NCBI GenBank assembly: GCA_016125135.1
Contig: WGMJ01000011.1
Span: forward strand, 62,001-126,000
Length of the DNA stretch: 64,000 nt
Origin: Alphaproteobacteria bacterium
Lineage (GTDB): Bacteria; Pseudomonadota; Alphaproteobacteria; Micavibrionales; Micavibrionaceae
Direction: 5' to 3'
The position numbers were made by a program, and so were the translations under genes. Numbering within the stretch: position 1 is the first letter of the stretch; each line of letters begins with the position of its first letter. A model generated the notes under the pieces. It saw only the letters and a program-made list of their open reading frames with translations, was not told the origin of the DNA and did no database searches. Below, in pieces: positions 1 to 64,000 of this stretch.

Positions 1-45
1 TTTACGGCCCGCGAATTCGAGCTCGACTTTCTTGATATCAAACAT
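1..45 (-). CDS. pnp: Polyribonucleotide nucleotidyltransferase, N-terminal fragment
   Basis: The window edge cuts this gene. Only the first 15 codons are visible, reading MFDIKKVELEFAGRK on the minus strand. This resembles the conserved opening of bacterial PNPase (MFxIxxxEIEWGGRxL), the phosphorolytic 3'-5' exoribonuclease of RNA decay. An AGGA-type ribosome-binding site lies just upstream of the ATG at 43-45. The gene is divergent from gpmA. The call rests on a short stretch, so it is good but not certain; sequence to the left of the window would settle it. Confidence 0.68.
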   Translation of the reverse strand, partial: MFDIKKVELEFAGRK

Positions 46-229
46 AGATAGAGTCCTAGTGTTTACTAAAGTTAATATTTACAAAGACTGGAGGGGGGCG
101 GTGGACAGTAAAACGGACTGAGATATAAGTCCCTTGGGTCCGTTCAATCGTCAACCGGAATCCGTCCGGCCTTTGCAACTGGCCTATTTCATGCCATCCT
201 TAAGAACAAAAGTCAAACAGAAATATCAT

Positions 230-820
230 ATGTCAACTTTAGTATTACTCCGCCACGGGCAAAGCGAATGGAACCTCGAAAACCGTTTTACCGGCTTCAA
301 GGATGTTGAACTCAGCCCCAAGGGGATCGAGGAGGCAAAAGCCGCCGGTCGCATCCTGAAAGAAAAAGGCTTCAAGTTCGATGCCATTTTTACAAGCGTT
401 TTAAAACGCGCCATAAACACCACAGAATTGGCCCTTAAAGAGACTGTGCCGCTAAATGACGGTGTTCAGGTTCAGCGCTTCGCAGAGCTTAATGAACGCG
501 ATTACGGTGACCTTACCGGCCTCAATAAAGAAGAGACCCGCCTGAAATACGGCGACGAGCAATTCAAGATCTGGAGGAGGGGTTATGACACCCCCCCGCC
601 GGGCGGCGAAAGCCTGAAAGACGTGGTGGAGAACCGTGTCCGCCCGTGGTATGCAGCAAATCTTAAGGAATTGTTAAAGGGTGATAAGACTATACTAATA
701 GCAGCACACGGAAATTCCCTCCGCGCCCTGTTAATCGTTTTAGGGCTACGCACACCGGAAAATATAAACGAGACCGAGCTCGCCACAGGTGAGCCGATGA
801 TATTTGAGATACAAGGTTAG
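230..820 (+). CDS. gpmA: 2,3-bisphosphoglycerate-dependent phosphoglycerate mutase
   Basis: Interconverts 3- and 2-phosphoglycerate in glycolysis and gluconeogenesis through a phosphohistidine. The 196-residue protein opens with LVLLRHGQSEWN, so the phospho-accepting His is residue 9. It also has the LNERDYGDLTG segment, PPGGES, and the second catalytic His in AAHGNS near residue 160. It is shorter than the 250-residue E. coli enzyme, as short alphaproteobacterial forms are. The frame is open further upstream to 134, but that extension does not resemble the family, so the ATG at 230 is chosen. The stop lies one base before the amn start, implying co-transcription. Confidence 0.93.
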   Translation: MSTLVLLRHGQSEWNLENRFTGFKDVELSPKGIEEAKAAGRILKEKGFKFDAIFTSVLKRAINTTELALKETVPLNDGVQVQRFAELNERDYGDLTGLNKEETRLKYGDEQFKIWRRGYDTPPPGGESLKDVVENRVRPWYAANLKELLKGDKTILIAAHGNSLRALLIVLGLRTPENINETELATGEPMIFEIQG

Positions 821-821
821 A

Positions 822-2327
822 ATGTTAGAACAACTATTTGGAAAAACAAAAAAATTTAAAGACGCGGACGAAGCTGTCGCAGAAGTCCAGAGAATATATA
901 ACGAGAATATCAAAATCCTCGCTGACGGGTTTTCGGCCTTTGCAAACGGTAAAGCCAACGACACAAAAATAAAGGCTTACTATCCATTCTTGCGCTTCAA
1001 TCATACAAAAGCCAACCGCGTCGATTCACGCCGTTCATATGGCTATGTGAGCAAAGAAGGGGCCTACGAGACAACTCTTACGCGCCCCGATATTTTCGGC
1101 CACTACTACCGCGAACAATTAAAACTACTCCTACAAAACCATGATATCCAAATCGAGGTCGGGACGAGCAAAACCTCAATCCCTATTCACTTTGCCTTGG
1201 GCGAGCATTTCCATGTGGAGCAAGACCTGACCGAAGAACAAGTTGCGCAAATCCCTTACGTGTTTGACCAGCCTGACCTTGCCATTCTCGATGACCAGAT
1301 CCCGAACGGGACATACGTAGTAAAACAGGGCGAGCCATACCCGCTGGCGCTTTTCACAGCCCCGCGCGTCGATTTAAGCGTGCTTCGTTTGCGCCATTAC
1401 ACTGGTACGGACGCCGCACACTTCCAGAACTATGTTATTTTCACGAACTACCAGTTCTATATTGATGAATTCATCAAAATCTGCCACCAAACGATGACGC
1501 AAACCGACAAGGCTGACCTGCGCAAAGAACGCAGCGAATACACAGCCTTTATTGAGCCAGGGAATAAGATTACAGCTAACAAGAATATCGAGAATAACAA
1601 AGAGCAAGATAGCGGCGGCACGCCATTACGTCGTATGCCGCAAATGCCAGCCTACCATTTGAAACGCGTTGATGGTTCGGGTATCACGATGGTGAATATC
1701 GGCGTTGGCCCTTCAAACGCCAAAACAATTACCGACCATATTGCCGTTTTGCGCCCGCATGCATGGATTATGCTAGGCCACTGCGCAGGGCTTCGTAATT
1801 CGCAAAATATGGGCGACTATGTTCTTGCTCACGGGTATTTACGCGAAGATCATATTCTTGATCGTGACTTGCATCCATCTATCCCCATTCCTGCGCTCTC
1901 GGAAATTCAGGTCGCGCTTGAAAAAGCAGTGGAGAAGGTGACTGGCCTTGAAGGGTTTGACCTCAAGAAAATCATGCGCACCGGAACTGTTGCTACAATT
2001 GATGACCGCAACTGGGAACTGCGCCCTATCTACCACCAGAATAAACGCCTCAGCCAATCACGTGCGATTGCGCTTGATATGGAGAGTGGTACAATCGCTG
2101 CCAATGGCTTCCGCTTCCGCGTCCCTTATGGCACGCTGCTATGCGTTTCAGATAAGCCGCTGCATGGGCAGTTAAAACTCCCTGGCATGGCTGAAAGCTT
2201 CTACCGCAAGCGTGTTGAGCAGCATTTGCAAATCGGGCTGCTGACTATGGCTCTGCTGCGCGAAACGGGCACAGAACGACTCCATAGTCGTAAACTTCGT
2301 TCTTTCGACGAGGTTGCATTCCAGTAA
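822..2327 (+). CDS. amn: AMP nucleosidase
   Basis: Hydrolyses AMP to adenine and ribose 5-phosphate, helping to set the adenylate pool. The protein has 501 residues, close to the usual length. The N-terminal AMP-nucleosidase domain covers roughly residues 1-160, and a PNP/UDP-phosphorylase-like catalytic domain lies in the C-terminal half. Family signatures are NIGVGPSNAKTITDH, LGHCAGLRNSQ, the DMESGTIAANGFRF purine-site segment and CVSDKPLHGQ. The ATG at 822 is preferred over 804 because an AAGG-type ribosome-binding site (813-817) precedes it. It follows gpmA with no gap and ends at a strong hairpin terminator. Confidence 0.94.
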   Translation: MLEQLFGKTKKFKDADEAVAEVQRIYNENIKILADGFSAFANGKANDTKIKAYYPFLRFNHTKANRVDSRRSYGYVSKEGAYETTLTRPDIFGHYYREQLKLLLQNHDIQIEVGTSKTSIPIHFALGEHFHVEQDLTEEQVAQIPYVFDQPDLAILDDQIPNGTYVVKQGEPYPLALFTAPRVDLSVLRLRHYTGTDAAHFQNYVIFTNYQFYIDEFIKICHQTMTQTDKADLRKERSEYTAFIEPGNKITANKNIENNKEQDSGGTPLRRMPQMPAYHLKRVDGSGITMVNIGVGPSNAKTITDHIAVLRPHAWIMLGHCAGLRNSQNMGDYVLAHGYLREDHILDRDLHPSIPIPALSEIQVALEKAVEKVTGLEGFDLKKIMRTGTVATIDDRNWELRPIYHQNKRLSQSRAIALDMESGTIAANGFRFRVPYGTLLCVSDKPLHGQLKLPGMAESFYRKRVEQHLQIGLLTMALLRETGTERLHSRKLRSFDEVAFQ

Positions 2328-2330
2328 TAA

Positions 2331-2356
2331 AAAAAACCGCCGGCAGGCGGTTTTTT
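2331..2356. terminator. Bidirectional intrinsic terminator after amn
   Basis: A perfect stem AAAAAACCGCC / GGCGGTTTTTT with a 4-base loop. It starts three bases after the amn stop. The A-run and T-run on opposite sides let it terminate amn on the plus strand and the small Gln-rich gene on the minus strand. Confidence 0.88.
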
Positions 2357-2374
2357 ATTTTCAATTTCTTTTAT

Positions 2375-2614
2375 CTAGGCAGTTACATCAAGCAACGAGC
2401 CACGGCGCTGACCATCACCATTGCCACCATAATTGCGCGTTTCTGAATCGCTGGCTGAAGCCGTTTCAGTATCAGCTGGCAATGTTGTCTGGAATTTCTG
2501 CTTGCTCGCATCAGATTGCTGCTGAACACTATTCGGGCTCTGCTGCTGATATTTGTTTATTTGCTGCGTGTAAGCGGTATTGATTGCAGTGTTGGGCGCT
2601 AGGGGACCAAGCAT
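2375..2614 (-). CDS. Small Gln/Ser-rich hypothetical protein
   Basis: A 79-residue protein that I do not recognise. It is hydrophilic and low in complexity, with two QQQ runs (around residues 23-25 and 31-33), and ends in RRGSLLDVTA after a Gly/Asn patch. There is no signal peptide or membrane segment. Support for a real gene is its position: it converges on amn at a bidirectional terminator and has no competing frame. An AAGG motif lies about 10 bases before its ATG. The composition suggests a disordered protein. Moderate confidence that it is expressed. Confidence 0.5.
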   Translation of the reverse strand: MLGPLAPNTAINTAYTQQINKYQQQSPNSVQQQSDASKQKFQTTLPADTETASASDSETRNYGGNGDGQRRGSLLDVTA

Positions 2615-2901
2615 GTAATGGAAGCCTTTTTACTTTGAATTGAACTCGACCTTCAGAGTTTAGGATACTTTAGAAAAATTAACAATTTCTTAGAGAAAAA
2701 GACGAGGGGGCAGTGCAAAAAAACGATAAAATTTTAGACAAATTAAGACAAATGTAAGGAATCTCGGGCACACTGGAATTATAACAATAAAAAATACACG
2801 CCTTATCTAAGATATAAAAATTAGATTTTCACTAATAAAAACAGACGGTTAACTAGAGTGTGGGACGCTGAGTAACAATAGTGTATAGGGGACTTGATAA
2901 T
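2615..2901. other. AT-rich divergent intergenic region
   Basis: These 287 bases separate the Gln-rich gene from the DUF2336 gene. They are AT-rich and contain a short direct repeat (TTAGACAAA / TTAAGACAAA, 2734-2752), a TATAAC box near 2780 and no convincing ORF. They probably hold both promoters, but I could not assign a -35/-10 pair with confidence. Confidence 0.45.
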
Positions 2902-4014
2902 ATGCGTATGGCTTTATTTGAAAAAGCGGGAAACATTCTTCCGTTACTGGAACGTCTGGAATCCTGCAAAGATGCCTATGCCGCGCCAAATGGCCGTACA
3001 GTTGAAAACCGCGTGTTTTTAACTGAAACCCTTGTTGACCTGCTCGAGATTAAAATTGCAGAGCAGGAGAGGGAGACACTCACAGACATTCTTACACAGC
3101 TTGTACATGAAGCCGAGCGTGACTTACGCCACGCCATTGCCGACAGGCTCTCTACAATGGCTGATGCACCGCTGCAGCTTGTTCTTGCCTTGGCACATGA
3201 CGAAATTTCTGTTGCTGATAAAATTCTACGTGAAAGCGAAGCGCTGGGCGATATTGATTTGCTTTATATCATTCGTTCGAAATCACATACGCACTGGCGC
3301 AGCATTGCCGCGCGCCGCAAGATGGGCGATCGTGTTGTTACAGAGCTCGCAAAAACGAAAGACTTTCCGACAGCGCTTCAACTGAGCCTGAACGATGCTA
3401 TTGTTATACCGGCAGAAGCACTTGATCATATCGAACAAATCCCCGATGAAGAGCGGGAGCTTGGCAATGCATTGCTACGTCGTAAGGATATACCACAGGA
3501 ATTCTCGCGCAGAATCTACCAGAAAGTTGGGGAAAGACTGGAAACAGCAATCAGTCAGATGTATGTGCTGAATGACTCAGACAAGCAAGCTGTGCATGAA
3601 ACAGTGCTCGAGTTTCATCCACGTGACAGGCTGGAATTATTGATGCCATCAGAAGCGATGATCAAAACAGCTGAAATCTTCCACCAGCAAGGCCGCTTGA
3701 CGGTTGACCTGATGCTCACAACGCTTAATCGTGGCCAAAGCGCATCTTTTATTGCGCAATTTGCACAGTTCAGCGGTCTGAAACTACGCGTTGTTTATGA
3801 TCTACTGACATCAAACAAACTGAGCCAGTTTGCATCAATCTGCCGTGCACTTAACATTGGCAAAGTCGAGTACGCAAAACTTGTGTTGCTGACTAAAGAA
3901 GCACGTAATGACCTGACAGATTACACGCGTAATGATTTCATCGTTATGAAGGATCGTTACGAGCTTATTGACCGGCTTGAAGCCGATAAATTCCTTAAAT
4001 CGTTAAAAGCCTAA
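2902..4014 (+). CDS. DUF2336 domain-containing protein
   Basis: A 370-residue, soluble, helix-rich protein without known catalytic motifs. The stretch from about residue 80 to 260 (DLRHAIADRLS, LVLALAHDEISVADKILRES, LLYIIRSKSHTHWRSIAARR) matches the HEAT-like layout of DUF2336, a family common in alphaproteobacteria with no settled function. A GTG at 2881 is possible, but the ATG at 2902 has AGGGGA nine bases upstream and is preferred. It is monocistronic and ends at a terminator. The family call is fairly firm; the function is unknown. Confidence 0.8.
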   Translation: MRMALFEKAGNILPLLERLESCKDAYAAPNGRTVENRVFLTETLVDLLEIKIAEQERETLTDILTQLVHEAERDLRHAIADRLSTMADAPLQLVLALAHDEISVADKILRESEALGDIDLLYIIRSKSHTHWRSIAARRKMGDRVVTELAKTKDFPTALQLSLNDAIVIPAEALDHIEQIPDEERELGNALLRRKDIPQEFSRRIYQKVGERLETAISQMYVLNDSDKQAVHETVLEFHPRDRLELLMPSEAMIKTAEIFHQQGRLTVDLMLTTLNRGQSASFIAQFAQFSGLKLRVVYDLLTSNKLSQFASICRALNIGKVEYAKLVLLTKEARNDLTDYTRNDFIVMKDRYELIDRLEADKFLKSLKA

Positions 4015-4016
4015 AG

Positions 4017-4041
4017 AAAGCCGCCATAGAGCGGCTTTTTT
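4017..4041 (+). terminator. Intrinsic terminator after the DUF2336 gene
   Basis: Stem AAAGCCGC / GCGGCTTT with a 6-base loop followed by a T-run, starting three bases after the stop codon. Confidence 0.88.
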
Positions 4042-4105
4042 AATCGCCTACTTGAATAATCTACTTTATTTCCATAATATATATTATCACGCAAATATAT
4101 TGGGC

Positions 4106-4987
4106 TTATGCCGCTATAACACGCCCGATAATTTCCCTTTGTACCTGCCCACACGAACTTGCTCTTTCTTCTAGAGCAACTAATGAAATCAATGCTTTCC
4201 ACAAAGCCCAGCCACGTGCACGCAACCACGTATCTTCATCCATGTTCATTTTATTGGAGAATATCTTTTCTGCATTTTTATCAAGGAACGTCCATGCAAT
4301 TACAAGATCACAGGCAGGATCTCCTACACCCAGAGAGCCAAAATCAATAACAGCGGCAAGAGATCCGTTTCTAACAAGTATATTGGATGCGCTAAAATCA
4401 CCATGCACCCAAACTGACTTGCCCTCATAAATGCTAGAAATGCAGTTCTCCCATAATCCTAGCGCTTTAGCGCTATCGATTTCATCTTCAAGTGCAATAA
4501 TACTGCCTTTGGTTTCTTCATCATAAACCAGTAGTGATGCACCTCTGTAAAAATTATGCTTTCCTGCCAGCGGACCATCTGTGGCATCAATGCCCTGTAA
4601 TTCTTTCAGGAAGTTAGCAATATCAATCGCAAAATGATCCATAGCCTTTCCAGGCTGGATAATCTCTGCGTTCTCGCCGTCAATCCATTTGTAGATGGAC
4701 CAATGCCACGGATATATTGCCGATGGCCTGCCGATTGCTAACGGCTGCGGGATTTCAACGGTCAACTCAGGCGCAAGCTTTGGCAACCATCTTTGCTCTT
4801 TTTCTACCTGCGCCGCATATCTTTGCGCGCTTGGTAGCCTGACCAACTTATCTTGTCCTAAATGAAAAGTCCTATTATCCCATCCGCTTTTCTTTACAGG
4901 CGATATAGGTAAATCTGACCATGCCGGAAACTGCTCCTTCAATAGCTCACGCACTGTAGAATCCTGAATCTCTAGTCGATCAGACAT
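4106..4987 (-). CDS. Aminoglycoside phosphotransferase-like (APH) family kinase
   Basis: A 293-residue protein with the APH/choline-kinase fold. The catalytic loop HGDFSASNILV and the metal-binding IDFGSLGVGDPACD are both intact, so it should be an active small-molecule kinase. The N-terminal lobe keeps GWDNRTFHLG and a Lys-containing LVRLP strand. The substrate cannot be told; this family phosphorylates many things besides antibiotics, so resistance should not be assumed. An upstream in-frame ATG at 5044 would overlap mazG. The ATG at 4987, preceded by GAAGAG, is chosen and leaves a 45-base gap to divergent mazG. Confidence 0.82.
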   Translation of the reverse strand: MSDRLEIQDSTVRELLKEQFPAWSDLPISPVKKSGWDNRTFHLGQDKLVRLPSAQRYAAQVEKEQRWLPKLAPELTVEIPQPLAIGRPSAIYPWHWSIYKWIDGENAEIIQPGKAMDHFAIDIANFLKELQGIDATDGPLAGKHNFYRGASLLVYDEETKGSIIALEDEIDSAKALGLWENCISSIYEGKSVWVHGDFSASNILVRNGSLAAVIDFGSLGVGDPACDLVIAWTFLDKNAEKIFSNKMNMDEDTWLRARGWALWKALISLVALEERASSCGQVQREIIGRVIAA

Positions 4988-5032
4988 TTTTTTCTCTTCA
5001 TTTTTAGCTGTATTAAGAGTATCACTAAAAAT

Positions 5033-5821
5033 ATGACAAGCCAAATCGCCCGCCTTTTAGAAATTGTAAAAGCGCTCCGCCATCCTGAGACCGGCTGCCC
5101 GTGGGATAAAGAACAAACGCTGCAAACCATCACGAAATATACAATCGAGGAAACATACGAGCTTGTTGATGCGATTATGCGTGATGATACGCATGATATC
5201 GAAGAAGAGCTCGGTGATCTGCTTCTACAAATTTGTCTCTACGCAGAAATTGGCAGCGAAACCAAAAAATTTGATTTTGAGTCAGTCGCTGGCAAACTTG
5301 CCGACAAGCTCATACACCGCCACCCGCATGTATTTGGTGATGCAAAGGCTGACAACAGCGCTGATGTCATGGATATCTGGGCTGAACGCAAAAAGCTTGA
5401 AGGCAAAGATAAGCCTAAAGACAGCGCACTTGATGGCGTCAAGCAGGGTATGCCACCTCTTCTACGTGCGCGCAAATTACAGGATAAAGCCGCGGCAAAT
5501 GGCTTTGAATGGCAAAAGCTTGATCATATATTCGAGAAACTTCAGGAAGAAATTGCAGAGCTACGTGAAGCCGTCGCTACTAAATCGCAACAAGAAATTT
5601 CCGACGAATATGGTGATGTGCAATTTGTACTGGCTAATATAGCGCGCTGGCTTAAGCTAGATGCCGAACAGGTTTTACAAAGCGCGAATAATAAATTCGA
5701 ACGCCGTTTCCGCGGCATGGAAACAATTCTAAAACAGCAACAAAAAGAATTAAAATCCTCAACGCTTGATGACATGAATATTGCGTGGGATGAAGTGAAA
5801 AGGGCTGAAAAACGTTCTTGA
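5033..5821 (+). CDS. mazG: Nucleoside triphosphate pyrophosphohydrolase MazG
   Basis: Hydrolyses (d)NTPs to NMPs and pyrophosphate, a house-cleaning function that also affects (p)ppGpp responses. The 262 residues hold two MazG domains. The first has CPWDKEQTLQT followed by the metal-binding EETYEL and EEELGDLLLQ. The second is around residues 165-230, with EEIAELREAV and EISDEYGDVQFVL. The length matches the E. coli protein. The stop codon directly abuts a paired-hairpin repeat that fills the whole gap to convergent coaBC. Confidence 0.95.
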   Translation: MTSQIARLLEIVKALRHPETGCPWDKEQTLQTITKYTIEETYELVDAIMRDDTHDIEEELGDLLLQICLYAEIGSETKKFDFESVAGKLADKLIHRHPHVFGDAKADNSADVMDIWAERKKLEGKDKPKDSALDGVKQGMPPLLRARKLQDKAAANGFEWQKLDHIFEKLQEEIAELREAVATKSQQEISDEYGDVQFVLANIARWLKLDAEQVLQSANNKFERRFRGMETILKQQQKELKSSTLDDMNIAWDEVKRAEKRS

Positions 5822-5909
5822 TGTCACCCCAGCGGAAGCTGGGGTCCAGATTTTTATAAAACAACCTTTAAACTTTTAACTCTGGATGCCAGCTTTCGCT
5901 GGCATGACA
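5822..5909. repeat. Paired-hairpin inverted repeat, copy 1
   Basis: An 88-base element with TGTC/GACA ends. The left half is a perfect 8-bp stem ACCCCAGC-GGAA-GCTGGGGT followed by CCAGA. The right half is TCTGG followed by a perfect 8-bp stem ATGCCAGC-TTTC-GCTGGCAT. An AT-rich spacer of about 30 bases separates the halves, which are inverted relative to each other. The element occupies everything between the mazG and coaBC stop codons and may also act as a terminator. Related copies lie at 26493 and around the GIY-YIG gene at 52811. Confidence 0.88.
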
Positions 5910-5911
5910 AC

Positions 5912-7099
5912 TCAGGCCGTAAGAACCTTGGCAATCTCTTGTGCAAGCTGGCGTGCAACCTCTTCCTTGCCCATGCGTGTGAATTTTTGTGCACCATTTT
6001 TAGAATAAATTGTTACTTCGTTTTCATCACCGCCCATAACATCGCCCGAGACATCATTCGCAACAATCCAGTCGCAGTTTTTCTTTGTCAGTTTTGCTTT
6101 AGCATGCTCTTCAACTTTTTCAGTTTCAGCGGCAAAGCCCACAACAAGGCGCGGTCTGCGGTTTCCGGCCTTTGCTAATATCGCCAGAATATCAGGGTTT
6201 TCTATCAATTTTAGCTGGGGCACGTTATTATTCGCCCCCTTCTTTATTTTTTTATCTGCTTGCGTATCTGGCCGCCAGTCAGCAACGGCAGCAACACACA
6301 CAGCGGCATCGGCAGGCAAGTTTTTCTCACAAGCATTCAACATTTCAGCAGCGCTTTCAACGCGCGTTACTGTTACACCAGAAGGGTTTGAGAGGCTTAC
6401 AGGCCCTGAAACCAATTGCACATCAGCGCCCAAATTCGCCAGCGCTGCAGCAATAGCATAGCCCTGCTTGCCCGATGATTTGTTTGATAGGTAGCGCACA
6501 GGGTCAATGGCTTCAATAGTTGGGCCTGCAGTCACAATAATTTTTTTGCCCAGTAACGGGCCATTTTTCAACTGCGCGAGAATGGCCCCACATATTGCGT
6601 CTGGCTCTGCCATGCGGCCAAAACCAAACTCGCCACAGGCCATTTCGCCTTCATCAGGCCCTACAAATAACGCACCGTCCTTTTTCAACTGCGCAACATT
6701 GCGTTGTACTGCTGCGTGCTCCCACATACGTACATTCATGGCCGGTGCATAAAGCACTTTTTTATCTGTTGCCAGCAATGTGGTCGAGGCGAGATCATTC
6801 GCTAGGCCATTGGCAGCTTTTGCCAGCAAATCTGCTGTTGCTGGCGCAACAACAACCAGATCAGCCGAGCGTGAAAGCTCGATATGCCCCATTTCAACTT
6901 CGTCTGTCAGGCTGAAAAGATCATCATACACCTTTTCCCCTGTCAGTGCGGCAACAGAAAGTGGAGTTACAAACTCACTACCCGCTTTGGTAAGAATTGC
7001 ACGTGTTTTAACGCCTGCTTTTGCAAGCAAGCGAATTAATTCAAGGCTTTTATAGGCTGCAATGCCGCCGCCGATAATTAGGAGAACATTTTTATTCAT
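5912..7099 (-). CDS. coaBC: Bifunctional phosphopantothenoylcysteine decarboxylase / phosphopantothenate-cysteine ligase
   Basis: Carries out two successive steps of coenzyme A synthesis. The N-terminal flavoprotein half (CoaC, about residues 1-180) has the IGGGIAAYKSLE start, the active-site His in GHIELSRSAD, the PAMNVRMW substrate clamp and the catalytic Cys in MACGEFGFGRM. The C-terminal CoaB half has VTAGPTIEAIDPVRYLSN and the SSGKQGYAIA nucleotide site. At 395 residues it is of usual length. A perfect AGGAGG lies five bases before the ATG. It follows hfq by 26 bases and is probably co-transcribed with it, a pairing I do not know as standard. Confidence 0.96.
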   Translation of the reverse strand: MNKNVLLIIGGGIAAYKSLELIRLLAKAGVKTRAILTKAGSEFVTPLSVAALTGEKVYDDLFSLTDEVEMGHIELSRSADLVVVAPATADLLAKAANGLANDLASTTLLATDKKVLYAPAMNVRMWEHAAVQRNVAQLKKDGALFVGPDEGEMACGEFGFGRMAEPDAICGAILAQLKNGPLLGKKIIVTAGPTIEAIDPVRYLSNKSSGKQGYAIAAALANLGADVQLVSGPVSLSNPSGVTVTRVESAAEMLNACEKNLPADAAVCVAAVADWRPDTQADKKIKKGANNNVPQLKLIENPDILAILAKAGNRRPRLVVGFAAETEKVEEHAKAKLTKKNCDWIVANDVSGDVMGGDENEVTIYSKNGAQKFTRMGKEEVARQLAQEIAKVLTA

Positions 7100-7125
7100 G
7101 TTAACCTCCTTGCAAAAGGGGCTGC

Positions 7126-7377
7126 TTATTCAGCAGCGCCCTCTTCTTCACCTTTTTCAAAAAGTGAAAGCGGACCATTTGGCATGATTGTTGAAATTGC
7201 ATGCTTGTAAACAAGTTGTACATGCGATTCACGGCGAAGAAGCATCGAGAAATTATCGAACCATGTCACAACACCCTGCAGCTTTACGCCGTTTACCAGG
7301 AACACAGTTACAGTCATTTTCTCTTTGCGGATTTTATTCAGGAAGACATCCTGAACGTTCTGGGCTTTTTCTGTCAT
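7126..7377 (-). CDS. hfq: RNA chaperone Hfq
   Basis: A hexameric Sm-like protein that pairs small RNAs with mRNAs. The 83 residues contain the Sm1 strand set ([27 protein letters not shown]) and the diagnostic Sm2 YKHA motif at residues 57-60. Gln9 of the proximal RNA-binding face is present. A short acidic tail ([10 protein letters not shown]) follows. AGGA lies nine bases before the ATG. In many alphaproteobacteria hfq follows ntrX; here two genes separate them, and coaBC takes the place usually held by hflX. Confidence 0.97.
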
Positions 7378-7435
7378 TTTATATTTTCCTTTTATTATTG
7401 TTGTTTGTCTTATTTTGTCGACAGACAGCGACTGT

Positions 7436-7462
7436 TTTATATGAGGTTGCGTTACGCCGCAA
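7436..7462 (-). promoter_or_regulatory. Possible hfq promoter
   Basis: On the minus strand TTGCGG and TATAAA are separated by 15 bases, upstream of hfq. The spacer is short and the -35 box weak. The -35 region overlaps a dyad TTGCG-N6-CGCAA. Confidence 0.33.
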
Positions 7463-7477
7463 GGCCTAACCCGCTTT

Positions 7478-8116
7478 TCATAAACTTTCTATTACGCCTT
7501 TGAATTCTTTCAGGTTATGGAACACTTTAAAGGCCCCTGCTTCGGTCCCCTCATGCGGCCCGCCTATACCGTGGGTCATGTAAACGCCGAGCGCGCCATT
7601 TTCCTTCCCGAACTTCACATCCATGCCCGTGTCGCCCACATACCAGATATTTTTATGGTCGAGGCCTTCCAATGCATTTTTCCAGGCTTGCGGATGCGGT
7701 TTGTCATGGCTGCCCTGCGCCGAACCGTAAGTCGTAACGAAGTAATCCTGCCAGCCTAAATGCATAAGCTCTTTTTCAAAAATTTTCTGGCGCTTATTAG
7801 TAATCACACCGGCTTTGATATCTTTTTGTTTAAGAAACTTCAGTAAATCCTCGGCTCCCTCAAATACAACCATCTCTTCAATATGACGCTCTTCAATAAA
7901 CGCGATATAGCGTTCAACAGCCTGCTCCCACTGGTCGCCAAAGAGCTGCGGGTAGCGATCACGCGCCGAGAGACGAATGCTTTTCCGCGCCGTCTCTTCA
8001 TCAAAGGTCGGCATGCCATAGCTTTCAAATACCTTGTTATTCGCAGCAAAAATAACAGGGAATGTATCAACCAGCGTGCCATCCCAGTCAAACATAATTA
8101 AATCAGGCTTTTCCAT
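7478..8116 (-). CDS. HAD family hydrolase (phosphoglycolate phosphatase-like)
   Basis: A 212-residue haloacid dehalogenase-type phosphatase. Motif I is DWDGTLVDT (nucleophile Asp near residue 9), motif II is VITNKR, the conserved Lys precedes PHPQ, and motif IV is GDTGMD. The helical cap between motifs I and II puts it with the Gph/PGMB-type enzymes. The substrate is unknown. Its ATG overlaps the stop of the SGNH hydrolase gene by one base (TAATG), suggesting translational coupling in the ntrYX transcript. Confidence 0.87.
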
Positions 8117-8760
8117 TATAAATGCTCCTTGATATGTTTAAAAATGTCATCGCAGATCATCTGGTAACCTGCATCATTGGGGTGTAATCCATCATCGAAC
8201 AAATAATCCCTGATCCAGACTTCATCAGACACTGTAAGGCCGATAAATTCCACATTTTGCTCAGCACATATTTTTTCAAGAATAGCCTGAAACTGCGCTC
8301 GGCGGTCATTGCGGAAGTGTGATTGCCCGCCCGTTAACGGGTTTGATTTGGGCGATGTTTTGCTTTCGTCATAGGGCCTGTAACCCAACACATAAAGCGC
8401 ATCTACGCTCGCTTTCAGTGCAACCACCAGATCCTGCATAATATTTGTATATTCTTCAGGCGTGGAAACATAATTATCGGGCGTTGTTTCGGCTTTGGCA
8501 TTGTTACCCCCGACTGAAAGTACGGCCACAGCTTTTTGCCCTTTATTCCGGTATAAATCCAGTTGTTGCTGGAAATTGTTTTTTACAAACTGTGCCTTTG
8601 CCCCCGGCTTACCAAAATTATAAAGCTGGTGCTTCTCGCCAATGCCATTGGGGCCATACATAAGGGTGTGCAGTTGCTGCTTTAAAAGATCAGCCCATCC
8701 GCCTTTTGTACCGCCCACACCGTATGAATTACTGGAGCCAAAAATAAATATCTGCGTCAT
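8116..8760 (-). CDS. SGNH/GDSL-type hydrolase
   Basis: A 214-residue cytoplasmic esterase or lipase of the SGNH fold, with no signal peptide. Block I is FGSSNS near residues 7-12, with Ser10 as presumed nucleophile. The block II Gly is in FGKPGA, block III is GGNN, and block V is DGLHPND with the catalytic Asp and His. The substrate cannot be predicted. The start overlaps the ntrX stop by ATGA, and its own stop overlaps the HAD phosphatase start, so the three are likely co-expressed. Confidence 0.82.
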   Translation of the reverse strand: MTQIFIFGSSNSYGVGGTKGGWADLLKQQLHTLMYGPNGIGEKHQLYNFGKPGAKAQFVKNNFQQQLDLYRNKGQKAVAVLSVGGNNAKAETTPDNYVSTPEEYTNIMQDLVVALKASVDALYVLGYRPYDESKTSPKSNPLTGGQSHFRNDRRAQFQAILEKICAEQNVEFIGLTVSDEVWIRDYLFDDGLHPNDAGYQMICDDIFKHIKEHL

Positions 8761-10208
8761 GTCGCTGTAGTAGAAATCCGGTTCTGGTAAAGCACTTCAA
8801 CTTTACCATCCTCATCACCCTCTTCTTTGTCACCGCCAATGCTGAGTGATTTTAATTTACGGTGTAATGCCGAACGCTCCATACCAATAAACTGTGCAGT
8901 ACGTGAAATATTGCCACCAAAGCGTTGCACTTGTGCCAGCAGGTAGTCATGCTCGAATTTCTCGCGTGCCTCACGGAGCGGCAAATCCATAATCGTTTGC
9001 GCCCAGTCAGATTTTAATGTTTCAGGTACAATCTGGCTAATTTCAACCGGCAGGTCTGTTACACCAACATCTTCATCGTTCGTCATGGTAATGGTAATCC
9101 ACTCCATCACGTTTTTAAGCTGGCGAATGTTGCCGGGCCAATCATACCCCTGCAACGCCACAATAGCTGCTTCACTCAGTTTGCGAGGTTGCCCGCCCTG
9201 CTGACGCGCCAACATATCAAGGAAATGTATGCACAATGCCGGAATATCGGCACGGCGCTGCCGCAATGAAGGCACTTTAAGTGGCACAACATTCAAGCGG
9301 TAGAAAAGATCGTCACGGAATAGCTTTTCATTTACAAGTTTTTGCAGGTCGCGGCCTGTTGTAGCCAGCACACGCACATCGGCCTGAATATTCTGCGTTC
9401 CATTCACACGGGTAAAAGGCTGGTCACGCATAAAGCGCATAATCTTGGCTTGCGATTCCAACGGCAGGTCCGCCACTTCATCAAGAACAATAGACCCACC
9501 GTTCGCACGTTCAAGTGCGCCGGCTTTCACCTTGCCGTTTTCTTCAATACCGAATAATTCGGCCTCAATTGTATCAGGTGTTAGCGCAGCAGCTGATATA
9601 ACAATCAGCGGCTGGTCAGCACGGGGCGAGTTCTGGTGTATTGTACGCGCAGCCAGTTCTTTCCCTGTCCCCGGCTCGCCCTGTATAAGCACGCGGCTAT
9701 TGCTATGGGCAATCTTGCGCAAATCTTCCTTGAAATCAGCTGTTAGCCCACTATCACCAATAAAGGGCATTTTCTCGTTTTTATAACTTTGTTTTAGTGC
9801 GGCATTTTCCTGCTTCAGTTTGCTGGTTTCCAGCGCGCGGCTGATCATCATCAACAAGCGTTCTGTTTTAAACGGCTTCTCGATAAAATCATACGCGCCA
9901 AGTTTAATGGCGTTCACTGCTGTCTCGATTGTTCCGTGGCCTGAAATCATCAGGACAGGCAAATAAGAATATTTTTCTTTGAGTTGGGCCAGAATATCGA
10001 GGCCTTCCTTGTCACCGTTCTGTAGCCAGATGTCGAGTACGGCGAGGTCAATCCGCGTATCTTCTTTGGCAACAAGATTCCATAAAGCCTGCGCACTGCC
10101 AGCTTCATGTACATGATATCCTTCATCTTCCAGAATACCACGCAACAAACGACGAATATCATCTTCGTCGTCTATCACTACTATTGATGGTTTGTAAGCG
10201 TTATTCAT
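8757..10208 (-). CDS. ntrX: Nitrogen/redox-responsive response regulator NtrX
   Basis: A 483-residue NtrC-family response regulator. The receiver domain (residues 1-120) has the acidic pocket DDEDD, phospho-acceptor Asp59 in VLDIW and Lys111 in EKPF. An AAA+ domain follows with Walker A GEPGTGKE and Walker B IVLDEV. A Fis-type helix-turn-helix (GGNISRTAQFIGMERSALHRKLK) closes the protein. The sigma-54-contacting GAFTGA loop is not present: the corresponding stretch reads NGKVKAGALERA. That is typical of NtrX and argues against sigma-54 activation. The ATG at 10208 overlaps the ntrY stop by eight bases. Confidence 0.93.
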   Translation of the reverse strand: MNNAYKPSIVVIDDEDDIRRLLRGILEDEGYHVHEAGSAQALWNLVAKEDTRIDLAVLDIWLQNGDKEGLDILAQLKEKYSYLPVLMISGHGTIETAVNAIKLGAYDFIEKPFKTERLLMMISRALETSKLKQENAALKQSYKNEKMPFIGDSGLTADFKEDLRKIAHSNSRVLIQGEPGTGKELAARTIHQNSPRADQPLIVISAAALTPDTIEAELFGIEENGKVKAGALERANGGSIVLDEVADLPLESQAKIMRFMRDQPFTRVNGTQNIQADVRVLATTGRDLQKLVNEKLFRDDLFYRLNVVPLKVPSLRQRRADIPALCIHFLDMLARQQGGQPRKLSEAAIVALQGYDWPGNIRQLKNVMEWITITMTNDEDVGVTDLPVEISQIVPETLKSDWAQTIMDLPLREAREKFEHDYLLAQVQRFGGNISRTAQFIGMERSALHRKLKSLSIGGDKEEGDEDGKVEVLYQNRISTTAT

Positions 10209-12468
10209 TTTCAAATACAAAAGCCAAATGCGCACCGGTTAATGAAGGCCAGTTTTCGAACTGATTCATCCAGTCCCTGTAGCCTATCACAAGCTTTCCT
10301 TTATGGTCTTCCATAATCTTTTTAACAATCGCCAAGCCCAAACCGGTACCACGTTTCTTGTGGGTAATATATGGCTCGGCCAGTTTGCTCAAGTCATCTG
10401 TTTCGGGGAAGCCTTTGCCGCTATCACCAATGACAAAAAACAGTTTATTATCAAAATCATAAAGCCCCAGTGCAATGGTTCCTTCCCCGCCGCAATTTTC
10501 CTCAAGAGAATCAACCGCGTTTTTCAAAACATTGGTAACAGCTTGTCGTAGCTGCTGTGCATCAAAATGCCATTTGCGCGATCCACTTTCTAGCAGCCCG
10601 TAGCGAATAAATTTTATTTTCTGGTCATAGGCCTGCGCTTGCAACATAGCTGTCTCGCGGATCAGCGCCGCAATGTCTCCCTCTTCCAATTTTGCAACCG
10701 GCATGCGTGCAAAAGAGGCGAACTCATTTACCATGCGCCCGATATCAGCCACATGTTCGACAATCGTATCGGTACATTGCGCAAATACGTGTTGATCGTC
10801 TCCTTCCAGATTTTTACCAAAGCGCCGCTTCAAACGCTCGGCCGCAAGCTGGATAGGAGTCAGCGGGTTTTTAATCTCGTGCGCAATGCGACGTGCAACA
10901 TCGGCCCATGCTGATTTACGCTGTGCCGATTGTAGCTCGGTTATATCATCGAACGTAATAATTGCGCCCTTGTCATCATCACCAATTGATTCAACTGAAA
11001 TTCTTATATGGAGCGTCAATCTTGTACCATCGCGCAAATAATGCGTAATCTCGGATGTCAGCTCTTTTGAATGCTTCTGGAATGCTTCATCAAGCAGCTC
11101 TTTAATATCAGGTAACACAGCAAAGATATTCTGCCCCAGCAGCTTCTCCCTGTCTTCAAGCGCCAATAGCCGCGCACTTGCCTGATTTGCCATTGTAATC
11201 AGCCCGTGCTGGTCCACACTGATAACACCGGAAGACACACCAATAAGAATAGCTTCCGTAAAGCGGCGGCGTTGATCAAGCTTCTGGTTTGCGGCAACCA
11301 GCTCTGTGCGCTGCTGGTTTAATTCGCGCGTCATACGGTTGAATGATTTTGCCAGATAGTTCAGTTCATCAATATCGGAACGGTCAGAAACAAACGCCAG
11401 CAAGTCACCCTGCCCCACTTTTTCAGAGGCATTCATGAGTTGCTCGATCGGGTTTACAAGCTGGCGGGCAAACATAAGCCCCACCCATGCGGCGCCTGCA
11501 AGAAGCAATAAAGCAACAACAATAAAAATAAGCGTCACCGACATTTGCAATCCTGCAAAACGTCCCGCCAGATATTCATATTCTGTTGCGGCTTCACCGG
11601 TTGCTTTCATGTGGTCAAGTACGCGCGGATCAACACGGCGGGCGACATACAAATACGCATCAGAAAACTCGGCAAGCTTTAAAACGGCCTGTACGCGGTC
11701 TTCATCAGAGTCTGTCAGAAGCACAACATCGCCGCTATTCGCACGGTCAATCGTGTTTTTCGACATGATGCTGGCATCAACCGTAAATATAAACCCTGTT
11801 TGCACAAGGATTTCACCCGTGCTGTTAAAAATAATAACGTCGGGCAGGTTTCTTAAAATCGATTGTGTTTTTACCATGCGCACAAAAGAGGCAGGGCTTT
11901 CAAAAATAACAGTTGATTGCCTGTTCAAATCATTTGCCATGGCCAACACATCAGCACGGATCACTTGTTGGTGCTCTTGCAAGTAGGCTGAAGCAACAGC
12001 GCGTGACTCTGTAATCGCCGTTTTAACCTTATCGCTAAACCAAGCTTGAATTCCGTACTGGAAGAAAACAGCCGCAAAAATTGTCATGAGCAAGGCGGGC
12101 GTAATCGCCAGCACCGAGAAAATCATAATCAGGCGCACATGAAGGCCTGATGCCCCTTGCTTCAAACGCCGTCTGCGCCACAACCCGCCAACTCTACGCC
12201 CCACAAGAATAAAAAATCCGAGCAAAATGAGAAGGTCGATATTCAGCAGCCATATAACCATATTGGGGTTGTTACCCAGTGGCGGCACTTCTGCCAAAGC
12301 CGCATAGGTTGCAATACCGCAAACAAGCGCCAACGTAATCAGACCAAAGGCAACATGCGCTTCCTTGATGGCACGGAAGGGGGCTGGCAACGTCCGGCGG
12401 TAAAGCCGCCAGCGTGTTGCCAGAAAAAGCACAAAATTGCGGACAGGAGTGTAAAAAGCCATTTGCAT
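10201..12468 (-). CDS. ntrY: Sensor histidine kinase NtrY
   Basis: The 755-residue membrane partner of NtrX. Three hydrophobic segments lie in roughly the first 150 residues and a fourth near 310-335 (VTLIFIVVALLLLAGAAWVG), bounding a periplasmic sensing loop. Then come HAMP, a PAS domain (VSSGVISVDQHGLITMANQA), the H-box RRIAHEIKNPLTPIQLAAER and the ATP-binding GDSGKGF and GTGLGLAIVKK boxes. NtrYX controls nitrogen metabolism, respiration and envelope genes in alphaproteobacteria; which of these applies here is not visible. A second ATG six bases downstream is an equally good start. Confidence 0.94.
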   Translation of the reverse strand: MQMAFYTPVRNFVLFLATRWRLYRRTLPAPFRAIKEAHVAFGLITLALVCGIATYAALAEVPPLGNNPNMVIWLLNIDLLILLGFFILVGRRVGGLWRRRRLKQGASGLHVRLIMIFSVLAITPALLMTIFAAVFFQYGIQAWFSDKVKTAITESRAVASAYLQEHQQVIRADVLAMANDLNRQSTVIFESPASFVRMVKTQSILRNLPDVIIFNSTGEILVQTGFIFTVDASIMSKNTIDRANSGDVVLLTDSDEDRVQAVLKLAEFSDAYLYVARRVDPRVLDHMKATGEAATEYEYLAGRFAGLQMSVTLIFIVVALLLLAGAAWVGLMFARQLVNPIEQLMNASEKVGQGDLLAFVSDRSDIDELNYLAKSFNRMTRELNQQRTELVAANQKLDQRRRFTEAILIGVSSGVISVDQHGLITMANQASARLLALEDREKLLGQNIFAVLPDIKELLDEAFQKHSKELTSEITHYLRDGTRLTLHIRISVESIGDDDKGAIITFDDITELQSAQRKSAWADVARRIAHEIKNPLTPIQLAAERLKRRFGKNLEGDDQHVFAQCTDTIVEHVADIGRMVNEFASFARMPVAKLEEGDIAALIRETAMLQAQAYDQKIKFIRYGLLESGSRKWHFDAQQLRQAVTNVLKNAVDSLEENCGGEGTIALGLYDFDNKLFFVIGDSGKGFPETDDLSKLAEPYITHKKRGTGLGLAIVKKIMEDHKGKLVIGYRDWMNQFENWPSLTGAHLAFVFENE

Positions 12469-12597
12469 CCGGGGGCTATCTATAGCAGATTTTCTTGCAT
12501 TGTTGCCACCATTCCATCAATTATGTCTTGTATAAACGCCGTAAATACAGGAAAGCCACTACAAAAAATACACTAATATATTGATATTATTAATAAA

Positions 12598-14400
12598 ATG
12601 AGCAGAAACGCGATATACGAAAGAATTACAGCCGATAGTCCTTTGCCACAAACGATAAAGGATTTCTGCCTCTATTTTGCCAAACGCCACCGACTACTGA
12701 TTGGCGGAATGGTCCTGTCTCATTTACTTGTCACAATTGGCTACACAACATTTTTTTATATGTTCGGACAAATTATCGACCTGCTCGCAACCATCAATGA
12801 TAACCGCGACCAGATATGGGAGCGCGGCAAAGTCTTGCTCATTATTTTGTTTCTTTGCGGTGTTTTGCCTGACGCTGTGTTCTCGCGCGTACGCGATTAC
12901 ATTCATACCTATCTTGAAAGAAATATGCAGTACGATGTGAGGCGGCATGCCAGCGCGCATCTTATGGGCCACTCCATACCTTTCTACCAGAATGATTATG
13001 CAGGTAGATTAGCCGACAAAGCTAAAGAGCTGGGTATGATCACAGGGCGCATGATCGACATTTTGTTAAATCCCGCGATCACAACAACACTGACTGTTAT
13101 TTTCACTTTCTTTATTTTTCTTTCTGTCCATTGGCTGTTTGCGCTCATTTTGTTTGTCTGGGCTGCTCTTTACATCACTATGATCTGGGCGACAACCAAC
13201 AAAGTGCAGACAAAAGCAATAAATGCCGCGCGTGCTCATAGCCGCTTTGGCGGTGTGATGGTTGATATTGTTACGAATATTGCGCCTGTTATCTCATTCG
13301 CAAAACGAGACAAAGAAATCCAGTATTGTGCCGATATTGCAAAAGACGTTGGCAAAAAAACGCATAACTACAATATGTATGTTGCCTACTTGGAAATATT
13401 CAAGGAAGTTTTCTGGCAGGTACTGCTAGGGCCGCTTATTATCATCATGCTCTGGTGCTGGACACAAGGCTGGATCACGGCAGGCCAAATGGCGATGATG
13501 ATCCCTCTCGCCTTACAAATTGCGCGTGATGTCTGGAATCTTTCTACACAAATCGTCAATCTTTATAGCGAGCTTGGTCAAATGCAAGATGCCCTCAATA
13601 CAATTGCGGGCACACATAATATGATAGATGCGGAGAACGCACAGCCGCTTGATATACAAAAGGGTGCGCTGACACTTCATAATGTTGGCTTCTTCTATAA
13701 CAATAATGTGCAAGTGCTTGAAAAAATTCACGTTGAAATTCCGGCCGGCCAACGCGTCGGGCTTATCGGTCCTTCAGGCGCTGGTAAAACAACGCTTGTA
13801 AGCCTTATCCAGCGCTTTTATGACCCGACGATGGGTAGGATAGAAATTGACGGGCAGGATATCCGCCATGTCACACAAAACAGTCTGCGCGAAGCCATTG
13901 CTGTTATCCCACAAGATACCTCTCTTTTTCACCGTACGCTGCGTGAGAACATTGCTTACGCAAAACCCGATGCCCCTTTTGAAGAAATTGTAGCCGCTGC
14001 TAAAAAGGCCCACGCCCATGAGTTTATCAATATGCTCCCGCAAGGGTACGATACATTGGTTGGTGAACGTGGCGTAAAGCTTTCCGGTGGTCAGCGCCAG
14101 CGAATTGCCATTGCACGTGCTATTCTTAAAGATGCACCGATTTTAATTCTTGATGAAGCGACCTCCTCTCTCGACTCAGAATCCGAAAAACTTATACAGG
14201 CAGCACTTGCGGACCTTATGAGCGGGAAAACCGTTATTGCTATCGCCCACCGTCTTTCAACTATTTCGCATCTTGATAGGCTGATCGTCATGAACAAGGG
14301 CCACATCGTGGAAGATGGCACCCACGAAGAATTATTGAATAATAATGCACTTTATGCACGGCTATGGTCTATGCAGTCCGGCGGCTTTATAGGAGAATAG
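12598..14400 (+). CDS. ABC transporter, fused permease and ATPase (exporter type)
   Basis: A 600-residue half-transporter of the MsbA/type IV exporter class. About six membrane helices cover residues 35-320. The nucleotide-binding domain has Walker A IGPSGAGKTTL, Q-loop AVIPQDTSLFHRT, signature LSGGQRQRIAIARAIL, Walker B ILILDEATSSLD and the H-loop in IAHRLST. All catalytic residues are intact, so a homodimer should be active. The cargo is unknown; lipid, peptide or drug are all possible. It is divergent from ntrY across 129 bases and is followed closely by pgpA. Confidence 0.88.
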   Translation: MSRNAIYERITADSPLPQTIKDFCLYFAKRHRLLIGGMVLSHLLVTIGYTTFFYMFGQIIDLLATINDNRDQIWERGKVLLIILFLCGVLPDAVFSRVRDYIHTYLERNMQYDVRRHASAHLMGHSIPFYQNDYAGRLADKAKELGMITGRMIDILLNPAITTTLTVIFTFFIFLSVHWLFALILFVWAALYITMIWATTNKVQTKAINAARAHSRFGGVMVDIVTNIAPVISFAKRDKEIQYCADIAKDVGKKTHNYNMYVAYLEIFKEVFWQVLLGPLIIIMLWCWTQGWITAGQMAMMIPLALQIARDVWNLSTQIVNLYSELGQMQDALNTIAGTHNMIDAENAQPLDIQKGALTLHNVGFFYNNNVQVLEKIHVEIPAGQRVGLIGPSGAGKTTLVSLIQRFYDPTMGRIEIDGQDIRHVTQNSLREAIAVIPQDTSLFHRTLRENIAYAKPDAPFEEIVAAAKKAHAHEFINMLPQGYDTLVGERGVKLSGGQRQRIAIARAILKDAPILILDEATSSLDSESEKLIQAALADLMSGKTVIAIAHRLSTISHLDRLIVMNKGHIVEDGTHEELLNNNALYARLWSMQSGGFIGE

Positions 14401-14405
14401 AGCCG

Positions 14406-14861
14406 ATGAAAATTTCATGGCCCCATATTATTGCAACGTGGTTTGGTTCCGGCCTTTTAAAGCCTGGCCCCGGAACATGGGGTAGTCTTGCTTCCCTACC
14501 GCTGTTGATACCTGTTGCCTCTTATACCGGCATCTATGGCATTCTTATAACAGGCGTTTTCCTGACTCTTGCTGGGTTCTGGGCCATTAACCAACTTGAC
14601 CTAACGGAAGAAGACCCCCCTTCTATCGTTATTGATGAAGTCGTGGGCATGTTCATCACTTTCCTTGTTACGCCCCTTACACCACTTGGCATTCTGCTTG
14701 GCTTTGCACTTTTTCGCTTTTTCGACATTGTAAAACCATGGCCGGTTTCGTATTTTGATAAAAATATCAAAGGCGCACTGGGCATCATGCTGGATGATAT
14801 TATTGCAGGTATATTAGCCGCTATAGGAGTTTTCTGTGTCACCTATTTCGTCATTGGTTAA
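14406..14861 (+). CDS. pgpA: Phosphatidylglycerophosphatase A
   Basis: Dephosphorylates phosphatidylglycerol phosphate to phosphatidylglycerol at the inner membrane. The 151-residue protein has the family start GSGLLKPGPGTWGSLASLP, the acidic IDEVVGMF motif, FRFFDIVKPWPV and a late LDDIIAGI motif, with four hydrophobic stretches. The frame is open upstream, but the ATG at 14406 has AGGAG eleven bases before it and matches the family N-terminus. The gene overlaps the next one by 26 bases. Sitting beside a phospholipid-type exporter and a cinA-type amidase is plausible but not proof of joint function. Confidence 0.92.
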   Translation: MKISWPHIIATWFGSGLLKPGPGTWGSLASLPLLIPVASYTGIYGILITGVFLTLAGFWAINQLDLTEEDPPSIVIDEVVGMFITFLVTPLTPLGILLGFALFRFFDIVKPWPVSYFDKNIKGALGIMLDDIIAGILAAIGVFCVTYFVIG

Positions 14862-15318
14862 ACAGATTTTTGAAACGCTGCGCGAGAAAGAGCTGACAAT
14901 TGTAACAGCTGAATCTTGCACGGGCGGCCTGCTCTCGGCGTTAATTACAGATATTCCCGGCATCTCGAAATATTTCGAACGTGGCTATGTGACCTATTCA
15001 AATGAAGCCAAAGAAGAAAACCTTGGCGTGCCAAGCTGGATGCTTGAACAACATGGCGCAGTCAGCGAGCAAGTAGCACTCAGCATGGCAAACGGCGCTC
15101 TTACAAATTCGCATGCCGATATTGCTGTTTCCATTACAGGCGTCGCAGGGCCCGATGGTGGCACAGAAGAAAAGCCCGTAGGTCTTGTTTTTATCGCCTG
15201 CCAACGCCGTAGTACTGCACCGGCCTGCACAAAAAATAATTTTAGTGGCAACAGGGATGAAGTTCGCACACAAAGCGTTCAAAAAGCCCTTGAAATGATA
15301 CTGGAAGCCGCCGCATGA
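14836..15318 (+). CDS. pncC: CinA C-terminal-type nicotinamide-nucleotide amidohydrolase
   Basis: A 160-residue stand-alone PncC/CinA-C domain, which deamidates nicotinamide mononucleotide in pyridine nucleotide salvage. Visible signatures are TAESCTGGLLSALIT, GISKYFERGYVTYSNEAK, HGAVSEQVA and the active-site region SITGVAGPDGGTEEKPVGLV. There is no N-terminal MoaB-like domain. The start is GTG at 14836, inside pgpA, so translation is probably coupled. The stop overlaps the next gene by ATGA. In related genomes this gene often sits near coq10 and lipA, as here. Confidence 0.91.
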   Translation: MSPISSLVKQIFETLREKELTIVTAESCTGGLLSALITDIPGISKYFERGYVTYSNEAKEENLGVPSWMLEQHGAVSEQVALSMANGALTNSHADIAVSITGVAGPDGGTEEKPVGLVFIACQRRSTAPACTKNNFSGNRDEVRTQSVQKALEMILEAAA

Positions 15319-15782
15319 GCTTTGCAATAACAGAATATGCAGAAGATGATTACGATGAAGTGTGGGCATTACATCTTCGTACAATCAGCGAGAATTATGG
15401 CTTCGTAAAAAATGTGTCATTCCACACTGATTTTCAGAACATCCATAACATCTATGCATCTTTTCTTGTTTTAAAAGAAGATGATAAACTTGCGGGTATG
15501 GTTGCCCTTAAAAAACTATCAAATACAGAAGGCGAAATAAAAAGATTGCAGGTAAACCCTGCCTTTCAAGGCAAGGGATATGGCAAGGCCCTTATGAAAG
15601 CCATAACTGAAAAAGCAAAGGCTCTAGGATTTAATAAACTTTACCTTGATGTTTCAGCCCCGCAGCAAACCGCGCGTGATCTATATTTGGCATGTGGTTT
15701 TAAAATAATAAAAACAGAAAAATGCATTTATGGACCTGATAATGAAGAATTTTTAAGCACCTTCATGGAGAAAACTATATAA
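15315..15782 (+). CDS. GNAT family N-acetyltransferase
   Basis: A 155-residue acyltransferase of unknown substrate. The acetyl-CoA-binding motif A is clear as VNPAFQGKGYGKALMKAI (about residues 76-93), followed by KLYLDVSAPQQTARDLYLACGF, the usual motif B region. The start overlaps the pncC stop by four bases, so it belongs to the pgpA-pncC transcript. It could modify a small metabolite or a protein. Confidence 0.85.
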   Translation: MSFAITEYAEDDYDEVWALHLRTISENYGFVKNVSFHTDFQNIHNIYASFLVLKEDDKLAGMVALKKLSNTEGEIKRLQVNPAFQGKGYGKALMKAITEKAKALGFNKLYLDVSAPQQTARDLYLACGFKIIKTEKCIYGPDNEEFLSTFMEKTI

Positions 15783-15783
15783 T

Positions 15784-16722
15784 ATGGCCAACAAAATCGC
15801 CTTCTGCACAGGCTGTGACAGCAATTACTTTCCGCTGCTGGAAGAACTTATTCTTTCGGTCGAACGCTTCCCGCAATCCCAGCAGATTGACTGGTGCTTC
15901 TGGGATGTTGGCCTCACGGCTGAACAAGTGCAATGGCTGAAACAATATTCAAGCAATATCGTAAAGCCTGACTGGCCCCTGCCACATCTCGCTGAACAAT
16001 ACGCGCACAAAGAATATATCAAAGCTTGTGTAAACCGTCCGTTCTTGCCGCAACATTTCCCGGGCTATGAAACCTATGTCTGGCTTGACCCCGATACATG
16101 GGTACAAGATTGGGCAAGCATTGAAATGTTTTTGGCAGGCGCCGCTAAGGGTAAAATTGCACTTACCGCACAGGTTGACCGCGCCTACCCGCGTACCTTG
16201 CGCGCAACATTCCTCGGTCCTTTTCCACTCAAAGTCAAAGGCTTCTATGTAAGCAACGCCCGTAAAGCCTTCGGCTGGCAAATGGCTCAAAAACTGATGC
16301 GCCACCATGTTTTACTCGCTGGCATGTTTGCGCTACAGGCCGATGCGCCACACTGGCAGCACTGGCAAAAACTTTTGAAAGACGCACTGAAAAAAGGAAA
16401 CGCCTTCACCGCCGAACAACTTACGCTTGGCATTATGTGCCACCTTGATAACTACGAAGCTGAAATATTACCAGCCTATACGCACTGGCTCTGCGAGTTC
16501 AAACCACTATGGGACGAAGTGAATGGGCAATTTGTCGAGCCTTACCTACCACATCAGCCTATCGGCGTGCTGCATATGGCAGGATTTGACGATATGCGAA
16601 TTGACCGCACGCTCACGCTCGATTTCCAGACACTTGAGGGGAAAACAATCAAGCGATCTTATCGCTTCGACCATACAGCCGATCTGCCCGCGCCTCGAAA
16701 GCAGAGACCATCCGCCGTATAA
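15784..16722 (+). CDS. Glycosyltransferase-like (GT-A fold) protein
   Basis: A 312-residue protein that looks like a GT8-type or similar retaining glycosyltransferase. It opens with a Rossmann-like strand (IAFCTGCDSNYFPLLEELILSV), and a DxD-like metal site sits in YVWLDPDTWVQDW near residues 98-110. A late HMAG segment may supply the second metal ligand. There is no membrane segment. The acceptor is unknown. Its last 74 bases overlap the end of coq10 on the opposite strand, so its basic Pro-rich tail (APRKQRPSAV) is read antisense to the coq10 C-terminus. The family call is tentative. Confidence 0.62.
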   Translation: MANKIAFCTGCDSNYFPLLEELILSVERFPQSQQIDWCFWDVGLTAEQVQWLKQYSSNIVKPDWPLPHLAEQYAHKEYIKACVNRPFLPQHFPGYETYVWLDPDTWVQDWASIEMFLAGAAKGKIALTAQVDRAYPRTLRATFLGPFPLKVKGFYVSNARKAFGWQMAQKLMRHHVLLAGMFALQADAPHWQHWQKLLKDALKKGNAFTAEQLTLGIMCHLDNYEAEILPAYTHWLCEFKPLWDEVNGQFVEPYLPHQPIGVLHMAGFDDMRIDRTLTLDFQTLEGKTIKRSYRFDHTADLPAPRKQRPSAV

Positions 16723-17101
16723 TTTCCTGGAAAAAAACACCCATTAGCTTCTGAAACACGGGGTTTTTAAATTCAAAATCTACATAAAAATCAATCGTAC
16801 AGGTGCCGTCTTTGTTTTTATCAAAGCGCCATATGTTTGAAAGATGTTTTAAAGGCCCGCTTAGATATTCAACGCGAATTTCTTTTTTTGGTGTCAGCGT
16901 TACCTTCGAGCGAAAACGCTCGCGGAACATTTTGTAGCCAATTACCAAATCTGCATAAAACAAATTTTTATCAGCACGCTCGATAATATTGCATGAAATA
17001 CACCACGGCAAAAATTCATGATAGCGCTCGACGTCCGCCACGAGATCGAATAATTGCTCGGGCGTATGCGGCAGCGATTTCACTTCAGCGTGGGTTGGCA
17101 T
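16649..17101 (-). CDS. coq10: Coenzyme Q-binding protein COQ10 / RatA family (START-like)
   Basis: A 150-residue polyketide-cyclase/START-like lipid-binding protein. The family features are the early PEQLFDLVADVERYHEFLPWC, the DLVIGYKMFRERFRSKVTL strand pair and a C-terminal helix with FFQEIIRRMVSAFEARA. In alphaproteobacteria and mitochondria such proteins bind ubiquinone and support respiration; the E. coli relative was named RatA. It is near lipA, as expected, but a plus-strand gene is inserted between them. Its end overlaps the glycosyltransferase gene tail-to-tail. Confidence 0.88.
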   Translation of the reverse strand: MPTHAEVKSLPHTPEQLFDLVADVERYHEFLPWCISCNIIERADKNLFYADLVIGYKMFRERFRSKVTLTPKKEIRVEYLSGPLKHLSNIWRFDKNKDGTCTIDFYVDFEFKNPVFQKLMGVFFQEIIRRMVSAFEARADRLYGRSDKIA

Positions 17102-17211
17102 GGCGTTAATTAATCAAAAAACCTAATAATTTCCAAGGGATAATAGGCCAGAATACGCTTGTTTTACAGCAAATCTTTTCGCTATACTTAAGCCCAACAG
17201 GGAAAGCAAAT

Positions 17212-17958
17212 ATGAATCCAACACAACTCGTCCTTTTCAAACAGGCTCTACTAAACCTGAAAGAATCCGACCCCAAAGCTGCAAATAAATTACTGAATGA
17301 TCTGGCAGCAGAATTCTGGACAAGAAATCCGTGGTCCAACACAACGCCCCGTATCGGTGACACTATAGAAGCAGGGGCAGGAATCGCAAAACTCAATTAC
17401 TATTTCAACAAAGCCTCGGGTTTCGTTGAAGTGATTATGGTTGTCGCGGCCCAAGATAATCCTGACGATAAGGTCCAGATGTCGGGCGGCCATATGAATT
17501 TCGCTAAAAAAGAACTCCCGTTTGACACCGTTGTACGTGAAGACGGTGAGGAGATCTCCGACGAGAGTGGCCCCGTTATAAAAGATATAACACCTGAGCA
17601 ATTAACCGCTGTAAATGAACTACATTTGCTTTACTTTGGTAATAGACCACATTTGGTACAAACATTCGCTCATAGACTTGATGACGGACAATACGCGGCT
17701 GTAAAAGCTTTGGCAGAAAGACCTGACTCTGAAGCAATATTAAGGCAGCATTCTAAAGACAATGAAATTAAAGGTGTTCGCATTTTGCGTCTCGTTGATA
17801 TTCTCGAGAACCCGTCATTACTACGCCATGACGATCAATTGGAAGCGTTCCAGACATTTAATAGTATGATCGAAGGCCATGAAGAAGAAGGACTGTACAT
17901 CGTAGCGGGCACGGTTATCCCTAAAACGCCACTTATTGCCACGCCACCAGCACCTTAA
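17212..17958 (+). CDS. Hypothetical protein with a Nudix-like box
   Basis: A 248-residue soluble protein. The only motif I can point to is around residues 98-116: a GG pair, then E-x7-RED-x-EE (ELPFDTVVREDGEEI), which fits the E-x7-RE-U-x-EE core of a Nudix box, although the preceding Gly spacing is two residues off. A mutated or divergent Nudix hydrolase is therefore possible. The tail is Pro-rich (TPLIATPPAP). AGGGA precedes the ATG. It interrupts the lipA-coq10 neighbourhood on the opposite strand, and its stop lies directly against the lipA stop. Confidence 0.6.
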   Translation: MNPTQLVLFKQALLNLKESDPKAANKLLNDLAAEFWTRNPWSNTTPRIGDTIEAGAGIAKLNYYFNKASGFVEVIMVVAAQDNPDDKVQMSGGHMNFAKKELPFDTVVREDGEEISDESGPVIKDITPEQLTAVNELHLLYFGNRPHLVQTFAHRLDDGQYAAVKALAERPDSEAILRQHSKDNEIKGVRILRLVDILENPSLLRHDDQLEAFQTFNSMIEGHEEEGLYIVAGTVIPKTPLIATPPAP

Positions 17959-18912
17959 TTAAGCCTTTAGCTTCTCTGCGCGCGCTTTGCGTAAACGCTC
18001 AAAATCATCCCCCGCATGGTAGGACGAGCGCGTAAGCGGTGACGCTGATACCATCAGAAAGCCTTTTGACCGCGCCATTTTTTCAAGCTGCTCAAACTCT
18101 TCCGGTATCCAGAATTTTTCAACGGCAGCGTGCTTTGGTGTTGGCTGCAAATACTGGCCAATCGTAATAAAATCTACATCGGCTTCGCGCAAATCATCCA
18201 TCAACTGGCCAATTTCTTCTTTTGTTTCGCCCAACCCCACCATAATGCCTGACTTCGTGAAGATTGACGGATCAACCTCCTTCACACGCTCAAGCAGGCG
18301 GAGCGAGGTAAAGTAACGTGCGCCAGGCCGGATTGTCGGGTATAGGCGTGGCACTGTTTCGAGGTTGTGGTTGAATACATCGGGCCGTGCCTTTGCTACT
18401 TCATCAACCGCGCCCTGCTTTTTCTTAAAATCAGGCGTTAAAATTTCAATTGTTGTTTCAGGCGATTTAAAGCGGATTGCCGCAATTGTTTTCACGAAAT
18501 GCTCGGCGCCGCCATCTTCCAGATCATCACGGTCAACAGATGTGATAACAACATGTTTCAGACCTAGCTTCTCAACAGCCACGCCAACACGTAACGGCTC
18601 CATTTTATCAAGTTCATTTGGCTTGCCTGTCGCGATATTGCAGAACGAACAAGCCCGCGTGCAAATCTCACCCATAATCATCATCGTGGCGTGCTTTTTC
18701 TCCCAGCACTCGCCAATATTCGGGCAACCTGCTTCCTCGCAAACTGTGTTCAGCTTCAACCCATGCACCAGATTTTTTGTTTCGCCATACACTTTACCCG
18801 TCGGCGCTTTTACGCGGATCCATTCCGGCTTGCGGCCCATCGGGCGGTCGGGGTTCTTTTGCTTTTCGGGGTGGCGCTTGGCACGGTCCAGCAATTCGGC
18901 GTTAAAGGTCAT
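17959..18912 (-). CDS. lipA: Lipoyl synthase
   Basis: A radical-SAM enzyme that inserts two sulfur atoms into the octanoyl chain on E2 and H subunits. The 317 residues contain both iron-sulfur cluster motifs: the auxiliary cluster Cys in [12 protein letters not shown] and the radical-SAM CTRACSFC. Others are [32 protein letters not shown] and the terminal RSSYHAGD with its cluster-ligating Ser. AGGAG lies upstream of the ATG. It serves the pyruvate dehydrogenase genes a few kilobases away, whose subunits carry two lipoyl domains. Confidence 0.97.
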
Positions 18913-18978
18913 GGCTTATTTATACTCCTAAATGTGCCAAAAACTCAAAGAATATTTATTGACATATAATGATCATTG

Positions 18979-19006
18979 TTGCTTTTTTCGCGCCTGCTTG
19001 CATAAT
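18979..19006 (+). promoter_or_regulatory. Probable promoter of the 19.0-kb acetyltransferase gene
   Basis: TTGCTT and CATAAT are separated by 16 bases, ending 31 bases before the ATG at 19038. A 10-base palindrome AATGATCATT lies just upstream (18968-18977) in this lipA-divergent gap. Confidence 0.48.
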
Positions 19007-19037
19007 CCGCACAAGGTCAAAAAACAGGGAGATTCAC

Positions 19038-19535
19038 ATGTCGATATTACTGGCACAGGTTTTTAATCAGGATATTTCATTCCGCAAGGCAACGCCCGAG
19101 GACAGTGAATGGGCCTATGGCTTTTTCAAGCAATCAATCGGCCATATCATTGAAGCCCAATTAGGCAAGTGGGATGATGTTGCCCAACGTCGATTCTTCT
19201 TTGAGTATGATCAATTCCCGACTGAAAATTCCGTTATTATCATGCGGCATGGCGAGCCTGTTGGCTTCACTGAAATCCGTGAGTCAGATGACAAAGTATG
19301 GATCCCCCATATCTACTTGCGAGACGATGTTCAGCGTTTGGGCCTCGGTAGCTTTATTTGTGAAAAGGCTTTAGCTGTTGCACAGTTTATTGATAAGCCG
19401 CTGAAGGCAGAAACACTTAAACTAAACACCGCACCACAAGCAATGTTTACCAAGCTTGGCTTTATTCAAACAGGTGAGAATAAATACGAGTTTACCTTCA
19501 CGCACCGCGATACAATATCCAATCAGCCTGCTTAA
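19038..19535 (+). CDS. GNAT family N-acetyltransferase
   Basis: A 165-residue acetyltransferase of unknown substrate. The fold is suggested by FRKATPEDSEWAYGFF at the start, WIPHIYLRDDVQRLGLGSFICEKAL (motif A with the R-x2-G-x-G-like pyrophosphate loop) and a late AMFTKLGFIQTGE (motif B). The ATG at 19038 is chosen because AGGGAG lies six bases before it; the longer frame from 18969 has no such site. It is divergent from lipA and convergent with the next gene. Confidence 0.8.
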   Translation: MSILLAQVFNQDISFRKATPEDSEWAYGFFKQSIGHIIEAQLGKWDDVAQRRFFFEYDQFPTENSVIIMRHGEPVGFTEIRESDDKVWIPHIYLRDDVQRLGLGSFICEKALAVAQFIDKPLKAETLKLNTAPQAMFTKLGFIQTGENKYEFTFTHRDTISNQPA

Positions 19536-19552
19536 GCATTTAGCATATCTCG

Positions 19553-19984
19553 CTACTTAAAATCCAGAAACTGCCCTGAACCTGAACGCTTGACCGTAAC
19601 AGGCAGTTGATTGAGCACCCATAGGCCCCAGTTAAGGCCATCAACATTATCGGGCACGCCATCAAATAATATTGGCCCCTCGCCTAAACGAGTGCTGAAG
19701 AAAGCATGTGCATATTTCGGCGACGGGTTTGCACCGTAACTCCCTGTTTCGACATGCCCTAGAAACCGCGCTGATTGCTCGTAATTAAAACAATCCAGCG
19801 TATCCTCCCAGAGTAATGTTTCATGGGCCGGGTCATTGAAAACCCGCACCAGATCACCTTTTTCCAACCTATGTTTCTGACCTGCAGAATCTTCAATCGC
19901 CCAATCATTGATATCCCATGACCTTGAAAAGCCCAGCTCCTGCCTAATTGGTAAATATGTGAGTTTTCCTTGAATTTCAGCCAT
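19553..19984 (-). CDS. Hypothetical protein
   Basis: A 143-residue soluble protein that I do not recognise. It is rich in aromatics and has no signal peptide or membrane segment. Readable local features are WDINDWAIEDSAGQ, a beta-rich middle (GDLVRVFNDPAHETLLWEDT) and GLNWGLWVLNQLP. A good AGAGGAG sits ahead of the ATG, and codon use looks like that of its neighbours, so it is very probably real. No context suggests a role. Confidence 0.72.
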   Translation of the reverse strand: MAEIQGKLTYLPIRQELGFSRSWDINDWAIEDSAGQKHRLEKGDLVRVFNDPAHETLLWEDTLDCFNYEQSARFLGHVETGSYGANPSPKYAHAFFSTRLGEGPILFDGVPDNVDGLNWGLWVLNQLPVTVKRSGSGQFLDFK

Positions 19985-20047
19985 AGATTTTCTCCTCTGA
20001 AATCAGCATTTCATAAATGAGAATGATTATCAATAGCGTTTTATGGG

Positions 20048-20623
20048 CTAGCCTAACTTATACGCATACATTCTGCGCTTATACACGAGGCCTATTTCTT
20101 CTTCATAATAAGGCTGGAGCCAGAAACTTTCAGGAAAATGGAAATAATTCGAAAGCCAGAATATGCGGCGCTGCGTTGCTGCCTTTAACTTGTCCGCGAC
20201 TTGCACCATACAATCTTGCGAGACAAACGTAATAAACGCACTGGCATCAGTCAGATCAACATCAAGAAAATTAGCACGACGAAAGCTCAAATTTTTTGGT
20301 CCCACCACCTTCTGCATGAACACCGCGTAATAGTAAGGAAAAAAAGAAAGCTCGTAACCAATCACAGTCGCCTGCGGAAGATGCCGTGCTACGTAAGCTG
20401 CCAAGCTCCCCTTGCCGCTCCCCAGATCATAAATAACAAACGGCTGCTTTAGCTCACCTGCGTCTATTTTTCTTTTCAGCTCACGCACCATTGCTTCAGC
20501 CATAATACGCGAGCTTGCAATGGTTGGAATTTTCCCAAGCTTCAGCCGGTAAAGTTCAAGCGAGGTAACAACAATAATCGTAATAACGAGAAAAGCGGCA
20601 AAAAATATATAGATTAATGACAT
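20048..20623 (-). CDS. Membrane-anchored class I SAM-dependent methyltransferase
   Basis: A 191-residue protein with one N-terminal membrane helix (residues 3-22, IYIFFAAFLVITIIVVTSLE) followed by a short methyltransferase domain. Motif I is VIYDLGSGKGSLA and motif II ends in IGYELS. The layout of one anchor, a pre-domain stretch and a small Rossmann domain recalls the FAM173/ATPSCKMT-type lysine methyltransferases of mitochondria and bacteria, but that is a guess. It starts six bases after the lpd stop, so it is likely co-transcribed with the dehydrogenase genes. Confidence 0.72.
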   Translation of the reverse strand: MSLIYIFFAAFLVITIIVVTSLELYRLKLGKIPTIASSRIMAEAMVRELKRKIDAGELKQPFVIYDLGSGKGSLAAYVARHLPQATVIGYELSFFPYYYAVFMQKVVGPKNLSFRRANFLDVDLTDASAFITFVSQDCMVQVADKLKAATQRRIFWLSNYFHFPESFWLQPYYEEEIGLVYKRRMYAYKLG

Positions 20624-20629
20624 CCGGAA

Positions 20630-22000
20630 TTAGAAATGGATGGCGCGTTTATAAGCATCCAGTACACTTTCATGCATCATTTCTGAAAGTGTCGGGTGCG
20701 GGAACACAGTATGCATCAGCTCGGCTTCGGTGCTTTCCAGTGTTTTGGCAATGCCAAAACCTTGAATAAGCTCGGTTACTTCAGCGCCAATCATGTGCGC
20801 GCCTAATAGCTCGCCTGTTTTTGCATCGAATATCGTTTTCACTAAACCTTCAGGCTCGCCAAGTGCAATCGCCTTGCCGTTACCCATGAACGGGAAGCGG
20901 CCCACTTTCAGCTCATAGCCTTTTTCTTTGGCAGCTTTTTCGGTAAGGCCAACAGAAGCTACTTGCGGGTGGCAGTATGTGCACCCCGGAATATTCTCGC
21001 GCTTCATGGCGTGTACATCGGGTTGGTTTGCAATTTTCTCGACGCAAATAATACCTTCATGCGAAGCTTTGTGTGCAAGCCACGGTGCCCCTGCTACATC
21101 ACCAATGGCATAAACGCCAGCTTCATCGGTTTTGCAATAGCTATCAACCACGATCTGCCCGCGGTCGAGCTTCACTTTTGTATTCTCAAGGCCGATATTC
21201 TCGGTATTGCCAACAATCCCGACAGCCATAATCACACGGTCAACTGTAATTTTCTGGTCGTTAACATGAACGGTCACATTGTCCTTGCCCTTCTCAAGCT
21301 TGGTCACTTTCGCGTCCGTAATAATTTTCATGCCCTGTTTTTCAAATTGCTTACGGGCAAGTGTTGAAATTTCTTCGTCTTCAACCGGCATCACGCGGCT
21401 TTGCACTTCAAGTACCGTTACATCAACACCGAGGGTATTATAGAAGCTCGCAAACTCGATACCAATCGCACCAGAGCCAACAACAACAAGTGATTTCGGC
21501 ATTTTCTCGGGTACCATTGCTTCTTTGTATGTCCATATCAGCTTACCATCAGGCTCGAGCCCCGGAATAACGCGCGCACGCGCACCTGTTGCAATAATAA
21601 TATGTTTGGCTGTCAACGTGTCCTTGCCGTTTACAGAGACCTGCCCCTTGCCGAGCAGTTTCCCTGTACCGTCAAACACAGTCACCTTATTCTTTTTAAG
21701 GAGATGTTTAATACCACCTGAAAGCTGTGAGGCAACACCGCGTGAACGTTTCACAATTGCAGCCAAATCAAACTCGACACCTGATACTTTAATGCCGTAA
21801 TCAGCGGCGTGCTTAATATTGTTATAAATTTCGGCTGAGCGCAGAAGCGCCTTTGTGGGGATACACCCCCAATTCAGGCATATACCGCCTAAATGTTCGC
21901 GCTCGACAAGCGCCACGTTCATTTTTAATTGCGCCGCACGGATCGCTGCTACATATCCGCCCGGGCCACCACCTATTACAATTAAATCAAAATTACTCAT
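20630..22000 (-). CDS. lpd: Dihydrolipoyl dehydrogenase (E3)
   Basis: The flavoenzyme that reoxidises dihydrolipoamide in 2-oxoacid dehydrogenase complexes. At 456 residues it has the FAD Rossmann start (DLIVIGGGPGGYVAAIRAAQ), the redox disulfide GGICLNWGCIPTKALL, the NAD site VVGSGAIGIEFASFY, the second FAD motif YAIGDVAG and the C-terminal His-Glu pair in HPHPTLSE. The first Cys context, ICLNWGC, is the form seen in PDH-linked enzymes of alphaproteobacteria. It lies downstream of pdhA-pdhB-pdhC with one small gene between. Confidence 0.96.
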   Translation of the reverse strand: MSNFDLIVIGGGPGGYVAAIRAAQLKMNVALVEREHLGGICLNWGCIPTKALLRSAEIYNNIKHAADYGIKVSGVEFDLAAIVKRSRGVASQLSGGIKHLLKKNKVTVFDGTGKLLGKGQVSVNGKDTLTAKHIIIATGARARVIPGLEPDGKLIWTYKEAMVPEKMPKSLVVVGSGAIGIEFASFYNTLGVDVTVLEVQSRVMPVEDEEISTLARKQFEKQGMKIITDAKVTKLEKGKDNVTVHVNDQKITVDRVIMAVGIVGNTENIGLENTKVKLDRGQIVVDSYCKTDEAGVYAIGDVAGAPWLAHKASHEGIICVEKIANQPDVHAMKRENIPGCTYCHPQVASVGLTEKAAKEKGYELKVGRFPFMGNGKAIALGEPEGLVKTIFDAKTGELLGAHMIGAEVTELIQGFGIAKTLESTEAELMHTVFPHPTLSEMMHESVLDAYKRAIHF

Positions 22001-22006
22001 ACAGTT

Positions 22007-22252
22007 TTAAGTCACCACGTATAATTTAGGCCCCATCATCGATTTTACAAGCTGAACGCCACCCTCATCATCCAGTATGCTTGCTGGCGTGCCCCACCCT
22101 AACCGTGGATGCGATTCAGCCAGAAAATTTTCATGCTCGGCTGTTACGCCGCCAAAAACATGCGTAAGCCATTCTTTAATATGCTGCAAACCTTCTTCTT
22201 GTGTTTGAATAGGTCTTCTTTCTTGTGAAACCAGTTTTAACCTTGTACTCAT
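22007..22252 (-). CDS. Small protein resembling the MbcA/ParS/Xre toxin-binding domain
   Basis: An 81-residue protein. Its second half (SHPRLGWGTPASILDDEGGVQLVKSMMG) follows the pattern of the antitoxin Xre/MbcA/ParS toxin-binding domain: N/H-P-x-L-G-x-x-T-P-x-x-x-L, then x-E-G-x-x-x-V. Members normally neutralise a RES-domain NAD-degrading toxin, but no such gene is adjacent. AGGGAG precedes the ATG. It sits between pdhC and lpd, so it is either an orphan regulator-like protein co-expressed with PDH or an inserted remnant. Confidence 0.6.
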   Translation of the reverse strand: MSTRLKLVSQERRPIQTQEEGLQHIKEWLTHVFGGVTAEHENFLAESHPRLGWGTPASILDDEGGVQLVKSMMGPKLYVVT

Positions 22253-22285
22253 TTTTTACTTCTCCCTGTTTTTTAATTTTTTATA

Positions 22286-23548
22286 TTAAACCAACATCGC
22301 AACCGGATTTTCAATATATTGTTTGAAAATCTGCAGATATTCAGCACCTACAGCACCATCAACCGCACGATGGTCCACTGAAAGCGTGCAGCCCATTACG
22401 GTGCCAATCTCGATTTTCCCGTTTTTTACAACAGGTTGCTCAACACCCGCACCAACTGCCAGAATACAAGCCTGCGGCGGGTTAATAATGGCCGCAAAGT
22501 CCTTCACGCCGTACATTCCCAAATTGGAAATACTGAATGTTCCGCCCTGGAATTCTTCGGGCTTCAGCTTGCCGTCACGGGCACGCGTTGCAAGGTCTTT
22601 CATCTCGGCAGAAATTTGTTGCAGGCCTTTTGTTTCAGCAGCCTTGATGATCGGCGTAATCAAACCGTTCGGCGTAGCCACAGCCACTGAAATATCAGCA
22701 TGTGCAAAATTCAAAATCGCGTCATCCGTCCACGCCACATTCGCTTTCGGATAGGCTTTGAGCGCCTGTGCGGCAGCTTTAATGACAAAATCATTCACCG
22801 ATAATTTATAAGCGCCCTTGGCCGCATCATTCAGTTCGGCACGTGCAGCCAGCAAATTATCAAGGCGGCATTCAATTGTAAGGTAAAAATGTGGAATTGT
22901 TTGTTTTGATTCAAGCAAACGCTTCGCAATAATTTTACGCATATTATTGTTTGGCGTTTCAGTAAATTCCATACCATAGGCCGTTGCCAGTGCTTTGGCA
23001 TTCGGCCCGCTGGATACCATCATCGGCGCAGCAGATGGTGAAGCGCCGCCGCCTGCTGTTGCAGGGGCCTTGCCCAAATCATCCTTCACAATACGGCCCT
23101 GTGGGCCAGAGCCCTTAACGTTCGCAAGGTTAATACCTTTTTCTTTGGCAATGCGACGCGCTAAAGGTGTCGCGAATATACGGTCACCTGTTTTCACGGC
23201 TGGCGCTGAGAGTGCAGCAGGCGCAGCTTCTGCCTTCGGCGCTTCAGCTTTAGGTGTTTCTGTTTTTGGTGCAGCAGCAGGCGCTTTAATATTATCGTTG
23301 CTTTCACCGTCTTCTAGCAACACGGCAATGGGTGTGTTTACAGCAACGCCTGCAGTTCCTGCAGCAATTAAAATTTTTCCTATTTTACCTTCATCAACCG
23401 CTTCTACTTCCATGGTTGCTTTGTCGGTTTCAATTTCGGCAATCACGTCACCGGCTTTTACGGCATCTCCTTCTTTTTTCAACCATTTGGCAAGCGTGCC
23501 TTCTGTCATGGTTGGTGAAAGTGCAGGCATAAGAATATTAATTGGCAT
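22286..23548 (-). CDS. pdhC: Pyruvate dehydrogenase E2, dihydrolipoyllysine acetyltransferase
   Basis: The core acyltransferase of the PDH complex, 420 residues. One lipoyl domain spans residues 1-78, with the lipoylated Lys43 in [11 protein letters not shown]. An Ala/Pro/Lys-rich linker follows, then the E3-binding domain near 120-160 ([21 protein letters not shown], with GRI and DD). The catalytic domain ends in the active-site [14 protein letters not shown]. It starts just upstream of pdhB's stop region, in the order A-B-C. Confidence 0.96.
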
Positions 23549-23553
23549 GGCGC

Positions 23554-24975
23554 TTACCTGTTACAAGCTTTCTTCGCAGCTTCCACAATATCATCAATCT
23601 GTGGCAAGGCGAGGCGTTCAAGGTTGGCGGCATAAGGTAGAGGCACATCTTTCGCGCATACACGTAAAACAGGCGCATCCAGATAATCAAATGCATATTC
23701 GTTTATCAGTGCGGCAATTTCTGCACCAATGCCGGCGAAAGGCCAGTTTTCTTCAACGCTCACAACGCGGTTTGTTTTCTTTACGCTTTCAACAATCGTC
23801 CAGCGGTCAATCGGGCGGATCGTGCGCAGGTTAATCACTTCCGCGCTAATGCCCTGCTCTTCAAGCTTTTTAGCAGCTTCAAGCGATTTACCAACCATGA
23901 TGGAGTAAGCAACGATTGTTACATCTGCACCTTCGCGTTCAATTTTCGCGCGGCCAAACGGAATAACGAAATCATCTGACGTTGGCACTTCAAAACTTTG
24001 CCCGTACATAATCTCGTTTTCTAAAATCACAACAGGGTTCGGGTCACGGATCGCGGCTTTCATCAAACCTTTTGCATCAGCGGCTGACCACGGTGCAACA
24101 ACTTTCAAGCCCGGCACGTGCGCATACCAGCTTGCATAGTCTTGACTGTGTTGCGCGCCCACACGTGCAGCGGCACCATTCGGACCACGGAACACTATCG
24201 GGCAGCCAAGCTGACCACCTGCCATATAAAGCGTTTTCGCAGCAGAGTTAATAATATGGTCAATCGCCTGCATCGCGAAGTTCATCGTCATAAATTCAAC
24301 AATCGGGCGTAGGCCTTGGAACGCAGCACCCACAGCAATACCGGCAAAACCATGTTCGGTAATCGGCGTATCAACAACGCGCTTCTCGCCAAATTCATCC
24401 AGCAAGCCTTGGGAAATTTTATAAGCGCCTTGATATTGCGCAACTTCCTCACCCATCAGGAACACGCTTTCATCGCGGCGCATTTCTTCTGCCATCGCGT
24501 CACGCAAGGCTTCACGTACTGTGCTTGTTTTTGTATCGCGCATAAAGGCCGCTTCATCAAATGGTGGCGGCTCTATGAGTACACCTTGCGAATAGAGAAT
24601 ATCGCGGTCGGCAATTTCCTTGGCTTGTGGCTGGCTGGCATTAGCACTTGTATAAACAAGCGCTTCGCTCTTCGGCGTGTTCGGCACGCACGGAATATCT
24701 ACAGTTTTTGGCGCGTTATTACTGTTAGCCACTTCACCCTCGCCTAGCAACTCGGCAATCGGTGTATTCACGGCAACATTGGCTGTGCCGGCAGGTACCA
24801 GAATTTTTACCAGCTTGCCTTCATCAACCGCTTCAACTTCCATCGTTGCCTTATCGGTTTCAATTTCGGCAATCACGTCACCCGGCTTTACCATGTCGCC
24901 TTCATTTTTCAGCCATTTAGCAAGCGTGCCTTCTGTCATGGTTGGCGAAAGTGCTGGCATTAAAATATTTGGCAT
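23554..24975 (-). CDS. pdhB: Pyruvate dehydrogenase E1 beta subunit with N-terminal lipoyl domain
   Basis: A 473-residue E1-beta. Residues 1-78 form an extra lipoyl domain with Lys42 in [11 protein letters not shown], nearly the same as in PdhC. This fusion is a recognised alphaproteobacterial trait. The transketolase-like part starts near residue 150 with [14 protein letters not shown], has [17 protein letters not shown], the [17 protein letters not shown] segment and a C-terminal [14 protein letters not shown]. The ATG at 24975 follows the pdhA stop by a single base and matches the lipoyl-domain start; the longer frame does not. Confidence 0.96.
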
Positions 24976-24976
24976 C

Positions 24977-25993
24977 TTATCTCGCCTCCGCAATTAAAAC
25001 ATCCGTCCAGAGTTCCGACGCATCCGGCTCGGGGGACTCTTGCGCAAACTGTGCGCTCTCATTCACAATTTCCTTGATCTCTTTTTCAAGCGGCTTCAAA
25101 TCATCTTCCGTGATCTTTGTTTCCTTGAAGATATAGGCTTTCAAACGCTCGATCGGGTCGCGCTCCTGGCGGTATTTCTCCACCTCTTCCTTGCTGCGGT
25201 ATTTACCAGGGTCAGACATCGAATGCCCACGATAGCGATATGTAAGAACCTCAAGAATAAAAGGCCCGTTACCATCACGCACATAGTCAATTGCTTGGCG
25301 CGCTGCTTCGCGCACGGCAAGTACATCCATGCCGTCAACCTGCTCGCCCTTTACATCAAAACCTTCACCACGGCGGTAAAACTCGCCTGCTGCGTGGCGC
25401 GCGACAGATGTTCCCATGCCGTAGCCATTATTTTCAATCACGTACAGCACTGGCAACTTCCAAAGCGCCGCCATGTTGATACATTCGTAAAATTGCCCTT
25501 GGTTGGCAGAGCCATCACCCATATAGGTGACAGACACACCGCCATCGCCTTTATATTTGTGCGCAAACGCAAGGCCCGTACCCAGTGACGCACTTGCGCC
25601 TACAATACCGTGCCCGCCAAAGAAGTTCGCTTCCTTGCTGAACATATGCATCGAGCCGCCCTTACCGCGCGAGTAACCGCCAATGCGGCCCGTTAGTTCA
25701 GCCATCACGCCTTTTGCATCCATACCACAGGCAAGCATATGCCCGTGGTCGCGGTAGGCTGTAATCACATCATCCTGCGGCAGTTGCACAGATTGAATAC
25801 CGGTTACCACAGCTTCCTGCCCGATATAAAGGTGGCAGAACCCGCCAATCAAACCCATGCCGTAAAGCTGCCCCGCCTTCTCTTCGAAACGGCGGATTAG
25901 GAGCATGTCGTAATAGAATTTTTTAAGTTCTTCGTCAGTAGGCTTAGGCGCCGTATTAGACTTTGAAGAAGCAGATTTTTTAGATGTGGCCAT
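24977..25993 (-). CDS. pdhA: Pyruvate dehydrogenase E1 alpha subunit
   Basis: The thiamine-diphosphate subunit that decarboxylates pyruvate, 338 residues. Features are a Ser/Lys-rich N-terminal tail, [28 protein letters not shown], the [11 protein letters not shown] loop, the thiamine-binding motif [20 protein letters not shown] and the phosphorylation-loop-like [13 protein letters not shown]. It heads the pdhA-pdhB-pdhC series and is preceded by the ftsB-like gene, as in other alphaproteobacteria. Confidence 0.97.
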
Positions 25994-26089
25994 TAGGGTT
26001 TTTCCTGAATTTCCATTTTGGTAATTTTCTACTGGAAACAGGGCTTTTGCGCCATATAAAAATTAACGAATTTTGGCAGCGCAGTATAA

Positions 26090-26404
26090 TTACTGAGTTT
26101 CGATAACATCCATCTCGTTGGAATAGCGATAGCCTAATACTTCGCGGGCGCGTTCTTCCAGCAGGTCTTTGCTTATCGAGTTATCCCGCAGCATCGCCAC
26201 GCGCTGGGCCAAATGCTTCTCTTCTTCCTTCAATACTGCCAGCTTCTGCTGTGATTCCGTATAATTCTCACGCAGGGAAACAAGGCGGAAATAGCTCCGC
26301 TCGCCCTGTAACAAATGGTACGAGAAGTACAAACACAGGGACACACCAATCAACGGCAGTAAATTTCGGCGGAGGAGAGACTGATGCTCTCGCAAGGAAG
26401 ACAT
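26090..26404 (-). CDS. FtsB/DivIC-family septum formation protein
   Basis: A 104-residue bitopic protein. A membrane helix lies near residues 14-30 (LLPLIGVSLCLYFSYHLL), then a coiled coil of heptads (LRENYTESQQKLAVLKEEEKHLAQRVAML), then the family-typical ISKDLLEERAREVLGY. FtsB-type proteins bridge FtsL and FtsQ in the divisome. Its position just upstream of pdhA matches other alphaproteobacteria. Its upstream flank is a paired-hairpin repeat region. Confidence 0.85.
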   Translation of the reverse strand: MSSLREHQSLLRRNLLPLIGVSLCLYFSYHLLQGERSYFRLVSLRENYTESQQKLAVLKEEEKHLAQRVAMLRDNSISKDLLEERAREVLGYRYSNEMDVIETQ

Positions 26405-26492
26405 AAGTTAATATTATTGGAATCTAAAAATTTAAGCAAGTAGTGGTTTTGACCAACGTCCCCCCCCTTCGACATTCCCCGCGCCCTCCTCA

Positions 26493-26645
26493 TGTCATCC
26501 CCGCCCCGGGCTTGGTCGAAGGCCAACCCGAGGATAAACTCCGGCGGGGATCTGGCCATTATTTATGCGCGATCTTCGATCGTACCTTATTGTTCTGGAT
26601 CCCCGTTCACGGTTCGGACTTCGTCCTCACCTGCAGGGGATGACA
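26493..26645. repeat. Paired-hairpin inverted repeat, copy 2
   Basis: A 153-base element with the same plan as the one at 5822. TGTC is followed by ATCCCCGCC paired with GGCGGGGAT (9 bp, long loop holding a nested CGGG..TTGG/CCAA..CCCG hairpin), then CTGG. After about 40 AT-rich bases come TCTGG, ATCCCC paired with GGGGAT, and GACA. Its right half lies inside the reading frame of the membrane protein at 26587 and encodes its last residues. Confidence 0.83.
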
Positions 26646-27084
26646 TCTTAGGTTGAAACCAATTCTTCGGATTCAAAAACGCAGGCTGTTTAATAAAAAC
26701 AAGCCAATATAATGCCCCACTAATAGAACCAAAGATTGAAGCCACAACAATAAAAACAAATCCACCAGCATCAAGCTCACTATAGATACTTCCAGAAAAT
26801 ATGAGAGTTGCAAAAATAGTGATAAATCCTGCAACGCTATAATAATAAATGTTTTTAACTCTCTTAAAATAGGCAAAAGAATAAAAAAGAACACCCAAGG
26901 GAAATGTTAATATAAAACTGAGAACGATAGCCGCAGCAGGAATCAAAATAATACTTTGATCAGCCCAATCTATAGGCTTATGAGCAAAACAAAAAAGAAC
27001 TAGGAGAAATTGAATATATCCAGCAAAAAAAATAAACAAATAACCGCCAACAAAACGCGCGGCAGTTTTTAGAAAATTCTTCAT
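26587..27084 (-). CDS. Four-helix membrane protein of unknown function
   Basis: A 165-residue protein with four hydrophobic segments, at about residues 10-35, 44-68, 80-100 and 106-132. I do not recognise the family. The last 19 residues or so (from KMSSPAGEDE to GDPEQ) are hydrophilic and are encoded by the right half of the paired-hairpin repeat, so the native C-terminus was probably near NPKNWFQP. The base composition of the body is AT-richer than its neighbours. The start overlaps the upstream gene's stop by ATGA. Confidence 0.68.
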   Translation of the reverse strand: MKNFLKTAARFVGGYLFIFFAGYIQFLLVLFCFAHKPIDWADQSIILIPAAAIVLSFILTFPLGVLFYSFAYFKRVKNIYYYSVAGFITIFATLIFSGSIYSELDAGGFVFIVVASIFGSISGALYWLVFIKQPAFLNPKNWFQPKMSSPAGEDEVRTVNGDPEQ

Positions 27085-27344
27085 GCGCGCTTGCGGCCCT
27101 TCAGCACTTTCACAACACCCATCAGGCTAATAATAGCCCAGCAGAGTTCCTGCACAATTGCGCCTATGTCACCGCCATCGAAACTATAAAGCACGGCAAC
27201 CAGCACCAGCACGGCCCCTACGCCGTTCAGCACATAATAGGTTGCGTGTTCACCGCTCAGCTTGCCGCGCTCCAGCAGAAAATAGCTAAGGATACACAGC
27301 ACGCCGCCCACTGTTCCCGTCATTGTGACAAACATATCAAACAT
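27081..27344 (-). CDS. CBU_0592-like small membrane protein
   Basis: An 87-residue protein with three predicted membrane helices: near residues 8-25, 36-55 (YYVLNGVGAVLVLVAVLYSF) and 62-80. It has the LNGVGA and ELCWAIISLMGVVK features I associate with the CBU_0592 family, whose function is unknown. It is translationally coupled to the four-helix membrane protein downstream by a four-base overlap. Confidence 0.7.
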   Translation of the reverse strand: MFDMFVTMTGTVGGVLCILSYFLLERGKLSGEHATYYVLNGVGAVLVLVAVLYSFDGGDIGAIVQELCWAIISLMGVVKVLKGRKRA

Positions 27345-27397
27345 AATTTATTCCCGTTTTAACTTTTCTTCGGCGTATATAAAGAAAGCAGAGCATT

Positions 27398-27430
27398 AAA
27401 AAAGCCGCCTACCTAATGTTAAGCGGCTTT
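27398..27430 (-). terminator. Intrinsic terminator after the 27457 gene
   Basis: Stem AAAGCCGC / GCGGCTTT with a 14-base loop. On the minus strand it is followed by a six-base T-run, 26 bases after the stop of the 27457-27798 gene. Confidence 0.78.
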
Positions 27431-27456
27431 ATAAATAAAGAAAACTGAAAAAGAAT

Positions 27457-27798
27457 TTATGGCCGCATAGTAAGCACATTTTCAACTGTTCCGTTTTCTA
27501 TTGCATCGCGCCCTGCATCGGAAATACTGACAACTTTAGCGTTCGCACTACCGGCAAAACACTGAATAAGCCCTGTTGTTTGTAGGGCACCATAAGCATC
27601 CTCGGCTGTCGCCCCACCATACTGTCTGCCATACTGTTCTATAAATGCCCCCTCGGTTACAGGTTCCGCCTTGGCAAAAAGAGCAGAAAGCATCATTTGC
27701 GCTACTGCCGCTTGTCCTGCATCCAGATCGATGCTGTTCGCCTTTGCCACATCTCCCATAACCATCGCTGTGTCTCTAAGTGCGTCTTGATTTGGCAT
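27457..27798 (-). CDS. Hypothetical protein
   Basis: A 113-residue soluble, Ala-rich, probably helical protein that I do not recognise. Its last third (GLIQCFAGSANAKVVSISDAGRDAI) looks like the wing of a winged-helix fold: a Gly-Leu-Ile turn, then a beta hairpin, then ISDAGRDAI, which resembles the LTxxGRxxL helix of MarR/PadR-like proteins. A DNA-binding role is possible, not shown. AGGAG lies close to the ATG, and a terminator follows the stop. Confidence 0.62.
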   Translation of the reverse strand: MPNQDALRDTAMVMGDVAKANSIDLDAGQAAVAQMMLSALFAKAEPVTEGAFIEQYGRQYGGATAEDAYGALQTTGLIQCFAGSANAKVVSISDAGRDAIENGTVENVLTMRP

Positions 27799-27918
27799 TT
27801 TTTCTCCTAAATCCAGTTTTAATACACACCAATTGTAGTATTTGATTTTAATTATGTCAATGAAATAGCACCATAAATATGAATATATTCATATAAAATA
27901 AGCTGCCAAGCATAAAAC

Positions 27919-28245
27919 CTACGTTTTGTTCAACTCTTTCTCAGTACGTGAGGAAAATACAAAAAACGCCCCCCACACCCATAGGCTAATCACAACGAAA
28001 GGCCAGAAAGGCGGCGTAAAAAGCCAAGTGAACGATTTCTCAATCAGAACGGACATACAAACAGCGGCAACAAGAAACCCCAGCAAAGCGCCGGGCAAGC
28101 TCCAGTAAAGCCGCATATCCTTGAACAAATTACGCTGTTTCATGAGGGACCGTTTATATTGCATGTTGCAATACCACGTATAAACCACACCAACGAGGAA
28201 AATAACAGCAAGAAACCCGAAATAAGAAGCTTTATAGATGATCAT
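27919..28245 (-). CDS. Small membrane protein downstream of Fur
   Basis: A 108-residue protein with three hydrophobic segments: residues 6-24, 49-69 and 76-97. It is otherwise unremarkable, with a Trp-rich last helix (PPFWPFVVISLWVWGAFFVF). The ATG at 28245 shares one base with the fur stop (TGATG), so the two are translationally coupled. A role in metal handling could be guessed from this but is not shown by the sequence. Confidence 0.62.
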   Translation of the reverse strand: MIIYKASYFGFLAVIFLVGVVYTWYCNMQYKRSLMKQRNLFKDMRLYWSLPGALLGFLVAAVCMSVLIEKSFTWLFTPPFWPFVVISLWVWGAFFVFSSRTEKELNKT

Positions 28246-28667
28246 CAATTCTTCTTGATCTTGCGACCATACAGCTCAAGCTGGTGGTCAACAAGGTCGA
28301 AGCCCAGATCATTCGCAATCTTCTCTTTCAGCTTTTCAAGCTCTTCATTTTGGAATTCAATCACTTCGCCTGTATCAAGGTCAATCAGGTGGTGGTGGTG
28401 TTCCATGTTCGCCTCAAAACGCGAGAATGTTTCCTTGAATTCATGCTTCAGGATCAAATCAAGCTCCTGCAGCAGGCTCAGTGTACGGTAAACAGTCGCA
28501 ATAGAAATTGAATCATCAATTGCTTTCGCGCGTTCGAATACCGTTTCCACCGATGGGTGATCTTCGGAAGACTCAAGCACCTGAATAATGGTTTTGCGCT
28601 GGCCTGTCATTTTCAGGCCGGCTTCCGTGCAGCGTTTCTGTAGGTCTGTATTGCAGCTCATGCGCAT
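28245..28667 (-). CDS. fur: Fur/Mur family metal-responsive transcriptional regulator
   Basis: A 140-residue ferric-uptake-type repressor. The winged-helix domain covers residues 1-85 (LKMTGQRKTIIQVLESS, ISIATVYRTLSLLQELDLI). The metal-sensing dimerisation part has EANMEHHHHLIDLDTGEVIEF, with four consecutive His. The structural CxxC zinc pairs of E. coli Fur are absent, as in many alphaproteobacterial Fur/Mur proteins, so the ligand may be Fe(II) or Mn(II). A possible target set is not visible here. Confidence 0.9.
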   Translation of the reverse strand: MRMSCNTDLQKRCTEAGLKMTGQRKTIIQVLESSEDHPSVETVFERAKAIDDSISIATVYRTLSLLQELDLILKHEFKETFSRFEANMEHHHHLIDLDTGEVIEFQNEELEKLKEKIANDLGFDLVDHQLELYGRKIKKN

Positions 28668-28725
28668 AATTTAGCCAAAGCTAATTTCTTTGGCAAGAAT
28701 TTCCCGCAGAATTTCAACAAAATTG

Positions 28726-29580
28726 CTATTCAAACTTTAAAAAATGCGATTTTGCGCTCATATAGTGCTCATCAGCCAACATAGCGTCTAACCCTTGCGG
28801 ACGCCGTTCCCACGAAATTTGCTTCACCTCAAAATCAGCGAACTCGACATTTTGCGCATCAAATAACTGTGAAATATATGTGACGCGCTTATTGTTGGTC
28901 TGCGATGAAGCATGGTAAGTACCACCTTCGTCATTTTTATAAGATACGAAGAAACAGCGTCTTTTATTCATTGATCTAAAATAAAAATACCCAGCCTCTT
29001 CTGCATCATGACAATGTAATATTTTGCTTTTTTCAGCCTGAACATAGCCCGGGAATATAATTGTGCTGCACTCTTCATTCTCACCGGCAACAGTATATGT
29101 TTGTTTTAAACTATGCCCTATGCGATGCGCATCAGTATGTATTTGCGTATTATAGCTGATAAGCGTTGAAAGTGATGAAACATGAATTTCATTTCTGTCA
29201 CTTGGGCCGAGCCCTTCAAACACCTGACCGCGCGGCGCTATAAATTCAAGCTGCTCATGGCGTTTTTTTCGCTTATATTGGCCTAGCTTACTCTGCATAA
29301 AACTGTCTTTAACCTCGGTAAGGTCAATGACTGCAACAGTATTTTGTAATATATAATCGGCGGCGCCTTCCCATTCAGTTGAGAATTTACCCCAATTTTC
29401 CTGGCGTACAGCAAGCGCTAATAACTCGGCACCGTATGGCGCGTCGGTCAAAGCCATCCCTGCCATATGCGCGATTGTATAACAACGCTCCTGCCATTCG
29501 CTTTCGGCATTCGCACGCACCTTGTACTTCACTTCGAAGACGCCGAAGGTCGAGGCCAGTAGTAAATCTTCCCGTGTCAT
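28726..29580 (-). CDS. Tandem paralogue family of unknown function, member 1
   Basis: A 284-residue soluble protein of a family I do not recognise. Its first 46 residues differ from those of member 2 at only three positions. The C-terminal block (FADFEVKQISWERRPQGLDAMLADEHYM) is shared but more diverged than between members 2 and 3. The middle, roughly residues 60-240, is largely different, keeping only short anchors (EIHVSSL, HxD near 150, NEEC, YFxxMNKRRCFFV). There is no signal peptide or membrane segment. The ATG overlaps the stop of member 2 by four bases. Confidence 0.7.
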   Translation of the reverse strand: MTREDLLLASTFGVFEVKYKVRANAESEWQERCYTIAHMAGMALTDAPYGAELLALAVRQENWGKFSTEWEGAADYILQNTVAVIDLTEVKDSFMQSKLGQYKRKKRHEQLEFIAPRGQVFEGLGPSDRNEIHVSSLSTLISYNTQIHTDAHRIGHSLKQTYTVAGENEECSTIIFPGYVQAEKSKILHCHDAEEAGYFYFRSMNKRRCFFVSYKNDEGGTYHASSQTNNKRVTYISQLFDAQNVEFADFEVKQISWERRPQGLDAMLADEHYMSAKSHFLKFE

Positions 29581-29621
29581 TTTATATCCGGTTTTAAAAG
29601 ATACGACTTCGCGCCCATATA
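29552..29621. repeat. Junction direct repeat, copy A
   Basis: 70 bases perfectly identical to 30415-30484, 863 bases away. The repeat spans the end of one family member and the start of the next, including the overlapping stop/start. Lower but high similarity continues on both sides, to about 29462 and 29666. Confidence 0.92.
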
Positions 29622-30443
29622 TTTTTCATTGGCCAGCATCGCATCCAACCCAGCGGGGCGGCGATCCCACCCTACCTGCGTAATCTCGACATCGCTAAAT
29701 TCAAGGTTACATGTAGGCTCTGAGGTGGCGATCCCCGTAACGCGGGCAGATTGCGTATGTACTGCAGAATGGTATGTCCCTGGCTTTAGCGGTAAGGCCC
29801 CTATTACAAAATAGCAACGCCTGTTATTAAGGCCCCTAAAAAAATATTGGTCCAACTCGTTTATATTAAAACTATTCCAGTGCCTTGATTGATCTCGCCT
29901 GAATTCAGGATAAAAGACTGTTGCAGCCTCTTCATCTGTAGCTGAAATTGTATTTGTACATCGCAACTCTATTGTTCGCATTCCTGCGTCTTGATGAATA
30001 TCAACATTGCTGCTTTTTGCCCAACCCTCTTCTAGAGAATTAATGTGAATCCGGCTTTTATCATCTCGCACTTCAATACAGTTTGAAAAACCATTCTTTA
30101 AACTATAAAGATGAACATCACTTATCTTTTCCTGAAGATGATTGCTTAACACTTCTTCAAGATTTTTATCATCTGCAACGGTCAGATCCATCACCACTTG
30201 CGTACTGGCAAAAATATAATCTGCTGTTGTTTCACAACTTGAAGAGAATTGCTGCCAGTGCGGGCTTCGACAGGCCATAATTAAAAGCTCTGAAGCGTCT
30301 TTAGTGTCGGCAAGTGCTACGCCCGCCATATGCGCGATTGTGTAACAGCGTTCCTGCCATTCACTTTCGGCATTCGCACGCACCTTGTACTTCACTTCGA
30401 AGATGCCGAAGGTTGAGGCCAGTAGTAAATCTTCCCGTGTCAT
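29577..30443 (-). CDS. Tandem paralogue family of unknown function, member 2
   Basis: A 288-residue soluble protein. The N-terminal block (LLLASTFGIFEVKYKVRANA and onward to residue 46) and the C-terminal block (DVEITQVGWDRRPAGLDAMLA to the end at LLKPDIK) are almost the same as in member 3, while the centre shares only scattered residues. The conserved RxNAESEWQERCYTIAHMAG motif carries a Cys and a His. It overlaps both neighbours by ATGA, so all three are one translational unit. Confidence 0.7.
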   Translation of the reverse strand: MTREDLLLASTFGIFEVKYKVRANAESEWQERCYTIAHMAGVALADTKDASELLIMACRSPHWQQFSSSCETTADYIFASTQVVMDLTVADDKNLEEVLSNHLQEKISDVHLYSLKNGFSNCIEVRDDKSRIHINSLEEGWAKSSNVDIHQDAGMRTIELRCTNTISATDEEAATVFYPEFRRDQSRHWNSFNINELDQYFFRGLNNRRCYFVIGALPLKPGTYHSAVHTQSARVTGIATSEPTCNLEFSDVEITQVGWDRRPAGLDAMLANEKYMGAKSYLLKPDIK

Positions 30444-30484
30444 TTTATATCCGGTTTTAAAAGATACGACTTCGCGCCCATATA
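30415..30484. repeat. Junction direct repeat, copy B
   Basis: The second copy of the 70-base perfect repeat at 29552-29621. It covers the first ten or so codons of member 2 and the last dozen of member 3. Confidence 0.92.
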
Positions 30485-31324
30485 GTTTTCATTGGCCAGC
30501 ATCGCGTCCAGCCCAGCGGGGCGGCGCTCCCAACCTACCTGTGTAATTTCAACATCTGCGAACTGAATAGGCGTGGTGTCTGCCGAATACCGCACCGAAG
30601 TTGCCCTTACATTTTGCGAATGGGATGAACTATGCGATGTGCCATATATTTTATTTTCACGCCCGTTACAAAGTCCGAACTCTGCTGCAAAATAGCCACG
30701 CCTGTTATTCGGGAAACGAAAATATGCCCCTTCAAGCTTATCTACGTCATAACAATGCATTCCGGGTCTTTTATCTATCGGTAGCCCTATATATATAATT
30801 GAGCCACATTCTTCATCATTCTCGGCAATTGTTATTGTTTCGGTGATGCGCTTGTCCGGATTATTAAAGTCATCATCATGAATATCGGTATTGGAACTTG
30901 GCCTACGTGTTAGAGAGGACAAATGAATCTCCCCGACAGGTCCCTCGCCCACAACGCCAGAGAATTTGCCTGAAAGCATTGTCCGTGGGCAGTTGGCAAG
31001 CGGGAATTTGGGGTTTACAGCTTCCCGCAATAAATCGTTTGTTTCACCGTCATTGGCAGGCAGTAAATTAACAACACCTTGCGTATTCGACGTTATATAG
31101 TCTGCCGTGCTTGTATATTCGGTCGGGAATTTCTGCCAGTTCTTGCTGCGAGATGAAAGCGCCAGCAGCTCTGCAGCGGCCTCGTTATCCGTAAGCGCTA
31201 CGCCCGCCATATGCGCAATGGTGTAACAGCGTTCCTGCCATTCGCTTTCCGCATTCGCACGCACCTTGTACTTCACTTCGAAGATGCCGAAGGTTGAAGC
31301 TAGCAGAGCGGTTTCGCGGTCCAT
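30440..31324 (-). CDS. Tandem paralogue family of unknown function, member 3
   Basis: A 294-residue soluble protein and the first gene of the tandem array in transcription order. An ATG at 31342 is in frame, but the one at 31324 (MDRETALLASTFG) aligns with the other two starts and is chosen. The conserved N- and C-terminal blocks enclose a divergent centre with NTDIHDD, NDEECGSIIY, MHCYDVDK and NNRRGYF. It lies 49 bases from the PAS kinase gene upstream and may share its transcript. Confidence 0.7.
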   Translation of the reverse strand: MDRETALLASTFGIFEVKYKVRANAESEWQERCYTIAHMAGVALTDNEAAAELLALSSRSKNWQKFPTEYTSTADYITSNTQGVVNLLPANDGETNDLLREAVNPKFPLANCPRTMLSGKFSGVVGEGPVGEIHLSSLTRRPSSNTDIHDDDFNNPDKRITETITIAENDEECGSIIYIGLPIDKRPGMHCYDVDKLEGAYFRFPNNRRGYFAAEFGLCNGRENKIYGTSHSSSHSQNVRATSVRYSADTTPIQFADVEITQVGWERRPAGLDAMLANENYMGAKSYLLKPDIK

Positions 31325-31373
31325 GGGTTTGTCCGGTTCCATGCCGTGAAACTACCCATTATTAATAATTATG

Positions 31374-32927
31374 TCAATAAGTTTCGGCGACCGAGCGCGA
31401 GCCTGTGATTTGCTCGGGCGAGGTACTCATACGAAAAGCCGGAATTGAGACCGTTACCGTTGTTCCGACACCGTACTCGGACTCAAGCTTCAGTTCACCG
31501 CCATGCATTTCGATCATGGCTTTGGCAATCGGCAGGCCAAGCCCCGTCCCCTGCTCCTGCCGTGAAGTCTGGAAGGCCTCGGGGATCTGCCCGAACGGCT
31601 CGAGCGCAGCCTTGATTTTCTCTTTCTTGATCCCCACCCCTTGGTCGGTCACTGAAAGCAACAGGTCACGCTCTTTCGAGAAATTAGCCCCCACGGTAAT
31701 GGTGCCTCCCGCCTTCGAGAATTTAACGGCGTTGCTGATAAGGTTAATAAAGACCTGCCTGATAATCCGCGGGTCACCTTTTACATTCGGTATTTCGTTA
31801 CCCAAACGCACATCAAACGTAATACCGCTACTGAACGCACGGGAAGACATCATGCGCACAACCGTGTCCATCAGCTCGGCGATATTGAATATCTGCTCGT
31901 CAAGTTCCACACGGCCAGCTTCGATCTTCGACATATCAAGCACTTCATTAATAATCTCGAGTAAGTGATTGGCGCTATAGTGCATATCCTCCAGATATTC
32001 GATGTATTTTTTGTGCCCCACAGGCCCGAAGGTTTCTTTGATCATCATCTCCGAAAAGCCGATGATAGCGTTAAGTGGCGTGCGCAATTCGTGTGACATA
32101 TTGGCAAGGAAAGCCGACTTCGCCTGGTTCGCGGTATCTGCCTGATCTTTCGCCATACGGAGCGAAACCTCCATCTGCTTACGCAGGGAAATATCGATCA
32201 TCGTAATAACCTGAAAACGCCTGCGCTGCGAAAGCTCGAGAATAGCCGTTGTATAAAGCACATCGGCAATTGAACTATCGTATTTCTGGATGCGCCCCTC
32301 ACCGGTCGATCGCATGCCACCGGCAATGTTTTTATCGTGCGTTTGTTGCGCCTCTTCCTTCTCGTCGGGCAAGAACAATATCGAATAATCCTCGCCGATA
32401 ATCTCGTCTTTCGGCCAGCCGAAATTACGCACGAACGCATCATTTACCCGCACCACGCGGCGGTGACGGTCGGTAACAATAATACCCACCTCACTGGCCT
32501 CGAACACAGATGTCAAAAGCGAAATAGCGTCATCACGCTCACGCTGAAGGATCGAATCGTCTTGGCTGTCTGGCTGTGCCATTACATCCATCAGCACAAC
32601 TTTGCCGGTAGCCATATCAAGCAGCGGGTTTATCCAGAAACCATACACCCGTATGCCGCCCGGAAAGTTTGGCAGCACCTGAATTGTCACCGGCATACGC
32701 TGCTTGGCACAGACTTCGAATGATTGCTCGAAATGGCGTGCGTTTTCGCTATCCATAAATTCCTGCACGGCCTTGCCCAGTACCTGCTCGGGGCGGCGGT
32801 TGAAATATTCAAAAGCGCGGTGATTCATCTCCTTGATGACGAATTTTCCATCGGCCGACGGTGCCACCAAGAATCGGGGCACAGGCATGGCATCAAAAAG
32901 GCTTTTATGGTCTATTTCAGAGGTCAT
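31374..32927 (-). CDS. Soluble PAS-domain sensor histidine kinase
   Basis: A 517-residue cytoplasmic kinase without membrane segments. Two PAS domains lie at about residues 8-115 and 140-255 (VFEASEVGIIVTDRHRRVVRVNDAF), followed by a short helix. Then come the H-box FLANMSHELRTPLNAIIGFSEM, N-box QVFINLISNAVKFS, G1 VTDQGVGI and G2 GTGLGLPIAKAMI. The H-box resembles the PleC/DivJ group of cell-cycle kinases. No receiver domain or partner regulator is adjacent. Two dyads lie just upstream of its start. Confidence 0.9.
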   Translation of the reverse strand: MTSEIDHKSLFDAMPVPRFLVAPSADGKFVIKEMNHRAFEYFNRRPEQVLGKAVQEFMDSENARHFEQSFEVCAKQRMPVTIQVLPNFPGGIRVYGFWINPLLDMATGKVVLMDVMAQPDSQDDSILQRERDDAISLLTSVFEASEVGIIVTDRHRRVVRVNDAFVRNFGWPKDEIIGEDYSILFLPDEKEEAQQTHDKNIAGGMRSTGEGRIQKYDSSIADVLYTTAILELSQRRRFQVITMIDISLRKQMEVSLRMAKDQADTANQAKSAFLANMSHELRTPLNAIIGFSEMMIKETFGPVGHKKYIEYLEDMHYSANHLLEIINEVLDMSKIEAGRVELDEQIFNIAELMDTVVRMMSSRAFSSGITFDVRLGNEIPNVKGDPRIIRQVFINLISNAVKFSKAGGTITVGANFSKERDLLLSVTDQGVGIKKEKIKAALEPFGQIPEAFQTSRQEQGTGLGLPIAKAMIEMHGGELKLESEYGVGTTVTVSIPAFRMSTSPEQITGSRSVAETY

Positions 32928-32950
32928 GGGGCAAAAACAGAATAACTCGT

Positions 32951-32966
32951 ATTACAGTATTGTAAT
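32951..32966. promoter_or_regulatory. Dyad ATTACA-GTAT-TGTAAT upstream of the PAS kinase
   Basis: A perfect 6+6 inverted repeat with a 4-base spacer, 24 bases before the PAS kinase start codon. It is a candidate operator; the AT-rich arms could also occur by chance. Confidence 0.42.
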
Positions 32967-32997
32967 TAAAAGTAAATTATTGATTACAACCCCATTA

Positions 32998-33012
32998 CGA
33001 TACGGCGTATCG
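32998..33012. promoter_or_regulatory. 15-base palindrome CGATACG-G-CGTATCG
   Basis: A perfect 7+7 palindrome around a single central G, in the 295-base gap between the PAS kinase and carD. It is GC-richer than its surroundings and too tight to form a terminator, so a dimeric regulator site is likely. The rest of the gap contains a weak TTGATT-16-TTACCT pair (33101-33128) that may serve carD. Confidence 0.5.
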
Positions 33013-33222
33013 AAATTCTGCTAATTCTTATGGTAAAAGTGGTGCAACGCACAGAAATCATTGGAAAAATCGCCACACTTCAGAAAACGTTAAGAAATCC
33101 TTGATTTTTCAGCGATTCCCTGTTACCTTCATGTTTCTCAAGCGGTAATTCGCAGCGGGCGGTTTTTTACAGAATAAAATCTGTAAAGTGTATTAATCTT
33201 GTTCTAGGAAGGCACCTATCTC

Positions 33223-33792
33223 ATGGCAAAAAACGATAATATGGAATTTAAAAAAGGCGATCACGTTGTATATCCAGCCCATGGCGTAGGTAAAATTGAA
33301 AGCATCGATACAGCCAAAATCGGCGGTATGGACGTTACCCTGTATAACATCTCCTTTGAAAAAGACCGTATGCGCCTCAAAGTGCCTGTTTTCAAAGCAA
33401 AATCAGCTGGTCTTCGTAAGCTTGTTAGCTCGGACCGTATGGAAGAAGCCGTTAAAACACTTAAAGGCCGTGCCCGTATCCGCCGCGTTATGTGGAGCCG
33501 CCGTGCTCAGGAATATGAATTAAAAATCAACTCAGGTGACCCAGTCGCCATCGCAGAAGTCCTTCGTGACCTCAAAAAGAAAACAGATGATGCCGAGCAA
33601 TCATACTCGGAGCGTCAGATCTACCAAGCCGCGCTCGAGCGCCTCGCCCGCGAATATGCAGCTCTTAACAAGCTCACAGAAGCCGGCGCTTCAGAGCAGC
33701 TTGAAGGCCTGATGGGTATCAAGAAAACAGCCAAAGAGCCCGTTAACAATAACGAGCCAACAGAGGCAGACAAAGTTAAAAAAGTCGCTTAA
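33223..33792 (+). CDS. carD: CarD family transcriptional regulator
   Basis: A 189-residue protein that binds RNA polymerase and modulates rRNA and stress promoters. The N-terminal RNAP-interacting Tudor-like domain is FKKGDHVVYPAHGVGKIESI through FEKDRMRLKVPV. The helical C-terminal domain holds the basic RARIRRVMWSRRAQEYELKINSGDP and the ERQIYQAALERLAREYA helix. A Lys/Glu/Asn-rich tail of about 25 residues extends beyond the core. AGGAAGG lies upstream of the ATG. It is monocistronic and ends at a strong terminator. Confidence 0.95.
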   Translation: MAKNDNMEFKKGDHVVYPAHGVGKIESIDTAKIGGMDVTLYNISFEKDRMRLKVPVFKAKSAGLRKLVSSDRMEEAVKTLKGRARIRRVMWSRRAQEYELKINSGDPVAIAEVLRDLKKKTDDAEQSYSERQIYQAALERLAREYAALNKLTEAGASEQLEGLMGIKKTAKEPVNNNEPTEADKVKKVA

Positions 33793-33823
33793 GAAAAGTA
33801 CTTATATTATTGAATTTACTGGC

Positions 33824-33856
33824 AAAAGCCGCCCCGCACCACAGGGCGGCTTTTTT
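33824..33856 (+). terminator. Intrinsic terminator after carD
   Basis: An 11-bp stem AAAAGCCGCCC / GGGCGGCTTTT with a 9-base loop and a T-run. Confidence 0.9.
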
Positions 33857-33860
33857 GCAT

Positions 33861-33889
33861 TTGACTAGCAAATATACATTATGTAATAT
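33861..33889 (+). promoter_or_regulatory. Promoter for the small protein gene at 33909
   Basis: TTGACT and TAATAT are separated by 17 bases. The pair starts right after the carD terminator and ends 20 bases before the ATG, so the leader would be very short. Confidence 0.62.
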
Positions 33890-33908
33890 ATGTGAACGAG
33901 GTAAGTTA

Positions 33909-34100
33909 ATGGCGCAACCAGGAAAAGCAAAAGTAATTGCACGTGCACTTGTATCAGCAGCATTTGGGCTGGCGGGTGGCATTATGCTCCTAGATAACGA
34001 CAAGACAAACGATGGCGCTGGATTCCTGTCTCTTGCTGCCGCGGCAGCGGCAGGGGCTGCTTCAGTAAATGCTTCGCAAAAACTAAAACCCCCACAATAG
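33909..34100 (+). CDS. Small Ala/Gly-rich hydrophobic protein
   Basis: A 63-residue protein with a basic N-terminus and a hydrophobic stretch near residues 12-27 (ALVSAAFGLAGGIMLL), then a polar DNDKTNDG turn and a second Ala-rich helix. It could be a two-helix membrane protein. GAGGT lies six bases before the ATG and a good promoter precedes it, so it is likely expressed. Family unknown. Confidence 0.65.
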   Translation: MAQPGKAKVIARALVSAAFGLAGGIMLLDNDKTNDGAGFLSLAAAAAAGAASVNASQKLKPPQ

Positions 34101-34114
34101 AAAAATCTTAATAT

Positions 34115-34561
34115 ATGCAGGCCAATTTTTCAGAAGCTTCGAACCCGCCTGAAGGTGTTCTAAATATTATCTCGTTTGACGTGCATAATACGCTATACAA
34201 GAACGGAAAGCTTGATAAGCGGCTTTACGGTATCTTCAAAAAGTTACATGAGATGTGCGAAAATCAAGAAATTGATGTCGATGAAGTCTGTATTTTAACA
34301 AAGGGTGATGAGGGGGTAATGACCCTCGCGCTTATTGATGCCGGTATGGAGCCATGTCATTATGTAGGCTCAAAAGACGGTTTAAAGAACGAAACTATAC
34401 TGATCGCAATTGATGACATGAGACCGGAATCACAAGGCTTTAAAGCTGTTCAGCATTTTTTACCCAACGAAGTAACACTGGAAAAAATCTTTGGTGCGCT
34501 CGGTCTTAACTCCGATGGTTCCCGCCCCACCTCGTCTGCACCACAAGATCCAGCGCCGTAA
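34115..34561 (+). CDS. Degenerate HAD-like protein
   Basis: A 148-residue protein with a HAD-like outline. Motif I is ISFDVHNTLY, where the second Asp of DxDxT is His. ILTKGD fits motif II, and IDDMRPESQG fits motif IV. The usual acid/base Asp is missing, so phosphatase activity is doubtful; a different chemistry or a binding role is possible. The last 15 residues are a Ser/Pro tail. The ribosome-binding site is weak. Its stop overlaps the start of the next gene (TAATG). Confidence 0.55.
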   Translation: MQANFSEASNPPEGVLNIISFDVHNTLYKNGKLDKRLYGIFKKLHEMCENQEIDVDEVCILTKGDEGVMTLALIDAGMEPCHYVGSKDGLKNETILIAIDDMRPESQGFKAVQHFLPNEVTLEKIFGALGLNSDGSRPTSSAPQDPAP

Positions 34562-35280
34562 TGGGGAACGTCGTTAAAATCTCTGACTTTACTCAGGCGG
34601 CACAAACGCTGCATATTCTTTCGCCCGAAATGCAAGAGGCCAAGAAGATCTACGAAGATATCCGCGGGCTAATAAAAACCGCCATACCTGATGATAAAAG
34701 CCGCTATATGGAGTATCTGGTTTTTCTGCATCGGCAAGCGCTTTGGCATGACGCCGTGGTCACACTAGCTTATAAATTCCCGTATTACACAAACAATGTT
34801 TATGGTGTACAGGACGGCCTGAAAATTGCGTTGGCCCTTATCGGGGCAACACCGGATGAATATAGTGAGGCTATTCGCGTTGCATCTCTTCAAGCAGCGC
34901 GTTATGAACGCGAAAGATACAAACTGATCGCCGGCCCCTTCTCGATTGAAGGAATTTTAGGAGACCAGTCGGAGAACCAGTATTACATTGATGCTTTTGT
35001 TAACAGAGGCTTCGCGAATTTTGCTTTTGCTACCCACCATGCAGGCCTGAATACACCGCAAGATATCTGCAAAGCTTTAAAAATTTCTGCTGCAGACTTA
35101 CGGCAGATGGGGCGGCTTTACTGTAAACAAGTCAAAGGGGAGCATCGCCCCCATCACTTGCCTGAAGTAGCTGCGCAACAGAGAATGATCCTTGATTTCT
35201 CAAACGTTGTTGTAAACGAGCAAAAGCCTTACAGCTTCGGCGATCGCGTTGCGGCCATAAATGCCTTGTCTTTGAAATAG
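34561..35280 (+). CDS. Hypothetical protein coupled to the HAD-like gene
   Basis: A 239-residue soluble, mainly helical protein that I do not recognise. It has many aromatics (FPYYTNNVYGVQDGLKIALALIG) and a His-containing basic segment (KQVKGEHRPHHLPEV). The middle part NTPQDICKALKISAADLRQMGRLYC could be a helix-turn-helix-like pair, but this is weak. Overlap with the HAD-like gene suggests a functional pair. It converges on the binding-protein genes with no gap. Confidence 0.62.
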   Translation: MGNVVKISDFTQAAQTLHILSPEMQEAKKIYEDIRGLIKTAIPDDKSRYMEYLVFLHRQALWHDAVVTLAYKFPYYTNNVYGVQDGLKIALALIGATPDEYSEAIRVASLQAARYERERYKLIAGPFSIEGILGDQSENQYYIDAFVNRGFANFAFATHHAGLNTPQDICKALKISAADLRQMGRLYCKQVKGEHRPHHLPEVAAQQRMILDFSNVVVNEQKPYSFGDRVAAINALSLK

Positions 35281-36153
35281 CTACTCAAACGCTTTGAATT
35301 CACGCACTTCATGGCTGAATAACGAAGCCTTCTCGCCCATATATTTTTTAATCAGCATCTCGACTGTGCCATCCTGCTGCAGCTCGTAAATACCGGCATC
35401 CAGCATATTCTTTAAATCATGCTCGCCCGGCCCCATGCCAATAACAATCGGGTATATTAAAAGTGGTTTGCCGGGGCTAATGTCTCTGATTTTGCCCGGA
35501 TTACTACGCAGATACATATCAGCTGATATCAAATCACGCAGCGTTATATCAGCCTTACCTGCCACAGTATCATTAATAATGTCGGCAATACTTTGTGTTT
35601 CTGTTCCTAAAAATCTTTGCGCATTCGGGAAGAGTGCATCGGCCATCGTTGCCGATGCATCGCCTAATGTTGCGGTAATTTTATATTCAGGCGCATTTGC
35701 TTTCTGCCAGTTATTGTCGAAACGTGTATCATCGGTACGTACAAAAGCACTAATAGGGTCATAGAAAATTGGCCTTGTAAAAAGCGTTGTCACAGAACGG
35801 CTGGCAGAAGGCCAAAGGCCTGCACAGAAAGCATCGTAGCGGCCTGTAATAAACCCTTGGTTTATCTGGCCCCAACCTACTTCTTCCGTCCATTCTATTT
35901 TTATGCCTGCCCGCTTGCCAAATTCTTCAAGCATGTCGGGAAATATCCCCGAAAGAGCCCTTGTATTCGGATCTATTGTCAGGGTCGGTGGGTATTCGGC
36001 ATAAGCACAACGCAACGTACGTGTTTTTATCACGCGGTCATAAGCAGTTTCTTTATTCGCCCCCCCACTACCACGTGGTGCGCCGAAATGCACGATAATG
36101 AGCGACATGACCATCGCTACAACGGCGGTAAAAACATACTGGCGGGGGATCAT
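35281..36153 (-). CDS. Periplasmic solute-binding protein family 3, paralogue C
   Basis: A 290-residue extracytoplasmic solute-binding protein of the amino-acid type. An uncleaved or signal-type N-terminal helix (residues 6-23) is followed by TLRCAYAEYPPTLTIDPNT, ALSGIFPDMLEEFGKRAGIKIEWTEEVGWG and the GRYDAFCAGLWPSASR loop. There is no lipobox Cys. It is third in a tandem of three, with no permease or ATPase gene beside it, so it may act as a sensor or scavenging protein instead of in a local ABC system. Confidence 0.82.
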   Translation of the reverse strand: MIPRQYVFTAVVAMVMSLIIVHFGAPRGSGGANKETAYDRVIKTRTLRCAYAEYPPTLTIDPNTRALSGIFPDMLEEFGKRAGIKIEWTEEVGWGQINQGFITGRYDAFCAGLWPSASRSVTTLFTRPIFYDPISAFVRTDDTRFDNNWQKANAPEYKITATLGDASATMADALFPNAQRFLGTETQSIADIINDTVAGKADITLRDLISADMYLRSNPGKIRDISPGKPLLIYPIVIGMGPGEHDLKNMLDAGIYELQQDGTVEMLIKKYMGEKASLFSHEVREFKAFE

Positions 36154-36156
36154 CTC

Positions 36157-37020
36157 TTACTCCTTGGGTGGGTACTGTGGCAGTGAATTAAACTTCAAAA
36201 CATCATCGACTTTATATTTGCGGATAATCGCAAGTGTTGTCCCGTCATATTCCATTTCCCTGAAAGTCGCATCCATCATCGCTTTTAACTGTGTTTCGCC
36301 GGCAGGCAGAAACATGACAACCGGATAAATAGTCAAAGGCTTGTCGAGCAAACGCTTTATAGTGCCCGGGCGCATTGCCTCAAAATCACGCGCCATAATT
36401 TCAGGATTAATGACAAAATCGGCTTTCTTTGCAACCACATCTTCAAACATATCGCCAAGGTGGGAAAGCTCGGGCAGCGCTTTTTCTTCCGCCAGCGGGA
36501 AATAGCGCTTACGCAATATCGCAGGCGTACCGCCATCGATTGTCGAGAAACTATATTGCGGGTCGTTCAGTTCCTCGTAACTGGTGATTTTGCGTGGCTC
36601 GTCTTTACGGGCGTATATATAAATTGTTTCGTAATACATCGGGTCAGTAAACGCGATATAGCGTGAACGTGGCGCGTTTGGCCAGTACACACCGCAACCC
36701 ATGTCAACACGACCTGTTTTAACCGAGTCAACAATTGTGCCGAAGCCAACCTCTTCAGCCCACTCGACTTCCAGCGAAAGCCTTTTTGCGGCTTCCATCA
36801 TCATTTCATAGCCAAAGCCCGTTAGCTGATTTGTTTCCATGTCCTTGTAAAGACCGGGGGGACGCAAAGCATAGGCGCAGCGGATTTTTCCGCGCTCAAG
36901 TATGCGCGCCTGAACAGGTTCTCTTATTTCTGTGCTTCCACTCTTGGGCGCAGCCAGGTTGACGACCAATAAAGAAACAATAAGTGCTATAATAGCGGCT
37001 ATAATATATATACGGTTCAT
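36157..37020 (-). CDS. Periplasmic solute-binding protein family 3, paralogue B
   Basis: A 287-residue paralogue in the middle of the tandem. Its N-terminal helix (IYIIAAIIALIVSLLVVNLAA) differs from those of A and C, but the body is aligned: KIRCAYALRPPGLYKDMETN, LTGFGYEMMMEAAKRLSLEVEWAEEVGFG and GRVDMGCGVYWPNAPRSRYIAFT. It is separated by 3 and 5 bases from its neighbours, so the three are one operon. The ligand is unknown and may differ between the copies. Confidence 0.82.
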   Translation of the reverse strand: MNRIYIIAAIIALIVSLLVVNLAAPKSGSTEIREPVQARILERGKIRCAYALRPPGLYKDMETNQLTGFGYEMMMEAAKRLSLEVEWAEEVGFGTIVDSVKTGRVDMGCGVYWPNAPRSRYIAFTDPMYYETIYIYARKDEPRKITSYEELNDPQYSFSTIDGGTPAILRKRYFPLAEEKALPELSHLGDMFEDVVAKKADFVINPEIMARDFEAMRPGTIKRLLDKPLTIYPVVMFLPAGETQLKAMMDATFREMEYDGTTLAIIRKYKVDDVLKFNSLPQYPPKE

Positions 37021-37025
37021 ATTTA

Positions 37026-37883
37026 TTACTCTTTATATCCTGTTGAGGCGCGTAAAAACAATTTATCCCCCTGCTCGTATTTCTGCAGGATTTTCTCAAC
37101 TGTGCCGTTCAGCACAAGGTAGCGTATAGTCCCACTTAGCATGGTTTCAAGGTCATGCTCGCCTTTTTTTACGGCCAGTACAGCTGGAAATACACGTAGC
37201 GGGCTTACCTCATTAACAACATCAAGCTGGTTCGGGTTATTGCGGATAAATTGCTGTGCAACTGCAGGCTCTACAAAGGTCACATCGGCTTTGCCTGTGG
37301 TAACCCCCATCATAATGTCACTATATTCTGTATCGGTGAGTGACAAGCCGCCAGAGTTCGGGAAGTCTGCCGCGCGGATATAGGCAGGGATCGTCCCGTC
37401 CTGATACGACACTTTAATTTCCGGCTTATCAATATCGGCTTTTGTTTTAAACCGGTCATCGCCTACGCGCTTATAGGCGTTAATAGGCACAAAGTAATAT
37501 GGCGCCGTCATTTCTGTATGCGGCATAAAGTTTGGCCGCGCATAAATAGAAACACAAACCGCATCATAACGGTCGGTTTTCAGTCCTTCTACAATCGCTT
37601 TGAAAGGCACTTCCTCGGCCCAGTCAATTTTCAGGTTCAGTTCCTTGCCAATGGCTTCCACAATCTCGTAAACCGTGCCCGAGAGTTCGCCTGTATTCGG
37701 GTCTTTCATCGTCCCGAGGCCAATAATGCCATAGCCACAACGCAACGTTCCTGTGCGCATCACGCGCTCGTAAGATGTTTCTTTCTCAGTTTGCACGCTG
37801 CTACGCGGCTGCCCGAAATGTACAATGATGATCGACATAATGAGCGCAACAACGGCACTCAAAACATATTGGCGTGGTATCAT
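37026..37883 (-). CDS. Periplasmic solute-binding protein family 3, paralogue A
   Basis: A 285-residue paralogue and the first gene of the operon. The N-terminus (MIPRQYVLSAVVALIMSIII) is nearly the same as in paralogue C. The body has TLRCGYGIIGLGTMKDPNTG, KIDWAEEVPFKAIVEGL, DRYDAVCVSIYARPNFM and the late hinge segments. GGGAG precedes the ATG. The terminator of gyrA lies just upstream, so the operon should have its own promoter in or near that short gap, or depend on read-through. Confidence 0.83.
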   Translation of the reverse strand: MIPRQYVLSAVVALIMSIIIVHFGQPRSSVQTEKETSYERVMRTGTLRCGYGIIGLGTMKDPNTGELSGTVYEIVEAIGKELNLKIDWAEEVPFKAIVEGLKTDRYDAVCVSIYARPNFMPHTEMTAPYYFVPINAYKRVGDDRFKTKADIDKPEIKVSYQDGTIPAYIRAADFPNSGGLSLTDTEYSDIMMGVTTGKADVTFVEPAVAQQFIRNNPNQLDVVNEVSPLRVFPAVLAVKKGEHDLETMLSGTIRYLVLNGTVEKILQKYEQGDKLFLRASTGYKE

Positions 37884-37901
37884 GATAATCTCCCTCTAAA
37901 G

Positions 37902-37927
37902 AAATCCCCGCGCTGGCGGGGATTTTT
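37902..37927 (-). terminator. Intrinsic terminator after gyrA
   Basis: A 10-bp perfect stem AAATCCCCGC / GCGGGGATTT with a GCTG loop, ten bases beyond the gyrA stop. The T-run is longer on the plus strand, but only gyrA enters it, from the minus strand. Confidence 0.72.
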
Positions 37928-37936
37928 ATATTTGTT

Positions 37937-40681
37937 TTACTCAGCCTGTGGCTCGTTGTCATTATCCGGCGCGGCATCCTCAATACCTTCCGGTACGTCA
38001 ACATCGTCGTCTTCCGTATCTTGCGTTAGCCACGCAACGGAAACAACTTTCTCGTTATCATCAACGCGGAACAACGTAACACCTTGCGCCGAGCGGCCTG
38101 TAATGCGGATATCATGCACCGGCATACGGATTGTTTGCCCTTGGTCAGACACAAGCATGATCTGGTGATCATCCGTTACAGGGAAGCTGGCGACCACTTC
38201 ACCGCCATTTTTCTTGGTGAGGCTCATGTTTGTTACACCTTGCCCACCGCGGCCTGTTACGCGGTATTCGTAAGCAGAAGTCCGCTTGCCGAAGCCTTTG
38301 TTCGTGACAGTCAGAATAAACTGCTCACGCGCCTGCATTTCTGCGAAGCGTTCATCAGAGATTGCGCTATCAGCCACACCCTCTTCAGCTTCTGTGCCTT
38401 CTTCATCAGCACCGCGTAAAGCATTGGCACGTTTCAAATAGGCGGCACGCTCTTCAGGTGTTGCCGGCGCATTCTTCAGGATTGAAAGCGACATTACTTC
38501 ATCGCCCTTACCAAGCTTAATACCGCGGATACCGGTTGACGTACGGCCTGCAAACACACGCACGTCATCGACCGAGAAGCGGATCGCTTTACCGGAACGT
38601 GTTGCCAGCAATACATCTTCATCTGCTTTGCAAATTTTCACGGCAACAAGTTTCTCGTCACCTTCAAGCTTCATGGCAATCAAACCATTTGCGCGGATAT
38701 TGCGGAAGTCAGAGAGTTTGTTACGGCGCACGCCACCTTCAGATGTTGCGAAGAAGATATCGAGTTTATCCCATAGTTCTTCATCTTCCGGCAGGCGCAT
38801 ATAAACAGAAACATTCTCGCCCTGCTCAAGCGGCAACAGGTTCACAAGCGCTTTACCACGTGATTGCGGGTTACCGAGTGGTAACTGGTACACTTTCAGG
38901 CGGTGGACAATACCGCGTGAGGTGAAAAACAGAATTGGCGTATGGGTTGAGGCCACAAACATATCGGAGACAAAATCCTCCTCCTTCATGTTCACAGCTG
39001 TGCGACCCTTACCACCACGGCGCTGCGCGCGATAAGTGGCAAGCGGCGTCCGCTTCACGTAACCGCCATTGGTGACGGTCACAACCATATCTTCACGCTG
39101 GATCAACTCTTCGATATCCATATCAGCGTCTGACTCTTCAATCACTGTACGGCGCGGCGTTGCGAATTGCTCTTTGGCGAGCACAAGCTCGTCTTTCATC
39201 ACACCGAACAATGTTTCCTTGCTAGCAAGGATAGAGAGCAGGTACTGGATCTCGTTTGTAATCTCTTTCAGCTCATCGCCGATTTTCTCGCGCTCGAGGC
39301 CTGTCAATTTCTGCAAGCGCAAATCAAGGATCGCTTTTGCCTGATCTTCAGAAAGGTTATACGTGCCATCATCATTCAGCGGATATTCAGGGTCATCCAC
39401 CAGCTTGATAAGCGGCGCAATATCTTTGGCAGGCCATGCTTTTGCCATCAAGCCTTCGCGGGCTGTCGCCGTATCCGGCGCGTTTCTAATCAGCGCAATC
39501 ACTTCATCGATATTCGCAACGGCGACGGCCAAACCGCATAATGTATGCGCACGCACGCGGCATTCGTTCAGTTCAAATACTGTGCGGCGTGTAATGACTT
39601 CTTCACGGTGACGAATAAATGTCGCAATAAAATCACGCAATACAACAGTTTGCGGGCGGCCATAATTGAGCGCAACCATGTTGCATGAGAATGATGTTTG
39701 TAATGGCGTGAATTTGAAAAGCTGGTTCAGCACAACATCGGCCTGCGCGTTACGCTGCAGCTCAATGACAACACGCACACCTTCGCGGTTTGACTCGTCG
39801 CGGATCTCGGAAATCCCCTCAACAATCTTCTCACGCGCCACTTCGCCAAGGCGCTCGAGCAAGCGGCCTTTGTTTACCTGAAACGGCACTTCCTCAACAA
39901 TAATTGCTTCGCGCTTCTCGCGGATCTGCTCGAACGATGTTTTCGCGCGCATCATCACCGAGCCATTACCGGTGAGATAGGCATTACGAATGCCACCACG
40001 GCCTAAAATCAAGCCACCCGTCGGGAAGTCAGGCCCGGGGATATGCTGCATCAACTCTTCTGATGTCAGCGCAGGGTTTTCAATATAGGCGCAGCACGCA
40101 TCAATCACCTCACCGGCATTGTGCGGGGGAATGTTTGTCGCCATACCAACCGCAATACCGCCAGCCCCGTTGATCAGCAGGTTCGGTAAGCGTGAAGGCA
40201 ACACAGAAGGCTCTTCTGTTGACTCGTCATAGTTCGGGCGGAAATCAACTGTGTCTTTATCAATGTCGGCCAGCAATGCCTCAGCCGATTTCGCCATACG
40301 CGCTTCCGTATAGCGCATCGCCGCAGGGCTATCGCCATCCATCGAGCCAAAGTTACCTTGCCCGTCAATCAGCGGCAGGCGCATCGAGAAATCCTGAGCC
40401 ATACGCACAAGCGCATCGTAAATCGCAAGATCACCGTGCGGGTGGTATTTACCCATCACGTCCCCGACGATACGGGCGGATTTCTTATAAGCTTTATCGG
40501 ACGTGTAACCGCCCTCTTTCATCGCGTAAAGAATGCGGCGGTGAACAGGCTTCAAACCATCGCGTAAATCGGGCAATGCACGGCTCACGATCACGCTCAT
40601 CGCGTAATCGAGGTATGATTTTTTCATCTCGTCTACGAGTGAAATATTCGGCATTTTCTGGGCGGTGTTACTCTCAGTCAT
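37937..40681 (-). CDS. gyrA: DNA gyrase subunit A
   Basis: The ATP-dependent type II topoisomerase breakage-reunion subunit, 914 residues. The N-terminal part has [22 protein letters not shown] and the catalytic Tyr124 in [10 protein letters not shown]. The C-terminal beta-pinwheel has the GyrA-box-like QRRGGKGR and repeated RxxGRxxxG blades. At residue 85, equivalent to E. coli Ser83, the residue is Leu (codon CTT at 40427-40429), while the Asp equivalent to E. coli Asp87 is kept. An acidic tail ends the protein. Confidence 0.97.
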
Positions 40682-40749
40682 CTCTTAAAAACCTGTCTTT
40701 TTGGAATTCGCGGAAACCTTAGCAATTCTGCGGCTTTGAGGCAATAAAT

Positions 40750-40772
40750 AAGCGCCTAAAAAGGCGCTTTTT
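40750..40772 (-). terminator. Hairpin pair downstream of the DUF2059-like gene
   Basis: A GCGCC / GGCGC stem flanked by A and T runs, adjacent to a second hairpin (AACAGGT / ACCTGTT, 40773-40807). On the minus strand they follow the stop at 40807 and precede gyrA, so they probably end the ssb transcript. The T-run on the minus strand is interrupted. Confidence 0.5.
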
Positions 40773-40806
40773 AACAGGTTTTTAGAGCCCCTAAAACTAC
40801 CTGTTT

Positions 40807-41385
40807 TTATTGGGTTTTTTGGGGCGTTTGCGGGATGGCTGGCAAGCCGTTCGGGTACATCTTCTTCACGCGTGGGTCATTCTGCACACGTTGCTGCATT
40901 TCAGCCTGATATTTGTACAAGGACGCATCTACAACAGCCTTGATATCAGGGCGCATTTTACGCTCGATAATACGGCGTTTTGCCTCCGCCGAGCGCCCTA
41001 GCGGCGACGTGAAATAGATTTTCATGGCCTGCATCTCGTGCAGCGTGAAATTCTCGGCCATGGCAACAGAGGCAATTTCTTCGATCTTTTTGATATCAAG
41101 ATCACGGCTCATGAAATCAAGGAAGCGTTTGCGCTCGGTGGGGTCTTGAATGGCATCAGCCTCTTCCAGAATGCCCTCTTTCACCTGTGTCTCCGTTTGC
41201 CAGATTACATGCAGCTCTTTGGCAATTGCGTAACGGTCAGGAAAATCAGCATCCTGCGTGGCAGGGTGCTGCTGTGCTGTTTGTTCTGCGCTTAACTCCT
41301 GCGCATGCGCGGCTGGTCCGAAAGCCAGTATAAAAAGCGTTAGAAATACAAAAAAATCAGAACGGAATATCGTCTTCAAGATCAT
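40807..41385 (-). CDS. Exported DUF2059-like protein
   Basis: A 192-residue secreted protein. A signal peptide covers residues 1-28 ([21 protein letters not shown], probable cleavage after AHA). The mature part is helical, with [41 protein letters not shown], the pattern of DUF2059 proteins, and a Pro/Gln tail. The frame is open upstream, but the ATG at 41385, which lies inside the ssb end, gives a normal signal peptide. Function unknown; it is co-transcribed with ssb. Confidence 0.72.
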
Positions 41386-41827
41386 CAACCTTTGCAGCGG
41401 GTCCGGATGGCGGGCCTGACGGTGCATAATCGTCATAACCTCCATCGCTCATACCATTATTATTGCTCGGAGCACCCGCTTTATCAAGTAGTGTCAGGCT
41501 GCCGTTGAAGTTTTTAATAACGACTTCGGTCGTATATTTCTCTTGTCCGTCTTTATCGGTGTATTTACGTGTCTCGAGAGCGCCTTCAATATAGACTTTT
41601 GAACCTTTGCGCAGATATTTCTCGGCTACATTGGCGATATTCGGGTTGAAAATTACAACGCGGTGCCATTGTGTTTTTTCTTTACGTTCGCCTGTTGATT
41701 TATCTTTCCAGCTTTCTGACGTTGCAACAGACAGGTTTACAACCTTGTCGCCTGATTGCATGCTACGGACATCAGGGTCGTTCCCCAGATTTCCAACCAA
41801 AATTACCTTGTTTACGCTACCAGCCAT
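41357..41827 (-). CDS. ssb: Single-stranded DNA-binding protein
   Basis: A tetrameric SSB for replication, recombination and repair. The 156 residues hold the OB fold ([51 protein letters not shown]). A Gly/Ser/Pro-rich linker and the acidic protein-interaction tip DDIPF follow. In alphaproteobacteria ssb often sits between uvrA and gyrA, and that order is kept here with the Clp-like gene added. Confidence 0.97.
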
Positions 41828-42041
41828 GGCCGTGCCCTTTCCCTTATAAAGAATCCTGTGTGAGCGGCCACCATAGAAAAACTGCGGCTTTTCTGCAATT
41901 TGTTTACGTTATGTTTCCCCATATTTTTCACACGCGTTTTAATTATGTCAATCAAGTTTTTATTTACTTTTGAACCCTCGATCTGTCACCCTAATTCAAC
42001 AAAAAGTAAAAAACGAGTTGAAACAGGGATTGAGTAAAAAC

Positions 42042-44651
42042 ATGGGGTTAAAAGACGTACTACGTCCGCCGGCATCGCAAGCATTCCAGATTATGGATAA
42101 AGAGCTGCTTGATGCCGAAGACTTTGTCAAAGAAGTCCTTTCCGAAAAAACCCTCAACCTCCGCCATCTATTCAACGGGGATCTATTTGTAACTGCTGTT
42201 TATCTGGCAGGCGACAATGACGCTGATAATCTTGACCAGCCTCTTTTAAGATCATTGCTCGAAAATTACCTCGGTGCTGCACAAACCGATGAAGAACTAC
42301 TCATCAACATCAACATGGCAAAAGAGTACATCGCTAAAGGCAAGTTCACACCACTCCCCTATTTTCTACGAAATATCATTGACCACGCAGGTATGATGAC
42401 ACGTGCGAATAAAACATCGTGGATCAATATGGTTCGCGGTGTAGGGCAACAGCTTTTCAAAAATGTACAAGCGGCAGACAGCGCGCGCATAGAAACCTAT
42501 CTGAACAAAATGCTTGATGATACAGAGGAAGCCGAACTCAGATTTAAAGATGAAATCAGTGATCTGGAAAGAGCCATGACTGAGCGCGGGAAAATGCGCA
42601 CCGGTGATTTCAAGGAAGTCGCAGAGCATCTTAAAGCGCGGAGTCCGGCAAATGATGATGAGCCGCCCCCCTCAAGTTCGCGTGAAGTGGTTCCTGTGCC
42701 TACGGCCAGTGTGCTTGAAAAACTCCCACCTGCCACACGTCAGTTATTAAAACATTATGGCTCGTTTCCAGGTGGCAGCATTAAAAATGTCCGCGATGCC
42801 AAACTCGCGGGTATGGGGCGCGAAGAAGAGCTTACACAGCTCGCTATTGCTCTGGGCCAACCAAAACGACACCATGCTATTATCAGTACAAAGGACCTTA
42901 CTGAAGGAAATCGTCTGCTTTCAGCAGCCGCAAAACATTTTGCCCACGAAACAAACGCGTCTATTCCTGGTGGCGCTATTGTAATGAATATCGACTGGCA
43001 GTCATTATTTCTAGATGCATTGAATGTTTATAGCCGCACCGAATTACCGGGCTTAGGTGAAGGTGGTGCCGATACGAATGGCAACATTCCCCTTATACAA
43101 CGCCTTATGGTTGATACATTATTCCGTACAATTAACAATATAAACGAAGAGAGCAACGAGAAGATCATTCTCGCTTTTGAAGATGTCGGCAAGATACGGG
43201 AAGCCCAATTTCCTTATTCCCAGCTCACCTACGAATACTTCAATCAGGCCGTCAGACGCTTTCCCCATCTACGCCTTATGCTTACACTGCAAGAAAAGCA
43301 TGTCAGAGATTTCGAAGACCTGACACCGGAGCTAGGCAAGGTCAGTTCGCATATCAGGCTTGAAAATCCGCAAGAAGAAACATTGTTGGCATTGCTTGCA
43401 CGGGAAGCGCAGGAGCATAACGGCCTTGAGGTATCAAAAGAAACATTGGTTTATTTGAGCCGCCTTGTAAAAAAAGAATTCAATAATGCCGCGCAAGTGG
43501 AGATATCGTCGCGTATTCTTGAGCGCGCGGCAACAATTGCACGTATGGGCAAAGCCCCTAAACTAACAAATGATCTTATTGATCTCTCTCTTGCACAGTT
43601 TATGGGCGTGAATAAGGACTATATCGGCAAAAATCTCTTTACGCGTATTAACGAAGCTATTCCTGCACTTGAAAAAGAAATTTTCGGGCAGGATGCCGCA
43701 ATCAAAATTATTCGTAACGCTCTGCGGCCGCTTTCTTTCAACCTCAGTGATCCTGATCAACCTGCGGCAATTATGCTTTTCAATGGCCCGACAGGGGTTG
43801 GAAAAACCGAAGTTTCACGCATTTTAGCACGCGCCTATGGTGGCTCTGATGATGCTCTCATCAAAATCGACGGAACCGACTATTATGCCGAACACACAAA
43901 ATCAAGAATTATCGGCTCACCTCCCGGGTATGTTGGTTATAAAGACGTCTCTATTTTTGAGAAACTTCTTAAAAATCCGAATGCCGTCGTTCTCATCGAC
44001 GAGTTTGATAAAATGCACCCCGACGTTCAGAACATATTTATGAGCGCATGGGACAATGGCTATATCATTCTTTCCGATGGCCGCAAGGTAGACCTGACAA
44101 AAACAGTCTGGTGTATTACAGGTAATTTTGGCGCACATAAAGCAGCGTTGAATGTCGGCAAGCCTTTAGGCTTCAAGGACGTGCCACAAGACGATGATCT
44201 GGACGAAATTATGCAAGATATCGGTCAGGAAGAAATCGAGAAAGCGTTGCCACCCGAATTGGTCGGACGTATCCATCATGTTATTCCTTTCAACTATCTG
44301 AAGCGTGATGTCGTTGATAAAGTTATCCAGAAATATCTTGATAAAGAACTGGGTAAGTTGGCAGAGAAACTACCAAACGTTCAGCTAACATATAGCCCTG
44401 AAGTTATCGAAGAGCTTCGCAAAAAAGCGTATTCGAAACTTAAAGGCGTCCGCCCTGTCAAGAATGCTGTAAAGTCTCATATTTTATCAGAAGCTCTCGA
44501 GCTGCTAGCCCAAAAAGTGGAAGCCGGCGAACATGACTTTGAAAGAGATAATCTTTCAATCCATATCGAAAGTATCCATAAACCGTTTACAATATGGAAC
44601 AGAGATGCTGCTAACGCCAACCCCCGCTTTAATGCACCGGTCTTCCAGTAA
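42042..44651 (+). CDS. Clp/HSP100-type AAA+ ATPase with degenerate first module
   Basis: An 869-residue protein related to ClpA/ClpB but unusual. The N-terminal 230 residues do not look like a Clp-N repeat and include a charged segment and a Pro/Ser linker. The first AAA module (about 250-520) has GREEELTQL and a Walker B-like LAFEDVG, but no Walker A. The second (about 550-800) is intact: [10 protein letters not shown] near 583, pore loop PPGYVGY, Walker B VVLIDEFDKMH and sensor ITGNFGA. The frame continues upstream to a TTG at 41970; the ATG at 42042, with AGGGA 12 bases before it, is preferred. Confidence 0.85.
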   Translation: MGLKDVLRPPASQAFQIMDKELLDAEDFVKEVLSEKTLNLRHLFNGDLFVTAVYLAGDNDADNLDQPLLRSLLENYLGAAQTDEELLININMAKEYIAKGKFTPLPYFLRNIIDHAGMMTRANKTSWINMVRGVGQQLFKNVQAADSARIETYLNKMLDDTEEAELRFKDEISDLERAMTERGKMRTGDFKEVAEHLKARSPANDDEPPPSSSREVVPVPTASVLEKLPPATRQLLKHYGSFPGGSIKNVRDAKLAGMGREEELTQLAIALGQPKRHHAIISTKDLTEGNRLLSAAAKHFAHETNASIPGGAIVMNIDWQSLFLDALNVYSRTELPGLGEGGADTNGNIPLIQRLMVDTLFRTINNINEESNEKIILAFEDVGKIREAQFPYSQLTYEYFNQAVRRFPHLRLMLTLQEKHVRDFEDLTPELGKVSSHIRLENPQEETLLALLAREAQEHNGLEVSKETLVYLSRLVKKEFNNAAQVEISSRILERAATIARMGKAPKLTNDLIDLSLAQFMGVNKDYIGKNLFTRINEAIPALEKEIFGQDAAIKIIRNALRPLSFNLSDPDQPAAIMLFNGPTGVGKTEVSRILARAYGGSDDALIKIDGTDYYAEHTKSRIIGSPPGYVGYKDVSIFEKLLKNPNAVVLIDEFDKMHPDVQNIFMSAWDNGYIILSDGRKVDLTKTVWCITGNFGAHKAALNVGKPLGFKDVPQDDDLDEIMQDIGQEEIEKALPPELVGRIHHVIPFNYLKRDVVDKVIQKYLDKELGKLAEKLPNVQLTYSPEVIEELRKKAYSKLKGVRPVKNAVKSHILSEALELLAQKVEAGEHDFERDNLSIHIESIHKPFTIWNRDAANANPRFNAPVFQ

Positions 44652-44671
44652 TTTTTGTTGATTTTAGGGGT

Positions 44672-44720
44672 AAAGGCTCTATATAACCGCCTAGTATATA
44701 TTTGGGTATACAGAGCCTTT
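44672..44720. repeat. Inverted repeat between the Clp-like gene and uvrA
   Basis: A 9-bp stem AAAGGCTCT / AGAGCCTTT with a 31-base AT-rich loop, followed by a T-run that reaches the uvrA ATG at 44725. It could terminate the Clp-like gene or form in the uvrA leader. A TTGATT...TATAAC pair (44658-44687, 18-base spacing) overlaps it and may be the uvrA promoter. Confidence 0.48.
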
Positions 44721-44724
44721 TTTC

Positions 44725-47613
44725 ATGTCACAAACATCCATTATCGTCCGCGGCGCGCGGGAACATAATTTAAAGAACATCACGGTTGAAATGCCGCGTG
44801 ATAAGCTTGTCGTTATCACAGGGCTTTCAGGTTCGGGCAAATCATCTCTCGCGTTTGATACAATTTATGCCGAAGGGCAGCGTCGCTATGTGGAAAGTCT
44901 TTCCGCTTATGCACGCCAGTTCCTCGAGATGATGCAAAAACCCGATGTCGATGCGATTGACGGTTTATCGCCTGCCATTTCGATTGAGCAAAAAACAACA
45001 TCTAAAAATCCACGCTCGACTGTTGGTACCGTTACCGAGATTTACGATTATATGCGTCTCCTCTGGGCGCGGGTTGGCATCCCCTACTCACCGGCAACAG
45101 GCTTACCTATTGAAAGCCAGACCGTCAGCCAGATGGTTGACAGGCTGATGACGCTCCCTTCAGGTACGAAGCTCTATATTACCTCTCCCATCGTGCGCGG
45201 CCGCAAAGGCGAATATAAAAAGGAACTCAAAGAGCTACAAGCTAAAGGCTTCCAACGCGTCAAGATTAACGGCCAGTTTTACGAGATCACCGAAGCGCCA
45301 ACGCTTGATAAGAAATTCAAGCATGATATTTCCGTAGTCGTTGACCGGCTTGTTATCCGCGATGATATCGGTAACCGCCTGCCTGACTCTATTGAAACTG
45401 CTCTCAAACTTTCTGACGGGCTGATGATTGCCGAGAATGCAGACAGCAAAGAAGAAATGATTTTTTCTTCGCAGTTCTCATGCCCTGTTTCAGGTTTTAC
45501 AATACCTGAAATCGAACCACGTTTATTTTCATTCAATAACCCGCATGGTGCCTGCCCGACTTGTGACGGGCTTGGCGTTAAACAATTTGCTGACCCGCAA
45601 CTCGTTGTACCTGACCCGTCCCTCAGCCTTGAAGACGGCGCAATCGAGCCATGGAACGGCGCGTTCTACGGGTTTTATTTGCAAGCCATGGAATCTGTTG
45701 CCAAGAAGTTCAAATTCAGCACAAAAACACCATGGAACAAGCTGAAGAAGAAAGATCAGGATGTCATTCTGTACGGCACAGGCGATGTTGTTATCAATAC
45801 CACCTATACATCCAAAAATGAAAGCTCGTGGAAAAGTAACAAGCCGTTTGAGGGGGTTATCCCGAATATCGAGCGGCGTTTGCGTGAGACAGATAGCAAC
45901 TCGCAACGCGAGAAGCTCGAGCAATATCTTACCTATTCACCCTGTGACTCATGCCATGGCGCAAGGTTGAAACCAGAGGCGCTGGCGGTTAAAATCGACA
46001 AGAAAACAATCTCGGATGTTACCGCTTATTCCATCCGCGAGGCGCAAGACTGGTTTTCGTCACTCAATAAAAAACTCAAGCCACAACAGCTTGAAATCGG
46101 CACACGCATCTTAAAAGAAATAAACGAGCGTTTAAACTTCCTGATGAATGTCGGGCTTGAATATCTGAACCTCAGCCGTAATTCCGGCACGCTCTCGGGC
46201 GGTGAAAGCCAGCGCATTCGCTTGGCCTCGCAAATCGGCTCGGGCCTGACAGGCGTTCTCTATGTACTTGATGAGCCTTCAATCGGTTTGCACCAGCGCG
46301 ATAATAACCGCCTGCTTGAAACATTGAAACGTCTGCGTGACCTTGGTAATACCGTTCTTGTCGTCGAGCATGATGAAGATGCCATCCGTTTAGCGGATCA
46401 TTTAATTGATATGGGCCCTGGTGCCGGTGTGCATGGCGGCACAGTGGTTGCGGAAGGCACACCATCACAAGTGATGAAGGTGAAGAAAAGCGTGACCGCG
46501 CAATATTTAACAGGCGAGCGCGCAGTACCTGTGCCCGCCAAGCGCAGGCCTGCCAAACCAGACCTGAAATCAAAAGGTAAAAAAGCCCAGACAATAAAAA
46601 TCACCGGCGCTTCGGGGAATAACCTCAAAAATGTAACAGCTGAAATTCCGCTCGGCACATTTACATGCGTTACCGGCGTTTCAGGCTCGGGCAAATCAAC
46701 CCTTGTACTCGACACACTTTTCCGTGCCGCCAGCAAGAAATTGCTGAATAGCCGCGATATACCAGAACCTTATAAAACACTTGAGGGACTCGAGCATATC
46801 GACAAGGTGATTGATATCGACCAGTCCCCTATTGGCCGCACGCCGCGCTCGAACCCTGCAACTTATACAGGTTGTTTTACACCGATACGTGAATGGTTCT
46901 CGGGCCTGCCCGAAGCCAAAGCACGTGGCTATGACGTAGGCCGTTTCTCTTTCAACGTAAAAGGCGGCCGCTGTGAAGCTTGCGAGGGCGATGGCGTTTT
47001 GAAAATAGAAATGCACTTCCTGCCCGATGTCTTCGTGACATGCGATACCTGCAAAGGCAAACGCTATAACCGCGAAACGCTGGAAGTAAAATTCCGTGAT
47101 AAATCTATCGCCGATGTACTGGATATGACGATTGAAGAAGCGGCTGACTTCTTCAAGGCGGTGCCATCTATACGCGACAAGCTGGAAACGCTTAAAGATG
47201 TTGGCCTTGGTTATATCAAGCTGGGCCAGCCTGCCACAACGCTTTCGGGCGGCGAAGCGCAGCGCGTGAAACTCTCCAAAGAGCTTTCCAAGCGTTCAAC
47301 AGGCCAAACGCTTTATATTCTTGATGAACCAACAACCGGTTTGCATTTCGAAGATGTGCGTAAGCTTCTCGAAGTGCTGCATCGTCTGGTCGACTCAGGG
47401 AACACCGTTCTCGTTATTGAACATAATTTGGAAGTCATCAAAACCGCTGACTGGCTCATCGATATCGGCCCCGAAGGCGGTGATAAAGGCGGAAAAATTA
47501 TTGGTTCCGGCACACCCGAGGATGTCGTCAAAATTAAAGAAAGTTACACTGGCCAATATCTGGCTCCTTTGCTAAAATCTGTCAAAGTACAGAAAATTGC
47601 AAAGGCCTCCTGA
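44725..47613 (+). CDS. uvrA: UvrABC excinuclease subunit A
   Basis: The damage-recognition ATPase of nucleotide excision repair, 962 residues. Two ABC modules are complete: Walker [15 protein letters not shown] and [15 protein letters not shown]; signatures [12 protein letters not shown] and [12 protein letters not shown]; Walker [11 protein letters not shown] and [10 protein letters not shown]. Zinc-finger Cys pairs are seen in [30 protein letters not shown] and [10 protein letters not shown]. No LexA-like box was seen upstream, and the ribosome-binding site is weak because the T-run of the preceding inverted repeat abuts the ATG. The stop overlaps the next start (TGATG). Confidence 0.98.
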
Positions 47614-48257
47614 TGTTAAAATATTTTATCGTTGCTTTCACGCTTCTCTTCTTCCTCTCTCCTTCGCCTGTTCACGCAAAATACGAAACACCGCCATATG
47701 TGGTTACGCAAAGCTGGGGCAAGGTCGAGCAACGCATCTATAAGCCATACATTGTCGCAGAGGTTACAGTTGATGGCCCTAAAGAGCAGGCACTTACAAA
47801 TGGCTTCAAACAAATTGCTTCCTACATTTTCGGCAAAAATGTACCGAACGAAAAAATCTCCATGACAGCCCCTGTGACGCAGGAGCCAGCAGAAAAGAAA
47901 GAAAAGCCTAAGGGCGAAAGCATCCCTATGACGGCTCCTGTCACCCAGCAGGGTGATACAGCAAACGGCCCGTGGAAAATCCAGTTTATGATGCCGGCTG
48001 AATATACGCTTGAGACACTCCCTAAACCTGAGAATGAAAATATAAAACTTTATCAGGTGCCTGAGCGAAAATTCATGGCATTGCAATTCTCGGGCTTTGC
48101 AAAACCCGATAATTTTGCAAAACGTGTAAAACAACTACGTGAGTTTATGGAGCTTCGTAATTTCCGACCAGCAGGGGAACCTGTCGAGGCTTACTACGAC
48201 CCACCATGGCAATTGCCATTCCTCCGCCGCAACGAAGTGATGATTGAAGTGCATTAG
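47613..48257 (+). CDS. Exported SOUL/heme-binding family protein
   Basis: A 214-residue protein with a signal peptide (residues 1-22, FIVAFTLLFFLSPSPVHA). The SOUL fold follows: YVVTQSWGKVEQRIYKPYIVAEV, GFKQIASYIFGKN, and the KISMTAPV motif, which here occurs twice (residues 81-88 and 104-111) separated by a Lys/Glu-rich insert. The C-terminal part (RKFMALQFSGFAKPDNF, AYYDPPWQLPFLRRNEV) matches the family end. It probably binds heme or tetrapyrroles in the periplasm. Translationally coupled to uvrA, with no obvious shared role. Confidence 0.88.
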   Translation: MLKYFIVAFTLLFFLSPSPVHAKYETPPYVVTQSWGKVEQRIYKPYIVAEVTVDGPKEQALTNGFKQIASYIFGKNVPNEKISMTAPVTQEPAEKKEKPKGESIPMTAPVTQQGDTANGPWKIQFMMPAEYTLETLPKPENENIKLYQVPERKFMALQFSGFAKPDNFAKRVKQLREFMELRNFRPAGEPVEAYYDPPWQLPFLRRNEVMIEVH

Positions 48258-48361
48258 CAACCATGATTAATGCGTTTTAAGCCTTCAAAATCAATAGTTT
48301 ACATATTTAATAATAATTAACTTCTGCCCTGTATTTTTGTAATAAATACAGGGATATAACT

Positions 48362-49576
48362 ATGAGCGAGATCGATTTAGGTAGCCGCTTCGATGAGCTT
48401 TCAGCGCCAATAAAACGTGCAACATCTGCCGTGTTTTATTATAGACACCCTGGCACGAATGACATCACGGCATACATCATGGAACGCCAGAGTGAAGATT
48501 ATAGCCGCAAGCAAAATCATACACCGCGTGGCTTGCTAGGTGGTGAACATGAAATCGGTGAAAGCGATATGGACGCCCTCTTTCGCGAGCTCCGCGAAGA
48601 GTTGCCGCTAAATCCCGAGCTTGCTGGCGATGTTGATACATTCATCAATGAAATGTCGTCTGAGAATATTAAGCTTATTCATCAGCGCGTTTTACGCCCT
48701 GAAAAGAAAAACTGGTGGCTTTCAGCGAATAATGTCTATGGCGTGGAGCTTACTACTGCACAACATGAAGCACTCCAGAATATTCTAACTGCTGTTCAGA
48801 ACGGTGAGGCAACATTAAGCGACGAAGTAAAAACAATTACCGAGATTGACCTTGATACGCTTGCTGCAGATGCCAGTGCAAAAGGCATGAGCCATACTTA
48901 TGAAGTTGAAGCGCTTATCAAGCTGCATCAACTCATTCGCAATGATGTCCCCGCACTCCCTTTAACCAGCGAGACAATAACAGATGCAGAAGGCCGTGTT
49001 TTCCCTGTTGTTGATACGGCCAATATAGACTGGACGAATACAGTAACTGCTTATAAGCATGCTCCACGCTATATAAGGGTCTCCCCCGGAGACGAAACTA
49101 TCATTACTGTAAATTCGGAAACCGGCGCAGAAACTATAACCACTACGAATAAGGGCGACCTTGTTTTTACAGTTTATGACTTTGATGCCACTGGTAACTA
49201 TGTAGCAACCCAAGACTCTTATGTTCCTGCAACGGACGGCATACGTTGGACAGCTGCCGATCTGGAGGCGCAAGGTTATTATAAGATTGATGATGCCGAA
49301 GATGTTCGAGGCTTCTATATGCGTGATATCGAACACTCCATGATGAATATTCTGCCCTATGCAGTCACCCAGCCATGCGTTATTAAGAATGCTTATGGCG
49401 AAGGCCGCCATCAATTCCTCCAACTGGGCGCAATGTTGAAACAAGGCGAGCATGGTAGAGCTAGTGGCACAAACCTAGCCCCTTTTACACGCACATGGAC
49501 AATCCTGCCTAAAGACAGTGTTCTGAGTCTGCCGGCGGAAAAACCTGCTCCTACAAAAAATGATATAGCGCCGTAA
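48362..49576 (+). CDS. Nudix domain protein with a large C-terminal extension
   Basis: A 404-residue protein. The Nudix box is complete near residues 61-82 (GEHEIGESDMDALFRELREEL, matching G-x5-E-x7-RE-U-x-EE). The following region, from about residue 200, is an unrecognised beta-rich domain with RYIRVSPGDETIITVNSETG and a late GEGRHQFLQLGAMLKQGEHG, ending in a Pro/Lys tail. The extension may select the substrate. It has good AGGGA spacing, stands alone in its transcript and converges on a response regulator gene. Confidence 0.78.
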   Translation: MSEIDLGSRFDELSAPIKRATSAVFYYRHPGTNDITAYIMERQSEDYSRKQNHTPRGLLGGEHEIGESDMDALFRELREELPLNPELAGDVDTFINEMSSENIKLIHQRVLRPEKKNWWLSANNVYGVELTTAQHEALQNILTAVQNGEATLSDEVKTITEIDLDTLAADASAKGMSHTYEVEALIKLHQLIRNDVPALPLTSETITDAEGRVFPVVDTANIDWTNTVTAYKHAPRYIRVSPGDETIITVNSETGAETITTTNKGDLVFTVYDFDATGNYVATQDSYVPATDGIRWTAADLEAQGYYKIDDAEDVRGFYMRDIEHSMMNILPYAVTQPCVIKNAYGEGRHQFLQLGAMLKQGEHGRASGTNLAPFTRTWTILPKDSVLSLPAEKPAPTKNDIAP

Positions 49577-49586
49577 GCATTTCAGC

Positions 49587-49955
49587 TTAGATGTTTAATA
49601 CACGCTTCAACGTTTCATGCAGCACGTCAAAATCGACAGGTTTTCCAAGGTAGGCCGCGGGTTTGAAGGCTTTTACAGCCTGTTCGTCGCGCGGGTCGGC
49701 CAAGGCTGTAAGGAATATAAACGGCACTGTCTCATATTGCGGGTAAACGGAGCGCAGAAGCTCGATAAATTCAAACCCTGTCATCACGGGCATGACGCGG
49801 TCACAGATAATACAATCAGGCTCGGTGTCTTGTAGCTTTTTCAGTGCTTCCTTGCCGTTACTGGCATAGACAATGTTATAGCCCGATGCTGTAAGCTCGT
49901 CCGTAATCAGTTCGGCAAGCGCGGCTTCATCTTCAACCAGCAGAATTGTTGTCAT
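49587..49955 (-). CDS. Single-domain response regulator
   Basis: A 122-residue receiver domain with no output domain. The acidic pair is at VEDEAAL, the phospho-acceptor is Asp52 in CIICDRVMP, and FLTALAD and LGKPVD supply the conserved Thr and Lys. Such regulators act by protein-protein contact or phosphotransfer. Its start lies inside the end of the histidine kinase gene (23-base overlap), marking that kinase as its partner. Confidence 0.92.
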   Translation of the reverse strand: MTTILLVEDEAALAELITDELTASGYNIVYASNGKEALKKLQDTEPDCIICDRVMPVMTGFEFIELLRSVYPQYETVPFIFLTALADPRDEQAVKAFKPAAYLGKPVDFDVLHETLKRVLNI

Positions 49956-51075
49956 CTTTTATCCTCACTTCACGTGGCAGAAGCACCGCAAAACTGCTCC
50001 CCTGCCCGAATTTACTATGCACCTGAATAGTACCACCCAGCAGGTTAACAAGCTCTTGCGTCAGGCTCAACCCCAAGCCCGTCCCCGGAATAGAGGCCGC
50101 CGAGGTTGCGCGGTAGAATTTCTCGAAAATATAGGGGATCTCGTGCTCGGGGATACCGATGCCGTTATCCGCTACAACAATATGTATGTGCCCGTCCTGC
50201 TCGTAGCAAGAGACATTTACTTTAGGGCTTTCAGGCGCATATTTCACCGCGTTTGAAAGCAGGTTTGAAAGAATGATTGTTATCAGCTTTCTGTCCCACA
50301 CCACTTCGTCATCGGCGAGTTTAATTTCCAGCGCCAGTTCCAGCGCCTCATGCACCATGCGCTGCTCTTCGCACAAAAGCCCGATGAGGGCCGCAATATC
50401 GAATTGCTGCAAAACAGGCTTTAACATCCCCGTTTGCAACGAGTTTGCAGAAAGCACACCATCAACCATTTGCAATAAGCGTGATACAGCGCCGCGTATT
50501 GCTTTGGTACGTTTCAAAACCGTTTCACCTGAAAGCTCGTCGGGCCTGCGTTCCATTAACTGCGCATTGCCATCAATAATCGCAAGCGGTGTTCTAAACT
50601 CGTGGCTCACCATACTGATAAACTGTTTTTGCACGGCGGTGGCTTCTTGTTCTTTTTCAAGCGCGCGTTCAAGCTCGCGCTGCTTGGCAGCCAATGCCCG
50701 TTCCTGCTTTTTATATTCGGTAATGTCAGTGGTCGAAACAATCGTCCCTTGCCCATCAGGGAGCGGTGAGGCTGTAACGCGTAAATACCGCCCGTTTTCC
50801 AGCGGAAACTCGATCTGGCCTTTCAGGTCATACCAGAAATCCTTGGCGTGCTTGTAGCGTGGGTCTTCTACCGCAACCCCCGTTTCCTCGGCCATGCGGT
50901 CAAAAACCTCGTAAACGCTGGCGCCAGGGGTTAAAAAATCGGCATTTTGGGGGTAAACACGCCTGTAATGGTCACTTACGAAGAAGATCCGCTTTTCCGA
51001 GTCAAAGATAATGAAGGCATCGGCACTCACGGCAAGTGCCTGTTTCAGAAGGTTAATATGGTCTTTTTCGTCCAT
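49933..51075 (-). CDS. Soluble PAS sensor histidine kinase
   Basis: A 380-residue cytoplasmic kinase. The PAS domain covers residues 8-120 (ADAFIIFDSEKRIFFVSDHYRRVYP), and a coiled coil of Glu/Lys/Gln heptads runs from about 122 to 150. Then come the H-box FISMVSHEFRTPLAIIDGNAQ, N-box ILSNLLSNAVKYAP, G1 VVADNGIGIP and G2 PGTGLGLSLTQELV. There are no membrane segments, so the signal is probably intracellular. Paired with the overlapping single-domain regulator. Confidence 0.91.
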   Translation of the reverse strand: MDEKDHINLLKQALAVSADAFIIFDSEKRIFFVSDHYRRVYPQNADFLTPGASVYEVFDRMAEETGVAVEDPRYKHAKDFWYDLKGQIEFPLENGRYLRVTASPLPDGQGTIVSTTDITEYKKQERALAAKQRELERALEKEQEATAVQKQFISMVSHEFRTPLAIIDGNAQLMERRPDELSGETVLKRTKAIRGAVSRLLQMVDGVLSANSLQTGMLKPVLQQFDIAALIGLLCEEQRMVHEALELALEIKLADDEVVWDRKLITIILSNLLSNAVKYAPESPKVNVSCYEQDGHIHIVVADNGIGIPEHEIPYIFEKFYRATSAASIPGTGLGLSLTQELVNLLGGTIQVHSKFGQGSSFAVLLPREVRIKDDNNSAG

Positions 51076-51111
51076 TTTTGGCAGTTTTCCTAGGCCTACG
51101 CGAAGCTTCGC

Positions 51112-51139
51112 TTGACATTATAAGGGGCAATCATATAAA
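51112..51139 (+). promoter_or_regulatory. Promoter of rplU-rpmA
   Basis: TTGACA and TATAAA are separated by 16 bases, close to consensus, ending 33 bases before the rplU start. A strong promoter is expected for ribosomal protein genes. Confidence 0.75.
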
Positions 51140-51172
51140 ACGTCACTTCAATAATAAAAAGGCAGGTTTAAT

Positions 51173-51487
51173 ATGTTTGCAATTATTAAAACCGGCGGAA
51201 AACAGTACAAAGTCAAAGCTGGCGACAAAATCAATGTCGAGAAGCTAGACGCCGCCGCTGGTAAAAAAATCACTTTCGAAGAAGTGCTACTCGTGGGCGA
51301 TGACAAATCATCCAAAGTTGGCGCACCATTCGTATCAGGTGCATCGGTAACAGCCGAAGTGGTCGAGCAAGGCAAAATGCCAACGGTTATCGTTTTCAAA
51401 AAACGCCGTCGTCAGAATTCACGCCGCAAGAACGGTCACAGACAGTTATTTACAACAATCAAGATTACGGACATCAAGGCCGCTTAA
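51173..51487 (+). CDS. rplU: 50S ribosomal protein L21
   Basis: A 104-residue ribosomal protein that contacts 23S rRNA and L20. The N-terminus [20 protein letters not shown] is typical, as are the EVLLVGDD strand, the basic [16 protein letters not shown] loop (residues 76-91) and the terminal TTIKITDI. It is followed by rpmA after 11 bases, the usual rplU-rpmA-obgE order. Confidence 0.98.
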
Positions 51488-51498
51488 GGAGATAGACA

Positions 51499-51756
51499 AT
51501 GGCAAGTAAAAAAGCAGGTGGTAGTACCAGAAACGGACGCGACTCAGCTGGTAAGCGTCTTGGCGTTAAAGTAGCTGGTGGTCAGGAAATTCAGGCTGGC
51601 GGCATTATCATTCGTCAACGTGGCACAACATACAAAGTCGGCAAAAATGTTGGCTTGGGTCGTGACCACACAATCTTCGCCCTCGTTGATGGCGTTGTAC
51701 AATTCAAGCGTGGCGCTGATGACCGTTCAATCGTGAACGTTGTTCCAGCAGCCTAG
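51499..51756 (+). CDS. rpmA: 50S ribosomal protein L27
   Basis: An 85-residue protein at the peptidyl-transferase centre. It has the family N-terminus [20 protein letters not shown], the [24 protein letters not shown] segment and [15 protein letters not shown]. The N-terminus carries no Firmicute-type cleavable leader. A strong terminator separates it from obgE. Confidence 0.98.
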
Positions 51757-51777
51757 GGCTCTTTTAAAGTTTAAATG

Positions 51778-51800
51778 AAGGGGCGGAAGCCCCTTTTTTT
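51778..51800 (+). terminator. Intrinsic terminator after rpmA
   Basis: Stem AAGGGGC / GCCCCTT with a GGAA loop and a seven-base T-run. obgE lies immediately downstream, so it is expressed by read-through or from a separate promoter that I did not find. Confidence 0.88.
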
Positions 51801-51819
51801 ATTGGTATAGAGAAAAACG

Positions 51820-52839
51820 ATGAAATTTCTTGATGAAGCAAAGATATTTGTAAAAAGCGGAGACGGCGGTGCCGGCTGCGTAAGCTTTCATAGCGAGAAA
51901 TTCGTTGAATTCGGCGGCCCCGATGGCGGCAATGGCGGCAAAGGCGGCGACATTATATTCGAAGCAGCCGGAAACCTGAATACGCTGATGGATTACCGCT
52001 ACGCACAACATTTCAAAGCCAAAAAAGGTGACCACGGCCGCGGTCGTAACTGCTCGGGCGCACACGCCCCTGACCTCGTCCTTAAAATTCCTGTCGGCAC
52101 GCAAGTGATCGATGAAGACGGCGAGACTGTGCTTCTAGATTTTACGCATGAAGGCCAGCGCGAAGTTTTCCTGCGCGGCGGCGATGGCGGCTTTGGTAAC
52201 GCACATTATAAAAGCGCAACCAATCAAGCCCCGCGCAAATTCACACCCGGTTGGCCCGGGCAAGAGCGTGATATCTGGCTTCGTTTAAAGCTAATTGCCG
52301 ATGCCGGTTTGGTTGGTTTGCCGAACGCTGGGAAATCAACTTTCTTGGCAAGCGTTTCTGCTGCAAAACCAAAAATTGCCGATTACCCATTTACAACACT
52401 ACACCCGAACCTTGGCGTTGTCCGCATTGATGATGGCGCATCCTTTGTGATTGCCGACATTCCAGGGCTTATTGAAGGCGCACATGAGGGGTTGGGCCTT
52501 GGTGATAAATTCCTCGCTCATATCGAGCGTACATCCGTTATTCTGCATCTCGTTGATTGCATGAATGACGACCCCGCCGAAGCCTATAAAACTATCCGTA
52601 ACGAGTTAAAAGAATATGGCGCCGATCTTGCGAAAAAAACCGAGATTATTGCCCTGACCAAAGTTGAAGCCATTGGCCCCGAACTAGCCGAGGATGTTGC
52701 TAAAGAATTCGAGAAAAAAACGAAGAAAAAGCCCTATTTAATATCATCTGTTGCAGGGCTTGGCATTCGCGAGGTTTTGTCTAAACTATATGAGGTCATC
52801 ACCGAACAGCGTCATCCCGACGAAAGTCGGGACCTATAG
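51820..52839 (+). CDS. obgE: GTPase Obg/CgtA
   Basis: An essential ribosome-assembly GTPase of 339 residues. The Gly-rich Obg fold covers residues 1-158 ([30 protein letters not shown]). The G domain has G1 [10 protein letters not shown]2 TT in [12 protein letters not shown]3 [10 protein letters not shown]4 LTKVE and G5 SSVAG. The final nine residues, RHPDESRDL, come from the left half of a paired-hairpin repeat (52811-52834), and the stop TAG lies just after the hairpin. The native end was probably near LYEVITEQ. Confidence 0.97.
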
Positions 52840-53185
52840 AGAATTCCGGCCATGCATAAAGGTGGTCACGTCTATATTATTGCCAGCAAACGCTATGGCA
52901 CACTTTACACAGGCGTCACGTCCGATCTCAAAAAAAGAATCTACGAGCATAAAAACGAGCTTTTTGAAGGATTCTCAAAAACGCATCGCATAAAAAACCT
53001 GGTTTACTACGAGCCTCATGAAACCATTGAATCTGCAATTCTTAGGGAAAAACAAATCAAAGAATGGAAAAGAGCATGGAAAATAGAGCTTATTGAGAAG
53101 TCAAATCCATACTGGTATGATTTATATGACCACATAAAAAAGTGGTAATAACCTCCCTATGGGTTCCGGCTTACGCCGGAATGAC
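52811..53185. mobile_element. Paired-hairpin repeat, copy 3, enclosing a GIY-YIG gene
   Basis: The left half is GTCA followed by a perfect stem TCCCGAC-GAAA-GTCGGGA (52811-52832). The right half is a perfect stem TTCCGGC-TTAC-GCCGGAA followed by TGAC (53164-53185). The halves have the same inverted arrangement and GTCA/TGAC ends as the copies at 5822 and 26493, but the spacer is a full GIY-YIG gene. The unit sits between obgE and pip. That it moves is an inference; no target-site duplication was established. Confidence 0.55.
52852..53148 (+). CDS. GIY-YIG nuclease superfamily protein
   Basis: A 98-residue single-domain protein of the UvrC/YhbQ-like GIY-YIG type. The two signature strands are VYIIASKRYGTLYTG (residues 7-21). 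The catalytic Arg is in SDLKKRIYEHK, a conserved middle LVYYEPHETIESAILREKQIK carries the metal-binding Glu, and the basic WKRAWKIELIE and NPYWYDLYD end follows. All key residues are present, so it should be an active endonuclease. The ribosome-binding site is weak. It is the cargo of a paired-hairpin repeat. Confidence 0.9.
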   Translation: MHKGGHVYIIASKRYGTLYTGVTSDLKKRIYEHKNELFEGFSKTHRIKNLVYYEPHETIESAILREKQIKEWKRAWKIELIEKSNPYWYDLYDHIKKW

Positions 53186-53193
53186 GGTAAAAA

Positions 53194-54195
53194 ATGATAG
53201 TACCCATCACAGCTGACGATTTCCGTTACGCCCCCATCAAACCTTTCAAGCATGGTTTTCTGGCCGAACAAGACGGTCATAAAATTTACTACGAACAAGT
53301 CGGCAACCCTGAAGGCGAGCCTATTCTATTTTTCCATGGCGGCCCTGGTGGCGGCTGCACAGAAAAACATCGTCGCTTGTTTGACCCAGCCTTTTTTAAC
53401 GCTGTGCTGTTTGACCAGCGTGGCTGTGGCCGCTCGAAACCAAATGTATATGACGACCCGAAAAACGGCTTCAAACATAACAACCCGCAAAAATTATTAG
53501 AAGACGCCGAACGCCTGCGCGAGCATCTTGGCATCGAGAAATGGCATGTTACGGGCGGCTCATGGGGCGCCACACTGGCCCTGCTCTACGCCAAATATTA
53601 TCCCGCGCGTGTAAAATCGCTGACCATTAGTGGCATCTATCTGGGGCGCAAGTCAGACAATGACTGGTACATCAATAATATGAAGCGTTTCTACCCAGAA
53701 GCCGAAGCTGGCTTTGTGAAAAGCTTCAAGGTAAAAGGCGACAGGCTGACCGCGCTTTACCGTACAATTATCAAAGGCACAAAAAAGCAGCGCGTAAAAA
53801 CCGCTATGGCGCTAGGCGAATTTGAAGGGCAATGCGTTGCCCTCGCATGGGACAAGCCTGATAAAAAGAAAAAACCGACAAAAGATGACATCAAACACTC
53901 CATGGTTATCGGTTCGCTTGAAACCTATTACATGAAAAACCATGTCATGAGTGAAAACTGGTACAAAGATGCAAAAGCCAAAGCTGCGTTTAAAAAAATC
54001 AAGGACATTGCCATTTTAAACGGGCGGCACGATGTTATAACGCCACCAATATGCGCTTTCGAACTTCATCAAGCGCATCCATCATCCACGCTTACCATTA
54101 ATGATTATGGCGCACACAGTAATAGCGACATTGAAAACATGGCACGCCTTATGAACGCCCTTAACAGGCTGAAATATAAAACAAGGAAGAAATAA
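53194..54195 (+). CDS. pip: Proline iminopeptidase
   Basis: An alpha/beta-hydrolase that removes N-terminal proline from peptides, 333 residues, cytoplasmic. Diagnostic segments are the oxyanion HGGPGGGCTEKHRRLFDP, FDQRGCGRSKP, the nucleophile elbow GGSWGATLALLYA, the Asp in GRHDVITPP and the His in GAHSNSD. The start codon lies nine bases beyond the right half of the GIY-YIG unit, so its original leader may have been replaced. Its stop overlaps the pepN start (TAATG), a logical pairing of two aminopeptidases. Confidence 0.9.
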   Translation: MIVPITADDFRYAPIKPFKHGFLAEQDGHKIYYEQVGNPEGEPILFFHGGPGGGCTEKHRRLFDPAFFNAVLFDQRGCGRSKPNVYDDPKNGFKHNNPQKLLEDAERLREHLGIEKWHVTGGSWGATLALLYAKYYPARVKSLTISGIYLGRKSDNDWYINNMKRFYPEAEAGFVKSFKVKGDRLTALYRTIIKGTKKQRVKTAMALGEFEGQCVALAWDKPDKKKKPTKDDIKHSMVIGSLETYYMKNHVMSENWYKDAKAKAAFKKIKDIAILNGRHDVITPPICAFELHQAHPSSTLTINDYGAHSNSDIENMARLMNALNRLKYKTRKK

Positions 54196-56795
54196 TGAGA
54201 ACCGATCTGCCGCAGACAATTTACCTGAAAGACTATAAAGAGCCTGCTTTCAAGGCAACCCATGTCGACCTCACATTCCGTATCTTCGAAGACCGCACAG
54301 AAGTGCGCACTGTATCTAAGGTTATTAAAAACGGGAACCATAAAGAGCTGCTTATTTTAAACGGCGAGCATATGCGCCTGAAATCATTACAGGTGAATGA
54401 AAATTACGTACCCTACCGTAAGGACGATAAAAGTGTCACCGTCCCGAACCTTGGTGATAAATTTACGCTGGAAATAGAAACAATTATCGAGCCTGCCAAA
54501 AACACAGCGCTTGAAGGCCTGTATATGTCGCAAGGTATTTACTGCACGCAGTGCGAGGCCGAAGGCTTCCGCCGCATCACCTATTATATTGACCGCCCCG
54601 ATAACATGGCGACTTTTACAACGCGCATCGAGGCCGATAAAAAAACGCTTCCTGTTCTGCTTTCAAACGGTGATCTTGTTGAAGAAGGCGAACTGCCCGA
54701 GGGCCGCCACTTCACGCTCTGGAGCGATACAACGCCCAAACCCTGCTACTTATTCGCGCTTGTTGCGGGTGATCTGAAATTTATTCAGGATGAATTCAAA
54801 ACCATGTCAGGCACCAAGGTTGACCTGCGCATTTATGTGCGTGATGGCGACCAAGAGCAATGCGCACATGCTATGGACTCGTTAAAACGCTCCATGAAAT
54901 GGGACGAAGAAACATTCGGCCGCGAATACCAGTATAAACGCTTTAATATTGTTGCGGTCAGCGACTTTAACATGGGCGCAATGGAAAACACCTCACTCAA
55001 TATTTTCAATACCGCGCTTACGCTTGCCCATGCCGATACAGCAACCGATCTCGATTTCGGCCGTGTTGAAAGTGTTATTGCGCACGAATATTTCCACAAC
55101 TGGACGGGCAACCGCATTACCTGCCGTGATTGGTTTCAATTATCCTTAAAAGAAGGCTTCACGGTTTTCCGCGATCAGGAATTCAGTGCTGACATGGGTT
55201 CTCGTGCCGTGCAGCGTATTGACGATGTTGCCCATTTACGCCGCATGCAATTCCCCGAGGACGCCGGGCCAATGGCGCACCCGATCCGCCCCGATAATTA
55301 TATCGAGATCAATAATTTCTATACCATGACTGTGTATGAAAAAGGCGCAGAGATTGTCCGCATGCAAAAAACGCTGCTCGGCCCGCAGAAGTTCCGTGAA
55401 GCAACTGACCTTTATTTTAACCGTTTTGATGGTCAGGCCGTTACATGCGATGATTTCGTGCAATGTATGGCCGATGTTTCAGGGCTTGATATGAAACAAT
55501 TCAAACTCTGGTATTCACAAGCCGGTACGCCACGCGTAAAAGCACATGGCGCCTACAGTGCCGACCATAAAACCTACACACTTATTCTCGAGCAATCTCT
55601 GCCACCAACACCGGGGCAAAAGCACAAAGAACATATGCACATTCCTGTTGCCATCGGCTTTATCGGGCCAAACGGGCAAGATATCCCGCTTGAGAACGGT
55701 GAAACAACCGAGATCATTCATTTAAAACAACAGCGGCAGGAATATGTGTTCAAAAATATCGGCGCAAAACCTGTTACATCTATTCTGCGCAATTTCTCGG
55801 CCCCCGTTATCCTTGAAACTGACCATACGGAAGAAGAACTACGCTTCCTGATGACACATGACAGTGACGGCTTTAACAAATGGGAGGCAGGCCAGAATTA
55901 TATGCTCCGCACCGTCAACCATCTGCTAGCAGGAACTGACGCGAACGAAAAAACATTCCTCGACACAATGGAATCCCTCTTCCAGCAAGCGCTCGAGAAA
56001 AATGCCGATCATGCACTACTGGCCCGTTCTGTTGTGTTGCCCGAAGTTGGCATTATTGGCCAACAACAAGCGGTAATTGACCCCTCCGCTATTTACGCTG
56101 CACGCCAGAAATTGCGCACAGCAGTGGCGGCCCACAGCGCCAAAACGCTTGAGAAAATCTACGACACACTTGGCGGCAAAGCATCAGAAGGCCTCAGTGG
56201 CAAAGCCATGGGCGCACGGGCGCTACGGAATGTTGCGCTTTCATACCTCACAGCTGATGGCTCACACACCGATAAAGCCGTGAAACAATACAAAGACGCC
56301 CGCAATATGACCGAGCGTATCGGCGCGCTGACAACGCTTCTTGATACAAACGCGCCAGAACGTGATGCGCTTTTTGCCGACTTCCTGACACGTTTCGAGC
56401 GTTACGAACTGGTGGTCGATAAATGGTTCTCGCTGCAAACACAGGCCGTGCGTGAAACAACGCTTGCCGATATTCAAGCCCTGCGGAGCCACAAACTTTT
56501 CAATATCAAAAACCCGAACCGTGCGCGTTCGCTGTTCAGCGCATTCTCCATGAATAATACGGTGATGTTCCACCACCCTTCAGGCGCCGGCTACAAGTTC
56601 CTTGGTGACGCTATTATGGAGCTAAACCGCATCAATCCGCAGATTGCTTCCCGCCTGCTGACACCACTTCGTGAATGGCGGCGCTACACGCCCGACAGGC
56701 AGGAAAAAATGAAAGCAATCCTCGAGCAAATCAAAGTCTCGCAAGACCTTTCAAAAGACGTTTTTGAAGTCGTGAGCAAGAGCTTGGCGGCATAA
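54195..56795 (+). CDS. pepN: Aminopeptidase N (M1 family)
   Basis: A zinc aminopeptidase of 866 residues, close to the E. coli enzyme. The exopeptidase motif GAMENTSLN is followed by the zinc site VIAHEYFHNWTGNR (His297, Glu298, His301), with the third ligand in LKEGFTVFRDQEF. The long helical C-terminal domain (from about 540) is present, with the family-specific ALRNVALSYL and NPNRARSLFSAF. With pip it would finish peptide breakdown. The next gene starts directly after its stop. Confidence 0.97.
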   Translation: MRTDLPQTIYLKDYKEPAFKATHVDLTFRIFEDRTEVRTVSKVIKNGNHKELLILNGEHMRLKSLQVNENYVPYRKDDKSVTVPNLGDKFTLEIETIIEPAKNTALEGLYMSQGIYCTQCEAEGFRRITYYIDRPDNMATFTTRIEADKKTLPVLLSNGDLVEEGELPEGRHFTLWSDTTPKPCYLFALVAGDLKFIQDEFKTMSGTKVDLRIYVRDGDQEQCAHAMDSLKRSMKWDEETFGREYQYKRFNIVAVSDFNMGAMENTSLNIFNTALTLAHADTATDLDFGRVESVIAHEYFHNWTGNRITCRDWFQLSLKEGFTVFRDQEFSADMGSRAVQRIDDVAHLRRMQFPEDAGPMAHPIRPDNYIEINNFYTMTVYEKGAEIVRMQKTLLGPQKFREATDLYFNRFDGQAVTCDDFVQCMADVSGLDMKQFKLWYSQAGTPRVKAHGAYSADHKTYTLILEQSLPPTPGQKHKEHMHIPVAIGFIGPNGQDIPLENGETTEIIHLKQQRQEYVFKNIGAKPVTSILRNFSAPVILETDHTEEELRFLMTHDSDGFNKWEAGQNYMLRTVNHLLAGTDANEKTFLDTMESLFQQALEKNADHALLARSVVLPEVGIIGQQQAVIDPSAIYAARQKLRTAVAAHSAKTLEKIYDTLGGKASEGLSGKAMGARALRNVALSYLTADGSHTDKAVKQYKDARNMTERIGALTTLLDTNAPERDALFADFLTRFERYELVVDKWFSLQTQAVRETTLADIQALRSHKLFNIKNPNRARSLFSAFSMNNTVMFHHPSGAGYKFLGDAIMELNRINPQIASRLLTPLREWRRYTPDRQEKMKAILEQIKVSQDLSKDVFEVVSKSLAA

Positions 56796-57482
56796 ATGAA
56801 ATTAAAAATTACTACGCATGATGAAGAATGGTCGCCAAAATATTTTGCAGTGATCGTAGGTATTTTTTGCTCTCTCTATATGATTTGCACAGCCTTAAAT
56901 GCCAAGCTTATTAGTATTTTTGGTGTTACGCTGCCAGGCGGGATTCTTACATTTCCGCTTTGCTGCATCATTACAGATCTACTTACAGAGGTTTATGGGT
57001 TTAACCGTACAAGGCAGGCCATCTGGACTGTACTGGCAGGTACCATTCTTTTCGCTGTTTTTAATGAAATTGCCATTGCCTTGCCCTACCCATCTTTCTG
57101 GCAAAATCAGGCAGCTTTTGAAACAATTTTTTCTACCACATGGCGTTTGGCACTTGCTGGTTGCCTTGCTTGGGTTGCGGGTGAATTTGCTAACACTTAT
57201 ATCATGTCTAAAATGAAGATCGTCCAGAATGCCCGCAATATGCCTGTAAGATTCATTGCTTCAACTGCTGCAGGACAATTCTTCGACAGCGCGGTATTTA
57301 TAGGTGTCGCTTTTCTTGGTACAATGCCATTACAAAATCTTGTTATTATGGGCTTCTCGGTCTGGATAACAAAAATCCTCTATGAGACACTCTTTCTGCC
57401 CCTATCAATACCGGTTACCAAGTGGGTAAAAAACCTGGAAGGCGTCGAGCACTTCGACCGTCAGAAGATCTCTCTGGTATAA
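56796..57482 (+). CDS. Queuosine precursor transporter (YhhQ/VUT family)
   Basis: A 228-residue inner-membrane protein with about six helices. Family features are LYMICTALNAKLISIFGVTLPGGILTFPLCCIITDLLTEVYGF, where the acidic TD and TE sit between helices one and two, and the late QFFDSAVFIGVAFLG. Such proteins import queuosine precursors for tRNA modification. Whether preQ0/preQ1 or queuine is taken up is not visible. It begins immediately after pepN. Confidence 0.87.
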   Translation: MKLKITTHDEEWSPKYFAVIVGIFCSLYMICTALNAKLISIFGVTLPGGILTFPLCCIITDLLTEVYGFNRTRQAIWTVLAGTILFAVFNEIAIALPYPSFWQNQAAFETIFSTTWRLALAGCLAWVAGEFANTYIMSKMKIVQNARNMPVRFIASTAAGQFFDSAVFIGVAFLGTMPLQNLVIMGFSVWITKILYETLFLPLSIPVTKWVKNLEGVEHFDRQKISLV

Positions 57483-57597
57483 TTAGGGCCCGCTCACTGC
57501 CTTTACGCAGATGTGCAGCGCTACGCCTTGAACTGGTAGTAGAAAATCAAAGCTGTCCTCAAATCTCTCGAAAGACTTTGCTGCATTGGTGATTATC

Positions 57598-58524
57598 CTA
57601 ACCAATCCCCAGCAGCTTGATCGCTACGGGCACATACACAAGTGCAAACAAGGTTGTGAATAATACACCCATGGCTGCTTTTGCAGGGTGCATATCGAAA
57701 TGCGTAGCAAAGGCAATATTGTTTGCGCCCATCGGCACGATCGAGAAAAGCAGAATAGGTTTGTAGAAAGTTTCGCCCAGTAAATGCAGCCAGTGTTGGT
57801 CGGCATATATAATGCCCATGGCAACAAGCGGCCACATAATAAACCGTACGCCAAACATTGTCGCCATAAAGGGCATATCAATTTTGAATTTGTCGATCTG
57901 GGAGAGGCCAAGGCCGATAATCATCATCCCCAGCACCGTATAAGCCCCTTTGAAAAGCCCGAGTACATTATCGGCCACCGGCGGCAGTTGTACATGAAAG
58001 GCACTGAGTAAAATCCCGATAAGAATCGCATAAATAACAGGGTATTTGAAAATATTCAGGAAGCTCTCCCACGGCCCCTTGTTACCGCGCGAGATATAAT
58101 ACATGCCCAAACTATTCTCGAAGAACTGGAAGCTAACGCCAGTCACAATATAAGCAGCCACCATTTCGGGCGGGAACAGGGCAAAGGCAATCGGGATGCC
58201 GAAATAGCCCCAGTTGTTGGTGCCCGTTGTAAGCGCCGCGAGGTAAGCCGTTTTAGGCTCGAGATAAAGCCGCGTAATAACAAGCGTCAGGAAGCCGAAG
58301 AAGCAGGCCAGCGCGAACATGATGATGGGCGAGATAATGGCCCCTGCACTGAAATCCAGCTTTGAAATACTCAGCATAAACACCATGGGCGAGATCACAA
58401 AAATCGTTAGCGTGGTGATTGATTTCACGTCGATCTTGGCCAGTTTTCCTACAATATAGCCCAGCACGGCGATAGCGTAGAGCGGGAGAAGCTGCTGAAG
58501 GAGGTTGAGATAGAGCGGGTCCAT
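57598..58524 (-). CDS. AEC family (auxin efflux carrier-type) transporter
   Basis: A 308-residue membrane transporter with about ten helices. The first is LLPLYAIAVLGYIVGKLA, and there are two inverted five-helix repeats. The conserved NNWGYFGIPIAFALFPPE and GANNIAFATHFDMHPAKAA crossover segments are present. Substrates in this family are mostly organic acids. The frame is open for 73 further codons, but that part is basic and Cys-rich, unlike the family, and overlaps the promoter-driven RNA region. The ATG at 58524 is therefore chosen. Confidence 0.84.
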   Translation of the reverse strand: MDPLYLNLLQQLLPLYAIAVLGYIVGKLAKIDVKSITTLTIFVISPMVFMLSISKLDFSAGAIISPIIMFALACFFGFLTLVITRLYLEPKTAYLAALTTGTNNWGYFGIPIAFALFPPEMVAAYIVTGVSFQFFENSLGMYYISRGNKGPWESFLNIFKYPVIYAILIGILLSAFHVQLPPVADNVLGLFKGAYTVLGMMIIGLGLSQIDKFKIDMPFMATMFGVRFIMWPLVAMGIIYADQHWLHLLGETFYKPILLFSIVPMGANNIAFATHFDMHPAKAAMGVLFTTLFALVYVPVAIKLLGIG

Positions 58525-58600
58525 TTCGTTCAAGCCTAGCACATCCACTCCCCCCCCTCGAAGCCCCCCTAGCGCCTTGAAAGAAGGCTGAAATTTTTTC
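58525..58600. other. Start of the 358-base gap between the AEC and acetyltransferase genes
   Basis: Contains C-runs (58549-58557, 58564-58569), the upstream region of the minus-strand AEC gene and no supported ORF. The gap continues to 58882 and holds the promoter and RNA candidate listed separately. The rest (58733-58882) has a GCGCTTTAAAACGC palindrome (58747-58760) and nothing else clear. Confidence 0.4.
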
Positions 58601-58629
58601 TTGCATCGCTGGCACGATTCGCATATAAA
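58601..58629 (+). promoter_or_regulatory. Promoter of the 58.6-kb RNA candidate
   Basis: TTGCAT and TATAAA are separated by exactly 17 bases. There is no coding frame immediately downstream on this strand for more than 200 bases. Confidence 0.62.
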
Positions 58630-58633
58630 CTGA

Positions 58634-58732
58634 GTTACGTACGTGCCAATGGCCCGCGGCCTCCCACCAATGGAGGCGCCCCTTAAGGGTAAGTCCCCTA
58701 CAAGGCTGGTTATGTAACGGCGAACTTTTTTT
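58634..58732 (+). ncRNA. Candidate structured small RNA
   Basis: Starts a few bases after a good promoter and ends in a seven-base T-tract (58726-58732). The ends pair as GTTACGTA (58634-58641) with TATGTAAC (58711-58718), 8 bp with one G-T. Inside lie a GCC/GGC helix (58645-58647 with 58704-58706), a hairpin GCCTCC / GGAGGC (58659-58677) and CCCTTAAGGG. It is GC-rich against its flanks. I cannot match it to a known family; a 6S-like or trans-acting RNA is possible. The T-tract is eight bases from the closing stem, so termination there is not certain. Confidence 0.45.
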
Positions 58733-58882
58733 GTTTTAACCATCAGGCGCTTTAAAACGCTTGGTATTTTAATAAAGGGTTTTCGCTCTTAGATAACTGA
58801 AACTGCCTTGTGAGCAGGGTTCGCATCCCCTCTTACATCAACAGATCTTCACATGTCTAAGGCGTCGCTGCAGGAGGCCATA

Positions 58883-59530
58883 ATGACTATAGAGATCGTC
58901 CCCGTCACACAGGACAATGTGGAGCAAGCCATTGCGCTTGCATGCCAGGTATTTAAAAAAGGTGATCATTACGCCATCAGACAGGAATTCCGCGCTGCCG
59001 TAGGTCTGGAGCCGGAAAACACCGATGTTCAGGATGTAATGGAAATTTACCGCTCCGGTTATGTGATGGCGTTGAAAGACGGCGTTCCTGCCGGCTTTAG
59101 TGGCTATTACACCCAGATAGGCCATGAAGAAGATATCTGGCTCGGCTGGACAGGCGTTCTGGGTCAATTTGGGCGCCTCGGCATTGGAGAAATGATTACT
59201 GAAGCCGCCTTTAAAGCCGCACCAACCGAGGGTGTAAAAAATCTGCGTATCTGGACAACAGACGAAGATCAATATGCCAGCGCGCGTCGCCTTTACCAGC
59301 GCATGGGCTTTATTGAGGAGCGCTATAGCCGCACCGCAAAGCCATGGGAAAGCTTGAGCATTGCCCGCGTCTTTACCAAAAGTGCAGAGCCTGAAAATGC
59401 TCTTCGCAACGCATGGGCTAATTCCGCTTACCGCCTGCCCGACCTTGAACTGTTCGACCAGCCACGGATGAACGAAGTCGTGCGCGAACGCTCCGAAGAA
59501 GGCACAACCAGAAGATACGCTGTGGGCTAA
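58883..59530 (+). CDS. GNAT family N-acetyltransferase
   Basis: A 215-residue protein. An acetyltransferase core is visible as IWLGWTGVLGQFGRLGIGEMITEAAF (motif A with the G-R-x-G-x-G-like loop, about residues 86-110), followed by LRIWTTDEDQYASARRLYQRMGFIEE (motif B). A C-terminal extension of about 60 residues is unrecognised. The ATG at 58883 has a perfect AGGAGG five bases upstream; the longer frame from 58853 does not. Probably co-transcribed with the esterase gene five bases downstream. Confidence 0.84.
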   Translation: MTIEIVPVTQDNVEQAIALACQVFKKGDHYAIRQEFRAAVGLEPENTDVQDVMEIYRSGYVMALKDGVPAGFSGYYTQIGHEEDIWLGWTGVLGQFGRLGIGEMITEAAFKAAPTEGVKNLRIWTTDEDQYASARRLYQRMGFIEERYSRTAKPWESLSIARVFTKSAEPENALRNAWANSAYRLPDLELFDQPRMNEVVRERSEEGTTRRYAVG

Positions 59531-59535
59531 GCCAG

Positions 59536-61191
59536 ATGTCTGCATCTGAAGCCCAACGCCAAGCCTTTGCACAACCTGCCTCTAATGGGCCTGTTGTAAA
59601 AACAGTGCTTGGTGAAGTACAGGGTTTTACAAACGGACAAACAGGCCAGATATGCTTTTGGGGTCTTCCCTATGCCGAGCCACCGGTCGGTGAATTACGC
59701 TTTAAATCCACTATGCCTAAAAAACCATGGCAAGGCGTTCTGCAGGCCACCGCTTTCGGCGCTTCAGGCCCGCAAGTGTTCGATGTTACGGAAGGCTCTT
59801 ACGAAGAATTCACAGGTCATAAAACCCCGCCCAATAACAACCCGTGGATTGGCTCCGAAGACAATCTGACGCTGAATATCTGGACTCCTGCCCTTGATGG
59901 AAGCAAGCGACCGGTCATGGTCTGGATTCATGGTGGTGCAAACTGGCTGGAAAGCAGCCGCCTGCACACATATCACGGAGATAATTTTGTTAACAATGGT
60001 GATGTTGTCTTTGTTTCACTTAATTACAGGCTTGGTATCTTCGGCTGGCTTGATGTCAGTGTTCTAGGTGGAGAAGAATACAAAGGCAGCCATAGCAACG
60101 GGCTGAAAGACCAGCTATGCGCCCTGCAGTGGATCAAGGAAAATATAGAAGCTTTCGGCGGCGATGCCAGCAATATTACAGTAATGGGTGAATCGGCCGG
60201 CAGCATTGACCTAAGCTGGCTTCTCACAAACGGTCATTTAAACGGTATCGCCAAACGTGTCGTCCTGATGAGCGGCATTGCGGGCCTAATCGGCCTAAGT
60301 GGAGATCTGGGGCACGGCTTTACAGAGGCCTTTGCACAGGAACAGGCAAAAACTTTCCTTGATAAAATGGGCATAAACTCCATGGCGCAGTTGCAGTCAT
60401 CAACAACTGACGAACTCATGGCCCGCGTATCTCATATCAACCAGACAGAACCCACACTAACCGTTATGGATTCCCAGTTCTGGCCACGCATGAGCGATGA
60501 TTTCACACCGCTTGATCCTTTCCGCGCTGCTGAAAAATACGGGAGCCACGGCATTGATGTTATCGTTGGCTATACGGCCTATGAAATGGGGCTTTGGCTT
60601 TTCTGGGATGAAACACTCGATACTCATCCGTTTTCATGGTCAGCCGCACAACTTGGTTACCCACAAGACACTCAAACGCTTGAAACAGCCCAAGCAGCTT
60701 ACGCGCCTATGGGCGACCCCGAGGGCGTACAGGGTATGAACCTGATTGGCGACTCTATTTTCGTTATTCCGTCTTACTGGTTTGCCGATATTCTTGCCCG
60801 TAAAGGCGAAACTGTGAGGCTCTTCCAGTTTGACTGGCAGGCCGATAGCCGCCGCAAGGCATTACACGCGGCCGATCAGGCTTTTCTTTTCGGCAAGCTC
60901 GAAACACATGCGGCACAGCATCTTCTTGGCCCCGCGGCTGATACAAACGAGAAAACCAAGCGTGTGCGCCTCTCGACAGCTATGATGGAATCTATTCTCG
61001 GATATGCTAAAAACGGCGCTCCTGCACAAGACAGTAAAAAAACTCTGCCCGTATGGCCCGTCTATAATGCAGAAACACGCCCTGTCATGAGCTTTAATTA
61101 CGATAGTCAAATCGTAGACGATCCTGCCCGCCTGCGCCGCGAATGGTGGTACAACAATATCTACCAACCTGCGTTAGCGGAAAAAGAATAG
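59536..61191 (+). CDS. Type B carboxylesterase
   Basis: A 551-residue alpha/beta-hydrolase of the carboxylesterase/cholinesterase family. The N-terminal GxxxYAEPPVGELRF, the oxyanion VWIHGGANW, NYRLGIFGW and the nucleophile elbow VMGESAGSIDLSW (Ser near residue 220) are clear. There is no signal peptide, so it is cytoplasmic, unlike many relatives. The substrate is unknown. The neighbouring acetyltransferase may act in the same pathway. Converges on clpB with a 12-base gap. Confidence 0.9.
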   Translation: MSASEAQRQAFAQPASNGPVVKTVLGEVQGFTNGQTGQICFWGLPYAEPPVGELRFKSTMPKKPWQGVLQATAFGASGPQVFDVTEGSYEEFTGHKTPPNNNPWIGSEDNLTLNIWTPALDGSKRPVMVWIHGGANWLESSRLHTYHGDNFVNNGDVVFVSLNYRLGIFGWLDVSVLGGEEYKGSHSNGLKDQLCALQWIKENIEAFGGDASNITVMGESAGSIDLSWLLTNGHLNGIAKRVVLMSGIAGLIGLSGDLGHGFTEAFAQEQAKTFLDKMGINSMAQLQSSTTDELMARVSHINQTEPTLTVMDSQFWPRMSDDFTPLDPFRAAEKYGSHGIDVIVGYTAYEMGLWLFWDETLDTHPFSWSAAQLGYPQDTQTLETAQAAYAPMGDPEGVQGMNLIGDSIFVIPSYWFADILARKGETVRLFQFDWQADSRRKALHAADQAFLFGKLETHAAQHLLGPAADTNEKTKRVRLSTAMMESILGYAKNGAPAQDSKKTLPVWPVYNAETRPVMSFNYDSQIVDDPARLRREWWYNNIYQPALAEKE

Positions 61192-61203
61192 ATCTACTGT
61201 TTT

Positions 61204-63813
61204 TTATGCAGCTTTGGATTTCGCGGTTTTCGGGGCTGTGACCTTGAATTCTAGATCCTCGCCTTTGCGGGTTACTTCAACCGTTGCCCCGTCTGCGATT
61301 TTCCCTTCAAGTATTTTCTCAGCCAGCGGGTTTTGCAGGTGCGTTTGGATAACGCGTTTCAGTGGACGTGCCCCGTAAGCAGGGTCATAGCCTTTGTTGC
61401 CCAGCCACTCCACGGCGGTCGGGTCAAGCGTTAGCGTGATCTGGCGGTGCGCAAGGAGTTTGCGCAAATTACCAAGCTGGATATCAACAATGCGTGACAT
61501 CTGCGCACGGCCCAAACGGCGGAACAGCAGAATTTCATCAAGGCGGTTTAAAAATTCAGGACGGAATGCAGCACGCACCGCGCCCATCACCTGATCGCGT
61601 ACAGCTTCTACACTCGCGCCCTCTTCTTGCTCAACAAGATATTGTGCGCCGAGGTTCGAGGTCATAATCAAAACCGTATTGCTGAAATCAACCGTGCGGC
61701 CCTGCCCATCGGTTAAGCGCCCGTCATCAAGCACTTGTAACAGCACGTTGAAAACATCGGGGTGCGCTTTTTCAACTTCATCAAAAAGAATAACCTGATA
61801 AGGCCTGCGGCGGACTGCCTCAGTAAGCGCGCCACCCTCTTCATACCCCACATAGCCTGGCGGAGCGCCAATCATACGCGCAACAGAGTGTTTCTCCATA
61901 TATTCCGACATATCAAGCCGCACCATAGCTGTATCATCATCAAACAGAAACTCTGCAAGCGCTTTGGTCAGCTCGGTTTTACCAACACCTGTAGGGCCTA
62001 AGAACAAGAACGAGCCAATCGGGCGGCGCGGGTCTTGTAGACCTGCACGCGCACGCCGCACAGCGGCTGAAACGGCTTTCACAGCTTCATCCTGCCCGAC
62101 AACACGTGTGCCGAGCTTCTCTTCCATTTGCAAAAGCTTCTCGCGCTCGCCTTCCAGCATTTTATCAACGGGGATGCCTGTCCAGCGGGAAATAACGGCG
62201 GCGATATCATCCTCCGTCACTTCCTCATTAATCATGGTTGATTTTTTGCTGTCATGCTTTTCGGCCTCTTCAAGCTTTTTCTCAAGCTCGGGTAAAAGCC
62301 CGTATTTAATTTCACCGGCTTTTGACCAGTCACCACCACGCTCGGCCTGCTCGAGTGCAATACGCGCACGCTCAAGGCCTTCTTTGTATTTTTGCGCTTG
62401 ATTGAGTGTGTCTTTCTGCGCCTGCCATTCTTTCGTCAGTTTTTCCGACTTGGCCTCAAGGTCCTTCAGTTCACCTTCAAGCTTTTGCAGCCTGTCTTTT
62501 GAAGGCTGGTCATTTTCCTTCTTCAGCGCTTCGCGCTCGATTTTCAGCTGGATAATGCGGCGATCAAGCTCGTCGATTTCCTCGGGCTTGCTGTCCACCT
62601 GCATACGGAGGCGCGATGATGCCTCATCAATCAGGTCAATTGCCTTATCGGGCAGGAAGCGGTCAGTAATATAGCGATGCGAAAGCGTGGCTGCTGATAC
62701 AATTGCAGGGTCGGTAATCCGCACCCCGTGGTGCACTTCATATTTCTCTTTTAGGCCGCGCAAAATGGAGATTGTATCTTCAACAGTTGGCTCTTCAACA
62801 AAAACAGGCTGGAAACGACGCGCAAGCGCAGCATCTTTTTCAATATGCTTACGGTATTCATCGAGCGTTGTTGCACCAACCATACGCAGTTCGCCACGCG
62901 CAAGGGCAGGTTTTAGCATATTACCGGCATCCATAGCGCCATCAGCCTTACCCGCGCCAACAAGTGTATGAAGTTCATCTAGAAACAAAACAATCTGTCC
63001 ATCGGCACTGCGGATTTCGTCCAGAACAGCTTTTAAGCGCTCCTCGAATTCACCACGGTATTTTGCGCCGGCAATCATCGCGCCGAGATCAAGCGACATC
63101 AGCGTTTTGTCTTTCAGGCTTTCAGGAACGTCGCCCTTGACGATGCGATTTGCAAGGCCTTCAATAATTGCGGTTTTACCGACCCCCGGCTCACCGATCA
63201 GTACAGGGTTGTTCTTCGTCCGGCGGGAGAGCACCTGCACGGTACGGCGAATTTCCTCGTCACGCCCGATAACGGGATCGAGCTTGCCGTCACGCGCCAA
63301 GGCCGTCATATCGCGCGCGTATTTGTTAAGGGCATCGAACTGGTCTTCAGCATTGGCATTATCTGCTGTTTTACCTTTGCGGATTGTATTAATCGCCGCG
63401 TTTATTTTCTGGCTGTCGGCACCTGCTTTTTCCAGCAGCTCGCCAATGGGCGATGTCCGTGCAAGAAGCATGGCTTGCAGCACACGCTCACCCGTTAAAA
63501 ATTTATCACCTGATTTTACAGCCAGATTCATGGCGTTATCGAGAATCTTTACAAGATCACTTGAAAGACGGAAGCCTGCACCACCACCAGAAACAGACGG
63601 GAATTTCGCAACCGCTTTATCAACCGCCTGCTTCAAACTCTCTGTTGTCACGCCCGCTGTTTGCAGTGCCTTTAAAACAGGCCCTTGCACATCTTCCAGC
63701 ATCACGCGGAGCAAATGTTCCGGTTCAAGCGACTGGTGTCCCGAGCGCATGGCAAGGGTTTGCGCCTGCTGGACGTAGCTACGTGTTTTTTCTGAAAATT
63801 TTTCGAAATCCAT
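61204..63813 (-). CDS. clpB: Disaggregase chaperone ClpB
   Basis: A hexameric heat-shock disaggregase working with DnaK, 869 residues. The Clp-N domain covers residues 1-145. The first AAA module has [10 protein letters not shown] and [17 protein letters not shown], and the ClpB-specific middle coiled coil spans about 400-525 ([24 protein letters not shown] onward). The second AAA module has [10 protein letters not shown], the [12 protein letters not shown] pore loop and [13 protein letters not shown]. No ClpP-binding loop is expected. Its upstream region holds a promoter overlapped by a dyad. Confidence 0.98.
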
Positions 63814-63903
63814 TAGAAGAGCCTTTATCTTTTATAATACACTAAAAACTATTACTAGTTTGATACAAATCAATATGCTCAATGGTTTAGGCATAGTTCG
63901 CCC

Positions 63904-63924
63904 TTGATAAAAGGACATTATCAA
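63904..63924. promoter_or_regulatory. Dyad TTGATAA-N7-TTATCAA over the clpB -10
   Basis: A perfect 7+7 inverted repeat with a 7-base spacer. Its right arm covers the -10 box of the predicted clpB promoter, so a bound protein would block it. It is unlike the CIRCE element. Confidence 0.55.
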
Positions 63925-63944
63925 ATTTTTATCCTATTTGTCAA
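63917..63944 (-). promoter_or_regulatory. Predicted clpB promoter
   Basis: On the minus strand TTGACA and GATAAT are separated by 16 bases, about 105 bases before the clpB start. The -35 is preceded by C (CTTGACA), so it would also partly suit a heat-shock sigma-32 -35 box. The leader is about 100 bases. Confidence 0.52.
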
Positions 63945-64000
63945 GGAATAAAATCATTTATTATGGCATTGAGCATAAAAAATTAAATAAAAACTAAGGG

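Follow-up and report, generated by a model that had tools for sequence, protein, structure and literature searches.

Fe(II)/2-oxoglutarate (2OG)-dependent oxygenases are built on a double-stranded beta-helix fold (PMC4224472). Their Fe(II) triad is described as HXD/E...H, and the residues that bind 2OG vary by subfamily (PMC3175000). A basic residue past the distal histidine takes part in 2OG binding: FTO has the set H231-D233-H307-R316, in which aspartate and distal histidine are 74 residues apart and R316 stands at H+9 (PMC4224472). Two other kinds of system are close to the genes described here, namely tandem paralogues under concerted evolution, in which tracts of silent-site identity stand against a diverged background, and ORFan families lodged in conserved neighbourhoods. 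An association of GC content with recombination has also been reported in bacteria (PMC4450053). Within the 64-kb stretch of DNA that was analysed (the window), three overlapping genes, called M1, M2 and M3, can be compared with all of these systems (Table 1). Our account of them, which taken as a whole we hold tentatively and at somewhat less than an even chance, is that they belong to an orphan family, that their ends are kept alike by constraint and gene conversion together, and that their core would be a divergent Fe(II)/2OG oxygenase.

Table 1. Coordinates (window positions) of the trio, its neighbours, its repeats and its candidate ligand residues.
Feature	Position	Strand	Basis or remark
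M1	31342-30440	minus	300 aa; open reading frame and family alignments; in-frame alternative ATG at 31324, the position matching the M2 and M3 starts
M2	30443-29577	minus	288 aa; open reading frame; ATGA overlap with M1
M3	29580-28726	minus	284 aa; open reading frame; ATGA overlap with M2
PAS-HisKA-HATPase sensor histidine kinase	31374..32927	minus	Pfam; 31 bp upstream of M1
Fur-family regulator	28245..28667	minus	Pfam PF01475, E 7e-38; 58 bp downstream of M3
70-bp exact repeat, copy 1	30415..30484	minus	M1 end and M2 start (junction block); direct match to 29552-29621
70-bp exact repeat, copy 2	29552..29621	minus	M2 end and M3 start (junction block)
47-bp exact repeat, M1 N block	31251..31297	minus	identical to 30370-30416 in M2
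47-bp exact repeat, M2 N block	30370..30416	minus	exact match
M1 H155-x-D157	30872..30880	minus	candidate Fe(II) ligands; invariant in 5/5 members
M1 H237...R246	30605..30634	minus	candidate third Fe ligand and 2-oxoglutarate-binding Arg (H+9)
M2 H150-x-D152	29988..29996	minus	alignment
M2 H225...R234	29742..29771	minus	alignment
M3 H148-x-D150	29131..29139	minus	alignment
M3 H223...R232	28885..28914	minus	alignment

The reading frames of the trio are all intact, and both junctions (M1/M2 and M2/M3) are ATGA overlaps. Almost the whole length of M2 (E 6e-76) and of M3 (E 3e-71) matches M1, so their likeness is not due to chance. It is unevenly spread. The N block (alignment columns 7-52) is identical at 42/46 residues between M1 and M2, 43/46 between M2 and M3 and 41/46 between M1 and M3 (89-93%), and the C block (columns 263-300) at 33/38, 24/38 and 25/38, respectively (63-87%). 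The centres agree at 63/197, 60/197 and 68/196 positions in the same order of pairs (30-35%). The preliminary description of three overlapping paralogues with similar ends and divergent centres is thus borne out, including an N-terminal block of about 46 residues, in which 42 rather than 43 residues are identical between M1 and M2. It had also called the centres mostly different, which agrees with their low identity, yet the alignments indicate that they are still homologous and carry invariant residues. Between positions 28200 and 31800, a scan for promoters and terminators gave a site count not above that of shuffled sequence, and therefore no transcription unit is claimed for the trio. A tRNA scan of the 64-kb window found none.

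When the genome that carries the trio (2.23 Mb in 23 contigs) is searched with M1, a fourth member, M4, is found, and reading of its locus reveals a fifth, M5, ATGA-coupled to it. A profile of all five retrieves only these five from the genome, even at E up to 10. The proteins are about 280-325 aa long. With every one of the five frames open, decay into pseudogenes was rejected. The M4/M5 pair lies about 72 kb from the trio on the same contig, between two genes that are presumably rseP and bamA, and it is convergent with rseP. Outside this genome, searches found no member in 141 further genomes of the order, in the sets of relatives (58 and 95 genomes, own genome included), in a phylum sample of 397 other genomes, or in a class sample of 384 other genomes apart from one marginal match; these sets overlap. 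The marginal match (G424, E 0.007 over 91 positions of a 610-aa frame) was taken as chance. There is also no match in the genome_contigs and viral_contigs collections, by a method that reaches close relatives only, nor in phage and plasmid collections queried with M2 alone, where the scans likewise reach close relatives only. As judged by these searches, the family is lineage-restricted, an orphan of five genes known so far from one bacterium.

The surroundings of the two arrays would appear to be older than the arrays themselves. Homologues of the Fur-family gene occur in 25/37 other relatives, and in the 20/25 whose regions were examined, a sensor kinase homologue directly precedes fur in 19, with 12-296 bp between the kinase stop and the fur match; in one relative (L040) other genes precede fur. 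Since kinase and fur adjoin in 19/20 of the relatives examined, the trio probably entered between them as an insertion specific to this lineage. At the other locus, the surroundings of rseP were examined in 29/37 other relatives: bamA is beside it in 24/29, a second rseP-like gene in 4/29, and in 1/29 a gene that is presumably aldehyde-dehydrogenase-like. Both arrays, the ATGA-coupled trio between the sensor kinase gene and fur and the likewise coupled pair between rseP and bamA, thus stand where the examined relatives mostly have no intervening gene. Most simply, this lineage would have gained both, each within an old gene pair, rather than other lineages having lost them. Absence from other searched genomes and collections and a position inside old gene pairs are features shared with ORFan families in conserved neighbourhoods; unlike these, the family forms two separate arrays of overlapping paralogues. 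The kinase and Fur-family neighbours invite, but do not show, the idea of regulation by redox state or iron.

Searches of family and structure libraries agree with the earlier statement that no known family matches, since Pfam, NCBIfam, PHROGs, PADLOC and the PDB return weak matches only. Pfam gives none at E up to 5 and NCBIfam a single one at E 0.086. In PHROGs, phrog_26130 matches M2 alone (E 0.0011) and is treated as noise because the four other members do not match it. PADLOC, searched with the trio only, has its best match at E 0.03 in one member. A PDB sequence search with the trio yields no match at E up to 5, and PDB sequence matches to FGF23, DevS, eL30 and others (E 0.02-2) were taken as chance. 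AlphaFold2 models built on three-sequence alignments have a pLDDT of 29.5 for the trio and 29.0 for the centre, values too low for any fold match to carry meaning. Among the literature matches listed, nothing is close to the family.

The likeness of the ends would have two layers. The first is amino-acid constraint, which within the trio acts on the N block and less strongly on the C block. Between the M1 and M3 N blocks, silent sites show old divergence (dS 1.47), yet 41/46 residues are still identical (dN 0.10), and for this reason an origin of the end likeness in recombination alone was dropped. The C blocks of pairs involving M3 are 63-66% identical with dS saturated, an identity well above that of the centre. 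This constraint is a property of the trio and not a hallmark of the five-member family, because in comparisons with M4 and M5 the ends (17-29% identity) are no more alike than the centre (16-27%, or 20-34% for the core of the centre). Counted by columns invariant over all five members, however, the N block does not fare badly, with 6/46 against nine in the core and one in the C block.

The second layer is visible at silent sites and in the DNA itself: as far as codons and repeats tell, part of the end likeness within the trio comes from recombination between the junction blocks, and gene conversion would be the process that partly homogenises them. Besides the exact repeats of Table 1, 34 bp of the 47-bp repeat (31251-31284) recur in M3 at 29507-29540. 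Values of dS at the ends are 0.63 (M1/M2 N block), 0.47 (M1/M2 C block) and 0.40 (M2/M3 N block), against 1.34 or more, or saturation, in every measured segment of the centre. Where M2 and M3 have the same residue, they also share the codon at 31/40 N-block positions, as against 23/59 for the centre (p 0.0002); codon usage predicts a share of 0.38-0.39. The M2/M3 N block and the 47- and 70-bp tracts are therefore tracts of silent-site identity on a diverged background, as in concerted evolution. For M1/M2 the same excess reaches p 0.09 and 0.07 only (29/39 in the N block and 23/30 in the C block, against 35/62 in the centre). There is none in the M1/M3 N block (21/38 against 33/67, p 0.68), nor in the C blocks that involve M3 (identical codons at 6/21 and 7/22). 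Most tracts are not very recent, given an end dS of 0.4-0.6. Third-position GC (GC3) is also higher at the ends than in the centre: 0.60 and 0.43 in M1, 0.57 and 0.34 in M2, 0.58 and 0.35 in M3 (p 0.014, 0.0003 and 0.0003). For GC at fourfold sites, the same comparison gives p 0.09, 0.0001 and 0.06. The higher end GC3 agrees with the link between GC and recombination reported for bacteria (PMC4450053). With tract-confined silent-site identity, exact repeats and raised end GC3, the trio resembles tandem paralogues in concerted evolution. It differs from them in that a tract spans the junction of two overlapping genes, that M1/M3 and the M3 C block take no part, and that amino-acid constraint acts as well.

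These two layers bear directly on how the preliminary description explained the pattern. Fixed ends around a variable middle had been taken as a sign of diversifying selection, in recognition proteins, polymorphic toxins or immunity proteins, which would mean ends fixed by function (dimerisation or docking) and a hypervariable centre. Features that would suit such a family are paralogues in tandem whose conserved ends are sharply bounded, occurrence in a single lineage as far as the searches reached, and the N-block constraint within the trio (M1/M3 dN 0.10 at dS 1.47). The likeness of the ends, however, is partly silent-site identity that crosses gene junctions, and the ends are not specially kept in M4 and M5, so that they are no hallmark of the family. 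In the centre, dN is 0.42-1.22 with dS of 1.34 or more, or saturated, and gives no readable sign of selection; the core, moreover, contains invariant residues of catalytic type. With no PADLOC family above noise and no Pfam match in the trio, a recognition, toxin or immunity role seems unlikely, and the step from the pattern to diversifying selection is not favoured.

The repeat unit itself, made of one gene's end and the next gene's start, raises another reading, in which the junction blocks would be arms for swapping, deleting or importing whole middles, and the middles would be older and partly foreign. The middles of M2 and M3 have a GC3 (0.34 and 0.35) below that of all 20 large window ORFs chosen for comparison (0.41-0.61), but at 0.43 the M1 middle is not below them. 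M4 and M5 do not have the shared ends, yet their whole-gene GC3 is 0.45 and 0.38, and low GC3 may therefore be the native state of the family. The arrangement is known here from one strain. We consider such cassette recombination very improbable as the explanation of the locus, and retain partial homogenisation of ends that are also under constraint.

The older middle would then be a functional core and not a free recognition surface. This reading relies on four invariant residues, H, D, H and R, in the order H-x-D...H...R, which are among the 18 columns invariant over the five members. In M1 numbering the core invariants are H155, D157, T169, T171, N212, F218, T235, H237 and R246; nine more lie elsewhere. 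The aspartate and the distal histidine are separated by 80 residues in M1, 73 in M2 and M3, 67 in M4 and 89 in M5, and the arginine follows the distal histidine by 9 residues in M1-M4 and by 11 in M5. As a sequence pattern, the HxD...H triad is thus present in 5/5 members, followed in each of them by a basic residue where a 2OG-binding residue is expected. Such a constellation is found in 0/41 control alignments (15 clusters of neighbouring-gene families, with a mean of 112 invariant columns). When nine invariant columns are drawn at random, it arises once in 500,000 draws, a figure that is not a fair p-value because the pattern was picked with the data already in view. The core is conserved and probably binds metal. 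In our preferred account, H-x-D...H...R would be the Fe(II) triad and the 2OG-binding arginine of an Fe(II)/2OG-dependent oxygenase that has diverged very far; chances that the core is such an enzyme seem about evenly balanced, and the family is not filed as a member.

Comparison of profiles places the family near noise level. Aligned by hhalign with 30 domains of PF13640 (2OG-FeII_Oxy_3), the core scores 12.0, which is equalled by 10/60 and 10/50 column shuffles, and the reversed core scores 11.6. In global mode the path is out of register and 7/60 shuffles do as well; at full length, 29/50 do. Against 30 PhyH domains (PF05721) the core scores 12.8 (3/50 shuffles as good), and the full-length family gives a one-column match (6/50). 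A real distant pair, PhyH and PF13640, scores 30.8, against 12-13 for the family. A smaller hhalign comparison of the family returned nothing. An HMM of the 30 PF13640 domains leaves M1, M2, M3 and M5 at shuffle level (M4 was not reported), and neither the PF13640 nor the PhyH profile has a Pfam match above cut-off, with 0 matches for them in the genome itself at E 1e-5 and 1e-8, respectively. When 527 sequences are ranked with an HMM of the family core, the top three are PF13640 domains, two of which align at HxD and the first-ranked does not; as a group, the PF13640 domains do not stand apart in rank (p 0.24 against 347 background pieces and 0.18 against 150 shuffles). In low-stringency paths to PF13640 and PhyH, HxD falls on HxD and the distal H on H, and in one comparison R also falls on R. 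The family is therefore like PF13640, PhyH and FTO in its H-x-D...H order and in an arginine 9 residues (11 in M5) past the distal histidine, and like the first two in having its ligands in register along these paths. It is unlike PF13640 and PhyH in showing no significant sequence or profile similarity to them, and in a D-to-H distance that varies from 67 to 89.

The same evidence leaves room for an orphan family with ends of the same mixed cause, whose core would be some other metal-dependent enzyme or a binding protein without enzymatic activity, and would have kept H, D, H and R by coincidence. In its favour, profile comparison shows no significant likeness to either PF13640 or PhyH, and no family or PDB match rises above noise. 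The remaining invariants, T169, T171, N212, F218 and T235, are not known to be diagnostic of 2OG enzymes. This reading is harder to reconcile with four residues whose spacing, in each of the five members, suits a 2OG enzyme, and we regard it as a serious possibility, if on balance a doubtful one.

Returning to the oxygenase reading, the invariant H, D, H and R are the reason for seeing the middle as an active core. The copies may then have diverged in substrate, and they may assemble together through their shared ends. Gene overlap would lead to matched expression of the copies, which in combination with the shared ends would favour a complex. At its boldest, this picture is one of Fe(II)/2OG oxygenases unrecognisable by sequence, forming a hetero-oligomer through the shared ends and flanked by genes for a sensor kinase and a Fur-family regulator, with junction-repeat arms that keep the interfaces alike while the catalytic middles diversify or are swapped. 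It is a long shot, to which we give very little credence.

Whatever the chemistry of the core, these genes indicate that junction recombination in tandem genes can contribute to the pattern of conserved ends and divergent middle that is usually ascribed to diversifying selection. Silent sites and distant paralogues make it possible to separate recombination from diversifying selection as the cause of such a pattern. If the oxygenase reading is true, the 2OG superfamily would gain a five-copy enzyme family that present profile libraries do not recognise.

Two further members of the family lie outside the window, at about 17-19 kb on contig C23 of the same genome, where this distant ATGA-coupled pair is flanked by what we take to be rseP and bamA. 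In five relatives (regions L102, L103, L108, L117 and L123), rseP is directly adjoined by a second rseP-like gene, with 30-36% identity to the query.

In only one of the relatives examined (region L040), there is no kinase beside fur, and its place is taken by a 303-aa ORF that resembles a degenerate GGDEF protein. Within the window, neither the two small overlapping ORFs nor two further small ORFs had a Pfam match. Exact direct repeats are common to two adjacent genes, presumably those of pyruvate dehydrogenase subunits, and a lipoyl domain may be common to both.

Features in the window, in region L040 and in L008, the stretch of the window's own genome with the distant pair
Feature	Position	Strand	Remark
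Distant family members (two)	L008:1474-2316; L008:2313-3290	minus	ATGA-coupled
Overlapping ORFs, 165 and 87 aa	window 26587-27344	minus	
Further small ORFs	window 27457-27798; 27919-28248		
303-aa ORF	L040:6273-7184		
Adjacent genes with repeats	window 22286-23548; 23554-24993		
Exact direct repeat	window about 23424 and about 24854		at least 20 bp
Exact direct repeat	window about 23490 and about 24920		at least 20 bp
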